From Pseudofrankia saprophytica (lineage in GTDB: Bacteria; Actinomycetota; Actinomycetes; Frankiales; Frankiaceae), in contig NZ_KI912267.1 in assembly GCF_000235425.2 (NCBI RefSeq), positions 1,175,849 to 1,229,189 of the forward strand: a stretch of DNA of 53,341 nucleotides, written 5' to 3'. Shown here piece by piece: positions 1-53,341 of the stretch (the first letter of the stretch is position 1; each line of letters opens with the position of its first letter). The position numbers and the translations under genes are program-made. Under the pieces are notes generated by a model, which had not been told where the DNA came from, did not search any database, and worked only from the letters and a program-made list of their open reading frames with translations.

Positions 1-641
1 TCGGCGCCGGCGGGCTGGTGGCGGCGCGGCCGCAGCTGGCGCAGCGAGCGCGCCACCGGCCGCGGCGAGGTGATCTCGCCGTCCATGGCCCGCGCCGGGG
101 GCCCGATCAGGTCGTGCACCGAGCGCATCACCTTTGGCTGGCGGGCCCGGTCCTCGCCGCGGAAGCCGGTCTCCAGCTCGCGGCCGTCCAGCGACCAGGC
201 GATCACCAGCAGCCGCCCCGGGGCGGCCACCTTGCCGGCGTGCGCGCGCTCCAGCCGGGCGCCGCGGACGGCCTCCCGGGGGATCCAGAACGCCGACGCG
301 CCGCGGTCGACCCGTATGCCAGCGTCGTGGACGGTGAGGTAGGCGCCGTCCCTGCCGGACAGCCCGCGGGCGGAGAACCATTCGAGCCACTGGCCGGCGT
401 CGGTCGTCCCCAGGTAGGCGCCGCGCAACGGCGCGGCGAGCACCGTGCCCGACTCCTGCGGCGGGGCGAGCAGCTCCGGCAGGCCCTCCTCCTGCTGGGC
501 GGCGCGGCGCCGCCAGGTCTGGCGCAGCCAGCCGATCACCGCGATCAGCAGCAGCACGATGCCGAAGACCAGCAGCACGCGCAGGCCGATCAGGCCGGCC
601 CCCGCGCCAGCGGCCACGACGTGGCCGGCGACCGGGCTCAT
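1..641 (-). CDS. PH-like domain membrane protein of the pyr operon (3' end beyond window)
   Basis: The reading frame opens at ATG 641-639, overlapping the pyrC stop (ATGA), and stays open to the left edge, so the gene is cut off. The visible product begins [12 protein letters not shown], then has one hydrophobic segment (about residues 15-37, LRVLLVFGIVLLLIAVIGW) followed by an Arg-rich stop-transfer stretch and a soluble domain. That domain has alternating strands (GAYLTVHDAGIRV, ASAFWIPREAVRGARLE, GRLLVIAWSLDGRELETGF), which fits the small PH-like/bPH fold proteins that commonly sit between pyrC and carA in actinobacteria. It is probably a single-pass membrane protein co-translated with pyrC. 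The role is unknown; the family assignment rests on context plus the strand pattern. Confidence 0.7.
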   Translation of the reverse strand, partial: MSPVAGHVVAAGAGAGLIGLRVLLVFGIVLLLIAVIGWLRQTWRRRAAQQEEGLPELLAPPQESGTVLAAPLRGAYLGTTDAGQWLEWFSARGLSGRDGAYLTVHDAGIRVDRGASAFWIPREAVRGARLERAHAGKVAAPGRLLVIAWSLDGRELETGFRGEDRARQPKVMRSVHDLIGPPARAMDGEITSPRPVARSLRQLRPRRHQPAGA

Positions 642-1975
642 ACGATCTTCCCGTCGAGCACCGTCGGCCGTCCGGCGAGGAAGGTCGCGTGTACCTGTCC
701 CGGCATCGTCATCCCCCGGTAGGGCGAGTTCCGGCTGCGGCTGGCGAACCCGGCGGGGTCGACAACCCAGCGCGCCTCCGGGTCGACGAGGGTCAGCGTC
801 GCGGCGGCGCCGACGTCCATCGAACTCCTGGCGTCAACCGGCACGTCGGGCAGGCCACCGATGCGGGCGGGCGCGAGCGCCATCCGCTCGGCGACGCCAG
901 CCCAGTCGAGCAGCCCGGTCGTCACCATCGTGTCGAGAACGATCGAGAACGCGGTCTGCAGCCCCAGCATCCCCGGCCGGGCGGCCGACCACTCGGTCTC
1001 CTTGTCCTGCGGGGCGTGCGGGGCGTGGTCGGTGGCGACGGCGTCGATGGTGCCGTCGGCGAGCCCGGCGCGCAGCGCCTCGACGTCCTCGGCGGTACGC
1101 AGTGGCGGGTTGACCTTGTACACCGGGTCGTAGGTCGCCGCGAGCTCGTCGGTGAGCAGCAGGTGGTGTGGGGTGACCTCGGCGGTGACCCGCCAGCCCT
1201 TCGACTTCGCCCATCGGATGATCTCCACCGACCCGGCGGTGGAGACGTGGCAGACGTGCAGCCTGGAGCCGACGTGCCCGGCTAGCAGCGCGTCACGGGC
1301 GATGATCGCCTCCTCGGCGACCGCCGGCCAGCCCGCCATGCCCAGGCGCGCCGAGCAGGTGCCCTCGTTCATCTGGGCGCCCTCGGTGAGCCGCGGCTCC
1401 TCCGCGTGCTGGGCGATGACGCCGTCGAACGCCTTGACGTACTCCAGCGCCCGGCGCATCAGCAGCGCGTCGGACACGCAGTGGCCGTCGTCGGAGAAGA
1501 CCCGCACCGCGGCGGCGCTGGTGGCCATCGCGCCGAGCTCCGCGAGCCGCTTCCCGGCGAGCCCCTCGGTGACCGCCCCGACCGGGCGGACCTCACAGTG
1601 GCCCGCGTCCCTGCCCAGGCGCCAGACCTGCTCGACGACGCCGGCGGTGTCGGCGACCGGGTGGGTGTTCGCCATCGCGAAGACGGTGGTGTAGCCGCCG
1701 AGCGCGGCGGACCTGGTGCCGGACTCGACCGTCTCGGCGTCCTCCCTGCCAGGCTCGCGCAGGTGGGTGTGCAGGTCGACGAAGCCGGGCAGCGCGTACA
1801 GCCCGTCGGCGTCGAGCACCTGGGCACCGGTCTCGGTCGCGTCCAGCGTGCCCGCGGCCGCGGTCTGAACGATCCGGCCGCCGGCGAGCAGCAGGTCGGC
1901 CCGGTCGCCGCCCAGCGGCCGCGCCCCGCGCAGCAGCCAGGCCTCGGCCGAACCAGATGCCCGGTCTGACGTCAT
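638..1975 (-). CDS. pyrC: dihydroorotase
   Basis: Cytosolic zinc amidohydrolase that cyclises N-carbamoyl-aspartate to dihydroorotate, the third step of UMP synthesis. The 445-residue product is the usual length for the class I (AllB/PyrC) type. The metal-binding [10 protein letters not shown] motif lies near residue 66, further His ligands are in VTPHHLLL, and the catalytic Asp motif is VATDHAPH. The gene begins at ATG 1975, overlapping the pyrB stop by ATGA, and its own stop overlaps the downstream PH-like gene, so the four pyr genes are translationally coupled. Expression probably follows PyrR control of the operon. Confidence 0.95.
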
Positions 1976-2913
1976 CTGGTGACCTCCCGCTCGTCGCGCT
2001 CGTCCGCCCCGCCCAGCAGCAGGTACAGGCAGGCCATGCGGACGCTGACCCCGTTGGCCACCTGCTCGACGACGGTAGACCGCGCGGAGTCGGCCACCTC
2101 CGAGGAGATCTCCATGCCGCGCACCATCGGTCCGGGGTGCATGACCAGTGCGTGCTCCGGAAGGGTGGCCGCGCGGTCCGCGTCCAGGCCGTACCGGCGG
2201 CTGTACTCCCGCTCGGTCGGGAAGAAGGCCGCCGACATCCGCTCCTGTTGCACACGCAACATCATGACGACGTCCGAGGCGGGCAGCACGGCGTCCAGGT
2301 CGTAGGAGACGTCCACCGGCCAGGCGGACACCCCGTGCGGTACCAGCGTCGGCGGCGCGACCAGCGTCACCTTCGCCCCGAGGGTGTGCAGCAGCCAGAC
2401 ATTGGACCGGGCGACCCGTGAGTGCAGCACGTCGCCGACGATCGTCACGGCGAGCCCGTCGAGCCGGCCGAGCCGGCGGCGGATCGTGAACGCGTCCAGC
2501 AGCGCCTGGGTGGGGTGCTCATGGGTGCCGTCGCCGGCGTTGAGCACGCTGCCGCGCACCCAGCCCGCGAGCCGGTGCGGGGCGCCGCTGGCCGGGTGCC
2601 GGCAGACGACCGCGTCGGCGCCCATCGCCTCCAGGGTCAGCGCCGTGTCCTTGAGGCTCTCGCCCTTGGAGACGCTGGAGCCCTTCGCCGAGAAGTTGAT
2701 GACGTCGGCGGACAGCCGCTTGGCGGCGAGCTCGAACGACGTGCGGGTACGGGTGGAGTCCTCGAAGAACAGGTTGACGACGGTGCGCCCGCGCAGCGTC
2801 GGCAGCTTCTTCACGGCGCGGCCCGACAGGCGCGCCATCTGCTCGGCGGTGTCGAGCACCAGCAGCGCGTCGTCGCGGCCCAGGTCCGCGGTGCTCAGCA
2901 GGTGGCGGTTCAC
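1972..2913 (-). CDS. pyrB: aspartate carbamoyltransferase catalytic subunit
   Basis: Transfers the carbamoyl group from carbamoyl phosphate to L-aspartate, the committed step of pyrimidine synthesis. The 313-residue product has the carbamoyl-phosphate loop STRTRTSFE (near residue 54), the HPTQALLD motif and the aspartate-binding [11 protein letters not shown]. No pyrI regulatory subunit is adjacent, as expected in actinobacteria. The start is GTG 2913, in a GTGA overlap with the pyrR stop, and the 3' end overlaps pyrC by four bases. Confidence 0.96.
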
Positions 2914-3611
2914 CGGCCGCCTCCCGCGGCGGGCGATGCCGGACCGTCCGGGGAGACGATCAGGACGGCGTCGGCGCCGTCGGTCTCGGTGAGCCGGACG
3001 GCCACGGACTCGCGCCGCGAGGTTGGCATGTTCTTGCCGACGTAGTCGGCGCGGATGGGCAGCTCACGGTGGCCACGGTCGACGAGCACCGCCAGCTGGA
3101 CCGCGCGGGGGCGGCCGTACTCCGCCAGCGCGTCCAGCGCGGCGCGCACGGTGCGCCCGGAGTAGAGGACGTCGTCGACGAGGACGACCACTCTGCCATC
3201 GACGCCGCCGTCCGGGATGTCGGTGACCCGCAGCGGGCGGACGGCCCGCAGCCGCAGGTCGTCGCGGTACATCGTCGGGTCGAGTGAGCCGGTCGGCACC
3301 GCGACGCCTTCGACGTCGTGGATGCGGGTCGCGAGCCTCGCGGCGAGCGGGACGCCGCGGGTGGGGATCCCGAGCAGCACGACGCCGGCGCCGCCGGAGG
3401 TCTTCTCGAGGATCTGGTGGGCCATCCGGCTGACGATCCTGGCGATGTCGGCGGCGGCGAGCACCGTCCGGCTCACCCGTTGCTCGCCGGGGCCGAGATC
3501 GCCCGGAGCGGCAGTGGTGCCGCCCGCGTCGGGAGGCCGGGAACCGGCGTCCCCCAGGGCGACACCTAGATCACCAACGGGGTCGTCATTACGGCGAGCA
3601 GCGTCAGCCAC
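2910..3611 (-). CDS. pyrR: bifunctional pyr operon regulator / uracil phosphoribosyltransferase, with N-terminal extension
   Basis: PyrR senses UMP and binds pyr mRNA, and has weak uracil phosphoribosyltransferase activity. The PRPP-binding motif [13 protein letters not shown] and the strand-turn region [16 protein letters not shown] are intact. The family normally begins near [13 protein letters not shown] (possible GTG at 3476). A much better start is GTG 3611, preceded by AAGGAGGG with a 5-base spacer, which adds about 45 Asp/Gly/Pro-rich residues and gives 233 aa. The extension looks disordered. It is the first gene of the minus-strand operon pyrR-pyrB-pyrC-PH-like. In mycobacteria PyrR represses translation; no RNA target could be identified here by eye. 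Confidence 0.92.
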
Positions 3612-4120
3612 CCAGCCCTCCTTCCCCGCCTCACGGGACGGTCCTTAAAGGAGCGGTCCGAACGACGGTACCAGTCACCCCGGCCGCTACCGGGCGTCGC
3701 GAGGAAGCCCACGGCGTGCTCGCGGGATGTCACACCGTCCTGTCGCGCGGCGTGCACACCGGGACGCGACGGCGGTACGCTCACGCGCCGCCATCCACAC
3801 TCTCGATGACCCTTCCCCGCTGAACAGTCACCCAGAGCATCCGTATGGCGATTGGACGTGAGAGTGACGTGGACCTCGTTCAACACGGGTCACATCGCGT
3901 TACCGTTGCCCGACACCGATCGAGCGGTGTCCGATACCAGAAGTCTCCGAGGGACTAGCGCCAGGAGCGACGGTGGCGCTACAGAAAGTGGTACAAAGAA
4001 AGAGGCGACACGACCCCCCTCATGTCGGGTCGCAACCGCCTGGGCACTACTATCGGTAACCGCCGACGGCAAGAGCCTCGGCTCCATCTGACTCAGACCA
4101 CGACAGGAGTGGGCACTCCG
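3612..4120. other. divergent regulatory region between pyrR and bldD
   Basis: 509 bases separate the two start codons. Several short open frames cross it on both strands, but none has a recognisable domain, a good ribosome site or consistent GC3, so I call no gene. It must hold the promoters for the pyr operon and bldD. A perfect inverted repeat is at 3912-3931 and a TACTAT hexamer at 4048-4053 could be a -10 element for bldD. No convincing -35 box was identified. Confidence 0.6.
3912..3931. promoter_or_regulatory. inverted repeat, candidate operator upstream of bldD
   Basis: GACACCG / CGGTGTC arms of 7 bases, perfectly complementary, separated by ATCGAG. It lies about 190 bases upstream of the bldD start and about 300 upstream of pyrR. 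It does not match the known BldD half-site order well, so the binding protein is unknown. Confidence 0.4.
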
Positions 4121-4618
4121 ATGTCCGACTATGCGAAGGCGCTCGGTGCTCGGCTGCGGGCAATACGCACCCAGCAGGGGCTCTCGCTGCATGGCGTGGA
4201 GGAGAAGTCGCACGGTCGGTGGAAGGCCGTCGTCGTGGGCTCCTACGAACGTGGGGACCGCGCCGTCACCGTTCAGCGTCTGTCCGAGCTCGCCGAGTTC
4301 TACGGCGTGCCGGTGGGCGAGCTTCTTCCCGAAGGCTCGACCGTCGCTCCGCTGGAGCAGTCTCCGCGCATCGTCCTTGACCTCGAGCGGCTCTCGCAGG
4401 TCCCCAAGGAGCAGGGCGGCCCGCTCGCCCGGTACGCGGCCACCATCCAGAGCCAGCGCGGCGACTACAACGGTCGCGTCCTGTCGATCCGCTACGAGGA
4501 CCTGCGTTCCCTCGCGGTGATCTACGACACCTCACCGAGCAAGCTCACCGAGCAGCTCGTGTCGTGGGGGGTGCTCTCCCCCGAGGCCGGCCAGGAGGCA
4601 GCCTCCTCGGACGCCTGA
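4121..4618 (+). CDS. bldD: BldD, c-di-GMP-responsive developmental repressor
   Basis: Global DNA-binding regulator that represses differentiation genes when dimerised by cyclic di-GMP. The 165-residue product has an N-terminal XRE-type helix-turn-helix (residues about 8-72, including LSLHGVEEKSHGRWKAVVVG and SYERGDRAVTVQRLSELA) and a C-terminal domain. The C-terminal domain carries the exact signature RxD-X8-RxxD: Arg113-Gly-Asp115, eight residues, then Arg124-Tyr-Glu-Asp127. I chose ATG 4121 because an AGGAGT site lies 10 bases upstream and the product then starts MSDYAKALG like other BldD proteins; an upstream in-frame ATG at 4022 gives an unrelated leader. It faces nusB across a shared terminator. 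Confidence 0.95.
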   Translation: MSDYAKALGARLRAIRTQQGLSLHGVEEKSHGRWKAVVVGSYERGDRAVTVQRLSELAEFYGVPVGELLPEGSTVAPLEQSPRIVLDLERLSQVPKEQGGPLARYAATIQSQRGDYNGRVLSIRYEDLRSLAVIYDTSPSKLTEQLVSWGVLSPEAGQEAASSDA

Positions 4619-4649
4619 GGGCGTCCCTCAGCCTGACGCCGGGGCACAA

Positions 4650-4680
4650 CCCGGTACGCCGCACGAGGCGGCGTACCGGG
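4650..4680. terminator. bidirectional hairpin terminator between bldD and nusB
   Basis: 13-base perfect arms (CCCGGTACGCCGC and its complement) with a 5-base ACGAG loop, in the gap between the converging bldD and nusB genes. There is no T-run, as usual in high-GC actinobacteria. A second, weaker CTCTCC/GGAGAG hairpin lies about 65 bases further on. Confidence 0.7.
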
Positions 4681-4792
4681 GCAGCCGCGGACCGCGGCCG
4701 GCCCACTCGCGAGGCGAGCCAGCCGGCCAGCAGGTAGAGAACTCTCCCCGGACCGGCGGAGAGCCGTCCGCGCGGCTTCCGGGGAGCCAGAG

Positions 4793-5200
4793 CTAGCCGA
4801 CCGACGGTTTCCCGTCGAGGAGGCTGGCGAGCAGGCCGTTGACGAAGGCCGGTGAGCGGTCGGTCGAGACCGACTTCGCCAGTTCCACCGCCTCGTCTAT
4901 CGCCACCCGGTCGGGGACGTCGTCCCGCCAGACCATTTCCAGGACCGCGATCCGCAGGATGTTGCGGTCCACCGCCGGCATCCGCTCGAGTGTCCATCCC
5001 TCGGCATGCTCGGCGATGAGGCCGTCGATCCGCCGCCGGTGCTCGGTCACGTCCCGGACCAGGTCACTGGCGTACTCGCTGACCGGTGGGTCGGACTGGG
5101 CCGACCGCGCCGCGAGCGTCTCCAGCGGAGAGGCGGACCGCAGGTCCGCCTCGTAGAGAATGTCGAGCGCGCGTTTGCGCGCCTTCGACCTGGCGCTCAG
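4793..5200 (-). CDS. nusB: transcription antitermination factor NusB, probable CTG start
   Basis: NusB binds boxA RNA with NusE/S10 and promotes processive rRNA transcription. The product (about 135 aa) begins [20 protein letters not shown] and contains the conserved [35 protein letters not shown] and [16 protein letters not shown] blocks, so it is full length. No ATG, GTG or TTG exists in frame near the domain start. The codon before Ser is CTG (5200-5198), whose TG is shared with the TGA stop of efp (CTGA overlap), exactly where an ATGA junction would be expected. The next upstream in-frame candidates are deep inside efp. The start is therefore inferred, the identity is firm. Confidence 0.9.
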
Positions 5201-5760
5201 CTGGTCACCCGGCCGAGGTAACGCCCGTCGCGGGTGTCGACCTTCACCCTCTCGCCGGTCGTGACGAACAGCGGCACCTGGATGGTCGCGCCGGTCTCCA
5301 GCTCCGCGGGCTTCGTGCCACCCGTGGAGCGGTCGCCCTGCAGGCCCGGGTCGGTGTGCGAGATCGTCAGCTCGACGCTCGCCGGGAGCTCCACGTACAG
5401 CGCGACGCCGTCGTGCAGCGCCACCGTCGCGACGGTGTTCTCCAGCATGTAGTCGGCGACCGTGCCCACGACGTCCGGCGGGATCGGGATCTGGTCGTAG
5501 GACTCGCTGTCCATGAAGACGAACTCGGCGCCGTCGCGGTAGAGGTAGGTCATCTCCCGCCGGTCGACGGTCGCCACCTCCACCTTGACGCCCGCGTTGA
5601 AGGTGCGGTCGACCACCTTGCCGGTGAGCACGTTCTTCAGGGTGGTGCGGACGAACGCCCCGCCCTTGCCCGGCTTGACGTGCTGGAAGCCGACGACGTT
5701 CCACAGGACACCGTCGATGTCGAGCGTCATGCCGTTCTTCAGGTCGTTCGAGGTTGCCAC
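5197..5760 (-). CDS. efp: elongation factor P
   Basis: EF-P enters the ribosome E site and relieves stalling at polyproline stretches. The 187-residue, three-beta-barrel product has standard length. The tip loop [12 protein letters not shown] places Lys32 at the position that is modified in many bacteria. Domain II/III signatures include [18 protein letters not shown] and [12 protein letters not shown]. It is directly upstream of nusB with overlapping stop and start, a conserved actinobacterial pair. The proline-rich N terminus of MltG in the same window is a plausible client. Confidence 0.96.
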
Positions 5761-5860
5761 AGTGCCGAGTCTCTCTGTGTGATCCGCTTCGTCGAGGTCG
5801 CGGACGAGTCTACTGAGTCACTGGTCCGCTCCGTCCGGGCGGCGCGCTCCGGTGCTCCGC

Positions 5861-6026
5861 GGAGGCGCGCCTCCGCGGAGGCCCGGCCCCGAGCGAAGCG
5901 AAGGGGTTGGGCCGCAGCGGAGGTCGCCGCAGCGCACGTTCGCGGAGGAGGACACGGTGCGGAGGTCCCGTGGGAGCGAAGCGAGTACGGGGCCGTAGCG
6001 CCCTGCCCGCACGGAGCGAACCAGAG
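5861..6026 (+). repeat. interspersed intergenic repeat, copy R1
   Basis: About 165 bases between aroQ and efp that recur twice more at 33.4-33.9 kb. Shared landmarks in order are GGAGGCGCGCCTCCGCGGAG, GAGCGAAGCGA, GGGTTGGGCCGCAGCGGAGG, TCGCGGAGGAGGAC-like, GGAGCGAAGCGAGTA and, at the end, ACGGAGCGAACCA. The first landmark is itself palindromic. It has no identifiable gene, although several frames are open through it. Confidence 0.8.
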
Positions 6027-6033
6027 ATACAGC

Positions 6034-6477
6034 TCAGACGTTCTTGGACAGGCGGGCCGCTAGCGCGCGCAGCGCGAGCAGATAGCCCTCGACGCCGAGG
6101 CCGGTGATGGTGCCGGTCGCGACGGGTCCGATGACGCTGACGTGCCGGAACGACTCACGCGCCGCCACCTGGGACAGGTGTACCTCCAGGAGCGGCCCGG
6201 TAAGCGCCGCCGCCGCGTCGCGCAGCGCGTACGAGTAGTGCGTCCACGCACCGGGGTTGAGGACCACCGCGGCGCCGCTGTCGGCGGCCTCGTGCAGCCA
6301 GCCGATCATCGTCGCCTCGTCGTCGGTCTGCCGGCAGTCGACGGCGACGCCGAGCTCCGCCGCGGTCTTCTCCACCTCGGCGACCAGCTGGGCGTACGTC
6401 GTGCGCCCGTAGACCGCCGGCTCCCGCTTGCCGAGCCGGCCCAGGTTCACCCCGGACAGCACCAGGATCGGCGTCAT
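6034..6477 (-). CDS. aroQ: 3-dehydroquinate dehydratase, type II
   Basis: Dehydrates 3-dehydroquinate to 3-dehydroshikimate by trans elimination; dodecameric cytosolic enzyme. At 147 aa it has the typical type II length. It shows the catalytic Tyr in REPAVYG (residue 23), the substrate loop with Arg, [15 protein letters not shown] with the conserved Asn and His, and LEVHLSQV. The usual N-terminal GPNLNLLG reads SGVNLGRLG. The ATG shares one base with the aroB stop (TGATG), so it is coupled to aroB. Confidence 0.94.
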
Positions 6478-7595
6478 CAGCGCGTCCCCTCCCCCGCGGC
6501 CACCGCGTCGAACGCGGCCCGCACCAGGGCGGGATCCGGGTCGGCGAGGATGCGCGCCGACCCGAGCGCGTCGAGGACGACGAAGCGCAGCATCCGTCCG
6601 CGCGACTTCTTGTCGACCCGCATCGCGGCCAGCAGGTCGGGCCAGGCCCGCTCCGGGTAGCTGACGGGCAGGCCGACCCGGGTAAGCAGCTCGCGGTGGC
6701 GCTCGGCGACGGCCCGGTCCAGACCGGCGGCCAGCCGGGACAGCTCGGCGGCGAACACCATCCCGACGGAGATCGCCGCGCCGTGCCGCCAGGTGTAGTG
6801 CTCGACCTTCTCGATCGCGTGCCCGAGGGTGTGGCCGTAGTTGAGGATCTCGCGCCGGCCGGCCTCCCGCGGGTCACCGGAGACGACGTCCGCCTTGACC
6901 CGGATCGCCCGCTCGATGAGTTCGGGCAGGTGAGCGGCGCCGGTCGGGTCGGTGTCCAGCAGATCGAGGATCGCCGGGTCGGCGATGAAGCCGGCCTTGA
7001 CCACCTCTGCGAGCCCGGCCGCGGTCTCCGCCGGCGGCAGCGTGGCCAGCAGCGCCGTGTCGCAGAGCACGGCCAGCGGCTGGTGGAACGCGCCGACGAG
7101 GTTCTTGCCCGCCGCCGTGTCGATGCCGGTCTTGCCGCCGACGGCCGCGTCGACCATCGCCAGGACCGTCGTCGGCACCTGGACGACGTCCACGCCGCGC
7201 AGCCAGCAGGCGGCGACGAAACCGGCGAGGTCCGTCACCGTGCCCCCGCCGAGCCCGATCACCACGTCGTCGCGGGTGAAACCGAGCCTGCCCAGCTCGT
7301 CCCAGCAGCGGCCCGCGACGGACAGCTCCTTGGCCTTCTCACCGTCCGCCACGGCGATCGGGTGCGCCTCCACCCCGGCGGCCCGCAGGTCCTCGACCGC
7401 GCCGGCCGCCTGGGCGGCCATCGCCGCGGGATGGATGACGGCCGCGCGGGTCCGCCCGGCGACCACGCCGGCCAGCTCGTCGACCAGCCCGTCCCCGACG
7501 AGCACCTCGTAGGCCCGCTCCCCGGCGGGCGCCACCGCGACCCGGACCGGTCCGGTCGCCGTTCCCACCCCCGCCGCACCGCTCATCGCACTCAC
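6477..7595 (-). CDS. aroB: 3-dehydroquinate synthase
   Basis: Converts DAHP to 3-dehydroquinate using NAD and a divalent metal. The product of 372 aa has the NAD-binding [35 protein letters not shown], and the metal-ligand helices with [11 protein letters not shown]. The start is GTG 7595 in a GTGA overlap with aroK; an in-frame ATG at 7586 is an alternative. It lies in the minus-strand aroC-aroK-aroB-aroQ run. Confidence 0.96.
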
Positions 7596-8104
7596 GCCGA
7601 GATCCTCGCAACCACGTCCTCGGCGACCTCTTCCGGGGTTCGCCCGCTGGTGTCCACCACGACCGCCGCCACCTCCTTGTAAAGCGGACGGCGCTCGCGC
7701 AGCAGCGCGGCCAACCGCGCCCGCGGCGCCTCGATGAGCAGCGGGCGGTCGCGGGCGAGGCCGACGCGCCTGGCGGCGTCGGAGACGTCGACCTCCAGGT
7801 AGACGACCGTGTGGCCGGCGAGCGCCGCCCGGCTGGCCGGGTCGATCACCGCGCCGCCGCCGAGGGCGAGCACGCCCGGATGCTCGGCGAGCGCGGCCGC
7901 GACGGCGGCGCGCTCGGCGGCCCGGAAGGCGTCCTCGCCCTTCTCGATGAAGATGTCGGCGACGGTCATGCCGAGGGCGGCCTCGACGTCGGCGTCGGTG
8001 TCGCGCAGCGTCACCCCGAGCCGCGCGGCGAGCAGCTCGCCGACCGTCGTCTTGCCGGCCCCAGGCGGGCCGACCAACACGGCCGCCGGCCGGACGCCGC
8101 TCAC
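7592..8104 (-). CDS. aroK: shikimate kinase
   Basis: Phosphorylates shikimate at the 3-OH with ATP. The 170-residue product starts at GTG 8104 (GTGA overlap with the aroC stop), reading [12 protein letters not shown], and has the P-loop GPPGAGKTT, the shikimate-binding [16 protein letters not shown] and LGGGAV motifs, and the lid Arg in RDRPLL. Longer frames upstream of this GTG are a shadow of aroC. Confidence 0.95.
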
Positions 8105-9300
8105 GAGAGCACCGCCAGCGACTTCAGGTAGGACTCGTAGTTGCGGCGGGTCTCCTCGACCGAGTCGCCGCCGAACTTCTCCAGCGCCGCGTCGGCGAGC
8201 ACCAGCGCGACCATCGCCTCCGCGACGACGCCCGCCGCGGGTACGGCGCACACGTCGGAGCGCTGCGCGATCGCCACGGCGGTCTCGCCGGTCGCGACGT
8301 CGACGGTCGACAGCGGGCGGGAAAGTGTGGAGATCGGCTTCATCGCGGCGCGGACCCGCAGCACCTCGCCGTTGGTCATGCCGCCCTCGACGCCGCCGGC
8401 CCGGTCGGTCGCCCGCCGCACCCGCTGCACGCCGCCTTCGGGCGCCAGCACCTCGATCTCGTCGTGCGCCGCCGACCCGCGCCGCCGGGCCGTCTCGAAC
8501 CCGTCGCCGAACTCCACGCCCTTGATCGCCTGGATGCCCATCAGCTCGCCGGCGAGGCGCGCGTCGAGCCGCCGATCGCCGTGCACGTAGCTGCCGATGC
8601 CCGGCGGCAGCCCGTAGACGACCACCTCGACGACGCCGCCAAGGGTGTCCGCGTCCTTGTGGGCCGCGTCGATCTCGGCGACCATCCGGGCGCTCGTCCC
8701 GGGGTCGGCGCACCGGCACGGATCCGCGTCGACCGCCTCGAGCGTGCCGGGCGCCGGCAACGGGGTCCCCGGCGGCACCGCGACCGACCCGATCGACAGG
8801 ACGTGCGAGATCACCTCGAGGCCGTAGGCCTGGCGCAGGAACGCCTTCGCCACCGTCCCGAGCGCGACCCGGGCAGCCGTCTCCCGGGCGCTCGCCCGCT
8901 CCAGCACCGGCCGGGCGTCGTCGAAGCCGTACTTCTGCATGCCCGCCAGGTCCGCGTGACCTGGCCGCGGCCGGGTCAGCGGCGCGTTGCGGGCGACGCC
9001 GTCCAGCTCCTCCGGGGCCACCGGGTCCGGCGCCATCACCGTCCGCCACTTCGGCCACTCGGTGTTGCGGACCACGACCGCGACCGGCCCGCCGAGGCTC
9101 TCGCCGTGCCGCAGCCCGCCGAGCAGCTCGACCTCGTCCTTCTCGAACTTCATCCGCGCCCCGCGCCCGTACCCGAGCCGGCGGCGCGCGAGCTCGCCCG
9201 CGATGTCCGCGCTGGTCACCCGGATCCCCGCCGGCAGGCCCTCCACGGTCGCCACCAGCGCCGGCCCGTGTGACTCCCCTGCCGTCAACCACCGCACCAT
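8101..9300 (-). CDS. aroC: chorismate synthase
   Basis: Flavin-dependent trans-elimination of EPSP to chorismate, the last step of the shikimate pathway. The 399-residue form starts at ATG 9300 ([16 protein letters not shown]), which matches the family N terminus; an in-frame codon 30 bases upstream would add VEAHERLDG-like residues with no support. Signatures visible are [38 protein letters not shown] and [10 protein letters not shown]. It begins the aroC-aroK-aroB-aroQ operon. Confidence 0.96.
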
Positions 9301-9384
9301 GCCGTCCAGTCTTTCATGCGCCTCGACCAAGCCAGCCCAGACCAGACCACTATTGATCTTTGGTGCCAGGGCGCGCGGCGCGGC

Positions 9385-9412
9385 GCGCCCTCACGGGCGA
9401 ACCGGAGGGCGC
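9385..9412 (-). terminator. hairpin downstream of the prepilin peptidase gene
   Basis: GCGCCCTC / GAGGGCGC 8-base perfect arms around a 12-base loop, directly after the stop at 9419 and before aroC. A GC-rich palindrome GGGCGCGC..GCGCGCCC overlaps its other side. It probably separates the upstream aroE-side transcript from the aroC operon. Confidence 0.5.
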
Positions 9413-9418
9413 GGCGGG

Positions 9419-10102
9419 TCAGGCGCCCGTGGCGGCGACGAGGATCGCGACGAAGGCGCCGAGCAGCAGATGAGGGCCGTAGGCGATGGGGTCGGAGCGG
9501 GTGGCGCGGCGGGTCAGGAGCAGGACGCCGGCGTAGAGGCCGGCGATGACCAGCCCGGTGAGCAGGCCCAACAGCACCGTCGACGGGCCGAGCCAGCCGA
9601 GGGCGGCGCCGAGCAGGCCGACCAGCTTCACGTCGCCGAGGCCGAGACCGCCGCGCGGGATCAGGTACATCGCGCCGAAGACGGCGAGCAGGACGCCCGC
9701 CGCGGCGGCGGCGTCGATCGCGCGGCGGGCGTCCCAGGTGCCCCGGCCGAGGCCGTCGACGACCGCGGCGAGGCCCAGCAGCGCGGCGAGGACCGGGTAG
9801 CTCGGCAGGACGACCGCGTCCGGGAGCCGGTGGACCCGCAGGTCGACCGCCGCCAGCACGATCCCGGCGAGGGTCAGGTAGAGGTAGGCGGGCAGCCAGC
9901 CGGGGCGGTCACGCAGCGCCGCCGTGACCGCGGTCACGGCGATCACCGTGACCGCGGCGAAGGCCGCCGTCGACGGGACCGGCCGGCGCACCGGATCGCC
10001 CTCGTAGGGGGTGAACGCGCCGACCACCCGGGGCATCAGCGGCACCGTCGCCACCGCGGCCACCGCGAGCGCCACGGCGACGGCCAGCCCCACCCGCCCC
10101 AC
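9419..10102 (-). CDS. A24-family prepilin peptidase, short form
   Basis: Aspartic membrane protease that cleaves the leader of type IV pilins or Flp/Tad prepilins. The 227-residue product is almost entirely hydrophobic with about seven predicted membrane segments. Both catalytic Asp motifs of the family are present: VDLRVHRLPD in the middle and GLGLGDVKL (GxGD). The cysteine-rich N-terminal methyltransferase domain of PilD is missing, as in Tad-type enzymes. The start at GTG 10102 is 12 bases after the aroE stop. The position between aroE and aroC is common in actinobacteria. No pilin gene is in the window. Confidence 0.88.
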   Translation of the reverse strand: MGRVGLAVAVALAVAAVATVPLMPRVVGAFTPYEGDPVRRPVPSTAAFAAVTVIAVTAVTAALRDRPGWLPAYLYLTLAGIVLAAVDLRVHRLPDAVVLPSYPVLAALLGLAAVVDGLGRGTWDARRAIDAAAAAGVLLAVFGAMYLIPRGGLGLGDVKLVGLLGAALGWLGPSTVLLGLLTGLVIAGLYAGVLLLTRRATRSDPIAYGPHLLLGAFVAILVAATGA

Positions 10103-10114
10103 CCGCGCCGTGCG

Positions 10115-11143
10115 CTAGCGGGCGCGGCTGGTCAGGCCCAGGCCGCCCGTGCCCGGGAAGGCGGACGCGGTGGTGACGCGGCGGGTGAGGGCCTGGGCGC
10201 CGGCGGCCATGAGCAGGTCCACGTCGACCGGGCGGCCGGTGAACAGGGTGACCTGCTCGGCTGCCTGGGCGGCCAGCACCGCCATGCCACCGGAGACGCG
10301 GGCGCCGGCACGGTAAGCCGTCACGGCGAGCGCCGTGGGCCACGGGTGGTAGAGCAGCTCGACGAGGGGGCAGCCGGCCGGCCAGGTCCACTCGGCCAGT
10401 TGGTCGGTGACGCCCTCGGGCGTGGTCGCGACGACGAGGTCGGGTCCGGAGCGCAGGCCACCGGCGACGATCTCCCAGGGCAGCGCCGTGACCGTGAGCC
10501 CGACGCGCTCGCCGATCTCGGCGAGCGGGGCGACGGCGGCGGGGCGGCGGGCGATGACGCCCGCGCGGCGCACCCCGACGCTGGCGAGCGCGGCCACGGC
10601 GGCGCGCGCCGTCCCGCCGGCACCCAGAATGAGCGCGCGCACGGGCGGCGCGGTGCGGGCCCTGGGCAGCGCCGGCATGGCCGGCTGGTCGGGGGTGGCC
10701 GGGGAGCCGGCCGGCAGCGAGGGAGCGAGTACCGTCTCGGCCCCGCTGGGCCCCCGGCCGACGCCGAGGACCTGGCGGATGGCGTGGCGGATGCCGGCGA
10801 TGTCGGTGTTGTGGCCGGTCAGCGTCCCGTCCGGCTCGACGACGATCGTGTTGAGCGCCCCGACCAGCCGGGCGCTCTCGTCGAGGCGGTCGACGAGCTC
10901 GATGGCGGCCGTCTTGAGCGGCATGGTCAGCGACAGACCGGCCCAGCCGGGTTCGCCGCGGACCTGCCTCAGCAGCGCCGGCAGCGTCGCCTCGTCGGTC
11001 TCGATCGCGGTGTACGACCAGTCGTCCAGGCCGAGCGAGTGGTAGCCCGCCTGGTGCAGCACCGGCGACAGCGAGTGCGCGATCGGCGACCCGAGCACCG
11101 CCGCCCGCCGCGGCCCCGGCGGGGGTGGGGAGGCCTCAGCCAT
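10115..11143 (-). CDS. aroE: shikimate dehydrogenase with a central insertion
   Basis: NADPH-dependent reduction of 3-dehydroshikimate. The substrate loop GSPIAHSLSPVLH, the catalytic Lys in LSLTMPLKTAAIELVD, NTDIAG and the nucleotide fold LILGAGGTARAAVAALA are intact. At about 342 aa it is longer than the usual 270-290. The excess is mostly a roughly 40-residue Pro/Ala-rich insertion between the two domains (GRGPSGAETVLAPSLPAG and following). ATG 11143 is preferred over GTG 11152 because its spacing from the GAGGA upstream is more workable. mltG lies upstream with a 255-base gap. Confidence 0.92.
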   Translation of the reverse strand: MAEASPPPPGPRRAAVLGSPIAHSLSPVLHQAGYHSLGLDDWSYTAIETDEATLPALLRQVRGEPGWAGLSLTMPLKTAAIELVDRLDESARLVGALNTIVVEPDGTLTGHNTDIAGIRHAIRQVLGVGRGPSGAETVLAPSLPAGSPATPDQPAMPALPRARTAPPVRALILGAGGTARAAVAALASVGVRRAGVIARRPAAVAPLAEIGERVGLTVTALPWEIVAGGLRSGPDLVVATTPEGVTDQLAEWTWPAGCPLVELLYHPWPTALAVTAYRAGARVSGGMAVLAAQAAEQVTLFTGRPVDVDLLMAAGAQALTRRVTTASAFPGTGGLGLTSRAR

Positions 11144-11397
11144 GGCGGCCACGGTCCTCGGCGACTACCGGGGCCCCGATCGGGGCTGAGGGCGTGTTTG
11201 CGAACGGAGACACAACGGACCAGGTTGACATAGCCGCGGCCGCTGGTCCAGCCGCCGGCCGCGACGCGTCCGCGAGGCGCGACCCCTCGGGCGGGTCCGG
11301 GCGATCGCGCTCGCCCGGGGACAGACTGGCGGCGATCCGCGGGGACCTCCGCGGCGACGACGGTGCGGCCTCGTCGCCCCGGAGCCCGTCCCGGGTG

Positions 11398-14376
11398 TCA
11401 GTCACCAGGCTGCGCGCCCTCGGCGCGAGCCTTGTTCTCCGCGGCGATCCGCTGGTCCTCGGTGGTCGAGAACTCCGTGAACCCCGACTTGGGCAGCCAC
11501 ACGAAGTACAGCCAGGTCCCGTCCGCCGGGCCGAGCGCGGCGTCCAGAGCCGCCTTGCTGGGGTTCGCGATGGCGCCCGGCGGCAGGCCCGTGCCGTTCG
11601 GGTTGTTGGCCGACGTGTTGTACGGGCTCGGGTTCGCCAGATCGCTCTGGGTGAGCTGCCCGGTGGGCTTGTCCACGGCGTAGCGCGTCGTCGCATCCAT
11701 TCCGAGCGTCCGGAACGCGCCGGTCCGGTCGCCGAGCCGGTTGTAGACCACCCGCGCGACCTTCGGCCGTTCCTCGGGAAGACGCACCTCCATCTCGACG
11801 ATCGAGGCGATGGTGATGATCTCGGACGGGGTCCTGCCCAGCCGCGCGGCCCTGCCCTCCAGGTCGAGCGCGGTGGCCGTGCTCACGAACTGGTCGACCA
11901 TGTGCTGCAGGGTCTGGACCGGCGTTTCCTTCGGGTTCAGGTTGTACGTCGTCGGGAAGAGGTAGCCCTCGACCTTGTTCTTCGCGCTCGGCCCTGGGTC
12001 CTTCCAGTAGCCCGGCAGCTTCAGCCCATGGCCCGCCGGGTCCTTGACGATCGCCTCGTACTGGTCCTTCGGCACACCGAGGATCCTGGACACCTCGGTG
12101 ATGATCCATTCGACCGTCCTGCCCTCGGGGATCGTGAGCCGGTACTTGTTCGCCGTCGGGTCGAGCAGCGCCTCGAGCGCACCCGCGGCGCTCATCTCCT
12201 TCTTCAGCGTGTACGTCCCCGGCTGGATCTTGATGGAGTCCGGGTTGTTGGCCGCGGCGGTGATGAACGCCTTCTGGCTCTTGACCACACCGGCGTCGAG
12301 CAGCACCTTCGCGATGTTCTGCGCGCCCGCGCCCTGGGCGACCGTCACGGTCACGCTGCCAGTACCGGGACCGGGATAGTCGGGAATCTCCGGCGGGCCA
12401 CCGATCTTGCCGATCATCTTGCCGCCGACGAAGATCAGACCGCCCAGCACCAGCGCGACCACCACGAGCATGGCGAGCAGCTTCGGCAGCGCGCTGCCGC
12501 GGCGGCTCCCGCCATCGGCGCCCCGGTGCCGGCTCATGCCGCCCAGCGGATGCGCGCCGCGTCGCCGGTCGTCATCGCCCGCCGGGTCGACGTCGTGATC
12601 GAGATCATCATCCAGCTCATCGTGGTGGCCCCGACCGGAGCGGCCCAGGTCATCGTCGTCATCCAGGTAGTCGTCGTGATCGAAGTCGTCGTCGTCGAAC
12701 TCGGCATGGCGCGCGCCGCGATGGCCATCCTGGCCTGTTCGGCCGCCAGGCGCGCGCGGGTCGGCCGGGTAGCGCTCGTCCTCCGCGTCGTCGGGGCCGT
12801 ACAAATCGTCAGGTGGGGCGATCCGGAAGCGCAGCGCCTCGGTGCGCCGCTCCATCCCCGCGGGGCCACGGCGGCCCGCCGGGTGGCCGCCCTCGTTCGG
12901 GGGAGGCGGCGGCGCGGAGTGCGCGCCGGTGCCGAGGCTCCCGGGGCCGGCGTACGGTGCCGGCTCGGGTCGCGCCGGCTCGGGTCGCACAGGCTCGCCA
13001 TAGCCGCCGCCCACGTCGCGGTGGCCGCCCGGCGGCAGTCCGCCCGTCTGGGCGGCCGTGAAGCCACCGGTGCCACCGGTGCCGCCCGCGCCGGACACGT
13101 CGGCCGGACCGGAGAACCAGGTCGTGCGGGACGGCTCGGCCGTGCCGGAGAGCCCGGCCGTGCCGGATGGCCTGCCCGTCGCGGGGAACCCGTCCGCGAC
13201 GGGCAGGCCATCCGGGCGTGAGAGCCCGCTGCCGGTGGCATATCCAGCCGCGGGGTAGCCCCCGTCATAGCCGGTGACGTCGAATCCTGTGTTTCCGCCC
13301 ACGTCGGGCTGGGCCTGGGCCGACGGGTACGGATCGGCGGAGGCCTGCTGCCCGTCAGCCACATACCCGGCGTCCAGGTAGCCGGAGCTGGCACTGGTGC
13401 CCGGTTGGACGGCTTCACCCCGAGCGAAGTAGCCGCCTGGCTGCTGGTCTCCGGTCCGTGGGTACGGGTCGACGAGGAACGGGTTCTGGTAGGCGGACTC
13501 GCCCGTGCCGCCCGTGTTCGCGGCGTCGTGGCCTGATCCGCCGGCCTGGCCGTAGCCGCCTGGCGCCGGATACCCGGCCGCGCCGTCGCCGGCTCCCTGG
13601 CCGGTTGCGCCCTGGACGCCATAGGCGTCGTAGGTGCCGTAATCGTTGGCGCCCGCCCCGTAGCCGGGGTTCTGGTGGTCCGTCGGCTGGTATCCGCCGC
13701 CGGCCGGCTGGTATCCGCCGTCGGCGGCGTAGCCAGCCGCCGGGTAGGCGCTGTCCTGGTAGCCGGTCTGGTAGCCCGCCGGGGCCTCGCCCGTCGGCGG
13801 GCCGGTCACCAGCGGGCCGGTCACCGTCGGTCCCAGGGGAAGGCCGCCGTCGACCGTGGGACCCACGTACGGGTTGAGGACGGGCGGGCCGACCACCGTC
13901 CCGCTCATCGGCGGGCCGGAGACGGACGGGCCAGGGGCGAAGGAGCCTGCGGCCGAGGGACCGGACACGGACAGGCCGGGGAAGTCCACAGCGGGGAAGG
14001 CCGAGCCGACCGTCGGGCCGGACAGGTCGGGCCCGCTCGACGTCACACCCGCCTGGCCCCCCGGATAGCCGGGCTGATCGCCGACGGTGAAGACGTCCCC
14101 ATAGCCTGGGCCGGTGGCGCCATAGCCAGGTCCGGTAGGTGAAAAGCCACCGGTGGGACCGCCGACGGCGGGCGCCGCGAACGGGTCACCGGCGACGGGC
14201 GAGCCGCCGACGGTGATGTCCGCCGCGTCATCCCGCGGGTCACCCACCGCGAACGGATCGACGGGCCGGGTGCCGTCCCGCGGCGGGCTCGACCATGGGT
14301 CGTTCCCGTTCCCGTTCCCGTATCCGTACCCCGCCCCGCCCCCGACGCCGTTGTCGAGGTCCCAGTGTTGGCTCAC
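11398..14376 (-). CDS. mltG: endolytic murein transglycosylase MltG with long disordered cytoplasmic region
   Basis: MltG (YceG) cuts nascent glycan strands at the membrane and sets their length. The C-terminal 330 residues hold the single membrane helix (about 629-656, LLAMLVVVALVLGGLIFVGG), a LysM-like part and the YceG domain. Its catalytic Glu is in ITIASIVEMEV (near residue 860), followed by ARVVYNRL and the NTSANNPNGTGLPPGAI substrate-binding motif. The first 620 residues are Gly/Pro/Tyr/Ala-rich, with repeats such as GYQPAGGGYQ and PTVGS/GPTVTGP. An acidic Asp/His run (DDDDFDHDDYLDDDDD) then precedes the membrane helix. The family is normally 340-400 aa. The GTG start overlaps the ruvX stop (GTGA). 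Confidence 0.93.
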   Translation of the reverse strand: MSQHWDLDNGVGGGAGYGYGNGNGNDPWSSPPRDGTRPVDPFAVGDPRDDAADITVGGSPVAGDPFAAPAVGGPTGGFSPTGPGYGATGPGYGDVFTVGDQPGYPGGQAGVTSSGPDLSGPTVGSAFPAVDFPGLSVSGPSAAGSFAPGPSVSGPPMSGTVVGPPVLNPYVGPTVDGGLPLGPTVTGPLVTGPPTGEAPAGYQTGYQDSAYPAAGYAADGGYQPAGGGYQPTDHQNPGYGAGANDYGTYDAYGVQGATGQGAGDGAAGYPAPGGYGQAGGSGHDAANTGGTGESAYQNPFLVDPYPRTGDQQPGGYFARGEAVQPGTSASSGYLDAGYVADGQQASADPYPSAQAQPDVGGNTGFDVTGYDGGYPAAGYATGSGLSRPDGLPVADGFPATGRPSGTAGLSGTAEPSRTTWFSGPADVSGAGGTGGTGGFTAAQTGGLPPGGHRDVGGGYGEPVRPEPARPEPAPYAGPGSLGTGAHSAPPPPPNEGGHPAGRRGPAGMERRTEALRFRIAPPDDLYGPDDAEDERYPADPRAPGGRTGQDGHRGARHAEFDDDDFDHDDYLDDDDDLGRSGRGHHDELDDDLDHDVDPAGDDDRRRGAHPLGGMSRHRGADGGSRRGSALPKLLAMLVVVALVLGGLIFVGGKMIGKIGGPPEIPDYPGPGTGSVTVTVAQGAGAQNIAKVLLDAGVVKSQKAFITAAANNPDSIKIQPGTYTLKKEMSAAGALEALLDPTANKYRLTIPEGRTVEWIITEVSRILGVPKDQYEAIVKDPAGHGLKLPGYWKDPGPSAKNKVEGYLFPTTYNLNPKETPVQTLQHMVDQFVSTATALDLEGRAARLGRTPSEIITIASIVEMEVRLPEERPKVARVVYNRLGDRTGAFRTLGMDATTRYAVDKPTGQLTQSDLANPSPYNTSANNPNGTGLPPGAIANPSKAALDAALGPADGTWLYFVWLPKSGFTEFSTTEDQRIAAENKARAEGAQPGD

Positions 14377-14936
14377 CGATCTTCCGTCGGGCGGCGGTCC
14401 CCGGGGGGTCCGCCGGGTGCACCACGACGCGTGTCCAGGGCGTGTTGCAGGATCTGCACGGCTGCCTCCTGGTCGACGAGATCGCGACGGGCACGAGATC
14501 TCAACCCACGCTCGGCCATTCTGCGATGCGCCGCCACCGTCGTCAGCCGCTCGTCGACGAGCCTGACAGGTACCGGGGCGACCCGGTCGGCCAGCATCCG
14601 CGCGTACTGCCGCGCGGCGCTGGCCGCCTGACCCTCCTCGCCAGCGAGGGTCATGGGCAGACCGACCACCACCGCCACAGCCTCCCGTTCCCGGGCAATC
14701 TCGGCAAGCTGGGCGAGATCTCTGTTTTCAGACACGTCCCGACGAAGGGTACCGACCGGTAGCGCGAGCACCCCATCCGGGTCGCTCGCGGCCACGCCGA
14801 CGCGCACCGTGCCGACGTCGACTCCCAGCCAGACGCCGCGCGGCAGCTCCCGCCGGTCGGCGCGATGTCGCGGCTTGCGCCGCCGCTGTGGTGCCGATCC
14901 GCCCGGATCCGCCCCCGCCGTCCCCGCCGAGGCCAC
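14373..14936 (-). CDS. ruvX: Holliday junction resolvase-like protein RuvX/YqgF
   Basis: RNase H-fold nuclease of the YqgF family, linked to 16S rRNA 5' end maturation and Holliday junction resolution. The 187-residue product has GVDVGTVRVGVA (first acidic residue), VVGLPMTLAGEEG, LVDERLTT and VDQEAAVQILQ, the four conserved blocks. A basic N-terminal extension of about 32 residues precedes the fold. The GTG start is 4 bases after the alaS stop and the 3' end overlaps mltG, so alaS-ruvX-mltG form one operon. Confidence 0.94.
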   Translation of the reverse strand: MASAGTAGADPGGSAPQRRRKPRHRADRRELPRGVWLGVDVGTVRVGVAASDPDGVLALPVGTLRRDVSENRDLAQLAEIAREREAVAVVVGLPMTLAGEEGQAASAARQYARMLADRVAPVPVRLVDERLTTVAAHRRMAERGLRSRARRDLVDQEAAVQILQHALDTRRGAPGGPPGDRRPTEDR

Positions 14937-14940
14937 AGGC

Positions 14941-17592
<2,652 letters not shown>

Positions 17593-17852
17593 CGGATTCA
17601 CGTCGTCCAGAGTCGAGGTGTCACGGTCAGGGCGGTGACCCGCCCGTGACCGAGCGGTCAGGGATGACGCGGCGCCGGGCACCTGCCCACCGGCACCGCA
17701 GATCTAATCCAACTTAGTACGTGAGGCACGGGCAACGGCGCGCGCGGCGTTGCGACGTCACCGTACTGCCACGCCGCGCGACGACACCACGAGGTTTCGC
17801 CGTCCGCCGTCCGCCGGCCACCGTCCGCCGGCCATCAGCGGGCGCCGGCCTG

Positions 17853-18125
17853 CTACAGGCGGCGCGGATCCGGCAGGCTCGGCGCCTCGGAGGCGCCCGC
17901 GGGCAGCTCGTCGTCCTGATCGTCGTAGAGGCCGAGCGCGTCCCGCAGCTCGTCCTCCCGCTCGGCCATGAACTCGCGGACGTCGGCCATGAACTCCGAC
18001 AGCGACGCCACCAGCGAGCCCGCCATGCTCCCCGGAGACAGCGCCGACGCGGCCTTGGCCGCCTGGCGGACGACCAGCACTCCGGCGACTGCGCCGAAGG
18101 TGACGTAGAACAGCCGGCGCGACAT
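17853..18125 (-). CDS. DUF6167-like small membrane protein
   Basis: 90 aa with an N-terminal hydrophobic segment (MSRRLFYVTFGAVAGVLVVRQ) and a charged helical tail (EFMADVREFMAEREDELRDAL), a likely membrane-anchored helix. Its ATG follows the DUF948 stop with no gap (TAGATG), so the two are coupled. The pair upstream of alaS is conserved in actinobacteria. The function is unknown. Confidence 0.8.
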   Translation of the reverse strand: MSRRLFYVTFGAVAGVLVVRQAAKAASALSPGSMAGSLVASLSEFMADVREFMAEREDELRDALGLYDDQDDELPAGASEAPSLPDPRRL

Positions 18126-18629
18126 CTAGCGGCCCCGCACCGGCTCGTCGAAGTCGGCCGCCGTGGGCTGGACGGGGGCCGCGCGCCGGCTCGCCCGGGC
18201 GGCCTTCTTCTCGGCCTTCATCTCGGCGGCGACCCGGGAGCCGACCTCGGCGCGGGTCCGCTTCGCCGCGGCCTGGCGGACGCCGTAGGAGAAGGCCGCG
18301 ACCCGCACGATCGGGCCGCCGACGGTCGCCGCGAACAGCGAGCTCATCGACGACACGTTCGTGCTGATGTTCTGCACGTTGGCCGTGATCGCGTCGATCC
18401 GGTCCAGTTCCTTGTTGACGTGCGAGAGCGCGACGTTGACCTCGTCGACGGTGGCGCCGGCCTGGCGGACCCGGGCGGTGCCCTCGTCGATGGCGATGCC
18501 GGTCTGGCGGACCCGGGCCGCGGTCTCGTCGAAGATCTTGCCGAGCTTGTAAAGGGCGTAGCAGCCAAAGAGGACGAGCACGGCGAAGGCGCCCGAGGCA
18601 ATCAGCCCCGCCATCGCGCCACCGGACAT
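18126..18629 (-). CDS. DUF948 family membrane-anchored coiled-coil protein
   Basis: 167 aa: one N-terminal membrane segment (GLIASGAFAVLVLFGCYALY), then heptad-like repeats typical of DUF948 (VRQTGIAIDEGTARVRQAGA, VNVALSHVNKELDRIDAIT). A basic tail with RASRRAAP closes the protein. The start has a strong GAGGAGGAG site 5 bases upstream. It heads a two-gene unit with the DUF6167-like gene. rpsD, which is nearby in Streptomyces, is absent here. The function is unknown; the family is linked to the cell envelope. Confidence 0.85.
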   Translation of the reverse strand: MSGGAMAGLIASGAFAVLVLFGCYALYKLGKIFDETAARVRQTGIAIDEGTARVRQAGATVDEVNVALSHVNKELDRIDAITANVQNISTNVSSMSSLFAATVGGPIVRVAAFSYGVRQAAAKRTRAEVGSRVAAEMKAEKKAARASRRAAPVQPTAADFDEPVRGR

Positions 18630-18746
18630 CTTCGCTCCTCCTCCGTGGTGGGCCGGGCCCCTGCGTCGCCGGGATCTGCCCGGAACGCGAACACCGGTTG
18701 TGTCAGGACCTTACCGACCGGATGGCCCGAAGCACGGCGCGCCCCG

Positions 18747-20465
18747 CTAAGAGCCCTGCTCTCGTGGGCCGGGCGCCGCGTCCGGCCCGGCGCCGCCAGC
18801 CGCTGGTCGCGCGCCGCCGCGCAGCACGGCGCGCAGCTCGTCGGCCCTGGCCGAGGCACGCCGCTCGAAGCCCAGCTGACCGGGGCGGAAGTAGTCGACG
18901 CCCACCAGCTCGTCCGGCGCGTACTGCTGGTCGACCACCCCGCCCGGGTAGTCGTGCGGGTAGCGGTAGCCGTCGCCGTGCCCGAGCCGGCGGGCGCCCT
19001 GGTAATGCGAGTCACGCAGGTGGGCCGGCACCGAGCCGCCCCTGCCGGCCCGGACGTCGGCCGTGGCCGCGTCGATCGCGCGGATCACCGCGTTGGACTT
19101 GGGGGCGAGCGCAAGATGGATCACGGCCTGCGCGAGCGCCAGCCGCGCCTCCGGAAGCCCGATCATCTCCAGGGCCTGGGCCGCGGACACGGCGACGCCG
19201 AGCGCACCCGGGTCGGCCATCCCGATGTCCTCGCTCGCAAGGATGATCATGCGCCGGGCGACGAAACGCGGGTCCTCCCCGGCCTCCAGCATCCGGGCCA
19301 GGTAGTGCAGCGCCGCGTCGGCGTCGCCGCCGCGCATGGACTTGATGAACGCGCTGACGACGTCGTAGTGCTGGTCACCGTCCCGGTCGTAACGAACGGC
19401 CGCCCGGTCGACGGACTGCTCGAGCAGCGCCAGATCCACGGCGGCCGCGGGCTCCCGCGGACCCGCCGCGGTCCCTGCGACCGGCTCGCTCCCTCCGACT
19501 GGCTCGGTCTCCCCGTTCGGGCCCTCCCCGGCCGGACCCTCCCCGGCCGCTGGGACCTCCCCGGCCGCCGCGGGCTCGCCCGTCACCGTGGGCTCGACGA
19601 CCGGCTCGGCCTCGACGGCCGGCTCGGTGCCGGGGGCCAGCGCGGTGCCCGCGGCGGCTGGCTCCCCCGCCGTCCCACCCCCGGCCGGGACCTTGGCCAG
19701 GGCCGCCTCGGCGCTCGCCTCCAGTGCGGTGAGCGCCCGGCGGGCGTCACCACCCGCGAGCCGGACCAGATGGTCCAGCGCGTCCGGGGCGATGCGCACC
19801 CGACCGCCGTAGCCGCGTGGGTCGACCAGCGCCCGGCGCACCAGGACGCGGATGTCGTCGTCGGTGAGCGGAGTGAGGGTGAACAGCAGCGAGCGCGACA
19901 GCAGCGGGGCGACGACGGAGAACGAGGGGTTCTCGGTGGTCGCGGCGACCAGCGTGATCCAGCCGCGCTCCACCGCGGGCAGCAGCGCGTCCTGCTGGGT
20001 TCTCGTGAACCGGTGGACCTCGTCGATGAACAGCACGGTGCGCAGGTCCGGCTCGGGCACCGGCCCGCGCGCCTGCCTGGACCGGCCACTCGACAGGGCC
20101 AGTGCCGCGCGAGCCTCGTCGATCACCGCCCGGACGTCCTTCACCCCGGCCGTGACCGCCGACAGCTCGCGGAACCGCCGCCCGGTCGCCCGGGAGACGA
20201 TGTGCGCGAGCGTCGTCTTGCCGGTGCCCGGCGGGCCCCACAGGACGACCGAGGTCGTCCCGCCGCCCTCGACCAGCCGGCGCAGCGGGCTGCCCGGCCC
20301 GAGCAGATGGCGCTGGCCGACCAGCTCGTCGAGCCCGCGCGGGCGCAGCCGATCGGCCAGCGGCCCCGTCGGCGTCACCGGCGCCGCGTCCGCGGCGGGG
20401 CGGTCACCGGCGACACCGCCGACCGCGCCGCCGGTGGCCGGGGGCACCGTGTCGAACAGGCTCAC
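18747..20465 (-). CDS. rarA: replication-associated recombination protein RarA/MgsA with Ala/Glu/Pro insertion
   Basis: AAA+ ATPase acting on stalled replication forks, related to clamp loaders. Walker A is [12 protein letters not shown], Walker [12 protein letters not shown], sensor 1 [12 protein letters not shown]; the C-terminal tetramerisation region includes [20 protein letters not shown] and SEDIGMADP. At 572 aa it exceeds the usual 430-450. The excess is an insertion of about 85 residues (roughly 260-343) made of degenerate Gly-Glu-Pro-Val-Ala units, placed between the AAA lid and the C-terminal domain. The GTG start follows an upstream TTG-poor region; no closer alternative preserves the N-terminal [11 protein letters not shown]. 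Confidence 0.93.
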
Positions 20466-20600
20466 CCGTCAACCGTACGGCGGACAGGTCACGGCACCGT
20501 GCCCGGTGCCCGTACGGCTCGGCACAGCCCCGTGGTCGAGCTGCTGCAAGGGGCGACGTCCGCAGGGCCTGGGTCGTGGCCCGCGGCGGACCGGCGCTGG

Positions 20601-21581
20601 TCAGCCGCCGACGCGCTGGTAGCTGGCGAGGTGCGCGAGGTCGGGGGCGGTCTCGGCGATGACGGCGCGGAACCGCGCGGCCGCGGGCGGGCCGAGGCCG
20701 TCGCAGATCTCGGCGAACAGGTCGCGGGCGGCGCGGCGCGGCCAGCGCTCGGGCAGCAGGTCAAGCGGCAGGTCCGGGTCGAGGCTGGGGAAGCGCCGCC
20801 AGGCGGCGAGCGTCGCGGTCCGCGCGACCATCGCCTCGGCGCCCGTCACCGCGCCCGCCCTGACCCGGTCACGCAGCGGGGCATGGGTGGCGACGAAGTC
20901 CTCGTAAAGGGCGTGCAGCTCGGTCAGGTCCCAGGCGGCCATCGGCGGGCGCGGGTCGCTGCGGCGCGCGTCGACGGTCGTCGTCAGGACCGTGGAGGCC
21001 AGCACGCCCAGCTCGGCGAACGCCCGCCGCGCGGGCTCCGCGACCGGGCGAGGACTCACCCACATGCCGTCGTAGAGCGGGGCGAAGCCGAGCCAGCGCA
21101 GCCGGCTGCGCACCGCGTGCCTGACGTCGCGCAGGTCCTCGGGCAGCGAGAAGGCCGCGACGGTCCACCGGCCGTCCCAGGGCTCGTGCCGCTCGCCGAA
21201 GGCCCGCAGCCGGTGCACGTTCTCCAGCACGACGGCGGACGCCTGAGCCGTCAGCCCGTAGTAGGTGTTGCGCCCGACTCGGGACGACTCCAGCACGCCG
21301 CGCCGGGCGAGCCGCGACAGCGCCGCCCGCGCGCCGACCGTCGTCACGTCGAAGTCGGCGAGCAGCGCGACCAGGGCGGCCGACGGCAGGTGCTCACGGC
21401 GGCCGTGCCAGTAGTCGCCTAGCAGGCTGCTGAGCAGCCGCTGCGGATGCGACCCCTCCTGGGAACGCGGCAGGTCGACCTCGGCCTGCCCTGGCAGGGC
21501 GCGCAGGGTCGGCCGCTGGCGCGGAACGAGCGGACTCCCCGGCAGCTGGTCCGGACCGATCGTCCGGCGCGGCGACGTCAC
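20601..21581 (-). CDS. PaaX family transcriptional regulator
   Basis: Regulators of this family repress aromatic (phenylacetyl-CoA) catabolism operons. The product has an N-terminal winged helix (SLLGDYWHGRREHLPSAALV, VGARAALSRLARRGVLESS), the PaaX central domain (WDGRWTVAAFSLPEDLRDVRHAVRSRLRWLGFAPLYDGMWVSP-type sequence) and the PaaX C-terminal domain (LPLDLLPERWPRRAARDLF). GTG 21581 gives 326 aa starting VTSPRRTIGP; the frame stays open upstream but reads unlike the family. It diverges from a GluRS-like gene across 224 bases containing a 10-base-arm inverted repeat. Confidence 0.85.
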   Translation of the reverse strand: MTSPRRTIGPDQLPGSPLVPRQRPTLRALPGQAEVDLPRSQEGSHPQRLLSSLLGDYWHGRREHLPSAALVALLADFDVTTVGARAALSRLARRGVLESSRVGRNTYYGLTAQASAVVLENVHRLRAFGERHEPWDGRWTVAAFSLPEDLRDVRHAVRSRLRWLGFAPLYDGMWVSPRPVAEPARRAFAELGVLASTVLTTTVDARRSDPRPPMAAWDLTELHALYEDFVATHAPLRDRVRAGAVTGAEAMVARTATLAAWRRFPSLDPDLPLDLLPERWPRRAARDLFAEICDGLGPPAAARFRAVIAETAPDLAHLASYQRVGG

Positions 21582-21685
21582 AAAGGGGCAGTTTACGAGC
21601 GGCCGGCACCAACCCGGGAGGATCTTGAAAGTTACGATCGGCCAATCGGCCCCGCTCCAGTGACCGCGGGCCAGGCCGAAGCGGC

Positions 21686-21716
21686 CCTTCTCGATAGGCT
21701 TGGCCGATCGAGAAGG
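21686..21716. promoter_or_regulatory. inverted repeat upstream of the GluRS-like gene
   Basis: CCTTCTCGAT / ATCGAGAAGG, 10-base perfect arms with an 11-base spacer, 90 bases before the synthetase start and 105 before the divergent paaX-like gene. A direct repeat GATCGGCC/AATCGGCC lies about 50 bases away. It could be an operator or an RNA hairpin in the leader. Confidence 0.5.
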
Positions 21717-21805
21717 CACCCCGGCGCGACGATGGCGAAGTCCCACGGGCCCGGAGGCCGTTCCAGGTAACTCAGCGTTTTCCGTGGTCCGTGGAGGTAC
21801 CCGTC

Positions 21806-23446
21806 ATGATCGACCGGGACGAGATCGATGCCCTGTTCCCGTCCGATCTGCCTGAGCCGGCGTACTGGGAGACGCGGTACCCGCCGCGGGACCTGCCGCC
21901 GGGCGCGATGGTGACCCGGCTCGGCCCGAGCCCGACCGGTTTCGCGCACTTGGGCGGCGTGTACGTCGCGATGCTGGACAAGGACCTCGCCAGGCAGTCC
22001 GGCGGCGTGTACTTCATCCGGGTGGAGGACACCGACGCAGCCAGGACCGTCGAGGGCGCCACCGCGCTGTTCGACGTGGCCTTCGGCTACTTCGGCGTGA
22101 CGGCGGACGAGACCGACCAGAACGGCGCCTACGGCCCGTACACCCAGTCAGCGCGGGAGCAGATCTACCTCAGCTACGTCAGGGAGTTCCTCCGCGGCGG
22201 CTTGGCCTACCTGTGCTTCGCCACCAGAGAGGAGCTCGCCGCGGCCGCCGACGAGCAGCGCGCGGCGAAGGTGCCCACCGGCTACTACGGCCGCTGGGCT
22301 CCCTGGCGCGACGCCCCCGCCGAGCGGGTTCGTGAGGCGCTCACGGCCGGCCGGCCGTACGTGGTCCGGTTCCGCTCCCCCGGCGACGGCGGCCGCGCCG
22401 CGTTCACCGACCTGGTGCGCGGCGACCTGTCGGCCGACGCCAACCGCAACGACGTCGTCATCCTGAAGAGCTCCGACAACCCGGTGCGGCTGCCGACCTA
22501 CCACTTCGCGCACGTGGTGGACGACCACCTGATGCGGGTCACCCACGTGATCCGCGGCGACGAATGGCTCTCATCCGTCCCGGTGCACCTGCAGCTGTTC
22601 GCCGCCGCCGGGTTCGAGCCCGTCGCGTACGCGCACATCGCGCCGCTGCTGAAGCAGGACGGCACCGCGAAGCGGAAGCTCTCCAAGCGCAAGGACCCCG
22701 AGGCCTCGGTCGAGTTCTTCATCAGCGCCGGCTACCCGGCGCCGGCCGTGCTCTACTACCTGCGCGGGCTGATCAACGGGCGGCTCGCGGAGCTGCCCCT
22801 GGAGCAGGCGCTGCACGAGCCGCTGCGGCTGTCCGAGGCGGGCGTGTCCGGGGCGCTGGTCGACCTGGTCAAGCTGGAGGACATCTCCGCCGACCACATC
22901 GCCACCATCCCGAGCGAGGAGATCCTCGGCCAGGTCGTCGCCTGGGCCGAGGCCTACGACACCGAGCTCGCGGCGGCGGCACGGGCCGAGCCCGAGCTCG
23001 CGCTGCGGGCGCTCGACATCGAGCGGACGGGCGTCGACAACCCGCGCAAGGATCTGCGCAAGTGGTCGGACTTCCGCCCGGTCTACGGCTACTTCTTCAC
23101 CGGCCTGTTCGAGCCGGTGACCGACCCGGCCGACCCCCGGCTCGGCGCGCTCGCGCCCGAGGTCGTCCGGGAGCTGTGCGCCGAGTTCCTGCGGAACTAC
23201 CAGGACCTGACCGACGGCGACGCGTGGTTCGGCCAGTTGCGTGCCGCGGCGGCGGCCACCGGCTTCGCCGGGAGCCCCAAGGAGTACAAGGCCGACAAGG
23301 ACGCCTTCCACGGCTCCACGAAGGAGGCGTCGCAGGTCATCCGCGTCCTGCTCACCGGCTCGAACCGCAGCCCCGCCTTCCACCTCGTCTCCCATGCCCT
23401 CGGCGAGGCCGAGGTCCGCCGCCGCGTCGGCGCTGTCCTCGCCTGA
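21806..23446 (+). CDS. second glutamyl-tRNA synthetase-like protein (class I, GlxRS family)
   Basis: Class I catalytic core: the HIGH-type motif sits in LGPSPTGFAHLGG, the acceptor-binding region has VTHVIRGDEWLSS, and the KMSKS-type loop reads KLSKRKD. Internal blocks RVEDTDAAR and YTQSAREQIY also match GluRS. It is 546 aa, longer than the usual 470-490, and resembles the long second GltX of Clostridia rather than the housekeeping actinobacterial enzyme. ATG 21806 is chosen because GGAGG lies 8 bases upstream; GTG 21791 is in frame but lies within that site. Whether it charges tRNA-Glu, tRNA-Gln or another acceptor cannot be read from the sequence. A housekeeping gltX is not in the window. 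Confidence 0.85.
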   Translation: MIDRDEIDALFPSDLPEPAYWETRYPPRDLPPGAMVTRLGPSPTGFAHLGGVYVAMLDKDLARQSGGVYFIRVEDTDAARTVEGATALFDVAFGYFGVTADETDQNGAYGPYTQSAREQIYLSYVREFLRGGLAYLCFATREELAAAADEQRAAKVPTGYYGRWAPWRDAPAERVREALTAGRPYVVRFRSPGDGGRAAFTDLVRGDLSADANRNDVVILKSSDNPVRLPTYHFAHVVDDHLMRVTHVIRGDEWLSSVPVHLQLFAAAGFEPVAYAHIAPLLKQDGTAKRKLSKRKDPEASVEFFISAGYPAPAVLYYLRGLINGRLAELPLEQALHEPLRLSEAGVSGALVDLVKLEDISADHIATIPSEEILGQVVAWAEAYDTELAAAARAEPELALRALDIERTGVDNPRKDLRKWSDFRPVYGYFFTGLFEPVTDPADPRLGALAPEVVRELCAEFLRNYQDLTDGDAWFGQLRAAAAATGFAGSPKEYKADKDAFHGSTKEASQVIRVLLTGSNRSPAFHLVSHALGEAEVRRRVGAVLA

Positions 23447-23558
23447 CCGGCCACGGGTCTCGTCCTGCTGTCGTGCGTTGTGGCCCCGAGCCTTCTTCGT
23501 CCCACGACGCGGGACAGGTTCCCCACAACGTCTGACGAGGCTGGCGGACCGGCCGACG

Positions 23559-23626
23559 GCGATGGAGGGGACACCTGGATGTCGGTGCCGTCGCGCGTCC
23601 ACCGGTCCAGCGCGGGATGGTGGGCG
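23559..23626 (-). pseudogene. decayed moaD fragment
   Basis: Bases 23559-23596 match 27361-27398, the 3' part of the intact moaD, with two substitutions and a one-base deletion. Bases 23602-23626 match 27495-27519 inside moaD at 23 of 25 positions. About 90 bases between the two blocks are missing. It is in the same orientation as moaD, cannot encode a product, and lies just beyond the 3' end of the TIR/NB-ARC/Nudix gene. Confidence 0.75.
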
Positions 23627-23671
23627 CCTCGACGCCTAGCCCGACGGGTTCGCAGCCCCGGGCTGGGCGAG

Positions 23672-26600
23672 TCAGCCGCCCAGCAGCCGCGCGAGTCGGC
23701 GAAGGCGCAGGCCAGACGTCGGGTGCAGATCAGAACGCGCAGCCTCGGCCAGCAATGCCGCCGGCTCGGTCGAAACGAATCTGAGCTCGTCCAGCTCCTG
23801 TCCCCGCCCGGCCTCCAAGATCTCGATAGACGACCATGGTGCGCGGAGAACGGCCACCAGGCTGACGTTCATGATGGGCATCTCGATGACCGCCGTGGGT
23901 ACCGAGATGTCCACCTGGTCGGCGGGCAGCCCGAGCTCTTCGACGAACCCACGCCTTGCGGCATGGACGGCTGGGTTCTCACGCCCCGGCGCGAAGTCGT
24001 CGCCGGTCAGCTGTTCCTCGAAGCTGGCCGACCATCGTCCGGGCGCGTACGGGGTGCCTCGACCCCGGCGCGCCATCAGCACCTCGTCATCCGAGCTAAC
24101 GACGATGCAATGCATGCACGCAATGCCGGGCAGTTGGACAGCCCCACGTAGCCATCCCTCGATCATCCGATCCTGGTACTCACGTAGCCGTGGGTGCGCG
24201 CGCCGCAGGGCGCGGTGGAAGGCTGCACCCTGTTCCCAGGTCGTCGCCGCGACTGATACCTCCGTCACGCCGCTGTCGGACCTGGAAACCGCGCGGAAGC
24301 GGTACTTCGATTCCCAGCCCTCACCGACCTCGGCGTAGTCCTGATCGGTGGCGAATTCGGCCGCCTCCGGATCGATTGCCGCCTCCTCCGTCTCGACCAG
24401 GCCTACGACAACGCTGCTATTTCCGCTGTGGTCGCTGTGGGAAGGCTGCGCCAGCACCTCGAAACCGCCTTCGTCGACAAGGCAGTCCTCGGCCTTCGTG
24501 GACCTCGTCACCAGGTCGAGCAGCTCGCGCGCGAGCAGCGGGCGCCCCGCCGAGGCGGCATCGCGGGCAGCATCGACGACCAGCCAGCGCCGAGCGGCGC
24601 GCAGCGCGGGGGTCGGGGCATTGTCGATCTGCGTCGCGAGCGCTTCCCGGCACGCCTGCCGGACGTCGGCGGACAGCGGCGGACCGCCAAGCTCGTCGAC
24701 CAGCGCGGCGCGGGCTCGCGGATCCTCCGCGATGCCAAGGCACCTCGCGATGACTCTGCGTACGAACGTCTGCTGATGCGCGAAGCCGTCGATCAATGCC
24801 GTGAGCAGCTGGGGAGTCAGTTCGCCCCGGGCAATCCGCTCATATGCGCGGTCGGCGTAGGCCCGCACGACCCGCCAGTCGGAGTACTGACCCCGTTCGT
24901 CAAGCGGGTTGAGGTACCTGACGATCTCTTCTTCGTCAACCTCCGGAGCGGCGCCCGACGCCTGGCCAGCAAGGCGTGCCACGCTTTCCACGGCGGCCCG
25001 CCGCGTCCGGGGATCGAAATCCAGCTCCACGATGATCCGCTCCAGAATGCCGATGGATGACGCACGCTCCGTGTCGCCGAACTCCTGACCGAACTCGCCC
25101 AGTGCCTCGGCGACCTCGCCGAGAACCTGATGGTCGGCCCCCGACTCCAACTCGGCGAGCGCGAACTCCTGGAGTGCCAGCAGCGCATCCGGGGTCCGGT
25201 ATCTCGCGAGCGCCTCGACGAACCGTCGGCGCAATGACCAGCGAACCAGCCCATCGCGTAACACCGGTATCGCGCGCTCGGGCCGAGCAGTGTGCCAGTC
25301 CTCGACCACTTCGAACACGGACGCCAGCGAACTGGCCGCCTCCGGAGTGACCCGCGCCGGCGGGCCAAGCCCGCTCGCCCTCGCGTCGGCTTCCGACCTG
25401 GGCGGATTCACCTGATCGCCAGCGAGACAGTCGAGAACGAGCGGCAGCAGGACGTCGAACTTGTCGCGCAGGACGTAGGTCGCTGCCCATGCCCGAGCGT
25501 TCCAGCCCGGGCTGAGCCGCTTCCGATCCAGCATGTCCACGAGCTTGTCGAACGCCCCCCGCTTCAGGTCCTCGTCGGAGGCGTCGTGTGCGACCTGCAC
25601 GGCCATGGCGAGCAGTGGCCAGTCGCGGTCATCACCCGCGTCCCACGACCACCAGAGCGCATCGACGGCAGTACGCGCCATCTCCGCGGCGAGCGCGACA
25701 CCCAGCCGCTCCCTTACGGCACGCTGGACCAGGGCGTGCACCCGCACCACGCCGTCATCGACCGTCACGAGACTGAGGCGATGCAGGCACCGCAACCCGT
25801 CCCGCGCGTGGTCGGCCGTCACCTCGTCTCCGTCATCGGCACCCGCGACCCATGCGCTCGTGAGCCAACGTAGAGCGGCCGGCGCCTCGAAGACCCTAGC
25901 GGGCGCACCGTTGGGGTCGAGCAGGCTCGCGAGCCGCAGCAGCGGCAGGGCCAGCCCCCTGGGCGCCAGCTCGTTCGCGATCTCGATCGACAGAGACCAG
26001 GTGACGTCGATCGTTCGCTGGTACTGGTCGGGGACAGCGTCAGCCTCGGGGAAGAGCTCGGCAAGGCGGCGACGGCGGTCCGTGAACCGTCGGCGGTAGT
26101 CGGCACACGTCAGGTCCCGGTCCCGCATGAAGGCGACCGCCTGGCCAAGCGCGAGCGGCAGGTTCGCCAGGTCCCGCGCGACTCCCTCTACGTCATCCGC
26201 GAGCCGTGGGTGCTCGGCCAGCGCCGAGCGCAGATAGGTCCTCGCCTCAAGGTCGGTGAACACGCCGAGGACAATCATGCGTCGATTTTCGGTGACCAGC
26301 GCCGCGTCACGACGACGGGTCGTGACGATGGTGCGCCCCGAGCCCGTGGCAGGTGGCCACAGGTCACGCAGGTGGCCGGGGGCGGTAAGGTCGTCCAAGA
26401 CGATCAGCCAACGTCGCGAGGTGGTCGCGAGCCACGCCAGGAATCTGCGGGCCGCGTCCTCGGACGCATGTTCGTCGGTGCCGGTGAGCTGCCGCGCGGC
26501 CTGCGCATACTGGGCCACGACCGTCTCACGCGACGAGGCGGAGACCCACATCAGGAGATCCACAGTGCCCGCGCCGAGCGCCCGCCTGGCGTACGCGGCG

Positions 26601-27274
26601 GCCAGCTGCGTCTTGCCCACCCCACCGAGCCCCGCAAGCACCTGCGAGAGCACGGCCGTCCGCCCGCTGGCGGCGATGTCATCAAGAGCGCGCGCCTCCG
26701 CGCGCTCCAGAAAGTAGCCAGCCGGCGCGGGTACCACACCCACCTGAATCGGCGGAGGCGGTGGCACTCCAGGGAAGATCGGTCCAGGAAGGCCTGCTTC
26801 CGGAAAGACAGGCGGCACGGTCGGCCGGGATCGACCGGCTACCGCCGCCGCGAGCCTTTCCAGAAGGCGAGCCCTGGCCGCGGCCTCGTCGATACCGAAC
26901 AGGTCAAACGAGACGACCTGCCCGAGGAGCCCCGGGAGCTGGCATTCCGCGATCCGGACCGGTATCAGCCGACGTGCGGCACCCACCGGATCAGCCGCCA
27001 AGGCCGCAGACCAGCCGGCCTGGGCATACGTCGATTCCAGGTAGGCACCGGAAATCAATGCGATCGTCCGGTCCCCGCTGGCGGCACCCCGTTGCGTCGA
27101 TGCGACCCAGTTCGTCCCCGGGACGAAGTCCCACGCCTCCACGAGCACCCGATAGCCCACGCTCTCCAGCTGCCAGGCGACCCATTCCGCCCAACCCTGA
27201 TCGGCCCTCGCGTGGGAGACGAAGAAATCCAGGGGCCCCTGGGTACTTCCCGCAGTGGTCTCGCCGCCGAGCAT
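23672..27274 (-). CDS. TIR / NB-ARC / helical-repeat / Nudix STAND protein
   Basis: Likely cytosolic immune-type sensor of 1200 aa. Domains in order: TIR-like (about 15-145, DFFVSHARADQGWAEWVAWQ); Pro-rich linker; NB-ARC with P-loop GLGGVGKT (215-222), Walker B LIVLDD (290-295), TTRRRD and NLPLALGQA; a winged-helix region; about 350 residues of HEAT/armadillo-like helices; and a C-terminal Nudix-like domain (about 1035-1170). The Nudix box end RGFVEELGL keeps the Glu pair (1112-1113), but the first Glu of the box is shifted. In the TIR, the position of the NADase Glu (SxxYxxSxWCxxE alignment) is Gly87 in YLESTYAQAGW. The start is ATG 27274. It is a single gene with no obvious operon partner, and its GC looks lower than its neighbours'. 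Whether the TIR or Nudix part is enzymatically active is unproven. Confidence 0.85.
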   Translation of the reverse strand: MLGGETTAGSTQGPLDFFVSHARADQGWAEWVAWQLESVGYRVLVEAWDFVPGTNWVASTQRGAASGDRTIALISGAYLESTYAQAGWSAALAADPVGAARRLIPVRIAECQLPGLLGQVVSFDLFGIDEAAARARLLERLAAAVAGRSRPTVPPVFPEAGLPGPIFPGVPPPPPIQVGVVPAPAGYFLERAEARALDDIAASGRTAVLSQVLAGLGGVGKTQLAAAYARRALGAGTVDLLMWVSASSRETVVAQYAQAARQLTGTDEHASEDAARRFLAWLATTSRRWLIVLDDLTAPGHLRDLWPPATGSGRTIVTTRRRDAALVTENRRMIVLGVFTDLEARTYLRSALAEHPRLADDVEGVARDLANLPLALGQAVAFMRDRDLTCADYRRRFTDRRRRLAELFPEADAVPDQYQRTIDVTWSLSIEIANELAPRGLALPLLRLASLLDPNGAPARVFEAPAALRWLTSAWVAGADDGDEVTADHARDGLRCLHRLSLVTVDDGVVRVHALVQRAVRERLGVALAAEMARTAVDALWWSWDAGDDRDWPLLAMAVQVAHDASDEDLKRGAFDKLVDMLDRKRLSPGWNARAWAATYVLRDKFDVLLPLVLDCLAGDQVNPPRSEADARASGLGPPARVTPEAASSLASVFEVVEDWHTARPERAIPVLRDGLVRWSLRRRFVEALARYRTPDALLALQEFALAELESGADHQVLGEVAEALGEFGQEFGDTERASSIGILERIIVELDFDPRTRRAAVESVARLAGQASGAAPEVDEEEIVRYLNPLDERGQYSDWRVVRAYADRAYERIARGELTPQLLTALIDGFAHQQTFVRRVIARCLGIAEDPRARAALVDELGGPPLSADVRQACREALATQIDNAPTPALRAARRWLVVDAARDAASAGRPLLARELLDLVTRSTKAEDCLVDEGGFEVLAQPSHSDHSGNSSVVVGLVETEEAAIDPEAAEFATDQDYAEVGEGWESKYRFRAVSRSDSGVTEVSVAATTWEQGAAFHRALRRAHPRLREYQDRMIEGWLRGAVQLPGIACMHCIVVSSDDEVLMARRGRGTPYAPGRWSASFEEQLTGDDFAPGRENPAVHAARRGFVEELGLPADQVDISVPTAVIEMPIMNVSLVAVLRAPWSSIEILEAGRGQELDELRFVSTEPAALLAEAARSDLHPTSGLRLRRLARLLGG

Positions 27275-27350
27275 GACGCCGGATCATGCCACCCGAACCA
27301 CTCGCACAACAATCACTCCGACCCGGTGAAAATCAGTGAGGCGGGCCGGG

Positions 27351-27638
27351 CTAGCCGCCCGCGATGGACGGGATCACCTGGATCTCGGTGCCGTCGCGCA
27401 GCGGGGTGTCCGCGCCGGCGAGGCGTCGGCACTCCTCGCCGTCGACGAACAGGTTCACGTAGCGGCGCAGCGCGCCGCGCTCGTCGCGCAGCCGCCGCTC
27501 CAGCGCGGGATGGCGGGCGGCGACGACGTCGAGCGCGGCGGCGAGCGTCGCCCCGGCCACCGGCAGTTCCAGCTCCACCTGGCGCGCGCCGCCCGCGTGC
27601 TGGCGCAGCACCCCGGGCAGCAGCACCGTCACCCGCAT
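27351..27638 (-). CDS. MoaD/ThiS family sulfur-carrier protein
   Basis: 95 aa ubiquitin-like fold protein. It begins MRVTVLLPGVLRQHAGG and ends VIPSIAGG, the C-terminal Gly-Gly that is adenylated and thiocarboxylated in this family. RYVNLFVDGEE is the family's central strand. The ATG at 27638 lies within the end of a small upstream frame with a strong ribosome site. The upstream BNR-repeat gene next to it is a common actinobacterial pair. No moaE or E1-like enzyme is adjacent, so it may serve a pathway other than molybdopterin. A decayed duplicate is at 23559-23626. Confidence 0.9.
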   Translation of the reverse strand: MRVTVLLPGVLRQHAGGARQVELELPVAGATLAAALDVVAARHPALERRLRDERGALRRYVNLFVDGEECRRLAGADTPLRDGTEIQVIPSIAGG

Positions 27639-27697
27639 GGCCGCCCCTTCCCCTGCTGCCGGGGACGGGGGCTGCCGGAATCTCGAACGAAGAGCAT
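27629..27697 (-). CDS. possible 22-residue leader peptide coupled to moaD
   Basis: ATG 27697 is preceded by AGGAGGTG with a 7-base spacer, one of the best ribosome sites in the window. The frame encodes 22 Arg/Gly/Pro-rich residues (start MLFVRDSGSP) and stops at TGA inside the first codons of moaD, an overlap of 10 bases. It may act in translational coupling; the peptide itself has no recognised motif. It could instead be chance sequence after a relocated ribosome site. Confidence 0.4.
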   Translation of the reverse strand: MLFVRDSGSPRPRQQGKGRPCG

Positions 27698-27732
27698 CTC
27701 GGCACCTCCTGTGGCCCGCTGGCTTTGGCCCG

Positions 27733-28824
27733 TTAGACCACGGCCGCGCGGACGCAGGTGACGTCGGGCAGGTGGGCGGCGACCCGGACCCAGCTGTCGC
27801 CCTCGTCCCGGCTGGCGTAGACCTCGCCGGTGCGGGAGCCGAAGTAGACCCCGGCCGGGTCGGCGTCGTCGGAGCACATCGAGTCGCGCAGCACGGCCGT
27901 CCAGAAGCCCTCCTCGGGCAGGCCGGCGGTGCGCGGCTCCCAGGAGGCGCCGGCGTCCTCGCTGCGGTACACCCGGCAGCGGCCATCCGGTGGGAAACGC
28001 TCGCTGTCGGCCTTCAGCGGGAAGTTGTAGATGACGTCGCGTCGGCTCGGGTGGGCCACCATGGCGAACCCGAAGTCGCTGGGCAGGCCATCAGCGATCG
28101 AGACCCAGCTGTCGGCGCCGTCGTCGCTGCGGTAGACGCCGCCGTGGTTCTGCGCGTACAGCCGCTCGGGCCGCACCGGGCAGGGAGCGACCTTGTGGAC
28201 GCACTGGCCGAACTCGGGGTACGGGTCGGGAAGATAGCCCGCCTTGATCCCCTTGTTCGCCGCCGACCAGTTCTCGCCGCCGTCGAGCGTGCGGTAGACG
28301 CCGCCCGACGACATCGCCACGGTGATCCGCTTGTGGTCGACCGGGTCGGGAAGCACGGTGTGGATCGCCTGGCCGCCGTAGCCGGGTTCCCAGTCCGGGC
28401 GGTGCGGGTGGTCCCACAGCCCCTGGACCAGCTCGAAGCTTCGCCCGCCGTCCGTAGAGCGGAACAGCGCTGACGGTTCGACGCCGGCGTAGACGACGTC
28501 GGGTTCGCCGACCGGCCCCGGAGTGATCTGCCAGACGCGCCGCAGCGCCGTGTCGGTGCCCGTGGGGAACGCGATCGGCGCGGTCGCCGGCTCCCGCCAG
28601 CTCGCGCCCAGGTCGTCACTGATCGCCACGTTCGGCCCGAACCACTCGCTCGACAGCCCGACGAGCACCCGGGGCACCGGGCCGCGGGTGTCGATCGCCG
28701 CCGAGTACACCTCGACCATCGGGTGGTGCGGGCCGGTGACCTCCCAGCTCGCCCGCCCGTCCCGGCTGCGCGCCAGCCACAGCCCCTTGCGCGTGCCGAT
28801 CACCAGCAGCACCGTCGCCACCAT
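27733..28824 (-). CDS. BNR/sialidase-like repeat protein (WD40/YVTN-type propeller)
   Basis: 363 aa of Asp-box repeats: S-D-G-x-S/A-W or D-G-G-x-x-W/F motifs occur at SRDGRASWEV, SDDLGASWRE, STDGGRSFEL, TLDGGENWSA, SDDGADSWVS, SEDAGASWEP and SRDEGDSWVR. This is enough for a six- or seven-bladed propeller. There is no signal peptide. Sialidase catalytic residues (Arg triad, Tyr/Glu pair) are not evident, so enzymatic activity is unlikely to be sialidase. The start ATG 28824 has GGGAGG 6 bases upstream. The gene is followed by the small leader frame and moaD, the usual partner in actinobacteria. The function is unknown. Confidence 0.85.
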   Translation of the reverse strand: MVATVLLVIGTRKGLWLARSRDGRASWEVTGPHHPMVEVYSAAIDTRGPVPRVLVGLSSEWFGPNVAISDDLGASWREPATAPIAFPTGTDTALRRVWQITPGPVGEPDVVYAGVEPSALFRSTDGGRSFELVQGLWDHPHRPDWEPGYGGQAIHTVLPDPVDHKRITVAMSSGGVYRTLDGGENWSAANKGIKAGYLPDPYPEFGQCVHKVAPCPVRPERLYAQNHGGVYRSDDGADSWVSIADGLPSDFGFAMVAHPSRRDVIYNFPLKADSERFPPDGRCRVYRSEDAGASWEPRTAGLPEEGFWTAVLRDSMCSDDADPAGVYFGSRTGEVYASRDEGDSWVRVAAHLPDVTCVRAAVV

Positions 28825-29140
28825 CAGACCTCCCGGAGTTCCGCGGTCGCATCAAGCCGTAGCCGGCATTCTGGCCGGCCCTTCGACAGGAACCGACTCC
28901 CCGATCGCGCCAGACTCATCGCTCATCGCGGCAGAGTCCCGAAAACGCCCACCGGGTCCGAATACGCGCCGAGCCCTACGCCGCATCTCCGGGAACTACG
29001 GAACGACTGGACGCGCCGCAACCGGTTCCGATCATGCGACGCCGAAGAGAGACTCGCGCCGTGGCGGACATCCAGAGATCTCCAGCGACACGGTGGCGGG
29101 GTGCCTGTCCCCTCACCAGCGAAATCCGAGAGCGCGGCCG
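28825..29140. other. divergent intergenic region before the radical SAM module
   Basis: 316 bases between the BNR gene and the radical SAM module, noticeably less GC-rich than its surroundings. A 36-codon frame at 29034-29144 ends in a GTGA overlap with the next gene but lacks a ribosome site and has low GC3, so I do not call it a gene. No operator-like repeat was found. Promoters for both directions must lie here. Confidence 0.5.
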
Positions 29141-29803
29141 GTGAGCGAGCGGGAACTACGGCTGAACTCGCTGGGACGATATGCGAAGACGTCGTCGCGG
29201 CTGGTGCTGGAGGAGCACGGACACTGCGAGGTGCCAGCCGGCTGCGGCGGAGTGGTGATGCGGTGGCGCGACCCTCGGGCAGGCACCCCGTTCACCATGC
29301 GGATGGTTTCCCGCGGCTACGTCACCGACATGTTCCTGGACGGCGCCCGGCCGCCCTCGGGTCACACCATCGTCCCGTTCGGCGAGCACGTGGTCGCGTT
29401 CGCGATCAGCGGGTTCCCCGCGGGCGTGCCCTTCCTCGCCTTCTCGGGCACTACCCGCGCCGAGAGCCAGGTCATTCCGGACGTCGAACAGCAGTTCCCG
29501 CAGGTGGTCCTGTCGGCCGCCGACGGGACCTGGCGCTACCGGCGGACGGCGCCGGACGACTACACCTGGATGCTGCCCGGCTTCGACGACAGCAACTGGC
29601 CGGCGATGGTCGCTTTGGAGTGGCCCGCGCCCGACCCCGGTGAGCGTCCCGACTACCAGGTCACCTCGCTCACCAGCCAGGGCGCGCTCGGGCTCGGCAT
29701 CGAGATCCCGGACCGCGAGCTGCGATATCCCACCGACGAACCACGGCGGGCCTGGATCCGCAGGACGTTCACGCTGGTTCCTCCGCCCGAGGTGGCGCGG
29801 TGA
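29141..29803 (+). CDS. unknown protein with jelly-roll-like segment, first gene of a radical SAM/SUMF1 module
   Basis: 220 aa from GTG 29141 (VSERELRLNSLGRYAK); no family recognised with certainty. The second half, DGTWRYRRTAPDD..WMLPGFDDSNWPAM..AWIRRTFTLV, has the FDDSxW and terminal RRxFxL pattern of the beta-sandwich domains found at the N terminus of many glycoside hydrolases. There is no catalytic module, signal peptide or membrane segment. Two Cys occur near residues 29-35 (HGHCEVPAGCGG). The stop overlaps the radical SAM start (GTGA), which argues for stoichiometric or sequential expression; it could be the substrate of the two downstream enzymes. The ribosome site at the chosen start is weak. 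Confidence 0.65.
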   Translation: MSERELRLNSLGRYAKTSSRLVLEEHGHCEVPAGCGGVVMRWRDPRAGTPFTMRMVSRGYVTDMFLDGARPPSGHTIVPFGEHVVAFAISGFPAGVPFLAFSGTTRAESQVIPDVEQQFPQVVLSAADGTWRYRRTAPDDYTWMLPGFDDSNWPAMVALEWPAPDPGERPDYQVTSLTSQGALGLGIEIPDRELRYPTDEPRRAWIRRTFTLVPPPEVAR

Positions 29804-31218
29804 GCCCGATCGCCCGGCCACCGCTGGTCGTGGTCCCGCAGCATTTCGGCAGCACGGTCTTCGACCGTCGCACCTCCCGATATCTCCCGTTCGACGCCGC
29901 GGCCACCGCGGTGCTGACTGAGCTGGCCGAGGCGCCCATAGGCGAGGTGCTCGCGCGCCTGGCCGACGACGAGCGGCGAGACCAGGTCATCCGTTTCTAC
30001 GAGGACTTCTACGACCGCGGGTTCTTCACGGTGGACGGCCGGCTCGCAGGAACGGTCCTCGAGGGTCTGGACGTGCCTGCGGATCATCTCGTCGGCCCGC
30101 TGGCCGTCCATCTCGAGGTCGTGGGCAGCTGCAACCTCACCTGCACCCACTGCTTCGCCGGTGACCTGCCGCGGCGCGGCGAGCGGCGGCTCGCTCTCGA
30201 CGAGATCGACGACCTGTTTGCCCAGATGGCGTCACTGGGCAGTTTCCGGCTGGGTCTGACCGGCGGTGAGCCGCTGCTGCGCAAGGATCTGTTCGCTGTG
30301 ATCGACCGGGCGCTCGCGCACGGACTCGCCCCCTGCGTCACCACGAACGGCCTGCTCATCACGGACGAGGTCGCCCGCGAGTTCGGCCGGCGCGAGCTGG
30401 TCTGGCTGAACGTGAGCCTCGAGGGCGCGACCGCGGCGACGAACGACGCCGTCCGAGGCGAGGGCACCTTCGCCCGGGTGCTCGACCGGCTGGCGGTGCT
30501 GCGCCGCCACGCCCGCTTCACCCTGGCGTTCACGATCATGCGCAGCAATCTGGCCGAGATCGAGGCCTGCGCGCGGCTGGCGCACCAGGTGGGCGCGGAC
30601 ACGGCCGTCTTCCGGCCGCTCTACCCGGTGGGCGTGGCACGCGAGAACCTTGACCTCATGCCGACGTTCGCCGAGTACAGCTCCGCGCTGCGCACGCTCT
30701 CCGCGCTCGGCGACCTCGAGATCGAGGAGGAAGACGATGAGGGGGCCGGCCTGGATGTCCGCCACATCGACCCGTTCAGCCCGTTCTCCCGAGACGAGTC
30801 CCAGTCGGTGATCTACCAGAACTACGGCTGCGGAGCGGGCAACCTGGTCTGTTCCGTCTCGGTGTCCGGCCAGGTCAACCCGTGCAGTTTCCTCGGCCCC
30901 GAGTTCGACGCCGCGAACATCAGGAACCGCTCGCTCGCCGACGTCTGGCACGACAGCGCCGGTTTCCGGGCCATCCGGGCGCTGCCGCCCACGGAGCCCA
31001 CCAGTGCCCACGGCACCACCGCCACCTTCGCCGGCGGCTGCCGAGCCCGCGCGCTGGCCTTCAACGGCTCCATCCACGCACCTGACCCGTGGATCACCGA
31101 ACACGCGCACGCCGAGCTGGCACTGGCCGGCGCGGTCCGCAACCCGCTGGCGATCGTCGACGTGTCCGTGGGCCGCGGCCACGGCGGCCAGGGCACGCCG
31201 TGCGGCGGCTGTGGGTGA
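29800..31218 (+). CDS. radical SAM/SPASM protein with PqqD-like N-terminal domain
   Basis: 472 aa. Residues about 12-85 (STVFDRRTSRYLPFDAAATA, VIRFYEDFYDRGFFTVDG) look like a PqqD/RRE peptide-recognition fold. The radical SAM core follows, with the 4Fe-4S motif C111-NLT-C115-TH-C118 and the SAM-binding LTGGEPLLR. A SPASM-type Cys cluster (NYGCGAGNLVC, VNPCSF, GGCRARAL) lies at 330-430, and the protein ends GQGTPCGGCG. This architecture is typical of enzymes that modify ribosomally made peptides or proteins. The 5' end overlaps the 220-aa gene and the 3' end lies 4 bases before the SUMF1 gene. The substrate is unknown. Confidence 0.88.
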   Translation: MSPIARPPLVVVPQHFGSTVFDRRTSRYLPFDAAATAVLTELAEAPIGEVLARLADDERRDQVIRFYEDFYDRGFFTVDGRLAGTVLEGLDVPADHLVGPLAVHLEVVGSCNLTCTHCFAGDLPRRGERRLALDEIDDLFAQMASLGSFRLGLTGGEPLLRKDLFAVIDRALAHGLAPCVTTNGLLITDEVAREFGRRELVWLNVSLEGATAATNDAVRGEGTFARVLDRLAVLRRHARFTLAFTIMRSNLAEIEACARLAHQVGADTAVFRPLYPVGVARENLDLMPTFAEYSSALRTLSALGDLEIEEEDDEGAGLDVRHIDPFSPFSRDESQSVIYQNYGCGAGNLVCSVSVSGQVNPCSFLGPEFDAANIRNRSLADVWHDSAGFRAIRALPPTEPTSAHGTTATFAGGCRARALAFNGSIHAPDPWITEHAHAELALAGAVRNPLAIVDVSVGRGHGGQGTPCGGCG

Positions 31219-31222
31219 GTCG

Positions 31223-32368
31223 ATGACTGAGAAGACCGCGAACGGCGAGTACGCCTGGCTGCTGGAGGATCACGGCACGGCCGGGGACGCGCGCACCCTG
31301 TTCCAGATCGCCAACCGGCTGGCGGCCGCCGGCGACGACCGGCTGGCCGCGACAGCCTTCGACCGGGCCTTCGCCGTCGATCCGGACGACGAGGAGATCG
31401 CGCTCGCCCGAGCCGTGCATCTCGACGGCCTCGCGGTCGAGGATCATGGCCTGCGGTTCTGCTACGTCCCCGCCGGCACGTTCCTCATGGGTTCGATGGA
31501 CGGAGAGCCGGACGAGCGGCCGGTGCGCCCGGTCCGGCTCGGCGACTACTGGCTGTCCGAGACCGCGGTGAGCTGGGCGACGTTCTGCGATGTTCTCGGC
31601 TGGGAACCGGCGCCCGTCAGCACCCCGCCCCAGGAGCTGGAGCGTAAGGACGCCTTCATGCTCCACCAGGGCAACAAGATCCGCCGGCAGTACTGTGAGG
31701 ACGGGACCCGCCGGGCCCGGGACTGGCACGCCCATGCTCCCGACGCCAGGTACACCTCCGGTGCCGGAGGACCGACGCTGTCCGCGGTCAGCCTGTTCGG
31801 CAGCCCGGACCGGGGTGGCTCCCAGCGTCCCTGGACATACGACGGCAAGCCCATGGTCAGTGTCGCCTGGGATCAGGCCGCGGCGATGTGCGCCGCGATG
31901 AGCACCGGCGCCGTCCAGTACCGCCTGCCCACCGAGGCCGAATGGGAGCACGCCGCCCGCGGCGGCTTCAGCGGCCGCCGCCGTCCCTGGGGCGACGAGC
32001 CGCCGACGCCGGAACTCTGCGACTTCGACCGTTTCGACGCCTTCGCGATCCGGCCGATGCGCGCACTACCGCCCAACGGATACGGCCTGTTCGGGATGGC
32101 CGGCTCGGTGTGGGAGTGGACGGCCGACTGGTACGACGCGGAGTACTACCAGCACGGCCCGGCCGACAACCCACGCGGCCCGGAGTCCGGAGAACACCGG
32201 GTGCTACGGGGAGGATCCTGGGCCGACTGCGCCGACGTGCAGACGGTGTCGTTCCGGATGTCGCGGTCCCCCGACATGTCACGTTCCACGCCCGGACATA
32301 CGCGGGGCATGCGTTCCTACATGGCCGCGAACATCGGCTTCCGGATCTGCCGGACAGCCGCCGTCTGA
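31223..32368 (+). CDS. SUMF1/EgtB/PvdO-type protein with N-terminal TPR-like helices
   Basis: 381 aa. Residues 1-62 resemble a TPR pair (ARTLFQIANRLAAAGDDRLA, AFDRAFAVDPDDEE). From residue 75 it is a formylglycine-generating-enzyme fold: FCYVPAGTFLMGSMDGEPDE, YWLSETAVSWATF, YRLPTEAEWEHAARGG, GSVWEWTADWY, VLRGGSWADC and NIGFRICR. The copper-binding Cys pair of true FGE (SYxCxxxxC) is not complete; only one Cys is near that site. An EgtB/PvdO-like or non-enzymatic role is therefore as likely as sulfatase activation, and no sulfatase is nearby. It is the last gene of the module and its stop is one base from the stop of the convergent oxidoreductase gene. Confidence 0.87.
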   Translation: MTEKTANGEYAWLLEDHGTAGDARTLFQIANRLAAAGDDRLAATAFDRAFAVDPDDEEIALARAVHLDGLAVEDHGLRFCYVPAGTFLMGSMDGEPDERPVRPVRLGDYWLSETAVSWATFCDVLGWEPAPVSTPPQELERKDAFMLHQGNKIRRQYCEDGTRRARDWHAHAPDARYTSGAGGPTLSAVSLFGSPDRGGSQRPWTYDGKPMVSVAWDQAAAMCAAMSTGAVQYRLPTEAEWEHAARGGFSGRRRPWGDEPPTPELCDFDRFDAFAIRPMRALPPNGYGLFGMAGSVWEWTADWYDAEYYQHGPADNPRGPESGEHRVLRGGSWADCADVQTVSFRMSRSPDMSRSTPGHTRGMRSYMAANIGFRICRTAAV

Positions 32369-32369
32369 G

Positions 32370-33395
32370 TCACACGGTGGCCGGCTCCGGCGCGAGGCCG
32401 GCGAAGAGCTTGGACACGTCGGGGCCGTCGTTGAGCAGGGCGATGACAGGGGTCGTCACGCCGTGCTCCACGTAGCGGCGGACGCCGGCCCGGCACTCCT
32501 CCAGCGAGCCGTGGACGCACAGCTCGTCGACGACCTCGTCGGGGATGGCCCGCAACGCGCCGGCACGGTCGCCGGCGGCCCAGGCGTCCCACAGGCCGCT
32601 CAGTTCGGGCGTGCGGCCGAGCCACTCGTGGAAGGCCCGGTACACCGGGACGGTCAGGTAGGCGGCGACCTGGCGGCGAAGCAGCTGGCGGGCCGCCACC
32701 GGGTCATCGTGGACGAGGACGAAGATGCGCACGGCGATCTCGGCGTCGGGGTTGTGTTCCCGGACATGGGGGATCACGCGGTCGCAGTCGTCGGGGGACA
32801 GCCAGTTGAGGATCGCGCCGTCGGCCTCCCGGCCCGCGAGGCCCAGCATCCGCGGGCGCAGGGCCGCGACCAGGAGGGAAACGGGCGCGGGCGGGACGAC
32901 GCCGAGCCGGAAGCCCTTGACCGTGAACGACGGGTACGTCTCGGTGATCTTCTCGCCGGCGAGCGCGCGGCGCAGGAAGCGGACCGTGTCGAGCATCCGC
33001 TGGTAGGGCCGCTCGAACGGGATCGAGTTCCAGTTCTGGACGATGACGTCCGACGACGTGCCGAGGCCCAGCACGAACCGCCCCTCGGCCGCCGCCGACA
33101 GGGTCGCGGCCGTCTGCGCGAGCAGTGCCGGGCCGCGGGTGAACGCGGGCAGGATCGCCGTGCCCAGCCGCAGCCGCCGCTGCGTCGCGCCGAGCGCGAG
33201 CGGGACGACCCCGTCGCCGCCGGTCGCCTCGGCTGACCAGATGTCCGTGTAGCCGAGGTCGGCGAGCTCGGCGTAGCGGGCCGGGTGCTCGGCCAGCGGC
33301 ACTCCGGCGAGCGGCACGGTGATGCCCCACCGCCCATCCGTCGTCGGTCGGGCGGTTGGCTCGGACAGCGCCTCGGCGCGCGGGTCAGAGGTCAC
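32370..33395 (-). CDS. LLM-class (luciferase-like) F420-dependent oxidoreductase
   Basis: 341-residue TIM-barrel flavin/F420 enzyme. Landmarks are WGITVPLAGVPLAEHPARYA, LGYTDIWSAEATGGDG, RLRLGTAILPAFTRGPALLA, GRFVLGLGTSSDVIVQNWN and VPPAPVSLLVAALRPRMLGL, all typical of the MSMEG-type family. GTG 33395 (VTSDPRAEALSEP) is chosen because the frame further upstream runs into an intergenic repeat. It diverges from an acyl-CoA dehydrogenase across 543 bases. The substrate is unknown. Convergent with the SUMF1 gene without any terminator space. Confidence 0.85.
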   Translation of the reverse strand: MTSDPRAEALSEPTARPTTDGRWGITVPLAGVPLAEHPARYAELADLGYTDIWSAEATGGDGVVPLALGATQRRLRLGTAILPAFTRGPALLAQTAATLSAAAEGRFVLGLGTSSDVIVQNWNSIPFERPYQRMLDTVRFLRRALAGEKITETYPSFTVKGFRLGVVPPAPVSLLVAALRPRMLGLAGREADGAILNWLSPDDCDRVIPHVREHNPDAEIAVRIFVLVHDDPVAARQLLRRQVAAYLTVPVYRAFHEWLGRTPELSGLWDAWAAGDRAGALRAIPDEVVDELCVHGSLEECRAGVRRYVEHGVTTPVIALLNDGPDVSKLFAGLAPEPATV

Positions 33396-33420
33396 GGACC
33401 CGAAGTATGCGACACCTGTC

Positions 33421-33626
33421 TCTGGTTCGCTCCGTGCGGGCACGGCGCTCCGGCCCCTTGCTCGCTTCGCTCCCAAGGGACCTCCGCGCCGCGGGGTTCC
33501 TGCCGGATCGACGAAGTCGATCTGGGAGGTCCGCCTCCTCCGCTCACGGGCGCTCCGGCGACCTCGCTGCGGCCCAACCCCGTTCGCTTCGCTCCGGGGC
33601 CGGGCCTCCGCGAGGCGCGCCTCCGC
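33421..33626 (-). repeat. interspersed intergenic repeat, copy R2 (inverted)
   Basis: Reverse-complement copy of the element at 5861-6026, starting with GGTTCGCTCCGT on the plus strand and ending at the GGCGCGCCTCC palindrome. It carries about 40 extra bases near its middle (around 33485-33525, including ATCGACGAAGTCGAT). It begins 26 bases upstream of the oxidoreductase start. Confidence 0.8.
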
Positions 33627-33747
33627 GCCCGCACGGTCACCCGCCGCTGAACGTCAGCAAACCACAACGACCCGGTCTAGAAGCATCCCCGCGAGCGCCG
33701 AGGTCTCGGGTTGGTGACGTCACCGCGGAAGGCAAGCGAGCTGGCGC

Positions 33748-33916
33748 GGAGGCGCGCCTCCGCGGAGGCCCGGCCCACGAGCGAAGCGACGTGGGTTGGG
33801 CCGCAGCGGAGGTCGCCGGAGCGCACGTTCGCGGAGGAGGACAGCGCACGGAGGTCCCTTGGGAGCGAAGCGAGTAAGGGGCCGTAGCGCGCTGCCCGGA
33901 CGGAGCGAACCAAGGA
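33748..33916 (+). repeat. interspersed intergenic repeat, copy R3
   Basis: Direct-orientation copy of the 5861-6026 element, close to R1 over its whole length (same order of landmarks from GGAGGCGCGCCTCCGCGGAG to ACGGAGCGAACCA). It lies head to head with R2 across about 120 bases and ends 22 bases before the acyl-CoA dehydrogenase start, just ahead of a GGTTACGGTTACC motif. Confidence 0.85.
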
Positions 33917-33938
33917 CAAACTGGTTACGGTTACCGCC

Positions 33939-35738
33939 ATGGCCGAGTCTGTGCTGTTGTCGCGGCGAAATCTGGACTTCCTGCTGTATGAGTGGCTGGA
34001 CGTGACGGCTCTTACCAGCCGGGAACGGTTCGCCGAGCATGGGCGGGAGACATTTGACGCGGTTCTCGACCTCGCCGAGCAGGTCGCGACCGAGCACTTC
34101 TATCCGCACCTGCGCGCGGCCGACACGCACGAGCCGACGTTCGACGGGGAGCGGGTCTCGATGATCCCGCAGGTCGGCGTGGCGCTGGACGTGTTCGCGA
34201 AGACCGGCCTGGCGGCCGCCACCTTCGACGCGGAGCTGGGCGGCGCGCAGTTGCCCGACGTGGTCGCGAGCGCCTGCTTCGCCTGGTTCCAGGCAGCGAA
34301 CATCTCGACGTTCGCCTATCCGTTCCTGGCTGTCGGCAACTCGAACCTGCTGGTCACCCATGGCACGCCCGAGCAGGTCGACCGCTACGTCCGCCCGCAG
34401 CTCGAGGGGCGTTTCTACGGCACGATGTGCCTGTCCGAGCCGCAGGCCGGCTCCTCGCTGTCGGACATCACCACCCGGGCCGAGCCGCGCCCCGACGGCA
34501 CCTACCGCCTGTTCGGCAACAAGATGTGGATCTCCGGCGGCGATCACGAGCTGTCCGAGAACATCGTTCACCTGGTTCTGGCGAAGATTCCCGGCGGCCC
34601 GGCGGGCGTGAAGGGCATCAGCCTCCTCATCGTCCCGAAGTTCCTCGTCGAGGATGACGGTTCGCTCGGCGAGCGCAATGACGTCACGCTCGCCGGCCTC
34701 AACCACAAGCTGGGCTACCGCGGCACCACGAACACGCTGCTGAACTTCGGCGAGGGCCGCCACCGGCCGGGCGGCGAGCCCGGTGCCGTCGGCTACCTCG
34801 TCGGCGAGCCCCACAAGGGGCTTTCATACATGTTCACGATGATGAACTCCGCCCGCGTGCACGTCGGCGCGGGCGCGATGGCTCTGGGCTATGCCGGCTA
34901 CCTGAAGGCGCTGAAATACGCGAAGGAGCGCCCGCAGGGCCGCCCGCCGGCCGGGAAGGACCCGCGCTCACCCCAGGTCCCGATCATCGAACACGCCGAT
35001 GTCCGGCGGATGCTGCTCGCGCAGAAGTCCTACGTCGAGGGCGCGCTCGCGCTCGTCCTCTACGCCGGCAAGCTGCTGGACGACGAGCGCACCGCGCCCA
35101 CCCAGGCCGAGCGCGACCAGGCGCACCTGCTGCTCGACACACTCACCCCGATCGTGAAGAGCTGGCCGTCGCAGTGGTGCCTCGAGGCGAACAGCCTCGC
35201 CATCCAGGTCCACGGCGGCTACGGCTACACCCGCGAGTACGACGTGGAGCTGCACTTCCGGGACAACCGGCTGAACCCGATCCACGAGGGCACGCACGGC
35301 ATCCAGGGCCTCGACCTGCTCGGCAGGAAGGTCGCCATCGGCGGCGGCGCGGGCCTCGCCGCGCTCGTCGGGACGGCGCGCGCCACCGTCACCGCCGCGA
35401 CGGCCGCCGGCGGCGAGCTCGCGGACCTGGGCGCCCAGCTGTCCTCCGCCCTCGACCGCGTCGTCGAGGTCACCGGCGTGCTGCACGGCGCCGGCGACCC
35501 GGATGTCACGCTCTCGAACGCCACGGTCTACCTGGAGGCCGTCGGGCACGTCGTCGTCGCCTGGTTGTGGCTCGCCCAGGCGCTCGCCGCCGACGGCCTG
35601 GACGGCGCGTTCTACGACGGCAAGCGCCAGGCCGCCCGGTACTTCTTCCGCTACGAGCTGCCGAGGACCGGCCCCCAGCTCGACCTGCTCGCGAGCCTCG
35701 ACCGCACCACACTCGACACCGACCCGTCCTGGCTCTAG
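33939..35738 (+). CDS. acyl-CoA dehydrogenase, long form (DmdC/AidB-like)
   Basis: FAD enzyme that desaturates acyl-CoA thioesters. At 599 aa it belongs to the long clade with an extra C-terminal domain, like 3-methylmercaptopropionyl-CoA dehydrogenase. It shows GTMCLSEPQAGSSLSDITTRA (FAD/substrate loop), NKMWISGGDHEL, MMNSARVHVGAGAMALG, QVHGGYGYTREYDVE with the region that supplies the base, and NPIHEGTHGIQGLDLLGRK. ATG 33939 follows closely on the R3 repeat, so its promoter may lie in or overlap the repeat. The substrate cannot be inferred. Confidence 0.9.
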   Translation: MAESVLLSRRNLDFLLYEWLDVTALTSRERFAEHGRETFDAVLDLAEQVATEHFYPHLRAADTHEPTFDGERVSMIPQVGVALDVFAKTGLAAATFDAELGGAQLPDVVASACFAWFQAANISTFAYPFLAVGNSNLLVTHGTPEQVDRYVRPQLEGRFYGTMCLSEPQAGSSLSDITTRAEPRPDGTYRLFGNKMWISGGDHELSENIVHLVLAKIPGGPAGVKGISLLIVPKFLVEDDGSLGERNDVTLAGLNHKLGYRGTTNTLLNFGEGRHRPGGEPGAVGYLVGEPHKGLSYMFTMMNSARVHVGAGAMALGYAGYLKALKYAKERPQGRPPAGKDPRSPQVPIIEHADVRRMLLAQKSYVEGALALVLYAGKLLDDERTAPTQAERDQAHLLLDTLTPIVKSWPSQWCLEANSLAIQVHGGYGYTREYDVELHFRDNRLNPIHEGTHGIQGLDLLGRKVAIGGGAGLAALVGTARATVTAATAAGGELADLGAQLSSALDRVVEVTGVLHGAGDPDVTLSNATVYLEAVGHVVVAWLWLAQALAADGLDGAFYDGKRQAARYFFRYELPRTGPQLDLLASLDRTTLDTDPSWL

Positions 35739-35789
35739 GGCCTTTCGCGTTACCTTCGGTAGTACACCCGTCTGTGGGAGCCTGATGGG

Positions 35790-38700
35790 GTGGTGACGGG
35801 GGCGGACCCACTGGCGGGGGCCGACGGGCGCGTCGACGACGGCGCGGACTTCTTCGTGTCCTACACGGCGGCCGACCGGGGCTGGGCGGAGTGGATCTCC
35901 TGGCAGCTGGAGGCCGCCGGCGACCGCGTGCTCATCCAGGCATGGGACTTCGGCGTCGGCTCGCATTTCGTCCACGAGATGCACCGCGCCGCCTCGACGG
36001 CGGCCCGCACGGTGGCGGTGGTGTCGGCCGCGTACCTGACCTCGGCCTATGGCGAGGCGGAGTGGCAGGCGGCGTGGGCCGCCGACCCGTCTGGCGAGGG
36101 CCGCAGGCTGCTGGTGGTCCGGGTTGAGGACTGTCCGCGGCCTGGGCTGCTGGGCCAGGTGGTCGGGATCGACCTGTTCGGCCTGGACCAGCGGGAGGCC
36201 GGGGAGCGGCTGCGCGCGGCGGTGCTGGGCGTGCGCGCCAAGCCGCGGCGTCCCCCGGTGTTTCCGGGCGGTACGAATGCCAGCCCGACTCCCCCACGGT
36301 TCCCCGGGCCGGCCGCGCCGTGGGACGCGGCCTGGCAGCCGGGCCGGTCGCCGTTCCCGGGGCTGTCCGCCTTCGACGCGAGCCGGGCGGCGGTCTTCAA
36401 GGGTCGCGACGACGACGCCCGGCTGCTGGCGGGCAGGCTGGCGGGCCCGGTGGCGGACGGCGCCGGGTTACTGGCGGTCGTCGGCCCGTCGGGGTGCGGC
36501 AAGTCGTCGCTGGTCGCGGCCGGGCTCGCGCCCAGACTGGCCGATGATCCCGACTGGTTGGTGACGCGGCCGATGGTGCCGGGCGTCCGGCCGCTGGCCG
36601 CGTTGGCGGGAGTGCTCGCCGAGGCGGGCCGCGCGCGGGGCCTGGGCTGGGACCGCGGCGGGCTCGTCGACCGGCTCACCGAGCCGGGCATGACCATGGA
36701 GGTCGTCGAGGAGCTGCTCGCGGCGGCGGACCCGCCGGCGCGGCGGCTGCTGCTCGTCGTGGACCAAGCGGAGGAGCTTCTCACCGCCGGCGGCGAGGCG
36801 GGCCGGGAGCGCCTTCTCGAGGTGCTGGCGGCCGCGACCGCCGGACCGGCGCGGGTGGTCATGACACTGCGGTCCGAGTATCTGGACCGGCTCATCGAGG
36901 CGGCGACACCGGCCGGGCTGCGGGTACGCGCCGAGGCCCTGCATCCGCTGTCCCGGGACCTGCTGCCCCTCGTGATCAGCGGGCCCGCGCGGCTGGCCGG
37001 GCTGGCGGTCGACGAGGAGCTGGTCGCCCGCATGGTCGCCGACACCGGCGACGGGCAGGCGCTGCCGCTGCTCGCCTACACGCTGCAACGACTCCACGCG
37101 GAAGCCCGGGAGACGGGTTCCACGGTGCTGTCCGCCGCGCTCTATGACCGGACGGGTGGGGTCCGCGGTGCCCTCGTCGAGCACGCGGACACCGCGCTCG
37201 CCGAGGCCACGGCCGCCGCCGGCCGCACCGAGGAGGAGGTCCTCGCCGGCCTGCTCCGGCTGATCACCGTGGATGCCGAGGGCCGGCCCACCCGGCGGCG
37301 GGTTCCGCTCGACCAGCTCCCCGACCCGGTGCGGGGCACGCTCACCCCGTTCGTCGCCCGCCGTCTGCTCGCCGTGGACAGTCAGCCCGGCGGGCCGGCC
37401 ACCGTCGAGGTCACCCACGAACGGCTCCTGACCGCGTGGACCCCGCTGGCCACCGCGATCAGTCAGGCGTCCGACCGGCTGCGCCAGCGCGCCCAGGCCG
37501 AGGCCGCGGCCGACGACTGGGATCGGCGCGGGCGCCCCGTCGAGCGGCTCTGGAACCTGGGCCTGGCCGCCGGCACACTGGCCGCCGTCGACCTGGGCGA
37601 CCTGACGTCCACGGCGCGCGACTTCCTGACGACCGGTCGCCGGCACGGCCAGCGCCGCCGGCGACGCACCATCGCGGTGCTGACCGTGCTGCTGCTCCTC
37701 GTCACCGCCGGCGGCACCACCGCGACGGCGCAGTGGATCAACGTCGGCCGGCAGCGCCAGGAGGCGATCGCGCAGCGAAACCTCGCGACGGCCCGGGCAC
37801 TCGTCACCCAGGCCGAGCGGCTGCGCGACCGCGACCCGGCGGCCGCGCTCCCCCTGAACCTCGCCGCGGAGCGGCTGGTCTCCAGCTTCGAGGCCCGGTC
37901 CAGCCTGGCGGCGACACTCGCCGCCGCGCCCTGGACCGGCGCCGCGGACGACGAGCAGAACATCACCCAGGTCGCGTTCAGCCCCGAGGGGCGCACCGTC
38001 GCCACCGCCAGCTACCTCGAGGACCGCGGCCGCCTGCGGCTGTTCGACGCGAGCGACCCGGCGCACCCGACCGACGTCGCCCACGTCGACGACGACCAGG
38101 CCCTGTCGACTGTCCAGTTCAGCCCCGGCGGGCGCACCCTGCTCACCATCAGCGGCCAGGACGACGTGGACGGGGCGCGGCTGCGCCTGTACGACGTCAG
38201 TGACCCGCGTCACCCGGTCCGCACCGCCAGTTTCGACGACGACCTGATTCTGGCTGACTTCGCGTTCAGTCCCGACGGGCGGACCCTCGCGGTCGCCTGC
38301 TCCTCCATCGAGACCGGCCGCGGGCACCTGCGGCTGTACGACCTCGGCGGCGCAGGCGGCCCGGCGCGGACCGCCAGCATCGACGACGACCAGAACCTCG
38401 TCGATGTGGTGTTCAGCCCCGACGGGCGCACCCTGGCGACCGCGAGCTCCGGCATCACCGAGGGCGGCGGACGGTTGCGGCTGTACGACGTCAGCGACCC
38501 GCGCGCCCCGGACCGCGTCGCCAGCGTCGACGAGGATCAGAGTCTCTTCAAGATCGCGTTTGGCCGGGGCGGACGCACCCTGGCCACCGTCAGCCGGCCC
38601 TCCGCCGAGACCGGTCACCGTATCCGGATCTACGACGTCAGCGACCCGCACGACCCGGCCCGCACCGCGACGCTCGACGACGGTCGGAACCTGGCCAAGG

Positions 38701-40238
38701 CAGTGTTCAGCCCCGACGGGCGCAGCCTCGCCATCGCCAGCGACCTCGGCGACGGGAGCGGCGGCCAGGTCCGGCTGTACGACGTCGGTGCCGCGCGCGG
38801 GCCGGCCCAGGTCGGCACCATCGCCGACGACGCCGACGACGCCGACGACGACATATACAGTCTCGCGTTCGGCCCTGACGGGCACGTCCTGACCATCACG
38901 ACCCCGCGCGGCGACGCGGACGGGACACGGCTGCGGGTGTACGACGTCCGCGACCCGAGCAACCCGCTGCCCACCACGACCGTCAAAGACAACCAAGACA
39001 TCGCCTCGGTCGCGTTCAGCCCCGACGGCCGGACAGTCGCCACCGGCAGCGTGCCAAACGACACGAACGGGGGCCGGCTGCGGCTGTATGACCTCGCCGC
39101 TCCGCGCAACCCGGTCGGCACCGCCGCCATCGACGATGACCAGTTCCTTGCCCTGGCCGCGGTCAGCCCCGACGGGCACACCCTCGCCGTGGCCAGCGCG
39201 CGGATCAACGGACGCGGAGGCCGGCTGCGGCTGTACGACATCAACGACCCACACGCCCCGGCCCTCACGGCGGCCGTCGACGACGACCAGGGTCTCGGCG
39301 CGGTCGCGTTCAGCCCCGACGGGCACACGCTCGCCACGAGTTCCGGCGGTGATACGGCTCGCGGGCGGCTACGGCTGTACGACGTCAGCGACCCGCGCGA
39401 CCCTGTCCGCATCGCCGCCGTGGATGACGACCAGAACGTCGTCGGCGTCGCCATCAGCCCCGACGGGCACACCCTCGCGACCACCAGCGCGCTCCCCGAC
39501 ACCGACGGCGGGCGGCTGCGGCTGTACGACATCAGCGACCTACGCCACCCACGGCGGGTCGCCAGCATCGGCGACGACCTGAGCTCCTCGCTGGTCGCGT
39601 TCAGCCCCGACGGGCACACCCTCGCGACCGCGAGCGCCCATGGCGGCGCCGGCGGCGGCCGGCTGCGGCTGTTCGACGTCGGCGACCCGGGCGACCCGCG
39701 GCCTACCGCCGCCATCGACGACGACCAGGATCTCATCGCGGTCGCCTTCAGCCCCGGGGGACGCACCCTGGCCGTCACGAGTGCCGTCACGAACGTGGAG
39801 GGCGGGCGGCTACGGCTCTACGACGTCGGCGACCCGCACCATCCCATCTCCATGGCCAGCGTCGACGACGACCAGAACCTCTCCCTGGTCGCGTTCAGCC
39901 CCGACGGGCGCACCCTCGCCACCACGAGCGCCCACAGCACCGCTGCTGGCGGCCGGCTACGGCTGTACGACGTCACCACCCCGCGCGAGCCGACCCGCAC
40001 CGCCAGCGTCGTCGACGAGCAGAACCTCCTCGGTCTCGCGTTCAGCCGGGACGGACGCACGCTCGCCACCACGGGCGGTATCGGGAGCGGTGGACGGCTG
40101 CGGCTGTACGACGTTCGCGGAACATCGGCGCTGAGCGGTCGTCTGCGCCCGGTGGCCTGCGGCGTGGCTGCCGGGGGGATGTCCCCGGCGGAATGGCGCG
40201 ACGAGGTGCCGGACATTCCGTTCGTGCGGACCTGCTGA
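35790..40238 (+). CDS. TIR / STAND NTPase / transmembrane / propeller-repeat protein
   Basis: 1482 aa, likely defence or signalling sensor. The TIR (about 20-148) is the same subfamily as in the 23.7-27.3 kb gene but keeps the catalytic-position Glu91 (AYLTSAYGEAEW). The STAND NTPase (nSTAND1-like, about 190-600) has P-loop GPSGCGKS (232-239) and Walker B LLLVVDQAEEL (320-330), with YTLQRLHAEARETGS and VTHERLLTAW downstream. A single membrane helix at about 628-648 (IAVLTVLLLLVTAGG) is followed by a coil, then 15 repeats of about 49 residues. The repeat consensus is DDDQNLxxVAFSPDGRTLAT..GGRLRLYDVSDPRxP, enough for two seven-bladed propellers. The final Trp-Asp of classic WD40 is replaced by Tyr-Asp. 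GTG 35790 or 35793 starts the frame after GGGAG. It is monocistronic. Confidence 0.88.
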   Translation: MVTGADPLAGADGRVDDGADFFVSYTAADRGWAEWISWQLEAAGDRVLIQAWDFGVGSHFVHEMHRAASTAARTVAVVSAAYLTSAYGEAEWQAAWAADPSGEGRRLLVVRVEDCPRPGLLGQVVGIDLFGLDQREAGERLRAAVLGVRAKPRRPPVFPGGTNASPTPPRFPGPAAPWDAAWQPGRSPFPGLSAFDASRAAVFKGRDDDARLLAGRLAGPVADGAGLLAVVGPSGCGKSSLVAAGLAPRLADDPDWLVTRPMVPGVRPLAALAGVLAEAGRARGLGWDRGGLVDRLTEPGMTMEVVEELLAAADPPARRLLLVVDQAEELLTAGGEAGRERLLEVLAAATAGPARVVMTLRSEYLDRLIEAATPAGLRVRAEALHPLSRDLLPLVISGPARLAGLAVDEELVARMVADTGDGQALPLLAYTLQRLHAEARETGSTVLSAALYDRTGGVRGALVEHADTALAEATAAAGRTEEEVLAGLLRLITVDAEGRPTRRRVPLDQLPDPVRGTLTPFVARRLLAVDSQPGGPATVEVTHERLLTAWTPLATAISQASDRLRQRAQAEAAADDWDRRGRPVERLWNLGLAAGTLAAVDLGDLTSTARDFLTTGRRHGQRRRRRTIAVLTVLLLLVTAGGTTATAQWINVGRQRQEAIAQRNLATARALVTQAERLRDRDPAAALPLNLAAERLVSSFEARSSLAATLAAAPWTGAADDEQNITQVAFSPEGRTVATASYLEDRGRLRLFDASDPAHPTDVAHVDDDQALSTVQFSPGGRTLLTISGQDDVDGARLRLYDVSDPRHPVRTASFDDDLILADFAFSPDGRTLAVACSSIETGRGHLRLYDLGGAGGPARTASIDDDQNLVDVVFSPDGRTLATASSGITEGGGRLRLYDVSDPRAPDRVASVDEDQSLFKIAFGRGGRTLATVSRPSAETGHRIRIYDVSDPHDPARTATLDDGRNLAKAVFSPDGRSLAIASDLGDGSGGQVRLYDVGAARGPAQVGTIADDADDADDDIYSLAFGPDGHVLTITTPRGDADGTRLRVYDVRDPSNPLPTTTVKDNQDIASVAFSPDGRTVATGSVPNDTNGGRLRLYDLAAPRNPVGTAAIDDDQFLALAAVSPDGHTLAVASARINGRGGRLRLYDINDPHAPALTAAVDDDQGLGAVAFSPDGHTLATSSGGDTARGRLRLYDVSDPRDPVRIAAVDDDQNVVGVAISPDGHTLATTSALPDTDGGRLRLYDISDLRHPRRVASIGDDLSSSLVAFSPDGHTLATASAHGGAGGGRLRLFDVGDPGDPRPTAAIDDDQDLIAVAFSPGGRTLAVTSAVTNVEGGRLRLYDVGDPHHPISMASVDDDQNLSLVAFSPDGRTLATTSAHSTAAGGRLRLYDVTTPREPTRTASVVDEQNLLGLAFSRDGRTLATTGGIGSGGRLRLYDVRGTSALSGRLRPVACGVAAGGMSPAEWRDEVPDIPFVRTC
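37950..40130 (+). repeat. tandem array of about 15 near-identical 147-base coding repeats
   Basis: Within the TIR/STAND gene. Each unit carries GCGTTCAGCCCCGACGGGC-like and CTGCGGCTGTACGACGTC-like segments that are conserved at the DNA level, including third positions. This points to recent duplication or gene conversion. Unit seven has a small Asp-rich expansion (GACGCCGACGACGCC). Confidence 0.85.
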
Positions 40239-40397
40239 CCGAGCACCACCCTGCGTGCGCCCTCCGAGCGGCCGACGTACCCACCCAGCCGTGTCCGGTG
40301 AAACGAACAATCAGGGTACGAAGCATCAATTTCCACACCTGGTCGACTAACAATGTCCGCCATTCCTAGCCCGGCCGACGGCGGTTAGGTTGGCGGC

Positions 40398-40808
40398 ATG
40401 GAGTGGCTGCGCCGGCTGTGGCACCAGGGGCGCGACCGCTCGCGGCGGCCGATACACACCATGGGCAAGGAGCCGGACTATCGGTTCAGCCTGGCGAACG
40501 AGCGCACGTTTCTGGCCTGGATCCGCACGGCGCTGGCGCTGCTGGCCGGCGGCGTCGCGGTGGTGCAGCTCGTGCCGACCTTCTCGATCGGCTGGGCGCG
40601 CCATCTGCTCGGGATCGCGCTGATCGTGATCGCGATCGCGATCGCGGCGACCAGCTACGCCCGCTGGGAACGCCGGGAGCGCGCGATCCGGCTCGGCGCG
40701 CCGCTGCCCCCGTCACGGCTTCCCCAGCTCACCAGCCTCGGGATCGCCGTCGTCATGGTCTTCGCGCTCGCCTTCGTTCTCGTCGACGTCGCCCGCGGCC
40801 ACCAGTGA
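40398..40808 (+). CDS. YidH/DUF202 family membrane protein
   Basis: 136 aa with the DUF202 signature SLANERTFLAWIRTALALLAGGVAV at the first membrane segment and two further hydrophobic segments (LLGIALIVIAIAIAAT, SLGIAVVMVFALAFVLV). An N-terminal basic stretch precedes them. Its stop overlaps the start of a second DUF202 gene (GTGA), so the two probably form a complex. The function of the family is not established. Confidence 0.9.
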   Translation: MEWLRRLWHQGRDRSRRPIHTMGKEPDYRFSLANERTFLAWIRTALALLAGGVAVVQLVPTFSIGWARHLLGIALIVIAIAIAATSYARWERRERAIRLGAPLPPSRLPQLTSLGIAVVMVFALAFVLVDVARGHQ

Positions 40809-41155
40809 CGCGCGGCCCGGGCGGTCCACGGGTGCACCCCACCGAGCAGCTCGACCCGGGTCTGCAGAGCGAGCGCACCCACCTCGCCTGGCAGCGCACC
40901 GGCCTCGGCTTCGCCGCCCTCGGCGCGCTGTTCCTGCACAACGCGTTCGACGGTCACCTCGTGCTCGCGGTCCCTGGTCTGCTCACCCTGCTCGCGGCCG
41001 CGCTGCTGACGAGCCGCGCCCAGCGGCGCTACCGCGCGACCGTCGCGGCCATCCAGCTGGGCCGCTCCCCCGCCGACCGTGGCGTCATCGCCGCCACCGC
41101 GGCCCTCACCATCGCACTCGGCCTGACCAGCCTGGCCGTCATCCTGCTGCTCTGA
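40805..41155 (+). CDS. second DUF202 family membrane protein
   Basis: 116 aa from GTG 40805. It has the second DUF202 subtype signature LQSERTHLAWQRTGLGFAAL, then membrane segments LVLAVPGLLTLLAAALL and IAATAALTIALGLTSLAVILLL. Paired yidG/yidH-like genes with this order are common. It ends 7 bases before a strong hairpin. Confidence 0.88.
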   Translation: MTRGPGGPRVHPTEQLDPGLQSERTHLAWQRTGLGFAALGALFLHNAFDGHLVLAVPGLLTLLAAALLTSRAQRRYRATVAAIQLGRSPADRGVIAATAALTIALGLTSLAVILLL

Positions 41156-41161
41156 CGGATC

Positions 41162-41185
41162 CCGGCCCGGGCACGCCCGGGCCGG
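41162..41185. terminator. bidirectional hairpin between the DUF202 pair and the siderophore-interacting protein
   Basis: CCGGCCCGGGC / GCCCGGGCCGG, 11-base perfect arms with only two bases between them (the inner pairs must open to form the loop). It lies between stop codons of converging genes at 41155 and 41196. Confidence 0.65.
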
Positions 41186-41195
41186 TCCCCGCGCC

Positions 41196-41969
41196 TCAGT
41201 CCATACCGCGGCGCCCCGGGGTCCAGAACGGATGGGTGATGACGGCGCGTCGCGGCCAGCCACGGTCCTCCACGAGGTGGCGCCGGACGGCCTGGATGGT
41301 GCGCGCCTCGCCGGCCACGTAGGCGACGCCGGGTTCGGCGGGCAGCGCGAGCGCGGCGAGGGCGGCCGGCAGGCGCGGCGAGTCGGCGGCCGGCTCGCCC
41401 TCGCGGTAGACGAGGGTGAGCTCGTCGCGGCGCGCGAGCGGGAGCGCGTCGCCCGGACGGTCATGCTCGATCGCGCCGAAGACCGGCGCGTCGGCGGGCA
41501 GGGCCCGCAGCATGGCTCCGAACGCGACCGCGGCGGTGTCGTCGCCCGCGAACACGTGGTACGGCGCGTCCGGCTGGGCGACCAGGTGACCCTCCGGTCC
41601 CTTGACCAGCACGGCCCGGCCCGCCGCGGCCGCGCGAGCCCAGCGGGCGCCCGGGGCGTCGCCGCCGTGGTCGTAGAGGGCCAGGTCGAGCCGGCCGTCC
41701 GGGTGGTAGTCCCACACGGAGTAGGTGCGCTTGAGGTCGCGCGGGTTGCGCAGCCAGGTGCCTGGCGCGGACGGGTCCGCGAGCACCATGCTGACGTGCT
41801 GGCCCGGCGTCCAGGCGACCCCGGCGAGCGCCTCGCCGGCGAGCCGGACCAGCCGGGTGCGCGCCGCCAGCTGCTCCGTACCGGTCACCTCGGCCCGCCG
41901 CAGCACCCGGCCCAGCGGGTTGCGCGACCGCCCCGACCGCCCCGCCGGCACGGCGTCTGTCGTCTCCAT
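41196..41969 (-). CDS. siderophore-interacting protein (FAD-dependent ferric-siderophore reductase family)
   Basis: 257 aa ViuB/SIP-type protein that reduces or releases iron from siderophores. The FAD-binding motif is RTYSVWDYHPDGRLDLALYD, with the phosphate-binding WARAAAAGRAVLVKGPEG. The nucleotide-binding half has HVFAGDDTAAVAFGAML, and the C-terminal VAYVAGEARTIQAVRRHL is typical. ATG 41969 is chosen from the GGAGGAAGTC site directly upstream. It diverges from a DNA-binding protein gene across a GATAGCTA double site that is well placed to control it. Confidence 0.9.
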   Translation of the reverse strand: METTDAVPAGRSGRSRNPLGRVLRRAEVTGTEQLAARTRLVRLAGEALAGVAWTPGQHVSMVLADPSAPGTWLRNPRDLKRTYSVWDYHPDGRLDLALYDHGGDAPGARWARAAAAGRAVLVKGPEGHLVAQPDAPYHVFAGDDTAAVAFGAMLRALPADAPVFGAIEHDRPGDALPLARRDELTLVYREGEPAADSPRLPAALAALALPAEPGVAYVAGEARTIQAVRRHLVEDRGWPRRAVITHPFWTPGRRGMD

Positions 41970-42020
41970 GACTTCCTCCGGGAGCGCTCGTTCTCGTTCG
42001 GTTCCACCGTTTTTACCGCA

Positions 42021-42040
42021 GATAGCTATACGATAGCTAG
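42021..42040. promoter_or_regulatory. GATAGCTA double site, candidate operator
   Basis: GATAGCTATACGATAGCTAG: the octamer GATAGCTA occurs twice with an 11-base period (42021 and 42032), and each contains the palindrome TAGCTA. It is strikingly AT-rich for this genome, sits midway between the siderophore-interacting protein and the RHH/HTH gene, and probably overlaps their promoters. Confidence 0.6.
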
Positions 42041-42096
42041 CAATCAACGCAGACTTCGGCCGGCCTGCCTGGCGCGGCCGGCCACCAACGGAGGTC

Positions 42097-42690
42097 ATGG
42101 TGACTCCATCCGAGCCGACCAGAGCCGTCTACGTCCGCATGCCGGACAAGCTCGCGCAGAAGCTGGACAAGGCGGCCGAGCGCTTCGGCGTCAGCAAGCG
42201 CGACCTGCTGGCCACCCTCGTATCCGACCACCTCGACATCGAGGGGGATGAGCTCGTCTTCCGTCCGCACGGACGGGGACCGGGCGGGAAGGGCACGAGC
42301 GGGAAGGGGACGAACGAGCGCCCGGTCGGCGAGGACGAGGGCGCCGACGACCGGGCCCGCGAGGAGTCCACCGGCGCGCCCCGCGCGCCCAGGCCTGGCG
42401 ACTTCTGGAAGAAGCGCGCCGCCGACGTCTGGAGCCCGGGGACCGGCGCCGGCGAGACGCGGGCACGGGCGGACCGGGGGAACACCTCCGATCCGGCACC
42501 CGCCGCCCCGGTCAGCGAGGTCCTGACGCTCGAGGAGGCCGCCGAGCTGCTGCGGGTCTCGGTCGACGACGTCCGCGCCCTGGTCGAGTCCGGCGATCTT
42601 CCCGCCCGCCGCATCGGCGAGGCCTGGCGGCTCACCCGCACCGCCGTCCTCGCCTGGCTCGGCACCGAGTCCCGGCCGGCGTCGGACTGA
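42097..42690 (+). CDS. DNA-binding protein with N-terminal ribbon-helix-helix and C-terminal excisionase-type HTH
   Basis: 197 aa. Residues about 9-48 (AVYVRMPDKLAQKLDKAAER, SKRDLLATLVSDHL) match an RHH/CopG-like fold. Residues about 143-190 (LTLEEAAELLRVSVDDVRAL, GDLPARRIGEAWRLTRTAVL) match the MerR-like HTH_17 fold of excisionase-type proteins. A charged, disordered linker joins them. ATG 42097 has only 2 bases after GGAGG, so GTG 42100, in frame, with a 5-base spacer may be the true start. It is a candidate regulator of the divergent siderophore-interacting protein through the adjacent double site. Confidence 0.85.
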   Translation: MVTPSEPTRAVYVRMPDKLAQKLDKAAERFGVSKRDLLATLVSDHLDIEGDELVFRPHGRGPGGKGTSGKGTNERPVGEDEGADDRAREESTGAPRAPRPGDFWKKRAADVWSPGTGAGETRARADRGNTSDPAPAAPVSEVLTLEEAAELLRVSVDDVRALVESGDLPARRIGEAWRLTRTAVLAWLGTESRPASD

Positions 42691-42795
42691 GGTTCCACCC
42701 AGGGGTCCCGGTGTCACCGTCGCGGGGCTCTGGGTCGGGTTTCGCCACGGGGCTCCATCTCGATCTCGGGATCTCGGGGCTCCGTCGCGGCCGCC

Positions 42796-43255
42796 TCACC
42801 GGCACGCGGTGACGAGACGCGGCGAGCCGACGAGGGCGGGCTGGTGGCGCGGCGCCGCGTGGCGGCGGTCCCAGGCACCGGAGACGACGCCGGCGCGCAG
42901 GCGGTCGGCGGCGCGGGCGGCTGCGTCGGACGCAATGTGACCCCAGGCGGACTGGGCTTCACGGACCGTCGGGTCGAGCAGGCATTCGGGGCGGCCGTAG
43001 AAGGCCTCCACGAAGCCATCAACGCAGTCGGCGGGATTGACACAGAAGCGACGGTTACGGTCCCGCCGAGCGCCGCCTGACCCGGTCGATCGTGAGCATG
43101 CGCCGGTTCTCGAAGGCGAGCGGCTCCGGGGCGTACTCGGCGATCCAGTGCGGCCCGAGCACGTCCGGGTCGAAGGTGAGGACGACGACCGGGGCGGGCT
43201 GCTCGGCGTCCGCGAGGCCGGGCACCGGAAGCACGACCTGCGCCAGCCGGCCTCC
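42796..43255 (-). pseudogene. frameshifted fragment of a SAM-dependent methyltransferase
   Basis: Read on the minus strand, one frame gives RLAQVVLPVPGLADAEQP..VVVLTFDPDVLGPHWIAEYAPE..NRRMLTIDRVRR and then stops. A second frame continues QAALGGTVTVASVSIP, and a third continues ADCVDGFVEAFYGRPECLLD..REAQSAWGHIAS..RLRAGVVSGAWDRRH to the stop at 42796. Joined, they read as the C-terminal part of a class I methyltransferase, with two frame changes within about 45 bases. The SAM-binding N terminus is missing. The frame changes look real but could in principle be sequencing errors; the missing N terminus argues for decay. Confidence 0.65.
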
Positions 43256-43857
43256 TCAGGCCGAACTCCGCCAGTCCGCATGCCCAGGCGGCGATCAACT
43301 AGGTCGTTTCGCGGAGCCCAGCCGATGATCGCTCATCCGGTATGTCCGCGGGCGTTCACCGAGTCTATTTACCCCATTTATGTATGCACCACGAACGATC
43401 AAGATTGCCGGATGCAGCCTAGTCCGGTCATGATCGCCCTTGGGGTATGCGCAGCGGCGCCCGCGGAGTGGCGCATCGGCGGCTCCGGCTAGGCCAGCCG
43501 TTGCGCGCGTTCACCCGCCGACGGCGACCAACATAGGGCCGGCCCTGCGACGGAATACCAGCTCCTACTGGTCGGTCTGGCCGAGGCGCGCGACACAGAT
43601 GATCACGTCAGCTCGGCGAGACAGCGGCGCGACCCCAAGAAGCGACCTTCGAGGCGACCGACGCCCCATTCCCCGCAACCGGCCCTAGCCCCTGCGCCCC
43701 CGCGCGATTCCCTGCGACCCGTACGATTTTCCGCGCGTCGGCCCTCGCGCGTCGAACGACCATTCGAGGCGTGACGTCAGTTGGGGAAAACGGACCGTCG
43801 TCCACAAGGATCCGCCGGCCGCTTGCCTGTTCACCCGCACCGGAGAAACCTGCGGAC
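43256..43857. other. non-coding stretch upstream of the AbiEi/DUF559 gene
   Basis: About 600 bases. The part near 43365-43410 is clearly AT-richer (CTATTTACCCCATTTATG) and may hold a promoter. I see no gene or repeat that I can support. Confidence 0.45.
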
Positions 43858-44808
43858 GTGACCGATCTTGATCGCAAGAGGCTCGCGGACATGAGCCTCG
43901 CCGATGCCCTCCGAATCGCGCGACGACAGGACGGCATGATCACGCGTGAGCAGGCGCTGGAGGCCGGCTTGACGGCGGGCCGGATCAGGTGGCTGGTGCG
44001 CACCGGCAAATGGTCCCGACCGGGCCGGGCCACCTACCTAGTCCCAGGCGCCGACCCGATTCGGGGTAACGCGCGCGCGGCCGTTGTTCGGCGGCCAGAC
44101 GCGGTGGTCTGTGGCATCACGGCGGCACGGGTCGCCGGACTCGACGCCTTGCCACTACCCGGTCCAGCCGAGCCCGTACACCTGCTGGTCAGTCGGTGTA
44201 ACTCGCATGCCCCCGCGTTTGGGGTCGCATTCCATGTGGGCGAGATCGAGGCACGTGACGTGCACAACCTGGCCGGTATCCCCATCACCTCGCCTGCCCG
44301 AACACTCGCGGATCTCACGCTCACCTTTGATCGAATGAGGGCGATATCGGTTCTCGACGCCGGGCTGCGTGCGGGCTGGATTCCCGGTATGGACGCGGTC
44401 CGCGCGCAGCTGTTCGGACGACGAGGTGCGGTCGCCCGTCGCCCGTGGCTGGCCGAAGTCGATGGTCGCTCGGAGTCGCCGCTGGAGACACACGTGCGGC
44501 TGATCCTCGCCGACGCGGGTCTGGCAGCCGAAGAGTTGCAACACCATGTGCATGACGAGGGCGGCTCGATCATCGCCCGCCTGGACCTGGCCTGGCCATC
44601 ACGTCGGGTCTTCGTCGAGGCGGATGGCGTTGGTTACCACTCGGCTCCCCTCCCGATTCACCGTGACCGTGACCGGCAGAACCGACTCGTCGAACGCGGA
44701 TGGCGGGTACAGCGATTCACCTGGGCCGACGTCGAACACCGACCAGGATGGATCGTGGCGAGGGTCGCCACCCTGCTCGCTGTCCCGCCTGAGGTGATGT
44801 CCGCCTGA
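43858..44808 (+). CDS. AbiEi-antitoxin-like / DUF559 endonuclease-like protein
   Basis: About 316 aa from GTG 43858 (VTDLDRKRLADMSLADALRIA); an earlier in-frame GTG at 43771 and a later ATG at 43891 are alternatives. Residues about 15-70 have the AbiEi-type winged helix (DGMITREQALEAGLTAGRIRWLVRTGKW-type sequence, then RPGRATYLV). The C-terminal 110 residues match DUF559, a Vsr/PD-(D/E)xK-like fold (SPLETHVRLILADAGL, RLDLAWPSRRVFVEADGVGY, RDRDRQNRLVERGWRVQRF). No AbiEii toxin partner is adjacent. Such stand-alone fusions are frequent in actinobacteria and their role is unknown. Confidence 0.82.
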   Translation: MTDLDRKRLADMSLADALRIARRQDGMITREQALEAGLTAGRIRWLVRTGKWSRPGRATYLVPGADPIRGNARAAVVRRPDAVVCGITAARVAGLDALPLPGPAEPVHLLVSRCNSHAPAFGVAFHVGEIEARDVHNLAGIPITSPARTLADLTLTFDRMRAISVLDAGLRAGWIPGMDAVRAQLFGRRGAVARRPWLAEVDGRSESPLETHVRLILADAGLAAEELQHHVHDEGGSIIARLDLAWPSRRVFVEADGVGYHSAPLPIHRDRDRQNRLVERGWRVQRFTWADVEHRPGWIVARVATLLAVPPEVMSA

Positions 44809-45155
44809 CAGCACGACAATCGGCGCCAGGCCTGGTACCGGGCCACGCCGGGCCGGGCCGCGGCCAAGCCTGGCGGGGTCAGCCCGGGTCGGGGCGCCAG
44901 CGGCAGAAACGGGGCCCATCATGAACTCGAATGAGCGGCCTACCACCTGGTTGGCGGCCGTCTCCGGCGATCACCCAGCCCGCTGGATGCCTTGTGGATC
45001 TTCGCTGGGCGAGCGTCAACCTCCCGCACACCAGCGCGCATGCCCATCCGGCGATCTTTGGCGCGCCTGAGCGGTGATGAGCCAGGCTGATCGCGAACAA
45101 GGTACGCACAAATACGACAAATCGGGCCGTGGAGAACCAGTCCGCATACTCAGGT

Positions 45156-45200
45156 GGCGATCATGGATGAGGTCCCTCCGGTTGAGTGCCAATGATCGCC
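45156..45200. promoter_or_regulatory. separated inverted repeat GGCGATCAT / ATGATCGCC
   Basis: 9-base perfect arms at 45156-45164 and 45192-45200 with a 27-base spacer, about 230 bases before the MFS start. It may be an operator pair or a leader hairpin. Confidence 0.35.
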
Positions 45201-45263
45201 GACGGTGTAGGCGAACTGGCGCTTGGCGGGTGGTCGGAGGCCTGGACCCCGGCCGCCGGGCGG

Positions 45264-45328
45264 CGGTGGCCGACAGACCGGCGGCGGCCGACAGACCGGC
45301 GGTGGCCGACAGACCGGCGGTGGCCGCA
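45264..45328. repeat. 18-base tandem repeat, about 3.5 copies
   Basis: Unit CGGYGGCCGACAGACCGG (Y is T or C) repeated in direct tandem with one variable base; the fourth copy is cut short. It is not a CRISPR array because there are no spacers. Confidence 0.8.
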
Positions 45329-45414
45329 CATGACAACCGCCGCCAGCGCATGACCACTGTGAGTGCGCGGCGACCACTCTGGGGTACCCGCCGCGGATGG
45401 AAAGGCGACGCGAA

Positions 45415-45432
45415 TCTCACGTTCACGTGAGA
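45415..45432. promoter_or_regulatory. perfect palindrome at the MFS start codon
   Basis: TCTCACGTTCACGTGAGA: 8-base perfect arms with a 2-base centre. The last A is the first base of ATG 45432. Size and symmetry are those of a TetR- or GntR-type operator. Confidence 0.6.
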
Positions 45433-47414
45433 TGGAGGTAGTAGCGTCGGAGGACGTGGCGACGTCGGAGAGCAGAGCGAAGAGCACAAGCCGGTCACAG
45501 AGCCCGCACAACACCTCGGCACCGCCGGGGCCGGGCGTCCCAGGCACCAGGACCGCCCCAGACGCGGTAGCCGCCCCAGGCACAGCGGTTGTCCCCGGCT
45601 CGACGGGGACAACGGGGGCGACGGCGGCACGGGACAGCGGCTACAAGTGGGTCGCCCTGATCAACACGACCATCGGCATTCTGATGGCGACGATCAACGC
45701 GTCGATCCTGCTGATCGCACTGCCGGACATCTTCCGGGGCATCAAGATCGACCCGTTGGCTCCGGGGAACACGTCGTACTTCCTCTGGATCCTGATGGGC
45801 TTCATGCTCGTCACGTCGGTGCTGGTGGTGAGCCTCGGCCGGGTCGGCGACATGTACGGCCGGGTCCGGGTCTACAACCTCGGCTTCGCGGTGTTCACCG
45901 CCGCCTCGATCCTGCTGGCCGTCACCTGGATGCACGGTGACGCGGCCGCACTGTGGATCATCATCGTCCGGGTCATCCAGGGCATCGGCGGCGCGATGCT
46001 GATGGCCAACTCGACGGCCATCATCACCGACGCGTTCCCGGCCGACCAGCGCGGCTTCGCGATCGGCGTGAACGGCGTCGCGGCCATCTCCGGGTCGTTC
46101 CTCGGCCTGCTGATCGGCGGTCTGCTCGCGCCGATCGAGTGGCATCTGGTCTTCGTCGTGTCCGTGCCGTTCGGCGTCTTCGGCACCGTCTGGGCCTACC
46201 TGAAGCTGAAGGACAACGGCGTGCGGACGCCGGCACGCATCGACTGGGCCGGCAACCTCACCTTCGCGGTCGGGCTGATCGCGGTGCTAGTCGGCATCGT
46301 GTACGGGCTGCAGCCTTACGGCGGGCACACCATGGGCTGGACGAACCCGTTCGTGCTCACCTCCATGATCGGCGGCGTGGTCGTGCTGATCGCGTTCTGC
46401 TTCATCGAGACGCGGGTGGCCGACCCGATGTTCGCGCTCGAGCTGTTCAAGAACAGGGCTTTCACGATGGGCGCGGTCGCCGGCATGCTCGGCGCGCTCG
46501 CCCGCGGCGGGCTGCAGTTCATGCTGATCATCTGGCTGCAGGGGATCTGGCTGCCGCTGCATGGCTACAGCTTCGAGCGCACCCCGCTGTGGGCCGGCAT
46601 CTACATGATCCCGATGACCGTCGGCTTCCTCATCGCCGGCCCGATCGCCGGCCGGCTCACGGACCGCTACGGCGCCCGCCCGTTCGCCACGTTCGGCATG
46701 ATCATCAGTGCGGCCGCCTTCGCCATCTTCGATGTCATCCCGATCGACTTCGGCTACGTCTGGTTCGCGCTGGCCCTGACGCTGATCGGCATGTCGATGG
46801 GGCTGTTCGCGGCGCCGAACACCACCAGCGTCATGAACTCGCTGCCCGTCAACCGGCGCGGCGCGGGCGCGGGCATGCTCAACACGTTCCAGAACTCGGC
46901 GCAGGTGCTGTCCATCGGCGTCTTCTTCACCGTCATCGGCCTGGGCCTCGCCTCGTCACTGCCGGACACGCTCTACTCGGGCCTGGTCGGGCAGGGCGTC
47001 GCCAGCGGCAAGGCGCACGAGATCGCCGGGATCCCGCCGGTCGGCAGCCTGTTCGCCGCGTTCCTGGGCTACAACCCGATCAAGCAGCTGCTCGGCGACG
47101 GCACCCTCTCGACGCTGCCGGCGGACAAGGCCGACTACCTGACCGGCCAGCAGTTCTTCCCGCACCTCATCTCCGGTCCCTTCGGCGACGGCCTGCACCT
47201 GGCGTTCGCCTTCGCGGCCCTGGCATGCCTGCTCGCCGCGGTGATCTCCTGGATGCGCGGCGGGCAGGACCCGCGAGTGCACCGGACGCTCGCCGCCGAG
47301 ACCGCCGCGGGCCTGGCCGCTTCCGGCGACGTCGCCGCGGACGAGATCGGCGTCGGTGGTGTGGGCGGCCTGGACCCGGCGGAGGCGGATACGGACATAC
47401 GGGTCGGTCCCTGA
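45432..47414 (+). CDS. MFS exporter, DHA2 (EmrB/QacA) family, 14 TM
   Basis: Proton-coupled drug/metabolite exporter. The 660-residue product has a disordered Ser/Thr/Pro/Gly N terminus of about 60 residues, then 14 hydrophobic segments. The DHA2 motifs are present: LGRVGDMYGRVRVY after TM2, RVIQGIGGAMLMANSTAII in TM4-5, and AGRLTDRYGARPF in the second half. A long loop precedes the last segment. ATG 45432 is the last reasonable start before the conserved part, although it lacks a clear ribosome site and is fused to a perfect palindrome; GTG 45363 is an in-frame alternative. A MerR gene follows by about 100 bases on the same strand. Confidence 0.88.
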   Translation: MEVVASEDVATSESRAKSTSRSQSPHNTSAPPGPGVPGTRTAPDAVAAPGTAVVPGSTGTTGATAARDSGYKWVALINTTIGILMATINASILLIALPDIFRGIKIDPLAPGNTSYFLWILMGFMLVTSVLVVSLGRVGDMYGRVRVYNLGFAVFTAASILLAVTWMHGDAAALWIIIVRVIQGIGGAMLMANSTAIITDAFPADQRGFAIGVNGVAAISGSFLGLLIGGLLAPIEWHLVFVVSVPFGVFGTVWAYLKLKDNGVRTPARIDWAGNLTFAVGLIAVLVGIVYGLQPYGGHTMGWTNPFVLTSMIGGVVVLIAFCFIETRVADPMFALELFKNRAFTMGAVAGMLGALARGGLQFMLIIWLQGIWLPLHGYSFERTPLWAGIYMIPMTVGFLIAGPIAGRLTDRYGARPFATFGMIISAAAFAIFDVIPIDFGYVWFALALTLIGMSMGLFAAPNTTSVMNSLPVNRRGAGAGMLNTFQNSAQVLSIGVFFTVIGLGLASSLPDTLYSGLVGQGVASGKAHEIAGIPPVGSLFAAFLGYNPIKQLLGDGTLSTLPADKADYLTGQQFFPHLISGPFGDGLHLAFAFAALACLLAAVISWMRGGQDPRVHRTLAAETAAGLAASGDVAADEIGVGGVGGLDPAEADTDIRVGP

Positions 47415-47518
47415 ATGGCTTGGCATATCCCCGTGAGGGCGGTCGGGGCGAGGCAGACATCCGGCCTCGGACGCCCGGCGTGCTGCGGGCCGGCCGACTT
47501 CCTGGGAATACTGGAAGC

Positions 47519-48019
47519 ATGACGGACGGTGGGGCGACGGGGCGCGGCGTGAGCGAAGCCGCGTTAGTGGGTGGCTCGGGCGACGACGGCGCGACGGAGC
47601 TGCTCGGGATCGGACCGGCGGCCCGCGAGGTGGGCGTCTCGGTGCGCTCCCTGCGGTACTACGAGGAGATGGCCCTGCTGACCCCGTCCGGGCGCACCAC
47701 CGGCGGGAACCGGCTGTACGCGCCGGACGACCTGGCCAGGGTCCGCCGGATCCGCGAGCTGCAGCAGCTGCTCGGTTTCAACCTCGACGAGGTCCGCGAG
47801 GTGCTCGGCCATGAGGACCGGCTGGCCCGGGTCCGCCACGACTGGCAGGCCGCCTCGGCGGACGAGGACCGCCTGCGCCTGCTCGACGAGGCCCGTGAGG
47901 CCTACCTGAAGCTGCGGGACCAGGTGGAGGCCAAGATCAAGCGCCTGGACTCGTTCCGCGACGAGCTCGACGCCAAGATCGCCCGCGGCGACCGCCTCCG
48001 CGAGTCCCTGCCGACCTGA
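47519..48019 (+). CDS. MerR family transcriptional regulator
   Basis: 166 aa. The MerR winged helix reads GIGPAAREVGVSVRSLRYYE, with EMALLTPSGRTTGGNRLYAP and RVRRIRELQQLLGFNLDEVR following. The C-terminal half is a dimerising coiled coil (YLKLRDQVEAKIKRLDSFRD). There is no Cys-rich metal loop, so it is more like the multidrug or SoxR-unlike small-ligand types. It may regulate the exporter directly upstream. It ends at a perfect 20-base-arm hairpin. Confidence 0.9.
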   Translation: MTDGGATGRGVSEAALVGGSGDDGATELLGIGPAAREVGVSVRSLRYYEEMALLTPSGRTTGGNRLYAPDDLARVRRIRELQQLLGFNLDEVREVLGHEDRLARVRHDWQAASADEDRLRLLDEAREAYLKLRDQVEAKIKRLDSFRDELDAKIARGDRLRESLPT

Positions 48020-48066
48020 GGCGGGGCTGGTGGCGAGGCGCCTCATGCCTCGCCACCAGCCCCGCC
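48020..48066. terminator. strong bidirectional terminator between merR-type gene and narK
   Basis: Arms of 20 bases (GGCGGGGCTGGTGGCGAGGC and its exact complement) with a 7-base loop, in the 54-base gap between converging stop codons. It is the most stable hairpin noticed in the window. Confidence 0.88.
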
Positions 48067-48073
48067 GGGCGGG

Positions 48074-49450
48074 TCAGATGCCGGGGAGGCGGCGGGGAGA
48101 CGGGCGCAGATAGACGGCCCAGGTGACGACGAAGCAGAGTGCGTAGAAGGCGATGAAGGCGATGTAGGCGCCGTTGCCGGTCTTGTACGTCAGGAACGAC
48201 TCGCGGAAGGCCAGGTTCACCAGCACGCCGCCGAAGGCGCCGATCGCGCCGGCGAGCCCGATGAGCGCGCCGGACAGGCGGCGCGCCTCCCGGTTGGCGG
48301 CGTCCACGTCCGGGTCACCGGCGAGGACCGCCTTCGCCCGGAAGATCGCCGGGATCATCTTGTAGGTGGAGCCGTTGCCGATACCGGCGAAGGCGAACAG
48401 CAGCAGGAAGCCGACGAGGAACAGGGGCAGCGACTTCGCCAACGACGCCGCGAGCACCAGTCCGGCGCTCGCCGCCATCGCCACGAAGTTCGCGAAGGTC
48501 ACCCGCGCGCCGCCGAGGCGGTCGGCGAGGATGCCCCCCACCGGCCGGATCAGCGAGCCGACCAGCGGGCCGAGGAACGTCAGGTAGGCGGCCTTGATGG
48601 GCGTGGAGAAGTCGGCCTTGAACTGCACCTGGAGCACCTGGCCGAAGGCGAACCCGAATCCGATGAACGAGCCGAAGGTGCCGATGTAGAGCAGCGACAT
48701 CACCCAGGTGTGGCCGTCGCGGGCGACGTCGCGCATGGCATGCGTGTCGTTGCGGGCCGAGGAGATGTTGTCCATGAACAGGACCGCGCCCAGCGCCGAC
48801 AGCACGATCAGCGGCAGATAGATCGCCAGGATCACCCGTGGGTGCTCCTTGCCCGCCGTCGCCAGCACCAGCAGCCCGACCAGTTGGACCGCCGCGACGC
48901 CGAGGTTGCCGCCGCCGGCGTTCAGGCCGAGCGCGCGGCCCTTGAGCCGGTCGGGGTAGAGCGTGTTGATGTTGGTCATGGAGGAAGCGAAGTTACCGCC
49001 GCCGACGCCCGCGAGCGTGGCCACGATGATCAGGGTGGTGTAGCTGACGCCGGGCTTCAGGATGACGGCCGTCACCGCGAGCGGCACCAGCAGCATCACC
49101 GCGGAGACGATCGTCCAGTTGCGGCCACCGAACTTCGCGACGGCGAACGTGTACGGCAGCCGAAGCATCGCGCCGGCCAGCGTCGGGACGGTGGTGAGCA
49201 GGAACTTCCCGGCCGGGTCGATGTGGTACTTGGGGCCGAGGAAAAGGACGATGACCGACCACATGCTCCAGATCGAGAAGCCGATGTGCTCGGAAAAAAT
49301 CGAGAAGACGAGATTCCGACGGGCGACGCGCGCCCCGGTGTTCTCCCAGAACACCGGGTCCTCCGGCCGCCAGTCGTCGATCCACCGGCCCGATTTGGCC
49401 GGCGAGGCCACCCCGCCTACCGGCCGAACGCCTTCCGCCGTCGTACTCAT
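48074..49450 (-). CDS. narK: nitrate/nitrite MFS transporter NarK family
   Basis: 458 aa, 12 hydrophobic segments. The NNP-family signatures are visible: the GVGGGNFASSMTNIN nitrate-signature region after TM4, and the second half with GNGSTYKMIPAIF. GPLVGSLIRPVGGILADRLGG is the loop motif with the conserved Arg. ATG 49450 is chosen because it starts MSTTAEGVRPV after an AAGGGA site, while the upstream in-frame ATG adds an unlikely leader. The NnaR-type regulator lies upstream on the same strand. Uptake of nitrate or extrusion of nitrite cannot be distinguished from sequence. Confidence 0.93.
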   Translation of the reverse strand: MSTTAEGVRPVGGVASPAKSGRWIDDWRPEDPVFWENTGARVARRNLVFSIFSEHIGFSIWSMWSVIVLFLGPKYHIDPAGKFLLTTVPTLAGAMLRLPYTFAVAKFGGRNWTIVSAVMLLVPLAVTAVILKPGVSYTTLIIVATLAGVGGGNFASSMTNINTLYPDRLKGRALGLNAGGGNLGVAAVQLVGLLVLATAGKEHPRVILAIYLPLIVLSALGAVLFMDNISSARNDTHAMRDVARDGHTWVMSLLYIGTFGSFIGFGFAFGQVLQVQFKADFSTPIKAAYLTFLGPLVGSLIRPVGGILADRLGGARVTFANFVAMAASAGLVLAASLAKSLPLFLVGFLLLFAFAGIGNGSTYKMIPAIFRAKAVLAGDPDVDAANREARRLSGALIGLAGAIGAFGGVLVNLAFRESFLTYKTGNGAYIAFIAFYALCFVVTWAVYLRPSPRRLPGI

Positions 49451-49788
49451 GCCATTCCCTTCACTGCGCCTGGGGCCTTGAGGGCAGGCGAGAGAATTCC
49501 ACGCCCCCGCCAGCCCGACGTCGGGTACCAGGTTCGACATGAACGTAGGAAGCCGCCGTTACGGCGGCAGCCTCCGGCCGTGACGATTCTTGATCCTTTC
49601 GCTCACGCCGCTCGCGCGGCCGATGTGAGCCGGCCGTCAAAGAGAAACCGGGTACCCGTGAGCGGGAATGCGTTCCGGCTCACGCGGGCACGCCACAGCC
49701 GCGACACGCCGCCGCGAGCATGCGCGGGGCGCGCCGGCGATCGGTCCGCCGGGCGCCCGGGCGGCCAGGCGCGCGGGCGGGCGGCAGG
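49451..49788. other. narK upstream region with GTGAGC hexamers and palindromes
   Basis: 338 bases between narK and the NnaR-type gene. Features seen: four GTGAGC/GCTCAC hexamers at 49601, 49625, 49658 and 49678; a perfect pair GTGAGCCGG/CCGGCTCAC separated by 41 bases (49625-49683); and the near-palindrome GCCGCCGT-T-ACGGCGGC (49552-49568). These could be regulator-binding sites for the narK promoter. No gene is supported. Confidence 0.5.
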
Positions 49789-50919
49789 TCAGCCGGTGGC
49801 GAGACGGTAGCCGCGCTTGAGGACGGTCTCGATGGCCCGGCCGGCCGGGCCCAGCGCCGTGCGCAGCCGGGCGACCGTCATCTCCATCGCATGCTCGTCG
49901 GCCCCGGCGCCCGCCCCGGTGCGGGTGAGCAGCTCGGCGCGGGAGAGCACCCGGCCCGGCCGCTCGGCGAGGGCGACCAGCACCGCCGCCGCCTTCGGCG
50001 CGAGCATGACCGGCCGGCCGCCGTCCACGACCACCGCACAGCCCTGCACCCGCAGTCGGTGCCCGCCCGCGTCGACCTCACGGGCGCGCCGCGCGGGCAG
50101 CTCCTCGCAGACCGTGCGGACCAGCGCGCCGAGCCGGTACCGCTCCGGGTGGACGACCGGGATGCCCAGGCGGCGCAGCGGCCCGGCGCACACCGGACCG
50201 ACGCAGGCGGCCAGCACCGGCCCGCGCATGGCGTCGACGAGCGCGGCGTGCTGCCCGAGCTCGGTCGCCGTGGCCAGCAGGCTGGCGACCGCGGGGGCGC
50301 TGGTGAACGCGAGCGCGTCGACGCCGCCGGACACCACCTGTTCGACGAGCCTGCGCACCGGCCGTGGGTCCTCCGGCGGCTCCCAGCGGTAGACCGGGAC
50401 CTCGACGACGTCCGCACCGGCGGCCCGCAGCCCGTCGATCATGCCGGGCAGTGGCTCGCCGTGCAGCTGTATGGCGATCCGCTTGCCGCGCAGGTCCTGG
50501 CCGAGCAGGTGGTCGAGCAGCTCGGCACCCGATTCGGAGACCGGCGACCAACACTCCGACAGCCCGGCGGCACGCACCGCTCCGGTGACCTTCGGGCCGC
50601 GGGTGAACAGCCGCGCGGCGGCGAGGCCGTCGGACAGCTCGTCGCCCAGCCCCCAGCCGTGGGCGGCCTCCATCCAGCCGCGGAAACCGATCCCGGTGGT
50701 GGCGACGACCGCGTCGAGCGGCGCGGCCAGGCAAGCCCTGGTCGCCTCCAGCAGCCGGCCGTCGTCCTCGAGCGGCACGATCCGCAGCGCCGGCGCCTGC
50801 ACGACCTTGGCGCCGCGCCGTTCCAGCAGGCTGGCGAGCTCGTCGCGGCGGCGGGCGGCGGTCAGGCCGATGGTGAATCCGAACAGCGGGGGTACCGGAC
50901 CGAGATCCGGTTCCGACAT
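49789..50919 (-). CDS. HemD-like / winged-helix regulator, NnaR type
   Basis: 376 aa. Residues 1 to about 265 are a uroporphyrinogen-III synthase fold in two halves (FTIGLTAARRRDELASLLER, LDAVVATTGIGFRGWMEAA, VDALAFTSAPAVASLLATAT, GPVLAACVGPVCAGPLRRLG). Residues about 285-376 are an OmpR-type winged helix (RPVMLAPKAAAVLVALAERP, MEMTVARLRTALGPAGRAIE, TVLKRGYRL). This is the architecture of NnaR, the nitrate/nitrite co-regulator of Streptomyces and mycobacteria, and the adjacent narK supports that role. A true HemD function is less likely but not excluded. The start ATG 50919 has GGAGGC upstream. Confidence 0.87.
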   Translation of the reverse strand: MSEPDLGPVPPLFGFTIGLTAARRRDELASLLERRGAKVVQAPALRIVPLEDDGRLLEATRACLAAPLDAVVATTGIGFRGWMEAAHGWGLGDELSDGLAAARLFTRGPKVTGAVRAAGLSECWSPVSESGAELLDHLLGQDLRGKRIAIQLHGEPLPGMIDGLRAAGADVVEVPVYRWEPPEDPRPVRRLVEQVVSGGVDALAFTSAPAVASLLATATELGQHAALVDAMRGPVLAACVGPVCAGPLRRLGIPVVHPERYRLGALVRTVCEELPARRAREVDAGGHRLRVQGCAVVVDGGRPVMLAPKAAAVLVALAERPGRVLSRAELLTRTGAGAGADEHAMEMTVARLRTALGPAGRAIETVLKRGYRLATG

Positions 50920-51018
50920 TCCGCCTCCCTCACTGGCAATACGGCCGACCCGGGCTCATGCCTCGCAGACGATACCGGCCAGCATCATCGGAGGCGGTGT
51001 CCTGTCAATTTCGTCACG

Positions 51019-51034
51019 ACTTCACCGAGGTAAC
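51019..51034 (-). promoter_or_regulatory. weak GlnR-box-like sequence upstream of the NnaR-type gene
   Basis: On the minus strand GTTAC, six bases, GAAGT: the first half fits GTnAC and the second keeps three of five bases of GAAAC. It is about 100 bases from the regulator start. GlnR control of nitrate genes is known in actinobacteria; this site is only suggestive. Confidence 0.25.
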
Positions 51035-51200
51035 ACACCCGCGGCTCTCGAAGACGATCTCGACAACCTCACGTCGCTAGTGAGCGCTATGTGCGGACAT
51101 CGTCCCATCGGCTTACCGCGGCGAAACAGAATAGAAATATCAGCCTGACGCCGGGTATTGCGACCGGCCACGCGTGAAAACGCCGGCGCACCCGCGTCGA

Positions 51201-52979
51201 CTACTCCTCCGGGCGCGCTGGACGCTCGGGATCCTGCAGCCGGTCGGTGAGCTCGGTGACCGCGGGGAGGGTCGGCCAGCGCTCGGCGACCTGGTTGTGC
51301 AGCCTGCGCACCTGCTTCATGACCCGCCGGGAACCAGTGGCCCGGGCGATCGCGGCGGCGTCCAGGGTGTCCGCGCAGGCCTGCTCCGGCTCGGCGGTGT
51401 GGATGTGGGCGACGGCGAGGTGGTAGACGTACTCGGCCGCCCACTCGGCCCGGCGCATCTCGTCGGGGAGGCCGGTGAGCCCGGCCCTGAGGTCCACGGC
51501 GGCCTGGCGCGCCCGCCGCGGGTCGACGCGGGCCAGGTAGCGATGGGCGAGCCCCTCCTGCAGCCGGGCGAACGCCGGTGAGAAGTAGTAGCTCCACGCC
51601 GGCGGGCCGTCCGGGTGCTCGCCGGCCCTGCACCACATCTCACGGGCCTCGCCGAGCTTGCGGTCGGTCGCCTGCGCGTCGCCGGCCATCGCGTGCCCGC
51701 GAGCCTCCTGCCCGGCGTCGTAGGCGAGCTGGCCGGGGTAGACGTCGGGGACCCGCTGCGCGGCCTGGGACAGGCCGATGAGCGGCCCGACGGCGCCCGC
51801 CTCCCAGGCGAGGTGGCCCTTGTAGCTCAGGATGTTCGCGGTCAGGCTCCGGTTGTCCGACTCGGCGGCCCACTCCGCGGCGCGGTCGAGCCAGACCCGG
51901 GCCTGCGCGGTGGCGCCGGTGTTGGCGTGCAGCCAGCCGGCGAACTGGGCCCACTGCGCCGCGATGTCCACCATCGCCTCGCGAGCCGGGCCTCGGGCCT
52001 CGAACACCAACGGCACCAGCGCGGCGAGCTGCGCGGTGACCGGGCCCAGCAGGGGGGCCGACCCGATGGTGTCCTCCACCTCGCGCTGTGCCGCGAGGAT
52101 CACCGACAGCGCATCGGCCAGCGGGGCGTCGGCCACTCTGGCCGCCCGGCTGGCGGCGCCGCGCAGCCGGGCGGAGGTGAGGGCCCTGGCGGCCGCCTCC
52201 TGCGCTCCCGCCGGCGCGTCCGTGCCGGGGCTCGCCGACGCGTCCACGGGCGAACCGAACTCGGCCGCGGGCCCCAGCGCCGTGAGCGCGTCGTACTCGT
52301 AGACGTCGAGCGACGCCGGCCGCGGGACCACGGCGGACAGCCGGGTCGCCAGCGCCGCGCGCGCCGCGGCGCGTTCGGCCACGGTCGCCCTCGATGACCG
52401 TCCGGCCGCCGGCTCCGACCTGCTGGTGACCGCCCGCGCGAACACGGCCCGGCCGCGGGCTCGCCGACGCGCGGTCGGCTCTCCAGGTGAAGGCTGGGTG
52501 CCTCGGGCCTGGTCGCCCGCGTCCCGCGGCTCCGGCGGCCCGTCAGCGCTAGCCGGCGAGCCCGGCCGGTCATCGTGATCGGCGAGGTGGGTCATCCCGG
52601 CCAGCTGCGCGAGGCCGTCCAGATCGGCCAGACCACCCAGGCGTGGCGGCCGCCGGACGCCGCTGGACCCACGCGCCGCCGAACGGCCGCCACCGCCACC
52701 GCCAGCGGCGGCGGCCTCCGACGGCAGCGCCGCGCGAAAACCCAGCGCGACCTCCGAAGCGGCGTAGAGCTCGCAGTAGGCCCGTTGGTACCGCGGCCCT
52801 GGATATGACTCGCCACGCTCGTGCCGGCCAACTGTCTGAAACGTGGCGTTCGGCGGCGTGAAACCCGCGAGGGCCAGATTGCGTATCGCGTCTGCGACCT
52901 GGTCGAGCGTCAGCCCGTGGCGTTCCCGGTACCGTCGCAGTCGATCCGGTTCCCAGCCGTGGTGCACACTCGGAGCCAT
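51201..52979 (-). CDS. large XRE-type regulator with C-terminal helical (TPR-like) region
   Basis: 592 aa. Residues 9-77 form the helix-turn-helix (DRLRRYRERHGLTLDQVADA, VGRHERGESYPGPRYQRAY), followed by a long Gly/Ala/Arg-rich linker and then a helical region from about residue 300 to the end. In that region, AQWAQFAGWLHANTGATAQA, AYDAGQEARGHAMAGDAQAT and AHRYLARVDPRRARQAAVDL are helix-turn-helix pairs typical of TPR-type sensors in actinobacteria. The ATG at 52979 has GGAGCG just upstream. Three phased ACGGCTAA repeats lie about 90-120 bases upstream, suggesting autoregulation. The target is unknown. Confidence 0.8.
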   Translation of the reverse strand: MAPSVHHGWEPDRLRRYRERHGLTLDQVADAIRNLALAGFTPPNATFQTVGRHERGESYPGPRYQRAYCELYAASEVALGFRAALPSEAAAAGGGGGGRSAARGSSGVRRPPRLGGLADLDGLAQLAGMTHLADHDDRPGSPASADGPPEPRDAGDQARGTQPSPGEPTARRRARGRAVFARAVTSRSEPAAGRSSRATVAERAAARAALATRLSAVVPRPASLDVYEYDALTALGPAAEFGSPVDASASPGTDAPAGAQEAAARALTSARLRGAASRAARVADAPLADALSVILAAQREVEDTIGSAPLLGPVTAQLAALVPLVFEARGPAREAMVDIAAQWAQFAGWLHANTGATAQARVWLDRAAEWAAESDNRSLTANILSYKGHLAWEAGAVGPLIGLSQAAQRVPDVYPGQLAYDAGQEARGHAMAGDAQATDRKLGEAREMWCRAGEHPDGPPAWSYYFSPAFARLQEGLAHRYLARVDPRRARQAAVDLRAGLTGLPDEMRRAEWAAEYVYHLAVAHIHTAEPEQACADTLDAAAIARATGSRRVMKQVRRLHNQVAERWPTLPAVTELTDRLQDPERPARPEE

Positions 52980-53341
52980 TGGCGTCAGACGCTCCTTCCA
53001 TGTCCACGCCGAGCATAACGGCCTATGCCAGTAGGCAGTTTGGCCCGACCACCTAAAGGTGGCCCACGGCTAACGGAACGGCTAATCCAACGGCTAATAC
53101 GAGATCATCCGCAATGGTTCCCCGGATGGCCCCCGCCTACCCCGATTAGCCGAACGTGCTGGATCCGCTGCCGAGCGCAGTTGAAGCTACAGACGACGGG
53201 CTCGGCCGGCACCGCTCCCCGGGGCCGGCCGAACCCGGCAACGGTGGGCCGACAGCGTGGTCGGCGCACCGCAGGGCACGGACCGAGCTCCGCCAGGTCC
53301 CCGCGCCACAACCCGTCCCACCCGCGCGGCCTCCCCCAGGG
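52980..53341. other. region upstream of the large regulator, to window end
   Basis: 362 bases without a convincing gene. It is AT-richer near 53030-53100 and contains the three phased ACGGCTAA repeats, plus an inverted TTAGCCG at 53146. The rest is GC-rich and open in several frames with no recognisable domain. Confidence 0.45.
53066..53097. repeat. three direct repeats ACGGCTAA with exact 12-base period
   Basis: Copies begin at 53066, 53078 and 53090. Regular spacing near one helical turn and the location upstream of a DNA-binding protein gene suggest iterated binding sites. A related inverted copy is near 53146. Confidence 0.7.

Follow-up and report, generated by a model that had tools for sequence, protein, structure and literature searches.

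A TIR-NB-ARC protein of Pseudofrankia saprophytica with HEAT repeats and a NUDT22-like Nudix module in the place of TPRs

The window analysed, a stretch of 53,341 nucleotides of Pseudofrankia saprophytica DNA, includes on its minus strand (23672..27274) an open reading frame of 1200 amino acids with an ATG start and no internal stops. Pfam placed TIR_2 first in the product, followed by NB-ARC, HEAT_2 (three stretches) and NUDIX, and thereby bore out the four-domain order on a single chain that the first-pass annotation had proposed. Third-position GC lay between 0.77 and 0.84 in seven of eight segments and was weaker (0.62) in the 40-residue linker formed by residues 161-200, the value for the neighbouring gltX being 0.97. 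The neighbours scanned comprised gltX together with SAMP1/MoaD-like, BNR-repeat, radical SAM and FGE-sulfatase-like genes; no evident defence island was recognised among them, and neither a partner NLR nor a CD-NTase gene was named.

The NB-ARC domain (residues 213-384; 26123..26638, minus strand as for all features below; Pfam E = 1.5e-8) carries a P-loop (GLGGVGKT at 215), LIVLDD at 290 and NLPLAL at 371, and the STAND/NB-ARC switch features of P-loop, Walker B and GLPL-like motif are all therefore present. A winged-helix-like region may follow at residues 442-524 (25703..25951), where a weak DUF7779 match (E = 0.014) fell below the cut-off. Residues 197-540 matched the FxSxx-COOH type NF040586 with an E value of 4.3e-45 and a score of 154.5 bits, less than the cut-off of 300, and the best ten matches in other genomes showed 44-55% identity. 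The NB-ARC core is of the common actinobacterial FxSxx type. TPRs stand behind that core in all nine relatives scanned, whereas Pfam detected none in the present protein, whether as a whole chain or in pieces. The best HEAT_2 stretch of its helical-repeat region (residues 803-880; 24635..24868) gave E = 2.3e-7, improving to 4e-10 on an isolated piece of the protein, and no relative of the HEAT half was found among 57 other genomes. The protein thus resembles the TIR-NB-ARC-TPR proteins of the NF040586 type and differs from them in having lost the TIR glutamate and, as read from its sequence, in carrying HEAT repeats plus a mobile NUDT22-like module where its relatives have TPRs.

The TIR domain (residues 17-138; 26861..27226; TIR_2 E = 7.8e-31) was aligned with others to give 23 rows, in which the position of the catalytic glutamate was occupied by Glu in 21 cases, by Val in one, and by Gly in the protein described here. 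The codon of this residue, Gly87 (GGC; 27014..27016), is two base changes away from either Glu codon. Four TIR paralogues from the same genome (L058, L060, L061 and L062) are among the glutamate-bearing rows. Because Gly87 replaces the catalytic residue, the domain is unlikely to act as an NADase feeding the Nudix domain; the coupled producer and consumer of NAD products within one chain, as first envisaged, was not borne out (Glu in 21 of the 22 other TIR rows), and appears unlikely from the alignment. The loss of the glutamate could equally mean decay.

The C-terminal Nudix domain (residues 1056-1172; 23759..24109) scored 19.1 bits with Pfam NUDIX on the whole protein, under the cut-off of 21.1 bits, and 22.5 bits (E = 1.2e-4), over the cut-off, when the last 222 amino acids were submitted alone. 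An AlphaFold model of the tail (mean pLDDT 61.5) contained a Nudix-like core at residues 1051-1199 with ten-residue pLDDT means of 63-91, residues 960-1031 falling below 50. When this model was compared with the PDB using Foldseek, all 50 matches listed belonged to the Nudix superfamily, at modest TM-scores (0.33-0.46 by query length), with NUDT22 at rank 6 and an ADP-ribose diphosphatase at rank 23. The Nudix fold suggested at the outset for the C-terminal part was thus upheld (Pfam on the tail piece, AlphaFold and Foldseek), and structure prediction of the tail gave a Nudix-like core with no other fold among the 50 matches listed.

The Nudix box departs from the canonical GX5EX7REUXEEXGU. 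Its helix, RRGFVEELGL (residues 1107-1116; 23927..23956), was recognised from sequence, and residues 1107-1114 lie on helix 142-155 of the model, equivalent to residues 1101-1114. In the stretch R1108-G-F-V-E1112-E1113-L-G-L the EE pair is kept and the glutamate of 'REU' is replaced by Gly1109; eight residues ahead of R1108, where a further glutamate would be expected, stands Asn1100, adjoined by Glu1099. The first-pass annotation was right that RGFVEELGL is kept and the canonical upstream glutamate absent, and missed the loss of the REU glutamate. Both the retention and the loss extend to the family described below: the box Arg and four Glu (R1108, E1087, E1112, E1113 and E1160 here) were kept in 49/49 module rows, and the REU glutamate was Gly or Ala in the same 49. 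The first-pass annotation took the box to mean that the domain might be a binder and not an enzyme; departure from the canonical motif is on its own no proof that catalysis has been lost, and the available text of PMC4566977 reports plant AtNUDX9, with a substituted Nudix motif as in the module family, to be an active pyrophosphohydrolase.

The Nudix core forms part of a NUDT22-like module (residues 960-1200; 23675..24397), of which the core is secure and residues 960-1050 are uncertain. A profile built from 48 relatives, with the present protein left out, recovered its reading frame at E = 2.4e-9, while at E <= 10 the same profile matched none of 1000 shuffled tails and no other open reading frame of at least 60 amino acids in the window; hhalign returned 95.7% between the family and the tail over residues 1057-1181. 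In a tree that took in 25 of the genome's 26 other Nudix places (all but L166, which closely resembles L165), the core grouped with the module family (99/91) and apart from all 25, and its kinship to the family is shown by these results. Its sister in the tree was a Rhodoferax plasmid protein (98/87), a placement less sure than its support because that protein alone reached an hhalign probability of 26% with the family and was flagged in the tree for its odd make-up. Alignment A5, comprising 48 of 78 remaining module loci plus the present protein, contained ten invariant core residues, all kept here; among near-invariant columns the protein kept 13/24 in the core and 19/57 over the whole module. 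Two loci (L099 and L119) had been dropped from the module alignments for one stop each inside the match, and L055/L048 was excluded from alignment A3 onwards for a mismatch between module frame and best coding frame.

Structural comparison was extended to the relative L078, a Parafrankia TIR-Nudix protein whose TIR glutamate is kept. Its module was modelled at a pLDDT of 93.7 with a beta domain N-terminal to the Nudix core; in the present protein the equivalent region is modelled at pLDDT < 50 (residues 960-1031) and the match to the profile begins near residue 1056-1057. Six NUDT22 chains headed the PDB matches of the L078 module (E = 3.9e-17 to 3.3e-15, next match 2.3e-7), superposing over nearly the full length with TM-scores of 0.62-0.68 by query and 0.66-0.72 by target, an rmsd of 4.3-5.2 and 17-19% identity, and NUDT22 was again first when the family profile was compared with PDB sequences (E = 0.008). 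Likeness to human NUDT22 is thus structural for the L078 module and secure for the Nudix core only in the present protein, and the bacterial members differ from NUDT22 in being joined to conflict-type domains. Coverage of this Nudix-like family by Pfam and NCBIfam is poor in the members tested: of eight examined with Pfam NUDIX at E <= 10 the present protein alone matched, and for 28 members NCBIfam gave nothing better than IPP isomerase (E = 0.0044). As such matches are so few, the Nudix nature of the family rests on models and profile links. Among weaker candidates, L022 and L024-L038 (E = 8e-4 to 0.01) were judged probable chance matches, no relative being recognised in the two sequences inspected (L022 and L026), and L050 (E = 0.004) was likewise set aside. 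None of 261 candidates from a contig search with the protein's own tail, and none of 61 from viral contigs searched with alignment A4, was confirmed, and no module was found in the phages searched.

The family is fused to or neighbours TIR, caspase, predicted membrane and NACHT proteins. In 80 related loci the module was preceded by a predicted TM helix in 39, a TIR domain in one and a caspase in two, and stood alone in 33; it was C-terminal in every fusion seen, whether to TIR (L078), caspase (L079, L115 and L053) or a predicted TM helix. Nowhere in these 80 loci was NB-ARC found beside it. Across the 35 genomes examined from the order the module occurred in one besides the source genome, as TIR-Nudix, and the HEAT-plus-Nudix fusion in none of the 34 others, and the fusion was accordingly as unusual as had been supposed.

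An EACC1 gene lay directly upstream of all three caspase-module fusions. By the stricter count 28 of the 33 standalone copies (reference included) adjoin homologues of one protein, NACHT by Pfam, a single-linkage neighbour cluster having held 33 loci. The neighbour of L127 carries Walker A and DACHSG motifs, yet reached only E = 0.93 with the NACHT reference, which the neighbours of L128, L148, L151 and L157 did not match, L128 and L148 being near a contig end. Pfam gave no caspase match at the N-terminus of the NACHT-type partner, described here as 'caspase-like' from the motifs YWTGHG and DACFSG/DACHSG in part of the 29 loci listed. A conserved neighbour, presumably ThiC as read from its sequence, lies upstream of the module gene in 25 of the 47 loci that are not standalone, which gives the TM-fused Streptomyces copies the look of core chromosomal genes. 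Around the TIR-Nudix fusion and one of the caspase-Nudix fusions, three genes were compared with the PDB and identified as those of an efflux pump, haloperoxidase and epoxide hydrolase, with no signal synthase among them. The family is probably a nucleotide-binding or nucleotide-cleaving module common to actinobacterial conflict proteins.

Several described systems bear on its role. NUDT22 hydrolyses UDP-glucose according to the available part of PMC10101856. The accessible text of PMC10419184 describes Cap16 of CBASS as TM-containing with a NUDIX domain, a layout like that of the Rhodoferax relative, in which two hydrophobic stretches (recognised by eye) precede the Nudix domain, and says that mutating this domain does not abolish toxicity. 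Sa_NUDIX (PF18167), the Cap16 domain, was not listed for any of eight module members at E <= 10, nor did PADLOC match the three members scanned at that threshold; its absence from 198 genomes of the phylum has no bearing, as 14 control genomes were also blank. The three caspase-module fusions share their upstream EACC1 with the two-gene EACC1-caspase conflict system of Kaur et al. (2020), whose available text (PMC7159879) reads the C-terminal variable domains as effectors, not sensors, and names Nudix among vWA-associated effector domains. EACC1 was not detected in the genome of the present protein at E <= 0.001. A TIR-NB-ARC-Nudix chain and a bacterial NUDT22-like conflict protein were both absent from the paper titles and abstract openings listed.

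The reading preferred here, at a rough probability of 0.4, is that the protein is a STAND switch on a common TIR-NB-ARC core, whose HEAT/Nudix half senses and which signals via other TIR proteins. That half would constitute the receiving end and would bind a nucleoside diphosphate-X type of ligand, or such a ligand after alteration by a phage; binding would release the NB-ARC switch, the released protein would oligomerise, and TIR-TIR contacts would convey the output to further TIR proteins in the cell that do bear the glutamate, its own NAD cleavage probably not being the route. Such an explanation is suggested by the P-loop, DD and NLPLAL motifs combined with a TIR glutamate changed to Gly, by the four own-genome paralogues that keep the glutamate, by six further places listed in the same genome with a match to the TIR and/or NB-ARC part, by the placing of the Nudix core with the module family and the Rhodoferax protein in the tree, and by the C-terminal placing of the module in every fusion together with the NACHT neighbours of standalone copies. 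It also accords with the description of NrtR-type Nudix domains as ADPr sensors in the available part of PMC9503650, and with the toxic Cap16 NUDIX mutant (PMC10419184, as available). Against it stand the effector reading of EACC1-caspase C-terminal domains in the consulted portion of Kaur et al. (PMC7159879), the conserved Arg and Glu residues, which suit an enzyme too, the possible decay of the TIR domain and the want of an evident defence island.

STAND proteins usually receive their signal through the portion that follows the repeats. This consideration opposes an otherwise serious, if on balance doubtful, alternative in which the Nudix domain is itself the effector, hydrolysing a nucleoside diphosphate compound on STAND oligomerisation and thereby stopping the infected cell, with the glutamate-less TIR domain as scaffold. 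The invariant box Arg and four Glu, the nearly full-length match of L078 to NUDT22 and the EACC1 genes upstream of all caspase fusions would suit an enzyme of this kind, for which a nucleotide sugar, as hydrolysed by NUDT22 (PMC10101856, in part), offers an example substrate, as would the effector roles given to EACC1-caspase C-terminal domains and vWA-associated Nudix in the text seen of PMC7159879. However, every row has Gly or Ala in place of the REU glutamate, the Cap16 NUDIX mutant is said to stay toxic (PMC10419184, in part), and in L078 the Nudix domain need not be the effector because its TIR keeps the glutamate.

A third possibility, a chimera in decay or newly shuffled that has no settled function, is rather improbable: the status of the gene as the sole such fusion in 35 genomes of its order, the lost TIR glutamate, the limited retention of near-invariant columns and the HEAT half without relatives are what such a chimera would present, but 1200 open codons, a coding bias seen in all but one of eight segments, intact NB-ARC motifs and the ten A5-invariant residues speak for maintenance. 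Less probable again is a STAND protein with a signalling or regulatory role outside immunity, with the family serving housekeeping nucleotide-sugar sensing, as the ThiC-like neighbours and the housekeeping-like or metabolic surroundings of the present gene might suggest; the TIR and caspase fusions, EACC1 and the NACHT-type neighbours oppose it. ADPR is the product of TIR NADases and is hydrolysed by many Nudix enzymes. Even with this pairing (see also the available part of PMC9503650) and the ADP-ribose diphosphatase among the tail's listed fold matches, an ADP-ribose-type signal made by the TIR domain and consumed or sensed by the Nudix domain of the same chain is highly unlikely in view of Gly87 and of the nearest structure to L078 being NUDT22, a UDP-sugar hydrolase (PMC10101856, in part).

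Plant sensor NLRs of the RRS1 type are TIR-NB-ARC-repeat proteins with an integrated extra C-terminal domain. The present protein, in which a common bacterial NLR-like core is joined to HEAT and Nudix in the place of TPRs and the TIR NADase residue is lost, recalls them in layout and in a TIR domain probably unable to act alone, although kinship is not implied and no partner NLR was named beside the present gene. An unlikely extension of the preferred reading would make the protein a bacterial counterpart of integrated-domain sensor NLRs, in which the TIR enzyme is lost, the Nudix domain serves as bait or ligand sensor and other TIR proteins kill, the bait coming from a NUDT22-like family that actinobacteria combine with caspase, TIR, membrane and STAND proteins. 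Were this so, human NUDT22 would have immune-type bacterial relatives. Knowledge of the family's ligand would add a signal or target new to the study of bacterial conflict systems.

The ORF under study (window positions 23672–27274, minus strand) starts with ATG and encodes 1200 aa, and Pfam scans bore out the four-domain order proposed in the first-pass annotation, namely TIR_2, NB-ARC, HEAT_2 and a weak NUDIX match, the last lying above the cut-off when the final 222 aa were scanned alone. Third-position GC exceeded second-position GC in all eight segments of the ORF, although only slightly in linker 161–200, and the chain was thus taken as one coding frame. With NCBIfam, an FxSxx type match was confined to the NB-ARC region and fell below the cut-off, two more models matching at chance level, and the PADLOC matches were weak, four out of five being to TIR-containing Argonaute partners. 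Proteins of the TIR-NB-ARC kind are already known. The full-length protein found matches in 40 of 97 related genomes and, among the matches listed for that query, all except the window itself lay within residues 1–578. The C-terminal 222 aa were matched at E ≤ 0.001 in one of the 97 genomes, and residues 560–960 in one of 58, in each case the window's own; a weak match of locus L022 to the C-terminal 222 aa was judged to be chance. ORFs were extracted from ten NB-ARC relatives and nine scanned, the tenth being omitted for size: Pfam returned NB-ARC plus TPR in all nine, indicating that the window protein joins a commonly found core to a tail unlike theirs, and their N termini carried TIR (one), BTAD (three) or HTH_31 (three, one call being slightly below cut-off).

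Modelling upheld the earlier assignment of the C terminus, predicting a Nudix core that matched 2fkb (a possible E. coli Nudix hydrolase), DR0079, IPP isomerase and NUDT22 among other structures of the Nudix kind. The modelled tail averaged pLDDT 61.5, its first 72 residues staying below 50. The module of the TIR-Nudix fusion relative L078 was modelled at pLDDT 93.7, and NUDT22 provided all six of its best PDB matches (E 3.9e-17 to 3.3e-15; next match 2.3e-7), besides ranking first (E 0.008) in a sequence search of the PDB with the module family profile. Sa_NUDIX was matched by none of eight family members scanned. The likeness to NUDT22 would, by inference only, point to a ligand of nucleotide-sugar type.

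A profile built without the window still recovered it (E 2.4e-9), hhalign of window against family gave 95.7%, and a tree grouped it with the family at 99/91, separate from 25 further Nudix domains encoded in the same genome. The plasmid-borne Rhodoferax protein was its sister (98/87) in that tree, where letter make-up was flagged for the Rhodoferax row and L041, and L056 lay outside the starred group; hhalign for the Rhodoferax protein alone gave only 26%. In the 49-row alignment of 48 loci plus window, ten core residues were invariant (D1062, R1070, W1081, S1084, E1087, R1108, E1112, E1113, L1114 and E1160 in window numbering; E961 likewise, but there the alignment is unsure). The window copy is nevertheless a distant member, retaining no more than 13 of the 24 near-invariant columns of the core and 19 of the 57 found across the module as a whole. 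Two adjacent Nudix domains of the same genome (L177 and L183, G000:C1:7061672-7062539) were tree sisters at 99/92, their boxes appearing degenerate by eye.

A first module profile, built from L023 (Streptomyces-like), the Rhodoferax plasmid match and L041, gave matches at E ≤ 0.01 in 8 of the 393 genomes of the class, two being source genomes; L050, among the eight, was probably chance. A seven-row profile matched 2/35 genomes of the order and 3/396 of the phylum, so the module is patchy. Profile search of genome contigs with a closer alignment yielded the best 80 of 98 confirmed module loci, a sample heavily weighted to Streptomyces.

Fusion classes of these 80, assigned by reading with TM helices predicted from hydropathy, comprised a predicted TM helix ahead of the module (39), standalone copies (33), TIR (one, L078), caspase (two, L079 and L115) and five other or unclear (L082, L099, L116, L119, L123). 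Pfam bore this out for L078 (TIR_2) and for L079 and L115 (both Peptidase_C14); phmmer likewise returned one TIR and two caspases, and found NB-ARC in none of the 80. A third caspase-module fusion, L053 in another genome (G713), was assigned from sequence reading. In all three the module was C-terminal and an EACC1 gene, placed via coordinates and frame length, lay directly upstream, an arrangement that fits the EACC1-caspase system as described by Kaur et al. (PMC7159879). Among the standalone copies (L124–L157 without L142), 28 of 33, reference included, had a divergent gene homologous by BLAST to the partner of L132, which is NACHT by Pfam; the partner proteins are ~1500 aa, and part of these NACHT-type proteins carry caspase-type motifs. 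TM-fused copies occurred in conserved synteny and, because the sample also leans on Streptomyces, their company is less telling. In L116 and L123, the region N-terminal to the module had no Pfam match at E ≤ 0.1, and by eye resembled leaders of actinobacterial STAND proteins.

Alignment with TIR domains from the loci in hand placed Gly87 of the window at the catalytic-glutamate position, occupied over 23 rows by Glu (21), Val (one) and Gly (the window); as the L002 and L065 rows are one protein, Glu was present in 20 of 21 distinct rows other than the window. The Gly87 codon, GGC, is two changes away from either Glu codon, and a single sequencing error therefore does not account for it. L078, the only further TIR-module fusion found, retains Glu. 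The glutamate is missing from one more related TIR row, L076 (ORF 2-2671, minus), which has Val, so the window is not alone in having lost it.

The favoured reading, with a probability of roughly 0.4, is that the HEAT/Nudix half would be the receiving part and that output would pass through other TIR proteins. It is possible, if somewhat less probable, that the Nudix module is itself an enzymatic effector. Nudix domains are known both among conflict-system effectors (PMC7159879) and as ADPr sensors (PMC9503650), and Cap16 has a NUDIX domain (PMC10419184). That the gene is a product of decay seems unlikely. A non-immune role is more doubtful still, and the producer/consumer model within one chain, raised in the first-pass annotation, is highly improbable. 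Among the titles and abstracts listed in literature searches, none described a TIR/NB-ARC/HEAT/Nudix chain, or bacterial NUDT22-like proteins forming a family that is linked to proteins of the TIR, caspase, membrane and STAND types.

The TIR gene is immediately preceded, on its own strand, by a SAMP1/MoaD-like (ThiS) ORF that adjoins a BNR-repeat ORF (27354-28824, minus). Further along, at 29800-32368 (plus), a Radical SAM/SPASM ORF overlaps an FGE-sulfatase-like ORF, the two possibly constituting a peptide-modifying pair.
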